A stretch of DNA of 22,322 bases from Triparma columacea (lineage: Eukaryota > Sar > Bolidophyceae > Parmales > Triparmaceae), in NCBI GenBank assembly GCA_030267965.1, contig BRYA01000514.1, forward strand, positions 1-22,322, given 5' to 3'. Shown piece after piece: positions 1-22,322 of the stretch (position 1 is its first letter; the number at the start of each line of letters is the position of its first letter). The translations under genes were made by a program, and so were the position numbers. The notes under the pieces are model-generated. The model was not told the DNA's origin. It saw only the letters and a list, made by a program, of their open reading frames with translations, and searched no databases.

Positions 1-332
1 CCCCCCCCCCCCCCCCCCTCCTTTCCCCCCTCACACACACATTTGACGATGCAGGTAAGGAAGGAAGGAAAGAAGGAGAGGTATTGCAAAGTCTTTGAGA
101 TGTTGAATGTTGTTTGTTCCAAGGATGTAAATATACCAAAAGTATGTGATTGTATGATATGCGACGTGCATTTCGGAGACACGCGCAATGATATAACGCC
201 AGATACTTAACCGGCTGCCAAACGACCATACTGAGGAACAAACACATGACAACAACAAGTTGTTATTACTTCACACTGTACCTTCCTGTCGAAGAGTCAC
301 CTAACACACGTCTCCCCCCCCCCTCTCTACAG
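1..332 (+). other. 5' edge: homopolymer, possible exon remnant and myosin intron
   Basis: The window opens with 18 C residues, which suggests an assembly break. A strong donor, GCAG|GTAAGG, lies at 51-56. Reading back from it gives an open frame ending T-F-D-D-A plus one base, which joins in phase to the exon that starts at 333. Bases 1-54 may therefore be the end of a coding exon and 55-332 an intron ending in CTCTCTACAG. However, 1-54 is also pyrimidine-rich like an acceptor tract, so the remnant exon is uncertain. I see no other gene here. Confidence 0.45.
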
Positions 333-3151
333 GGTCCCACTCAACCCTCGAGTCCTCGCGGTCGCTGGTCCTTCGGTCTACCACGGTGTACCTCCAGTCC
401 TTCCTCAGGTGCTCGGTCGTCGGTCGGATATACAGGAGGCACAGGGCGGCCGCCGGGACCTGCCAGAGGTACTGGAGGGGGTTTAGGGGGAGGGGGAGGG
501 CGAGGGGTGTTAGGGAGGGGAGGGCGGGTGCGGAACTTGTCAGGGCCCTCAGGGGGATGGTGAAGAGGAGGATCTACCGAAGGCTGAGGGGGGCGGTGGC
601 GGCGATCCAGAGGAGGCACAGGAGGAGGGCGGGGGAGAGGGAAAGGGCGGCCAGGGAGGTGCAGAGGGTCTGGAGGGGGTGGTACGAGCAGGGGAGGTAC
701 TGGGGGTTCGTCAAGTGCATGGTGGCGCTGCAGGCGAGGGCGAGGGCGAGGAGGGCGAAGGGGGTCCTGAAGGAACTGAAATCTGACGCCAAGAGCGTGG
801 ACAAGATGGCCAAGGAGGTCGAGAAGGGAAAGGGGGAGATCCTGGCCCTCAGGAGGATGCTGAAGGAGAGGGAAGACGGGAGGAGGAGGGTCGAGGAAGG
901 GCATAGTAGAAGGGACGGGCTGGAGGAGGAGGTGAAGGTGTGGAAAGAGAGGGCTGCCGCGCTCGAGAGGGACGCGGTGGCCGCTAGGGTCAAGAGCCAG
1001 AGGAAGATGGAGGAGGAGCTAGCCAAGGTCAGGAGGGAACTCAGGGATGAGAGGGGCAGGAGGGTCAGGGCTGAGGCTGAGCTCGTCAGGATCAGGGCCA
1101 AGGCCGAGGGCATCGACATCTCTGACATTAACATCGAAGGTAACCTGAGCTCGTACGACGAGGAGACGGACGAGTGGACGGACGAGGAGACTGAGGACAA
1201 CGACATATCGGAGGGGGAAGAGGGAGGAGGCAGGAGGCTGAAGAGCCCCACGCCGAGGAGCCCGGGCCGCGGGGTGCTCAAGAGAAAGGTGAGGAGGGGG
1301 GGAGGGGGAGGGGGAGAGAGGAGGAAACCTTTATTATGAACTAAAGGAATAACACGATCTAACGCCGCCGGCTCACTCTCTCTCTCTCTCTGGGTCGCAG
1401 TCGAGCTCTGAGATTGGGAGCAGGATTCGGGATAACATCTACCTGAATAGCAGGAAGCTCATTGAGGACAGCGCCAAGTCGATCAACAGGGCTGGGTCGG
1501 AGGACTGGGGGAGGAGGTGGGACGAGGATGGGGGAGAGAGGGAGGGGGACAGCAGGATGGAGAAGGTTCTGAGGATGAGGTGAGTCACACCGATGAGGGT
1601 TATATCTATATTTGCATTCCCTCCCCCAACGCCCGCTCGTTTTGCTGCACGTTTCATTCACCGCCCGTTCATTTCGCTGCCCGCTCCTCCCACTGCACTC
1701 ATTTCCTCCCCCCCCTCCCCTCCCCTCCCCCCTCTTTTCCTCTATTCGCGCGTTCCTGGAAAGCAGCGGCGGGAGAGGCGGAGGCGGCGCGTTGGAGAAC
1801 AAGTCCTCGCAGTCTATGGCCCTGGCCTCCCCGGCCGCCCTCCCCCCCAGCGCGAACGCTTTCAGCCTCTTCAAGAAGAAGCGGGGGGGGGGACTCACTG
1901 TCGCGACGAAGGAGAGAACGCAAATTGATGTCGGAAAATATTGGAGCATCAACAGCAAGGTTGTCAAATGCATTGCCTTGAGGTGAATTCACAAAGTTGC
2001 ATTACTGCATTCCCCGCCGCCGAAACTTTAGAATTCCTAGGTCCCTACTAACAACAATCATGCCCCTCCCCCCCCCCCCATTCCACCCACCTCAGGGACG
2101 AGCTTCGACGTTTCGAGGTGACGCAAGGAGGTTTCGTGACAACGTTCGTCGCTGGTTTTCCGTGCTCCTTGTGGGTCGCGACAAGGGACGAAGACGAGGA
2201 GGAGGAAGAGCACGACGAGTGGGTCGTCAAGGGGATCGCAGTCGAGGTCAAGCTCCTGGGGATGGGAGCAGAGGAGGAGGTGAGGGTTAAGAGGGGGGGG
2301 GGGGTCCCATCTTCGACGCGTACGTAACTAACTCCCCAACTCAAACTACCCCGCAGGACAACAAGAACTATCTTGCTTCCTCCATCTCCTTCGCGACCAA
2401 ACCGGGGTACCTAAGGAGGAGCTCGGTCTTTGGGGCCTTGACCGGAAAGACGGGGGGAGACAAGGTCATTAGTGACCTACCCTTCCACGAGATTGTCGAC
2501 ATCAGGGCCGGGGTCATGGGGGGTGAGGGCGAAATCCCTGGGAGCAAGGCTGGCAAGGTTGTGGACTCTGTGTCGTCCTCGCATCTGTTCCTGACGATTC
2601 TCACGGTAGCGACACCACTTCACCCCCCGAGGTCGGTACTCCTTAGGTTCAAGACGAGACAGGAGAGGAATGACGTCTTGGGGGGGTTGAGGATGATGAT
2701 GGCCGAGGGTTGGGTGAAGGAGAAGGCCTTCAACGGCAAGTCCCTCTCTCCGGCCAGCTCTCCGAATTCGAATTACTCCATCTTCAAGAAGAAGGGTGCG
2801 GCGGCGAACGGGGGGTTCGAGACGCCAAAGTCAGCCACCAAGGTCTACGGAAGTGGGGGAGAGCATGGAGCGAAGACGATGGTCCTCCTCGAGGACGTCA
2901 ACTCTCAGCTCAGCAAGGAGAGGAGCAACTACGAGCGGTTACTCATTCAACTCCTCCAGTCTAGTTTCGACCTCGCAAGCAAGGAAGAGGAACTCGCTAA
3001 GTTCAAGAAGAGAATGGTGGAGAGCGAGAAAGGAGCCGGAAGAGTGGACGACAAGGTGCTGATGCAATTGAGCAAGAAGCTCGAGACCCTCCTGATCGAT
3101 AACGAGGACCTAAGGGAGCAGAACCAGCGTCTACTTAAGGAATGCAAATAA
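333..3151 (+). CDS. Myosin-like protein, neck and tail (5' partial)
   Basis: Five exons are supported: 333-1288, 1401-1579, 1767-1982, 2096-2279 and 2357-3151 (stop TAA). All have GT-AG introns and consistent phase, giving 775 visible residues. The start resembles a myosin converter-neck junction (LESSRSLVLR, then VYLQSFLR). It is followed by about three to four IQ-like segments at residues 38-57, 87-105 and 106-145, which would bind calmodulin-type light chains. A charged coiled coil (about 145-240) and an acidic Asp/Glu-rich stretch follow. Exons 4-5 (about 452-610) look like a PH-type fold, with alternating hydrophobic strands and a final helix, but that call is weak. A second coiled coil ends the protein. 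The motor head would lie upstream, outside the window. Acceptor 1766 is a NAGNAG site (aagcag). If not a myosin, it is another IQ/coiled-coil protein. Confidence 0.7.
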
Positions 3152-3172
3152 GCTTGGAAAACCAAAGTTATA

Positions 3173-3824
3173 ATGTTCCGTCTACTACTTTTGACTATCA
3201 TCCCAGCGTTGTCGTTGTCCTTCAACTTTCCTGGAACGCACACGGGCGTTGTTTTGAAGCCCAGTGAACGTGTGGTTGCCCTGAAACCTAAACATCTTGC
3301 CCCTGCAGCTTTCGTAACCTTCAGCCCCCTAATTGCCCTTGCTGAAGAGGTAAGATCTTTCAAATATGTGCATCCAAGGCTCTAAGTGATAATGATACGT
3401 CGAAGAGGGGGGTATTTGTCCATCATAACTCCATATTCAAAGAAATTGCAGGGGTCGGGTGGCGAAAGCCCTTGACACCATGTCTGTATATGCACTTACA
3501 CGGCCCTCCCACAATATTCGATCAGGTTGTTGACGACTATGAGTACGGTAAGGTCAACGCTCCCATAGGTATCGCTTGGGGTGTGGGTGTCTTGGCAATC
3601 GCAACTTCTCTCTTGCCACTTCTCCTCAAGGGTGGGGAGGAGGCTCTTGATGACATGCGTGAGAACGAAGGTTATGTGAGTATCGAGCTGGTGGGAATGT
3701 GCATCTATTATCGACAAGTGCTAACGTATCGTTTCCCCCACCCTCTCTCTCTCTCTCTCCATCCATTACGCAGAGCTTTGGCAAAGGAAGGGACATGTTG
3801 GGGAAGAATAGGAAGGGAAAGTGA
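3173..3824 (+). CDS. Small plastid-targeted single-TM protein, function unknown
   Basis: Three exons, 3173-3349, 3526-3675 and 3774-3824, all in phase 0, encode 125 aa. Residues 1-17 form a hydrophobic signal peptide (MFRLLLLTIIPALSLS). A Phe-containing basic stretch follows (FNFPGTHTGVVLKPSERVV), the pattern of bipartite plastid targeting in algae with secondary red plastids. A second hydrophobic segment ending in A-L-A-E-E may be a thylakoid-transfer signal. The mature part has an acidic start (VVDDYEYGKVNAPIG), one membrane helix (IAWGVGVLAIATSLLPLLL) and a charged tail rich in Gly and Lys. It resembles a small thylakoid membrane protein, but I do not recognise a named subunit. The ATG lies 21 bp after the stop codon of the myosin-like gene. 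AATAAA at 3955-3960 is a plausible poly(A) signal. Confidence 0.75.
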
Positions 3825-4217
3825 GCTGCGAGGAGTGTGTCGTTTAGTGTGTATATAGTAGTGCAGGTGGGGGGGTTGGGTTGGAATCAAAGTGTCAATC
3901 TGAAGGTGGTGTAAGAAGCAAGTCATCGTCTGCGTCCTTGTTTGCGCCATGAATAATAAAGCGTTTTTTCCTTTCTTTCGGAAGTCCTTCTGCCGTGCCT
4001 GCCGTTGCAATGGGGTGTTGAACAGAAACCGACCTCTCATAACATTTTCGAGACTTTGTCTTCATTCCTTTCTTCGTCACTCACTCCAGGGTTTCTCTGG
4101 ATTCTTTTTTCCACTCACAACAGCAAACAGCAAACATCTTCAAACCCACTCCGCACTTCAACCAAACCGATCCTCACCCAGTACGACCCTGATACGCCCG
4201 TCTCATTCTCATCCCAC
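3825..4217. other. Intergenic region between plastid-protein and RING/TRAF genes
   Basis: No coding potential is supported across these 393 bp. It holds the 3' UTR of the upstream gene, with AATAAA at 3955-3960, and presumably the promoter and 5' UTR of the RING/TRAF gene. The stretch after 4090 stays open in the RING/TRAF frame but lacks an upstream ATG. No TATA box or repeat stands out. Confidence 0.5.
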
Positions 4218-5597
4218 ATGGAGTCCTCCGGGGTTGATCTGTCGCATTTTGTCCACCCGAAATATATCTCGAAAAATTTCATCTGCCCAATAACCCAGAG
4301 TGTGCTTCCATTTAAGGGGACAGTGAGTGGGTGGGGGGGAAGAGTTGGGGATGATCAAGCTCATAGAGATGATGAACACATCCCTAACACACACCCCTCT
4401 CTCCTCCTCCTCTCCCCTCTTCCCCAGGTCATGACCCCCTGCGAACATCTTTTCTGCGAAGATGCGTTACTTGAGTGGCTCTTGCGGAGCTCTAAGTGTC
4501 CTGTTTGCAATACTGTGTTGGATCCAGAATCGATTAGGGTGAGAGATGCAGTTGTGGGCGACATAAAAAGAGTTTGGAGTGATATATATTCTAACCTGTC
4601 GCCATAAACCCGTCCTCAGAAACCTAACAGAGTGATAGTCAACATGTTAGCGGAACTTGAACGATTCTGCCCAAATCGCCAAAGAGGCTGCCTTTGGACG
4701 GGTCCTAACGAAGCGGTTGAGCACCACCTCGCTTCGGATTGCTCACACAAAAAGGAGGAGGGTTTGGGGTTCCTAAAGAACCTCGTGGAGCAGCTTCGAA
4801 TCGATAACCATGCGCTCAAGGAGGAGGCAAAGAAGAAAGATGAGGAGATTCACTCATTGAAGATTGCTTGCTCGCGGAATTCTGGCGGGGAGGGCAACGA
4901 TTACATCATGCAGCAGGTGAGATTAGACCGAAAGTTAAAACTGAGCAGACCGCCGAGCGTCGTGTTTATTTTATATTTCGTGTATTCTCTAATCCTTTCG
5001 CTCGTCCCGTGCAGCTGGAGGAAAAGGAACAGGAGTGTGCGATACTTAGACGAAAATTGCAAGTTCTCGAGCTCTCTCTCGCTCCTCACGTTCCGCCTAA
5101 CTTCTTCCGTCCCTATGACCCCGACCATGGACATTCCACGAGCGAGGGCGAGAGCGACGACAATGGAGGTCTCAGCAACACTGATAATGATGGTGATGTT
5201 TCTTCAATCGGCACCGTCCATAGAAGGAGGACGATATCGAGGCATGAAAGGCACGAGAGGCATGAGAGACATGATAGGAGCTCTCGAAGGCACAAGAAGA
5301 GCTCCAGTCGTGAGAGCAATGACAGCGACGTGAGAAGGATTGCGGGCCTTAAGGAAGCGAAAGAAAAGGTGCGTGTAATTGATAAAGGGTAAAGCGGAGT
5401 AGCGCATCATCGACAACACCTCAAACCTCAAATCCCTGCAATCGTTGACACACTCGCCACAGTTGGAACGGGGGGGGGGGAAGAAGGATAGCGGAGGCGG
5501 AGGTTTCGCTGAAGAGAACGAAAAGCAAGAAGAGGACAGCGACAGCGACAGCGACAGCGAGGATCATCAACGGGAAGGAAGAGGAATTACGCTCTAA
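4218..5597 (+). CDS. RING/TRAF-type zinc finger protein, probable E3 ubiquitin ligase
   Basis: Five exons, 4218-4322, 4428-4538, 4620-4916, 5015-5368 and 5463-5597, all split in phase 0, encode 333 aa. The RING-like module has C23-P-I-T26, C40-E-H42-L-F-C45 and C59-P-V-C62. The second zinc site (C40, H42, C59, C62) is complete. The usual second and sixth ligands are T26 and A48, so the first site is degraded, as in SP-RING or half-RING folds. A TRAF-type finger follows: C89-P-x5-G-C96, H108-L, C113. The junction between them (KPNRVIVNMLAEL) is typical of RNF41/NRDP1-like ligases. Next come a coiled coil (about 118-190), a His/Arg/Glu repeat (RHERHERHERHD), a Ser/Arg-rich part, and a DSDSDSDSE tail. 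It probably ubiquitinates unknown substrates. ATG 4218 is the first available start in frame. Confidence 0.82.
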
Positions 5598-5627
5598 CAG
5601 AGGCTCTTTTTTGGAAATACAAATAAT

Positions 5628-8600
5628 TTAGAAGAAGTTGGACATCTTTCTGTTCGCCCCTCCCGCTCCTCCACTACTCTTGTCCCTCAACGATCTACTT
5701 CTTGCACCCAAGTTGTACGTTGTGTAGGAGTTTGACCTTGCTGAATTTCCCCCCCCTCCGCCCCCTCCCCCACCATCATTGCTACTCCAGACCAACCTCC
5801 CCCCGCCTCCTCCGTTTCCTCCTCCCGAAGCCGGAGGCTGTGCGCTGAAACCACTGCTATTTCCTCCTCCATTTCCACCTCCGCCTGCAACACTCGGCTG
5901 AAAGCCTGCAAAGGACTCAAAATTCACGGCGGTCAACTTGACAGTGGTCTTAGGGTACGGGAGCATGACCCCCCCTCCCCCGTTGTTCCCATTGGAACCT
6001 TTTCCCCCTCCTCTAAAGAACTGCTGCTGCTCTAGTTGGATTTGGTGCGGGCTCGCGTCCCTGACGTTTCCGTGCATGGGCATTCCAAAATTATTTACGG
6101 AGACGGGTTGGTGGTGGCTCGTCATTGCGCCGTTGTTAGCCTGGATAAGGTGCTGCTGGAGGAAGTTGCCGACCCCTGCCATTGAGGCCCCTGTCATTAA
6201 GCCCCCCATGTTGTTGGCCAAACCCCCCCCTCCTCCGCCCGACATAAGGTGAAGGGCCCTTTCTCTCTCCTCCGCCCCTACCTCCCTTCCATCGATTATC
6301 CTAATGTTGGGAAACATGTTCACCACGGAGGTTCGATAAAGCTGCTTGCGTGTCACAGGGTTGTTCACGAAGCTGCGGCGGTGCGCGTTAGTGCAGGAAT
6401 TTGCTGTTAGTACATGATACAGATTTGATGATTGCCAAGCCCCCAAAACCCACCCGTCACTTTGCTCACCTGACTTCCTTGGCGTCACAGACACGGCACA
6501 GTTTCTCCAACTCGATAATATCGTTGATGCGATTACCGGCGACGGAGAGTATGGCCAAGTTTGGGAGGACGGGGAAGTTGCTCAAACTCCTCAAGCCGTT
6601 CTCCTCGATCCTCAGGTCTTGAAGCTTCTTCAGGTTTGCGAGCGAGTGAGGTTCAAAGCTCCTGATCCTATTCTTGTCCAAAATCAGCTCCCTCAGCTCT
6701 CCGCAGCTCTGCAGTCCGTCCACCTTGTTAAGGTCGTTGCCTGGTAGATAAAGAGCCTTAAGGTTGGGAAAGTTGTCCAAGTGGAGGTCCCTGATGTTGG
6801 TAATCTTGTTGTAGCCAAGGTGAAGGATTTCGAGGTTATGGAGCTCGAGGGAAGGCAAGGGTTGCGTTGATGTGTAGCTATTTACGGAGTGGAGGGAGGC
6901 AGTAGAGCTCGAAAAGCTAAGGCTTGCCTTGCTGGAAGAGTGCTTCATGCCATCCTCTGTGGACCTCCTAGGGCCAAAAATGCCCTCGATCCTGTTGTAG
7001 TTTAGCCTGAGAATGGAGAGACTGCGCAACCCAGTTAGGGACTCTAGGGAGCTCATGTGGTTGTTGTCCAAGTTGATCTCCCTCAGGTTTTTGAAGTCTG
7101 GGAGGCCCAATACTTCCACGTCCCGAAGCTTACAGCCGGTAAGGTTGATCTCTCGGATGTGCTCAAAGAAAGTGTGCCCGACCTTATCGGCTACCATCTC
7201 TTTCGTGAGCTTCCCGCAGTACTTTTCCTTGGCACCTGCGGCTTCCGCCTGGCTGACCCCCACGCCGTCCAAGACCTTGAGCTTTTTCACCCTGTAAATG
7301 ATGAAGAGGCGGTAGGTGGGCTCGACGCTGCAGAAGGGGTTTCCAGATACGTCGAGGATGATCAAACGGGGAAGCACCTTCAAGTGGTTTATCTCCGAGA
7401 TGTCCTCGATGGCATTGTTTCCCATGTAAAGTTCCATCAGCGACGGAACATCCTGGAGGGGCTTGAAGGAGGTGATCTCGTTGTTCTCCAAAGACAACTG
7501 CGTGAGTTTGGCGAACATGTCCATTGGGGGGATCTTGGTGATCCTGTTGTGTCCCAACTCGAGTTTTTTCAGTCGAACCAGGCTGAAGATGTTCTCGATA
7601 GAGGTAATTCTGTTATTCTCGAGACTCAAGTCTTCAAGTCTGAGGTTCTTGTCGAGGCCTTCGATTACTGATATATCATTTTCAGAAAGGCAGCACCGTC
7701 TCAAGTTGTGCAAATGCTGTTGAGGGGTGGTTGGTAAGTCGGTCGTTTGCCTACTTTCAAAAATAGACTATGGATCTGGGTCTTTTCGCCCCTCTCTCAT
7801 CTCACCTCAAGCCCCGATATGTAATCCAAATGCTGGTTGGAAAGGTCCAGCTCTTCTATCCTGTTCATCCACTCTATGCCTTCCCCCGCCCCCTCGCGGA
7901 GCCCTGGTCTATCGCCGTCGATGCCACTCTTACTAGTACCGAAACCAAACTGCTTGATCATCTTTGCAGTCAACGTCCGGGCGCTCGGACTAAGGAGCAA
8001 GTTCCTCCGATCGTGATCAGTGACCAGATTCGAGTCAAGACACTTGATGTTCTTGATGTGCTGGAAGATCTGGGTCTTGTAACTCCTCACCTTGCTGATG
8101 GGGTTGTTGGACAGATCCAGGACCTCCAGGTTGTAGGTATCATTGGCGAGGACGTGAATGTCCTCCAGCCTGTTTAGAAGATTGTTGTTTAGCTGGATAT
8201 TCTTGAGTTTAGAGAGGCCTTCGAGGCCAGTGATGCGCTTGATAAAATTAAACCCAAGTTCCAGACGTTGGAGATTTTTGAGGGACGATAGGTTTTCAAT
8301 CCTGTTGAGCTCGTTGAAAGACATTATTAGCACCTCGAGGGAGGAGCACGAGCTCAGGTTCTCAATCTTTCTGAGACAGTGGCCGTGGAGGTTCAGGTAC
8401 ATGATCTTGGAAAGTGAAGTGGAGGATGAAAAGTTCGTGATGGATTCCTCGGTCATGAGGAACAGCTTCGATTTGGGTGGAATCTTGGGAGACATTGAAA
8501 TAGCCTTGGAGTACAGGTCGTCCCTTGCCTTAGAGTAATTGTCACAGGACTTTTCAATAGTCTCTGTGAAGGAGGAGAGGGGAAAGAGGAACGGAATCAT

Positions 8601-11600
8601 GTCGATGCACTCCAGCTCGGTTGGATCTTTGACACCACCGAGCTTTCTAACCAATTCCTTCTTCATCAAATTAAGCGCATTGCTTCGCTCCGCCTCGGAC
8701 TCCCCGTAGAATTCCGGCCGGAGGTACTCGAAGTCGATGAGGTACTCAGGTAGTGCCAGAGCAGGATTGAAAACGTGCCACCGCTTAGGTTGGTGGTTCG
8801 ATGACGGTGGCTGCCCGTTCGTTTCGGATGATGCATCGGCTGCTGCAGAGATTGGGTTGGAGGAATTCGGGGAGGCAACGCTGTGGAAGGCAGAATTGAA
8901 GTTATTGAAATCGCTAGCGTTGATTCTATCCGTCGGAGAAAGGGGAGGAGGGATTTCCTGCCTCTCTCCAACGAAAGTCTTGACGAGGAGTATTTGGCCG
9001 GTTATTGGGGGGCGCACGGGAGCGTCGAGTGCATCCGTGGAGCGAAGGTGTTTGTCTTCCTCCTTCTGCAAATTGCAAAGTGACTGGAGGCGCAAGTCAT
9101 CTGCTCCGTCAATGGTAGAGTGGAGAGTGATTGATTCGTCGCATCCAAAGCTCTTGTACTGCAAGGGGGGGGAGGGGGGGGTATCTTTAGCGTACTCAAT
9201 CGTTGCATTGATAACGCTCGACCATTCTCACCTCCTCCGGCACTCTAAACCCATCCTCTGCAACCCGGATTATCTCGTCGTTCTGCCCAGTCTGTTCCGT
9301 CAGAGAGGGGGGGGTGCCATAAAAAAGGTACTCCAACATGCGCTTGGGAACCTTGCCCGAGGCGGCGGAAGTGTTGTCCTTATCTTTATCCTTGGTCTTG
9401 TCGTCCTTGCCATTGTTATCCTTGTTCAGTATTTCCCTGACAGTAGTCTCGAAGCGATGGCGAAGGAATCGGTTGTGAATACGGGTGATTCGATTGACCC
9501 TCACACTGCCAATCTTGAGCACCCTAAAGTAGTCCTTCTTCATGGAGAGGCGCGAATGGACGAGGTCAATGCAACTGTTGTACCAGACTTCAGTAGAGCT
9601 TCCCTCTTCAACCCTGATGTTGCCACCAGTGTGGAATTCGAGCATGAGTCGCTTAATGGTCGAGGAGGATGTATGAGACATTTCGAGCTTTGCATCATCT
9701 AGGGTTTTCTCCAGTTTCTTGATGTGGGAATTGAGCACGACAATTGCGCTCGACAGGGCATTGATTTTCTTTATCAACGCGGACTCCTGGGAGGGCGTAA
9801 ATGGAAGGATGGGACTGCGAGGGGGATTTGGCGGCGAGGGGGGCGGCGAGCGAAGCGAGTCGCGAGATGGATTGTTAATATGGTTTCGCGAATGTGAAGT
9901 GGGATGGAATGGTTTCGCGAATGTGAAGTGGGATGGAAATGGTTTCGGGAATGTGAAGTGGGATGGAATGGTTTCGGGAATGTGAAGTGGGATGGAATGG
10001 TTTCGCGAATGTGAAGTGGGATGGAAATGGTTTCGGGAATGTGAAGTGGGATGGAATGGTTTCGGGAATGTGAAGTGGGATGGAATGGTTTCGGGAATGT
10101 GAAGTGGGATGGAATGGTTTCGCGAATGTGAAGTGGGATGGAATGGTTTCGCGAATGTTCGTTCCTTCCCTCACCTGTTTTTTGCTTTGGACGTATGGGG
10201 AGGATACTCGTCAAAATTTTGAGGGGATGAGAGCCCGTTGGACGGTACAGGAGAGGAAGTGGGGGAGAGCGACGACGTTGAGTTGGTGGGCGACGCAGTT
10301 GAGTCGACTGACTCTTCCGAGTCTGGCAAATAGGGGATTGGAGGTTGTTGACGGGTTGAGTTAGTTGCTTGCCAACCTCGTTTCAATTTAGATGCTGCTG
10401 TTAGGGCTGCGACCCACCCATCTCCTCACCTGAATCCTCGCCCTCCATGACACTATACCGATTCATTTCAAGGAAGCCCTCAACGTCCTTCTTCTTCTTA
10501 AGGAGCATGTTAAGCGTCACATTGAGGGAAGATAGCTTCTGTTTGAATATTTCCTCCGCCTCGCGCATAACATTGGTTGCGTTGCGCTTCAAGGTCTTCA
10601 TCCTCATGTTGTAATACATTTTCTTCTTCATGTAAATGGACTGGGCAAGAGACTTTGCCTCGTCAGTGATGAGCTCCGCGTCCAGGCGAGTGATCTGGGA
10701 AAGATGGTAGAGGGCATAAGTCTGGTAATTACACAGGGAGCAGACTGGGTTGGATCCAAAGTGGGGATCGTTGAGGAAGAGATTCTGAAGGGTCGTGATA
10801 TTGGATAGCGGGAGCAGCTCCTTGAAACACCCAATGCGGTTGTCAGCGAGGTTGAGATCAGTAAGCTCAGGAAGCTTCGAAATGTGGTCACCTAGGCGTG
10901 GGCGGGGGGGGGAGCGAGGGGGGAGCAGTGAGCGAAGAAGGTTGGAGGTTGGAGGTTGCTGTGCAGTGCAATACAACATTCGAGTAAGTTTACATTCGAG
11001 CAAGTTTCCATTCTCACCTATGCGCTCAATCTTGTTACGACAGAGCCAGAGAGACTTGAGGTTGACAAGGTTGGAAAGGCCACGCAAGGAGTCAAGCCGG
11101 TTATCGTTCAACCAGAGTTGCCTGAGAGAGTCGACATTCTCGAAAGCTGCCTCAAGGTCCGAGTTAGTTAGCTTGTTCCCGGATAAGTGGAGATTTTTTA
11201 GCGATGTGTTGTAACAAAATAAGAGACTCGGGAGAGAACACAACCCGCAGTCTGTCATCCAAAGGGATTCCAGTTGGCTAAGGGAGCTAAATGTGGAAGG
11301 GGAGAGCGTTGTGAGGGTGGGTTGCCTCATAATGGTGAGTGAGACGAGATTCGGAAAGTGGGAGAGAAAGTCGAGGTCCTGCGAGAATGGTGAGGGGGCG
11401 GCGAGCGAAGCGAGCCACGGGAAGGATGGGCGAAGTTGTGTGAGAGAGGCGGCGAGCGATGAGAGAGGCGGCGAGCGATGAGAGAGGCTGCGTCTTGCTG
11501 TTTTCTCATCCTCACCTCTATTCTACAAGCAAAAGTATCTAGGGACATTGTGCGATGGCTAAGAGGGTGGGAGAGGGAGGGTGGGGGGGTCAACACTGAG

Positions 11601-11983
11601 ACGATATGCACGATATGCACGATATGCACGATATGCACTCCCTTGCATTCCCTTGTACATTCATACCCCCCTCGTTCCCTTCCCCCACCACACCACCCTC
11701 ACCTGCTACGAATAAACTGCTCCTGCGAAAGCCCATTCTCAAAACAAGCTGCCTGCAACGACTTGGACATGGGATACGCCAACCTTCGCTTCGCAGTCGC
11801 CGGCGACTCCACGGCATTGGCTGAGGTCAGAGAAGAGGGTGGGGTAGAAGGTGCAGAAACACTGCTGGATGTCGTTTCTCCAGATCCCGAGGATGCCGCG
11901 ATTATCGATGACTCAGTATTGGCAGCCCGGGTTGGTCGAATATTGGAGGCCTTGGGCGTCCCATGGACTGCAGATTTAGTCAT
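5628..11983 (-). CDS. LRRC9: LRRC9 orthologue, leucine-rich-repeat protein
   Basis: Nine exons read 11983-11703, 11558-11516, 11378-11018, 10891-10430, 10376-10175, 9814-9232, 9158-7806, 7716-6470 and 6372-5628, giving about 1758 aa. An in-frame TAA directly precedes the ATG. A Ser/Thr-rich leader (1-80) is followed by LRR block one (about 110-300) with the family signature around NPVCSLCNYQTYALYHL and MYYNMRMKTLKRN. Next come a helical linker, the LPEYLIDFEYL region, and LRR block two (about 890-1510), where KLTKEMVADKVGH and LHLGYNKI match animal LRRC9 as I remember it. The end is a Gly/Asn-rich tail of about 200 aa. Animal LRRC9 is about 1450 aa and is associated with cilia. The acceptor at 10376 is the least certain boundary, since several AGs fit. 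Exon 2 has only 43 nt, and its length matches the gap in the animal protein. The gene converges on the RING/TRAF gene with 30 bp between stop codons. Confidence 0.9.
9843..9863 (+). repeat. Hairpin element in LRRC9 intron 5
   Basis: The core GAGCGAAGCGA (9848-9858) is flanked by GCGGC on the left and GTCGC on the right. These pair as a 5-bp stem containing one G-T wobble. It lies between the minisatellite and the acceptor of the minus-strand intron. Confidence 0.85.
9881..10158. repeat. 29/30-bp minisatellite in LRRC9 intron 5
   Basis: Nine full copies and one partial copy of a 29-bp unit (TGGTTTCGCGAATGTGAAGT plus GGGATGGAA) start at 9881, 9910, 9940, 9969, 9998, 10028, 10057, 10086, 10115 and 10144. 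Copies starting at 9910 and 9998 carry one extra A. A C/G variant (TCGCG or TCGGG) gives an order C,C,G,G,C,G,G,G,C,C, so 9910-9997 and 9998-10085 form a duplicated three-unit block. The array fills most of the 360-nt intron 9815-10174. A hairpin element lies at its left edge. Confidence 0.95.
11379..11515 (-). mobile_element. Introner-like intron (LRRC9 intron 2)
   Basis: This 137-nt intron contains one hairpin element (11399-11419). A tail follows on the plus strand: GGGAAGGATGGGCGAA, then TTGTGTGAGAGAGGCGGCGA and GCGATGAGAGAGG. The same tail occurs in PNPase intron E-F (19939-20081), a different gene. A 19-bp subunit of the tail (GAGAGAGGCGGCGAGCGAT) is duplicated in tandem here. Confidence 0.7.
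11601..11638. repeat. 9-bp tandem repeat in LRRC9 intron 1
   Basis: Four perfect copies of ACGATATGC start at 11601, 11610, 11619 and 11628, inside the 144-nt intron 11559-11702. No hairpin element accompanies it. Confidence 0.95.
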
Positions 11984-12433
11984 TTAGACCCCAAATCCGT
12001 CGAAATAAAATTAAAGTTTTCGTCTCCAAACCCAAACAGTGAATTGAAGGGGGGGGGGTAGGGCCGGGAGGGGAGACGCAACTACAGAAGGAGTCGTTAG
12101 TCGAATCTCCCCGGGGGATGTATGACGCGGAGATGACAAGAGGGCTGGACAACTTTAGAGATATTCCCCTCTCTGTGAGGAGGTTGAGGTGGGAAGAGAA
12201 GAGGAAAGAGGGGAGGAGGAAAGCAACTGGAGAAAATTAACTGCTTTGGTTTTTGACACAGTGAGACTTTTGAGCCATCGAACCGTTCGTAGAGACGAGA
12301 GTTAAAGTGGGAGAGACATGAGGTAAGGCGGGGTGACGGGTTTGGAGGGCTGGGGGGAGGATAGTGAAGATATGGCGAGGGGGCGTGAGGTGGGAACACC
12401 TCACTTTCTTACACCTTTATTCGCTATTTCTGG
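11984..12433. promoter_or_regulatory. Divergent intergenic region, LRRC9 and RhoGAP genes
   Basis: These 450 bp separate two divergent start codons and so should hold both promoters and 5' UTRs. The sequence contains an A/T-rich patch near 12000-12020, a G run near 12050 and purine-rich tracts (about 12180-12235). I see no clear TATA box, no open reading frame with family similarity and no hairpin element. Confidence 0.45.
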
Positions 12434-14603
12434 ATGTTTAGCCGCAGGGGTTCCGAGATAGCTGTGCATCAGGTATCTTGCATCGTTCATAGGACCGTTG
12501 TGGGTCCTGATGGGGTGCAGGTGTGGGAGGCCCTCGACTCGGGCGAATGGGCTGTTCTCAGATTGTTTGTTGAAAAGGTGGAGGACGGGGAGAGCATCGT
12601 TAGGCTCATGAGTCACGTCGATGGTAGTACCGAGGTGGGCTTGGACGAGCTGCTGAGGCTTGAGGGTCAGTGGTGGGTGAAGGATGATGACTGGGTAGAG
12701 TTTTACAAGTATAGCAGGTGAGTTGGGGGGGGCGGCGAGCGAAGCGGGGCGGCGAGCGAAGCGAGCCGTGGGAAGGATGGGGCGGCGAGCGAAGCGAGCC
12801 GCGGGAAGGATGAGGCGGCGAGCGAAGCGAGCCGGGGGAAGGATGTGTGAGAGAGGCGGCGTGCGATGAGCGAGAGCGAGAGCGAAGAGACGAGTGCCAT
12901 ATACAATCGGTGCAGAGAGGAGGGTTGATATCTAACGTCCTCCCCCCCCCCTTCATCTCATGCCACCCTACCACTACCACCTCAGCATGTTTGCTGGAGG
13001 AGAGGGAGACACTATCTACGGCCTCGCATTCGCAAACAAGGAACAGTGCTCTGCGACCACGGGAAAAATACTGTCCTGCGTGGCTGGGACCGCCGCAGGG
13101 TCGCGTGACTCGTCGAGACCAGTTTCCTCTAGGCCCATTAGTATCAATCCTGCAATGGCAAGGCCGGAGAGCAGCAGGAAGATTAACCAGGCTCCTCTCG
13201 ACGAGGGTGCAAGCAACAGAAGTCTACAGAGCCAGAAAAGCATCTCCAGGATGCCGAGCTACAAAACGCGACCCCCGCCTCCGCCAGACAGCACGCCACC
13301 GAGACACAAATGTGATAGTGTCAGCTTGGTTCCACCAGTGCCGCCGGCAACACCCCCGGCCCCTGTTCCCACCGCCCACACCCCCCAGCCTAGCCAGGGC
13401 CTCGTCAGGAGGGGCGGGGACGGAGAGGGAGTCGGCGGAAAGGTGAGGGTCAGCAGCTTCAGAAGGCCATCGGGCACGATTGAATCGTCGGTGTCCCGGA
13501 CTCTGACAGATAGTGACGGAGGGTCTTCGTCTCACTCGTTGGTGAGCGGGAAGCTTAGCAGGAAGTTGAGCCTCGCGAGCTTCACGAGCGTCGAGAACAT
13601 GATCATGGCGGCTACGGACGTTGACGGGGGGGGGATGGAGATTGAGGACGCAATGGAGGCCGAAATGAAAAAGATTGAAGAGGGGACTGAGACTGAAGCT
13701 GAAAGGATTTCAAGGATGAGCTTGAATACGGGGAGAGAGGGGAGTAAAGGGAAGGAAGGGGACGGAGGGGGGGGGGGAGGGGAGGGAGGGGTGGGGGGGG
13801 GGGATATAGAAGAGGAGGAGGGGGGGGAGGAGGAGAGGGAGGTGAAGAACGAGGGCGAGCCACTTACGGGCAGTCAGCAACAGTCTGAAAACGGCATCAG
13901 CCTCCCCACCAACGTCACCAAGGGCATCCACGTTGTCTACAACGAGGAACGGGCCCACTACGAGGGTCTGCCAGACGGCGCTGAATGGAAAATCATGAAC
14001 AAACAATTCGGCATACCAATTGGGGCGGTGCCAAAAACGACAGTGAAGGGGTACGAGGAGAGGATCCCAGCAGTGCTTGAGATGATGAAAAAGTACCTTA
14101 TCGAGCACGAAGGTATAGATGTCGTTGGGATCTTCAGGCTGGCACCAGACAAGGACGACTGTTTATGGGCCAAGCAGCAAATCAACGAGGGGGAGTTCAA
14201 CGGGTGCTCAGACGTGAACATTGTTGCAAATCTCATCAAGGTCTTCTTCAGGGAGCTGCCAGTTAGCCTCCTGGACATGTTTGAAGACAAGGACATCTGC
14301 AAGATTGCCGACATGGAACCGGGAAAGGTTGTCCTTGATGAGGTTGAAAAGGTGTGTGGGGGGGGTAAGAAGGGTAATCTTGCCCTCATATACTGGCTTC
14401 TTGACCTCATGAGCACCGTCGTCATGAACGAGAAGGTCAACAGGATGTCAGCAAAGAACATGGCCATCGTAATGTCGCCAAATTTGTACAGCATCAGCAG
14501 CGAGAACCCAATGGCCGCCTTGACCATGAGCCAAAAGGTCGCAGACTTCACCACGGTGGTTTTAAAGTCGAGGCTTGGGGTTAAGTGGGGGTACGGGGAT
14601 TGA
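12434..14603 (+). CDS. WH1-CRIB-RhoGAP domain protein
   Basis: Two exons, 12434-12717 and 12986-14603, encode 633 aa. Residues about 10-125 look like a WH1/EVH1 domain (VGPDGVQVWEALDSGEWAVL, later TIYGLAFANKEQC), which binds proline-rich ligands. A Ser/Pro-rich linker with a PPPPP run and a very acidic, Gly-rich linker follow. A CRIB motif for Rac/Cdc42-type GTPases begins at I399 (ISLPTNVTKGIHVVY, then GLPDGAEW). The RhoGAP domain (about 445-625) has the arginine finger at R479 (GIFRLAPD), then NLIKVFFRELP and NRMSAKNMAIVMSPNLY. It should switch off a Rho-family GTPase at actin sites. Plant RopGAPs pair CRIB with RhoGAP, and WASP pairs WH1 with CRIB; this protein combines all three. The single intron carries four hairpin elements, one of them truncated. 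Confidence 0.87.
12718..12985 (+). mobile_element. Introner-like intron of the RhoGAP gene, four hairpins
   Basis: This 268-nt intron starts GTGAGTTGGG and ends CCACCTCAG. It holds four hairpin elements in tandem between about 12731 and 12835; the first is truncated to GGCGAGCGAAGCG. Each of the others is followed by a GGGAAGGATG-type spacer. From about 12843 to 12920 it is similar to PNPase intron B-C (21050-21135): TGTGAGAG, GCGATGAGCGAG, GAGTGCCAT and TGCAGAG occur in the same order. The host genes lie on opposite strands, so the element is antisense in one of them. Confidence 0.75.
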
Positions 14604-14867
14604 AAGCGGCGGCGAGCGAAGCGAGCCGCGGGAAGGATGGGCAAAAAGGGGGGTGGGTGGGCGGCGAGCAAAGCGAGCGGCGAGCGAAGCGAGCCGCGGG
14701 AAGGATGGGCGAAAAGGGGGGTGGTGAGGGCGGTGGGATTGGCAATAAAGAGACGAGTTTCGTTGATGAATAGGAACGGATATCGTAATTGTTGAGCCCT
14801 TTTCAGATGAAAATAAGACCAACCATTTCCAGATTTATAAGTAAAAGAGTAAAAGAAAATGACACAG
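14604..14867. other. Convergent 3' region with intergenic hairpin elements
   Basis: This lies between the RhoGAP stop codon and the stop of the minus-strand membrane protein. It contains hairpin elements at 14609-14629 (perfect GCGGC/GCCGC stem) and around 14661-14701, each followed by GGGAAGGATGGGC. A 58-bp segment at 14733-14790 is repeated at 17534-17590. AATAAA at 14744-14749 could serve as a poly(A) signal for the RhoGAP transcript. This is the only place where the hairpin family is found outside introns. Confidence 0.7.
14733..14790. repeat. Dispersed repeat copy A
   Basis: The plus strand reads GTGGGATTGGCAATAAAGAG, ACGAGTTTCGTTGA, a variable few bases, then GGAACGGAT. It matches copy B at 17534-17590 with few differences. 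On the minus strand it lies 77 bp downstream of the membrane-protein stop codon. Confidence 0.85.
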
Positions 14868-17439
14868 TCATCGATCCTCCTCCTCTTCTCCACCCCCATC
14901 CCCACCTGCTGTCTGCGTCGCAAATATGTTCCCCAAGGAGCTCCGTCGCCTGTGTTCTATTATCATTTTCACGTTATACGTCCGGAGCTCCACGAGGATC
15001 TCTGGGTCGGTCACGAAATCATTAGGTATGATGGATCGCTTCTGATCGTCGAACCACTCTGGAGGTTCTTCCAACCACAATGGCAGCCTCTCGTTGATCC
15101 ACGCCTTAACCTCTGCGCCAATCTTGTACTCCCACTTGTGTCTATTGTCCCCGAAAATCGTAAATCTCTGTTCGTCTTCCTCGTTCTTGGTGAATGCCTC
15201 TTGACTGCTTTCATTGCTTGTTTTCGTGCTGATGAAGGTATGCAGGTACTCTCTCTTCACCGACACTAGTAGAGTTGTGTAAGACACAACCATCCCAGCA
15301 CATGCAGCCACCATGATTGTGACCACGGTGCTCTCCTCCAATCCACTCTCTTCTCCTCCGACAATCTGATTATCCTCGCCCAACTCAACGTCCTCGACGA
15401 ATGTTGAGTTGGGCGAGGATATGACATCGTCGACTACCTTCTCATATTGCAGCGCTGCAACAAGACCCATAACTACAGTCAAACCTAAACTGAAAGTGAA
15501 ATACGCACCGCCAACCTCGTTAGGATGTCGAAATTGGACAAGAGCGGTCCAGTCGACAATAACCTTGCCTATCCAGCGAATCATGAACAAACCGAAAACT
15601 CCCATGCCACCGTATACAGGCACCCAATACCAAAGATCTCGCCTAAGCCCTTTGATCGCCAAGTAAATGAGAAGCTCTCCTCCCAGCAGCGTTGCCACTT
15701 CTGACATCCCGCCCTTGATGTAGAAAAGAACACACGCAAAGCTGCGCGTAAGCAGGTTGAAAGCCGAAAGGAAGTACAGCGAAGCGAACACCTTCACCTT
15801 ACCAATAAAATCGCTCGGAATATACCCGTAAAATGATCGATTCTTCTTCCGATTCTCCTTGCCCAAATCCCAATCCCATGACGTAATTGCCGACGTGAAG
15901 GCGGCCGTCAAGATGCAGAACGCAAATGAGAAAAGCGCGCTCCTGGTAGGCTTCGACTCTGACACCAATAGCGCAGACAGTTGGATCAGCGTCCCAGGAA
16001 TTGCCTCTGCCACCAATTCAGCACTCTTATTAGCCGTCAACTCAGTCTGTGCATCCACCACCTGTCCCTCCTCGTGTGCTGACCCACTCGCAACGCGCCA
16101 CGCGTCAACCCCTGGCTTCACAAGAGACCAGACAAAAAACTGCTCCTTTAACTGTCTCTGCCACGGCTTCGCTCTATTCTGAGCGAATGTACCAATAGCT
16201 TGGAAAATGAGGTTGGTCAAGAGACTCCCAAGGGACGCCCATGCATACCCCCACAAGCTCCTTGTCTGAAAGTACTCCACGATCATCACAATGTCCGTAA
16301 CCATATCTCCTATACTTAACAACGCCGCGAAGAAAAGCTTAGCCTTGGCTAGCTTCTGCTTATCCCCCAGCTTATCTTTCAAGAAAGTGACGTGCATTTT
16401 ATCGAAGGTCTTAACGCATTCGCTCAGCTCCCTCATGCAAGGATAACACTCGAGGCACTTCTCAGCAGCGTCCAACTCCGATAATTCCTGTCTCAGGAAG
16501 TATAGCATCCCCTCAGCAAGTATCTTCACGTCGCCCATCGTCAGATCGCTCAAGTCAGTGTCACAAACTGGGTTCTTAGCAGGGATGCTAGTGGTGTTCA
16601 TGAGCTCAAACAAGTATGCAGATACGACGTCGCCGGTATTTTTCAGTTTAACCTTGAATATACCGGAGGGTCGTGAGACCTTCATCACGGGTTTCGGCTT
16701 GAATTTGTCTTTCAAGAGACACAAGTTAATCCCATTAAAGTGGGGCGCGATCCCGTTCAGCTCCTGCATGCACGGATAACACTCGAGGAATTTCTCAATT
16801 GCAATTGCCGTATTAACTTCCTGTCTGAGGAAATAGAGCATCCCTCCAACAAGGGTCTTCACATCGGCCGTTGTCAAATCACTCAAGGCCGCACTGCAAA
16901 CAGGCCTGTGCGGCGAGCGAAGCGAGCCGTGGAGAGGGGCGGCGAGCGAAGCGAGCCGTGGAGAGGGCTGTGTTAGAGGATCACAATCATGCGACGATCC
17001 CAACCATGCGACGATCCCAACCATGCGACGATCCCAACCATGCGACGATCCCCATCAATCTACTCCCCTCCTCTCACCTGGCTGACCTGCCATGATTCTC
17101 ACGAGGGACAGACGTCTCTTTGGTTAGATGTAGGATATATTTGTAGATTACTTCGGGAACATCCAGTTTGACACCATCATCTGTTAAATAACTGGGAGCC
17201 TTCATTGGTACATTGACACCGTCGCCGATCGCAGCACGCTCGACGATCATAGCTTCGTCGCCCTCTTTATCGGCGCCCTTGTTATCGACGCCCTTTCCCT
17301 TAGAGACAAAGGCCGGCTTGGGTGAAAATGTGGTTGAGGGGGTGTTTTCACCCTTCTCTTCATTAGCGGCGATCTTTTGATTCGTGTCAGGCAGTTTATG
17401 TACGCCATCGGAAGGGTCAGATTGGGGAACGACCTTCAT
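14868..17439 (-). CDS. Multi-pass membrane protein with duplicated N-terminal domain
   Basis: Two exons, 17439-17078 and 16905-14868, encode 799 aa. The first ATG in frame is at 17439. Residues 1-120 are polar and low in complexity. Two homologous 70-residue units at 124-193 and 235-304 align without gaps and are about half identical by eye. They share LSDLT, DVK, GMLYFLRQE and LECYPCM. The membrane part starts near 309 (FFAALLSIGDMVTDIVMIVEYF), which resembles the first segments of XK-like scramblase-family proteins. Roughly eight further hydrophobic segments follow. EAIPGTLIQL, SFYGYIP, FRHPNEVGGAY and LPLWLEEPPEWF recall a family of uncharacterised predicted proteins in heterokont algae, from memory only. 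The C-terminus is cytosolic-looking, with a Gly/Glu-rich end. Function is unknown; lipid or ion transport is a guess. Confidence 0.8.
15371..15421. repeat. Perfect 19-bp inverted repeat inside the membrane-protein exon
   Basis: The left arm TATCCTCGCCCAACTCAAC (15371-15389) is the exact reverse complement of 15403-15421, with a 13-nt loop between. On the coding strand the arms encode S-S-P-N-S-T and V-E-L-G-E-D around F-V-E-D, in a loop between predicted membrane segments. Confidence 0.97.
16906..17077 (-). mobile_element. Introner-like intron of the membrane-protein gene
   Basis: This 172-nt intron (GTGAGAGGAGG to GCACAG) has two hairpin elements at about 16911-16931 and 16939-16959. Each is followed by the same GTGGAGAGGGG-type spacer. 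A 17-bp minisatellite follows at 16988-17051. The exon end (CCAG) and the intron end (ACAG) share CAG. Confidence 0.7.
16988..17051. repeat. 17-bp tandem repeat in membrane-protein intron
   Basis: Four copies of CATGCGACGATCCCAAC start at 16988, 17005, 17022 and 17039; the last is partial. The array lies directly beside two hairpin elements. Confidence 0.95.
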
Positions 17440-17586
17440 CTGTTTTGTAAGGGTTAGGGTTACTGGAAGAAGTTTGGGGTTGAACAAAAACCAGCCAACC
17501 GAGGGAATTGGAACGGATCCATGTTATTTGGGGGTGGGATTGGCAAAAAAGAGACGAGTTTCGTTGACATATGGGAACGGATCACG
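17440..17586. other. Intergenic region with telo-box-like motif
   Basis: These 147 bp separate the membrane-protein start from the PNPase stop, both on the minus strand. On the minus strand CCCTAACCCTTAC lies about 9-21 bp upstream of the membrane-protein ATG. Two TTAGGG-type units of this kind resemble a telo-box, a promoter element of growth-related plant genes. A role here is speculative. Dispersed repeat copy B fills most of the rest. Confidence 0.4.
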
Positions 17587-17590
17587 TTAT
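17534..17590. repeat. Dispersed repeat copy B
   Basis: This is a near copy of 14733-14790 (GTGGGATTGGCAAAAAAGAG, ACGAGTTTCGTTGA, GGAACGGAT). It abuts the PNPase stop codon at 17587-17589. A smaller echo of its end, GGAACGGATCCATGTTATT, lies just before it near 17511-17529. Confidence 0.85.
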
Positions 17591-20500
17591 TTTTTTCCTT
17601 CTTTGCCCCCCTTCTTTTTCTTCCTCGTTTGAGTTGCCCGACTTGCCCTCCTGCGCCCTTTACTATTCCTTCCCTTGCCAGGCTTTTTTTCAGCCTGCCC
17701 CTTCTTCTTCTCGTCTTTATCTTTTTCTTTATATCCATGCTTGGAAATGTCGTAGCCGTCCGCAGCCGATACGTCGCCTTTTTTTAGGAGCGACTGGTCA
17801 ATGTTCGCAATGGCCCATTCTCTGGCACGAACCATTTCGTAATCGACGTATTTGACAGAGGTGGAAACCTTGTCGAGGTCGTCGTCAAGGTCGTCGTCTA
17901 GGTCATCGTCGAGGTCGTCTTCATTATCGTCGAGGTCGTTTTCATTATCGCCGTCATCCTCGTCGTTATCCTCGTTGTCCTCCTCGTCGTCATCCTCGTC
18001 GTCATCCTCGACGTCAATTTCGTGTTGTTCCTCGTTTATGTCAGATTTCTCAACCTCTCCCCCCCTTCCTTGAGCCTCGACGCCCATCAAATTGCGCTTC
18101 ACCAGCTGCTTCCTACTCATCTTGATATGTCCCCTCACCTTGTCAATGTCCGTACACAGGAGGTCTATCTTCATTCCTATAGCGAGCAAGCTCTCAACGA
18201 CGCCCTTGTTGCCCTCGGGGTGTTTGAGAAGGTCCGGGTCATCAGTGAGCTCACTAACGTGCAAAATAGCTTCCTTGTTCCTAAGGATCTCAACCGTTGC
18301 GCCAAAGTCCTTCACATCGAGAACCACGCCCTCGTATATACCTCCTAGCGAGAGCGAGAGGGACGAGCGAAGCGAGTCACGGAGAGGACTGCGTTAGTGG
18401 TCGTCGCGGTGCAGCTCTGATTTCACACCCATTCTCACCTATCTCGACATCCGCGACGAGCTCGTTCACGGCGTTCCTAGCCTCCTTCACTCCCCTACCA
18501 CTCTCGTAACTATCCTCGCCGCCTTCGCCATAAATCAGGCATTGACCTTCCTGGCTGAGGTCGAGCACAACGCCATAGTGAGCCTCTATTTGGTTGAGGA
18601 CAACGCCGCCAGGTCCAACCAAGTCTTTCTTCCTCACAGGATCAAACCTAGGTGCGAGCGAAGCGAGTGTGAAGTATGAGACGAAGTCGAATTGCTGAGA
18701 GATAGAGCGAGTGCAAGGGAAGGGAGGTTGCCCCCGAAATTTACCTGACTATTTCTACCCTCGGGGCGCTTCTCTTCACCTCCCTCCTCGGTGCGTCAAG
18801 CTCATCTTTAGTGACGAGCGAAGCGAGAGCGAGAGGGACGAGCGAAGCGAGTCACGGAGAGGACTGCGTTAGTGGTCGTCGCGGTGCAGCTCTGATTTTC
18901 ACCCATTCTCACCTTTCATTGTGTCAAGGATTGTGCTTCTCCCCGTCTTGGCAAGGTCCATGGAGTCGAGTAGCACGTCCAGAGGAACACCCTCCTTCAA
19001 CTTGCAATCCAACTGGATAGCAGTGATCCTGTCTTTTGTCCCAGCGATCTTGGAGGTGACGACGAGCGAAGCGAGAGCGAGAGGGACGAGCGAAGCGAGA
19101 GCGACGAGCGAAGCGAGTCACGGAGAGGACTGCGTTAGTGGTCGTCGCAGTGCAGCTCTTATTTTCACCCATTCTCACCTTGAAGTCCATCTCGCCATAA
19201 TGGTCCTCCTGGAGGAGCGTTTTATAGTCATTTGTGTTAGTTTTTTTGGGGGGGGGGTTCGATGTAAGTCTCGCTACAGCTCCTGGTTCTATACCATCCA
19301 TTCCTTACCGTTCCTGTAATGTCGAGCAGCGGGAGATACTCGCCGTCTCTCTCGACGAGGCCCACGCTAATGCCAGCGACCTGCTCCTTCACCGGAACTC
19401 CGGCGTCCATAAGAGCGAGCATCGTCCCGCAGACCGTGGCCATGCTACTGCTGCCGTTGCTGCTCGTAACCTCTGACGTCATCCTGATAACGTAGGGGAA
19501 CTCAGAAGCGTCCGGGAGGATGGGCAAGATGGCCTTCTCCGCCAAGTTGCCGTGGCCTACACTCCTCCTGTTCGGCCCCGTCATACCACCCACCTCTCCA
19601 ACGCTGTAGGAAGGGAAGTCGTAATGGAGAAAGCTCCTCTGCGAGTGCGGCGAGCGAAGCGAGTCGCGAAGGGGGGTGCGTAAGTGGTTGAAGGGGGGTG
19701 CGTAAGTGGTTGAAGGGGGGTGCGTAAGTGGTTGAAGGAGGTTGCGTAAGTGGTTGACGATCTTGCGACAACCAAATGGTTGCAAGCATAGTGAGACGAG
19801 CGAGAAGAGTCTCAAGAGGGCTGTCATAATGCAATAATGCCCCGTTAATGTCCTGCTCTGTCTTAATTTTTAATCCATTCTCACCTGGTACTCTTCCTTG
19901 TCAAAAGCACCGCCCTGTCCGACGAGCATTTGCTCAGCCTGAGCGGGCGGCGAGCGAAGCGAGCCGCGGGAAGGATGGGCGAAATTGTGTGAGAGAGGCG
20001 GCGAGCGATGAGAGAGGGTTACTAGGAGGATGGCAAAAACTGTAAAATTTGGTCTTCCCAGTAGTCTTCAAGTAGTCTCACCTCCCACTTTTTGAGGTCC
20101 ATCATGGCCTCGGTTTCTTGAGGTCCCACGCTGCGAAGGCTCCCAACAGGGTAACCATTCGCTTCCATGTCGACGGTATATTTGCTGCTAATTCTACTGT
20201 GTCTGTAAGGGTCCCTGGGAGGAGCGAAGCGATGACCGGTGGGAGGAGCGAAGCGACGAGGGAGGAGCGAAGCGAAGGTGGGAGGAGCGAAGCGACGACC
20301 GAACGGGGTTGGATGAAACAGAGCGAGGAGCGCAGCGAAGGTGGGAGGAGCGAAGCGAAGTGGGAGGAGCGAAGCGACGACCGAACGGTGTTGGTTGGTT
20401 GGTTGAAACAGAGCGAGGAGCGAAGCTCAGGAGCTCTAAGGGTCGATGCCGTGCCTCCTCCCTCCTTATCGCCAGCATTTTTTGTCGTTGGCTTGTTCGT

Positions 20501-22246
20501 ATGCATAGAAAACGCCATCGCCCGTCCATTCTCACCTAATCCTAATCGAATCGTGGGGAGTCCCAAGGGTAACAGTCGAGAGGACCTGCGTTTCGCCCCT
20601 ACCAAAGACGGCGCTACCATGGACTGGGTTAGGGGGCGACGGTATGGGGTAAGGTATGGGCAGGAAGAGGGGTTAGGGGGTTGGAATGGTTAGGGGGTTG
20701 GAATGGTTAGGGGGTTGGAATTTGGGACTGAAGTCCAAGTCGTTTCAACCTAAGTCGGTGCTTTCACACCTCACTGAGAGCGGTTCACTTTCGTTTCACC
20801 ATCGCTGAACGCTCTTTTCACGTCGCTTCGCTCTTCATTCCCAACCCCGTAACACTCGCTTCGCTCGTCCCACTACACACTCACCTACGTCAGGGAGAGC
20901 GGGCGCCGCCGCCACAAGGGATCGGAGCTCCGCCGTTCCTCTCCCGTCCGCCCTCTGGCCATCAAAGGCTGCGTCCTTAAGGGAGAGCTAGGGGCGGCGA
21001 GCGAGTGGGGCGGCGAGCGAAGCGAGCCGCGGGAAGGATGGGCGAAATTGTGTGAGAGGGGCGGCGAGCGATGAGCGAGCGTGCAATGAGCGAGAGCGAA
21101 GAACTGAGTGCCATCCGAAACATGCAGAGGTACCGTACCTTCAGTGCCTTGTAGAGCGTCTCGTTGTCCTCGTCGGCGGCCTCCTCCTCGCTGAGACCGA
21201 GCTTTTCGACTACCAGGCTCCTATATTCAGCCTCGCGCTTCCCCCTGAAAGCCTTGCCCTCGCCCTTCTCGCCTCTATAAACGTGCCTTCCCAGCTCCGT
21301 AAGTTCCGGGGTTAGGGGAATGGGGGGGGTGGAGGGGGGGAGGGGGGGAGGCGAAGGGAGCTTGGAGAGAAGCTTTCTCTGCGTGTCGATGATGGGCTCT
21401 AACGCTTCCACTGCGGCTTTGAGCATCTCCTTCACCTTGTCCTCAGAGATAGGCTTGCGACGAGCGAAGCGAGCGACGAGCGAAGCGAGTCGCGGAAGGG
21501 GTATGGGGTAAGGTATGGGCGGTGAGCGAAGCGAACCGCTGAAGGGGTTTGGGATGGGGGCAATCTTGGGCGCCAAACGTCAACTTAGAACCCCCCCCCT
21601 CGCGGTGAGCGAAGCGAACCGCTGAAGGGGTTTGGGATGGGGGCAATATTGGCGCCACACACAAACTTCAACTTAGAACCCCCCCCCCCTCCCCTCCCCA
21701 CTTCGCCATTTCGTCGTTCTCACCTTGGACGCTCCAAACTCAATCATTGTGACCTTTCCGTTCCCACCTCCCACAGTCATGAAAGTCTCCGAGTCGCCCT
21801 TACCGGGGCTCAGCGATCCGTCAGCATTCAGCCCAATCTCAACGCACCCAACCCCCCCATCAATCAAACCCTGAGACCATAGGCCCGCGCTAACACCGTT
21901 CACCGCAAGGGTTATTCCGTCAGAACCAGTATCGACGGCCTGGACCATGCAGGTTACTTCAACCCCATTACCCAGAGTAGAGGTGGCAGGACGGATGCAC
22001 CTATCCACAACCCTGGCTGCGAGAATCTCATTGTCGTCAGAGCGACCGAAGTCGCGCCTCTGGACGCTACCAGGTATCCTGCCATTCGCAGCGTGGCGAT
22101 TCACAAAGTTTATGGTTAGGGGAGATGTTGAGGTAGAGTCACGGCAGATGTGGTTGTTCACCAAGGTGTTGGTGGAGGCGGAGGTGGAGGTTATGGTTGC
22201 GAGGGAGAGGGGGGACAGGTAGCCAGTAGACAGGTTGAAAGTGTGG
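17587..22246 (-). CDS. PNP: Polynucleotide phosphorylase (5' partial), 12 exons
   Basis: Exons A-L read 22246-21724, 21453-21139, 20975-20885, 20623-20536, 20214-20082, 19938-19885, 19638-19309, 19208-19179, 19048-18913, 18805-18745, 18647-18439 and 18344-17587, giving 908 residues in consistent phase. The enzyme degrades RNA by phosphorolysis, usually in plastids or mitochondria. Exon A is the first RNase PH domain ([14 protein letters not shown]), B the helical linker, C-I the second RNase PH domain ([40 protein letters not shown]). The catalytic motif [10 protein letters not shown] matches the D486/D492/K494 set of E. coli PNPase. Exon K is a KH domain ([14 protein letters not shown]) and L an S1 domain ([16 protein letters not shown]). 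Unusual extras are about 50 residues inserted before HYDFP and a long Asp/Glu then Lys/Arg tail. The start and targeting peptide are off the contig. Confidence 0.93.
18345..18438 (-). mobile_element. Introner copy 1 (PNPase intron K-L, one hairpin)
   Basis: This 94-nt intron begins GTGAGAATGGGTG on the coding strand and is nearly identical to introns I-J and H-I through the body (GAGCTGCACCGCGACGACCA, then CTAACGCAGTCCTCTCCGTG). It has one hairpin core (GAC/GTC stem) and ends CGCTAG. The exon end ATAG and intron end CTAG share TAG. Confidence 0.88.
18648..18744 (-). mobile_element. PNPase intron J-K with one hairpin core
   Basis: This 97-nt intron (donor GTAAATTTCG, end CACCTAG) carries one GAGCGAAGCGA core with a weak stem near the acceptor. 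Its body differs from introns H-I, I-J and K-L, so it is either an older or a separate insertion. Confidence 0.6.
18806..18912 (-). mobile_element. Introner copy 2 (PNPase intron I-J, two hairpins)
   Basis: This 107-nt intron matches introns K-L and H-I from the donor (GTGAGAATGGGTGAAAATCA) through about 90 nt. It has two hairpin cores before the acceptor. Exon end GAAAG and intron end TAAAG share AAAG, like a short target duplication. Confidence 0.88.
19049..19178 (-). mobile_element. Introner copy 3 (PNPase intron H-I, three hairpins)
   Basis: This 130-nt intron is a third near-identical copy with three hairpin cores. Exon end TCAAG and intron end CCAAG share CAAG. Within the shared body it differs from copy 2 at only a few bases (for example GCACTGCG for GCACCGCG). 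Confidence 0.88.
19639..19884 (-). mobile_element. PNPase intron F-G with hairpin and minisatellite
   Basis: This 246-nt intron begins GTGAGAATGGATT. It carries a hairpin element near the acceptor (about 19648-19668, GCGGC/GTCGC stem) followed on the plus strand by a 22-bp minisatellite (19669-19756). Confidence 0.75.
19669..19756. repeat. 22-bp tandem repeat in PNPase intron F-G
   Basis: Four copies of AAGGGGGGTGCGTAAGTGGT plus TG start at 19669, 19691, 19713 and 19735. The last has AAGGAGGTTGCG. The array begins directly at the right foot of the hairpin element. Confidence 0.95.
19939..20081 (-). mobile_element. Introner-like PNPase intron E-F
   Basis: This 143-nt intron has one hairpin element (about 19947-19967) and the tail GGGAAGGATGGGCGAAATTG, TGTGAGAGAGGCGGCGAGCG, ATGAGAGAGG on the plus strand. 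It is shared with LRRC9 intron 2. Confidence 0.75.
20215..20535 (-). mobile_element. PNPase intron D-E with amplified hairpin cores
   Basis: This 321-nt intron starts GTGAGAATGGACG. Between about 20220 and 20427 it has six intact GAGCGAAGCGA cores and two variants, each preceded by GGGAG or GAG. A longer block containing CGACGACCGAACGG and TGAAACAGAGCGAGGAGCG is present twice. The flanks of these cores do not pair well, so the stem has been lost here while the core was amplified. Confidence 0.75.
20624..20884 (-). mobile_element. PNPase intron C-D with inverted hairpin and 17-bp repeats
   Basis: This 261-nt intron contains three tandem copies of GGTTAGGGGGTTGGAAT (20671-20721). It also has CTTCGCTCTTC and CTCGCTTCGCTCGTCC (about 20823-20871), which is the hairpin core in the opposite orientation to every other copy in the window. 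A stretch around 20641-20660 (TATGGGGTAAGGTATGGGC) recurs in intron A-B. Confidence 0.75.
20976..21138 (-). mobile_element. Introner-like PNPase intron B-C
   Basis: This 163-nt intron has the unusual donor GTACGG. It carries a full hairpin at about 21010-21030, followed by GGGAAGGATGGGCGAAATTG and a tail similar to that in the RhoGAP intron, where it lies antisense to transcription. Confidence 0.75.
21454..21723 (-). mobile_element. PNPase intron A-B with hairpins and 83-bp duplication
   Basis: This 270-nt intron contains a hairpin with perfect GCGAC/GTCGC stem at 21473-21493 and two hairpins with GCGGT/ACCGC stems at 21519-21539 and 21602-21622. The last two lie in a direct duplication. Exon end CCAAG and intron end GCAAG share CAAG. 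Confidence 0.8.
21519..21689. repeat. 83-bp direct duplication in PNPase intron A-B
   Basis: Copies start at 21519 and 21602. Each runs from the hairpin through GAAGGGGTTTGGGATGGGGG, CAAT, a GGCGCCA palindrome, CAACTTAGAA and a C run. The second copy carries a small insertion (CACACACAAACTT) near its end. Confidence 0.9.
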
Positions 22247-22322
22247 CTGGGGGGGCGGCGAGAGAAGCGGGCGGCGAGCGAAGCGGCGAGCGAAGCGAGC
22301 CGTGGGGGGGGAGGGGGGGGGG
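22247..22322 (-). mobile_element. Partial PNPase intron with hairpin cores at contig end
   Basis: The acceptor CCCCCCCAG precedes exon A. The visible 76 nt hold one degraded and two intact GAGCGAAGCGA-type cores, followed by G runs where the contig stops. The rest of the intron and the PNPase 5' exons are missing. Confidence 0.65.

Follow-up and report, generated by a model that had tools for sequence, protein, structure and literature searches.

Three near-identical introns in the PNPase gene of Triparma columacea are probably introner copies belonging to one of several small families

INTRODUCTION

Introner elements are reportedly known from Micromonas through the work of Worden in 2009. 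The Parmales, to which Triparma columacea belongs, are the sister group of diatoms.

Introners have been described from many aquatic lineages (PMC9860276). We found no paper linking them with Parmales, Triparma or Bolidophyceae; the names Triparma, Parmales and Bolido are absent from the main text of PMC9860276, the supplement of which may list such a genome. Here, we analysed a 22,322-nt contig of T. columacea (BRYA01000514.1, the whole of which is called the window) and compared it with the genome. Three introns of its PNPase gene are probably copies of an introner (family A), and the genome would hold several small families of this kind, of which family A is one.

The introner elements of Micromonas, as described in PMC3879977, share with those found here that conserved repeat introns occupy many gene positions in sense only, with several families per genome. 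Compared by description, however, the families found here are small (nine full copies of family A and ten of family D were found), some occur within a single gene only, and mosaic introns are present as well. The introners of Chrysochromulina carry their donor and gain their acceptor through a short duplication of the target site, according to PMC9860276, and family A seems alike; the repeated end, though, is 4 bp in Chrysochromulina and a variable 2–7 nt here, and family D is without such a repeat. In this respect family D resembles fungal introner-like elements, which are described as intron units without TIR or TSD (PMC4457414; PMC9860276), but the host lineage is another one, and here a family with target-like repeats occurs alongside. 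Near-identical introns within one gene are also described for Oikopleura (PMC3879977), where four intron pairs are given, whereas here up to five copies per gene occur together with dispersed copies.

RESULTS

Three introns of the PNPase gene

The PNPase gene lies on the minus strand of the window (17587..22164) and has 11 introns, which were placed by reading frame; its spliced 877-aa frame, the 5′ end of which is not fixed, matches Pfam RNase_PH, RNase_PH_C and S1, and no Pfam match to a KH domain was obtained. The three family A introns, also on the minus strand, measure 130 nt (19049..19178, phase 0, DFK|IAG), 107 nt (18806..18912, phase 1, TMK|DEL) and 94 nt (18345..18438, phase 1, VEI|GGI), with three, two and one repeat cores. 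The initial annotation had described them as near-identical from the donor inward, and its coordinates proved exact to the base: pairwise identity is 97.9, 95.7 and 93.6% over 94 nt, from the same donor onward. With the predicted splicing, the reading frame is continuous across all three. A simple HMM-based gene finder called these three introns exactly, and 7 of the 11 PNPase introns overall; its donor model is limited to exon positions −2 and −1 and intron positions +3 to +5 and is therefore blind to an extended donor.

The exons that they separate are dissimilar, as had been claimed. The exon between the 130- and 107-nt introns (18913..19048, minus strand) encodes the C-terminal part of RNase PH, the exon upstream of the 94-nt intron (18439..18647, minus strand) is KH-like by its position in PNPases, and the last exon (17587..18344, minus strand) encodes the S1 domain and an acidic tail; the window blasted against itself gave no exon match around the three introns. 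A metagenomic relative, P0037 (933 aa, from a 2,821-base contig), is 78% identical to the PNPase and aligns without gaps across all three junctions. The T. laevis PNPase (48–50% identical) is ungapped over two of them, with a gap three residues beyond the junction of the 107-nt intron.

Repeated kinds make up 6 of the 11 PNPase introns: three of family A, one of family B and two of family C. The family B intron (19209..19308, minus strand, 100 nt) has matches on contigs C283 (one at 96%, plus a 61-nt fragment at 93%) and C13 (87%). On C283 (locus L095, 1500–2000), two family B blocks lie ~200 nt apart around a short coding-looking stretch, which splits off the first part of the second block from its remainder. 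Family C comprises two PNPase introns on the minus strand (19939..20081, with the 3′ block at 19940–20017, and 20976..21138, with the block at 21003–21079) and one intron of another window gene (11379..11515, minus strand, by HMM call only, with the block at 11391–11468); only the 3′ block is common to the three. The window also holds a minisatellite with a ~29-bp unit (9880–10158) and a member of a multicopy gene family (14868–17024; PF09815 in some relatives), which has several relatives at 79–88% and whose closest named relatives are in T. columacea itself (up to 85%).

Family A across the genome

The genome (37.85 Mb, 789 contigs) was searched with a 61-nt core of family A that lacks the repeat tail, so that matches are not a microsatellite or low-complexity artefact. 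Of the twelve matches obtained, nine are separate copies and the other three are 21-nt repeats inside one of these copies. The copies lie on six contigs (C454 three times, C760 twice, and C469, C223, C372 and C613 once each) with E-values of 1.4e-8 to 8.9e-25, which rule out chance similarity. All nine, in six genes, are at introns in sense. Together with the presence and absence of family D introns at exact splice boundaries in paralogs (see below), this search supports the earlier proposal that the three introns are introner elements.

The host genes differ. Pfam searches with parts of the six predicted host proteins gave five over the cut-off, each with different domains: RNase_PH/S1 (the PNPase, C454), LSDAT_euk (LSDAT/TRPM, C372), ANF_receptor (C223), ABC1 (kinase, C613) and DUF4455 (C469); the part of the C760 protein gave no domain over the cut-off. 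The HMM called seven of the nine copies exactly and only the donor of the C223 copy, and the second C760 copy was outside the HMM run. In these unrelated genes similarity begins at the donor, with no exon sequence carried along; on the 3′ side it passes into the repeat tail, whose length varies among copies. C563 holds a weaker relative. The core motif was also met in two viral contigs, where GTGAGAATGG is missing, and was judged a chance occurrence there.

Empty sites were sought with the joined exon flanks of 16 copies, a query that did not include the junctions of the 130-nt and family B PNPase introns. For family A, no continuous match was found elsewhere with eight of the nine junctions, that of the 130-nt intron being absent from the query.

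Repeat tail and putative branch site

The initial annotation had ascribed one, two and three hairpin cores to the three PNPase introns. Their number holds, as CTCGCTTCGCTCG occurs once, twice and three times in the 94-, 107- and 130-nt introns. The hairpins do not: no inverted repeat of at least 8 nt was found in the three introns, and folding was no better than that of shuffled sequences, 144, 79 and 16 of 200 of which folded at least as well. The cores are instead units of a tandem repeat that is free of AG and lies between the putative branch site and the acceptor.

CTCGCTTCGCTCG is found 765 times in the genome and its reversed word 354 times, but the latter is nearly the same word and is no valid control. 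In a set of 210 called introns, part of which came from loci chosen for this motif, 48 contain CGCTTCGC in sense and 5 in antisense; of 110 unselected introns, 17 and 4 do. In 20 of 20 copies that contain CTAAC, no AG lies between it and the acceptor, barring one 4 nt from the family A branch A. The distance from CTAAC to the acceptor reaches up to 133 nt, with six cores.

Intron ends

Identity of at least 4 nt between exon end and intron end occurred in 6 of 22 copies against 1.4 expected (P = 0.0012), a set that leaves out the copies on C260, C69, C66, C179 and C283, site 1 of C368, and the E5, family F and PRP16 copies. In family A, the ends are identical over 7, 4, 4, 4, 3 and 3 nt in six of the nine copies (P = 0.0011 by summed length; P = 0.083 by copies with at least 3 nt, six of nine against 4.1 expected). 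No target duplication was detected in seven copies of family D (P = 0.68), and no inverted repeats of at least 8 nt in three family A and three family D copies. Among ordinary introns, 110 unselected ones have a weak excess of end identity (position −3, z = 2.3; 10 with at least 4 nt, ~4.5 expected), and 48 selected ones have none at −10 to −3.

Family D and empty sites

Ten full-length copies of family D, the query intron counted among them, sit in different genes on nine contigs (C35, C199, C260, C435, C285, C286, C69, C589 and, twice, C368), and partial copies were also found. Similarity starts at the donor in most full copies and extends to the acceptor in most copies. The HMM called a sense intron at 8 of 11 family D loci, and one further locus coincides with the 3′ portion of a called intron; there was no call at C69 and C589. 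On C179, a mosaic intron has a 3′ family D block.

In one gene family, two family D copies have a paralog that reads straight through the site. Site 1 is filled in P1 (C368, 8.6 kb), P2 (C286) and P4 (C69, upstream exon match only) and empty in P3 (C368, 12.2 kb), where a 170-nt stretch (C368:12220–12389) is 99% identical to the flanks in C286. Site 2 is filled in P1 (C368, 8.2 kb) and empty in P2 and P3 (97% and 94%). The breaks fall exactly at the splice sites, and the repeated sequence is limited to a 2-nt AG. Over 746 exon columns, 22 differences separate P1 from P3, 24 separate P2 from P3 and 33 separate P1 from P2, i.e. the paralogs are 96–97% identical. Because P2 and P3 have in common an HMM-called 91-nt intron (GTAAGTTCAG), P3 is not a processed copy. 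The nearest relative of the site 2 intron is the C260 copy (96%); its identity with the site 1 intron of the same gene is only 79%, so the neighbouring copy was not its source.

At each site there is one change on one branch of the three paralogs, compatible with either gain or loss, and the filled P4 hints that P3 may have lost its site 1 intron. Judged from these alignments, the family D intron is gained or lost as an exact unit, whichever the direction.

Other repeated introns

All five copies found of family E (C368) are within one gene, and five of the seven copies of family F are in one gene (C750), the others being on C518 and C601. The C601 locus (L087) carries an exon end of the C750 gene together with part of its intron; the C518 locus (L085) is a copy of the C750 intron minus the first 4 nt and, by eye, antisense to the neighbouring gene. 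At locus L060 (C58), the gene of the splicing helicase PRP16/DHX38 itself has four introns with blocks in common, and the PRP16 helicase of this genome is 96% identical to that of Triparma retinervis over 652 residues, which, with the matches of the PNPase and the multicopy gene, places the genome within Parmales close to T. retinervis. No empty site was found for 16 junctions of families E and F and the PRP16 gene. Locus L059 (C368) contains a mosaic, E5 (HMM intron 670–881 of the reverse strand), in which an own 5′ part is fused to a family E block. Such mosaics (E5, and the 3′ family D block on C179) show that introns also overwrite one another.

Sampling points to a minority of repeated introns. 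When 16 introns with GTGAGAATGG were used as queries, 14 matched only themselves, one gave a partial match (~50 nt) and one belonged to family D, so that common descent of all GTGAGAATGG introns was not borne out. In a sample of 24 HMM-called introns, some perhaps false calls (40 of 41 candidates were scored), no introner was found; L041 had one 91% copy, L029 one partial match, and L032 another ten full-length copies, whose flanks are conserved (compared in four copies), so that it belongs to a gene family. Repeated introns are a minority of introns, yet real.

AGGTGAGAATGG occurs 776 times in the genome against 9 for the reversed control. Outside the window, linkage of 5′ and 3′ motifs was not significant (P = 0.13 and 0.19). 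Conservation of the donor extends genome-wide beyond the reach of U1: the U1-like gene of this genome (61.5 bits against a cut-off of 69.5) starts with ATACTTACCTG, which can presumably pair up to intron position +8. U1 pairing may thus not be the whole cause of the long GTGAGAATGG donor, since it would not reach +9 and +10.

DISCUSSION

The copies, their positions and frames and the family D empty sites are read directly from the genome. We infer in addition that the family A copies arose by insertion and not by the overwriting of older introns, and they would be spliced out of RNA. In the proposed explanation, the unit would consist of ~60 nt of unique sequence, which include a donor (GTGAGAATGGG) as well as a branch-like site (CACTAACGCA), and, in its 3′ part, of a pyrimidine-rich, AG-free tail built of a short tandem repeat. 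It would insert into an exon behind an AG and be removed whole, and the reading frame would therefore be kept. The acceptor of family A would perhaps derive from the target, because the last 3–7 nt including the acceptor AG repeat the upstream exon end in six of nine copies, and family D mostly supplies its own CAG. As the tail is without AG, added repeat units could lengthen the intron without offering a false acceptor, and an antisense tail would offer one. These roles of branch site and tail are putative, and copying may have gone via reverse-spliced RNA or via DNA.

If introners moved via RNA, a freed intron would reverse-splice into a transcript, either its own or a different one, and the cDNA would recombine with the gene, which predicts exact intron units, in sense only and in genes only, without inverted or target repeats and with one-gene clusters. 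Family D copies, most of which end at splice sites, the three D and three A copies without inverted repeats, the called sense introns (seven of nine A copies, or eight with the C223 donor, and 8 of 11 D loci) and the one-gene clusters (five of five E and five of seven F copies) are consistent with this route, which PMC3879977 proposes likewise for Micromonas and for the same-gene pairs of Oikopleura. The short target-like duplications of family A, however, argue against it, as do the trimmed C518 copy, by eye antisense to its neighbour, and the exon carried by C601; introners elsewhere look mostly DNA-based, as PMC9860276 describes them. We regard this route as a tentative candidate.

Movement via DNA is to our mind equally tentative. 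The introner would then be a non-autonomous transposon whose target duplication of 3–7 nt supplies the acceptor, as in Chrysochromulina, and the identical ends in six of nine family A copies point to it; but three family A and three family D copies lack inverted repeats, the length of the duplication varies, and family D has no target duplication at all.

Old introns may instead have been homogenised, one sequence overwriting them within and between genes by gene conversion or templated repair. E5, with its own 5′ part joined to a family block, the 3′ blocks that are all family C has in common, and the single gene that holds all five E copies would suit such overwriting, and C601 (a C750 exon piece with intron) and C518 (a trimmed intron copy) indicate that DNA stretches get copied. 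Against this stand the presence and absence of whole family D introns at one site in paralogs 96–97% identical in their exons, and the similarity of family A, which in unrelated genes begins at the donor and includes no exon sequence. Homogenisation is thus an unlikely source of the three PNPase introns. Duplication of exon–intron blocks or whole genes, for which L032, a sampled multi-copy intron, provides an example in its gene family, is highly improbable and, for family A, is refuted by the unrelated exons around the introns, as the initial annotation had argued.

Within the introner reading, it is conceivable, though we doubt it, that introns multiply mainly within their own gene, in bursts (E, F and the PRP16 gene) with occasional escape to other genes. 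Introns would then enter their own transcripts by reverse splicing and get back into the gene through recombination of the cDNA, and mosaic introns would record template switching.

The origin of new introns is a long-standing question, and it is disputed whether introners travel as DNA or as RNA. A compact genome that combines dispersed and one-gene families, mosaics and empty-site paralogs would make both routes testable in a single organism.
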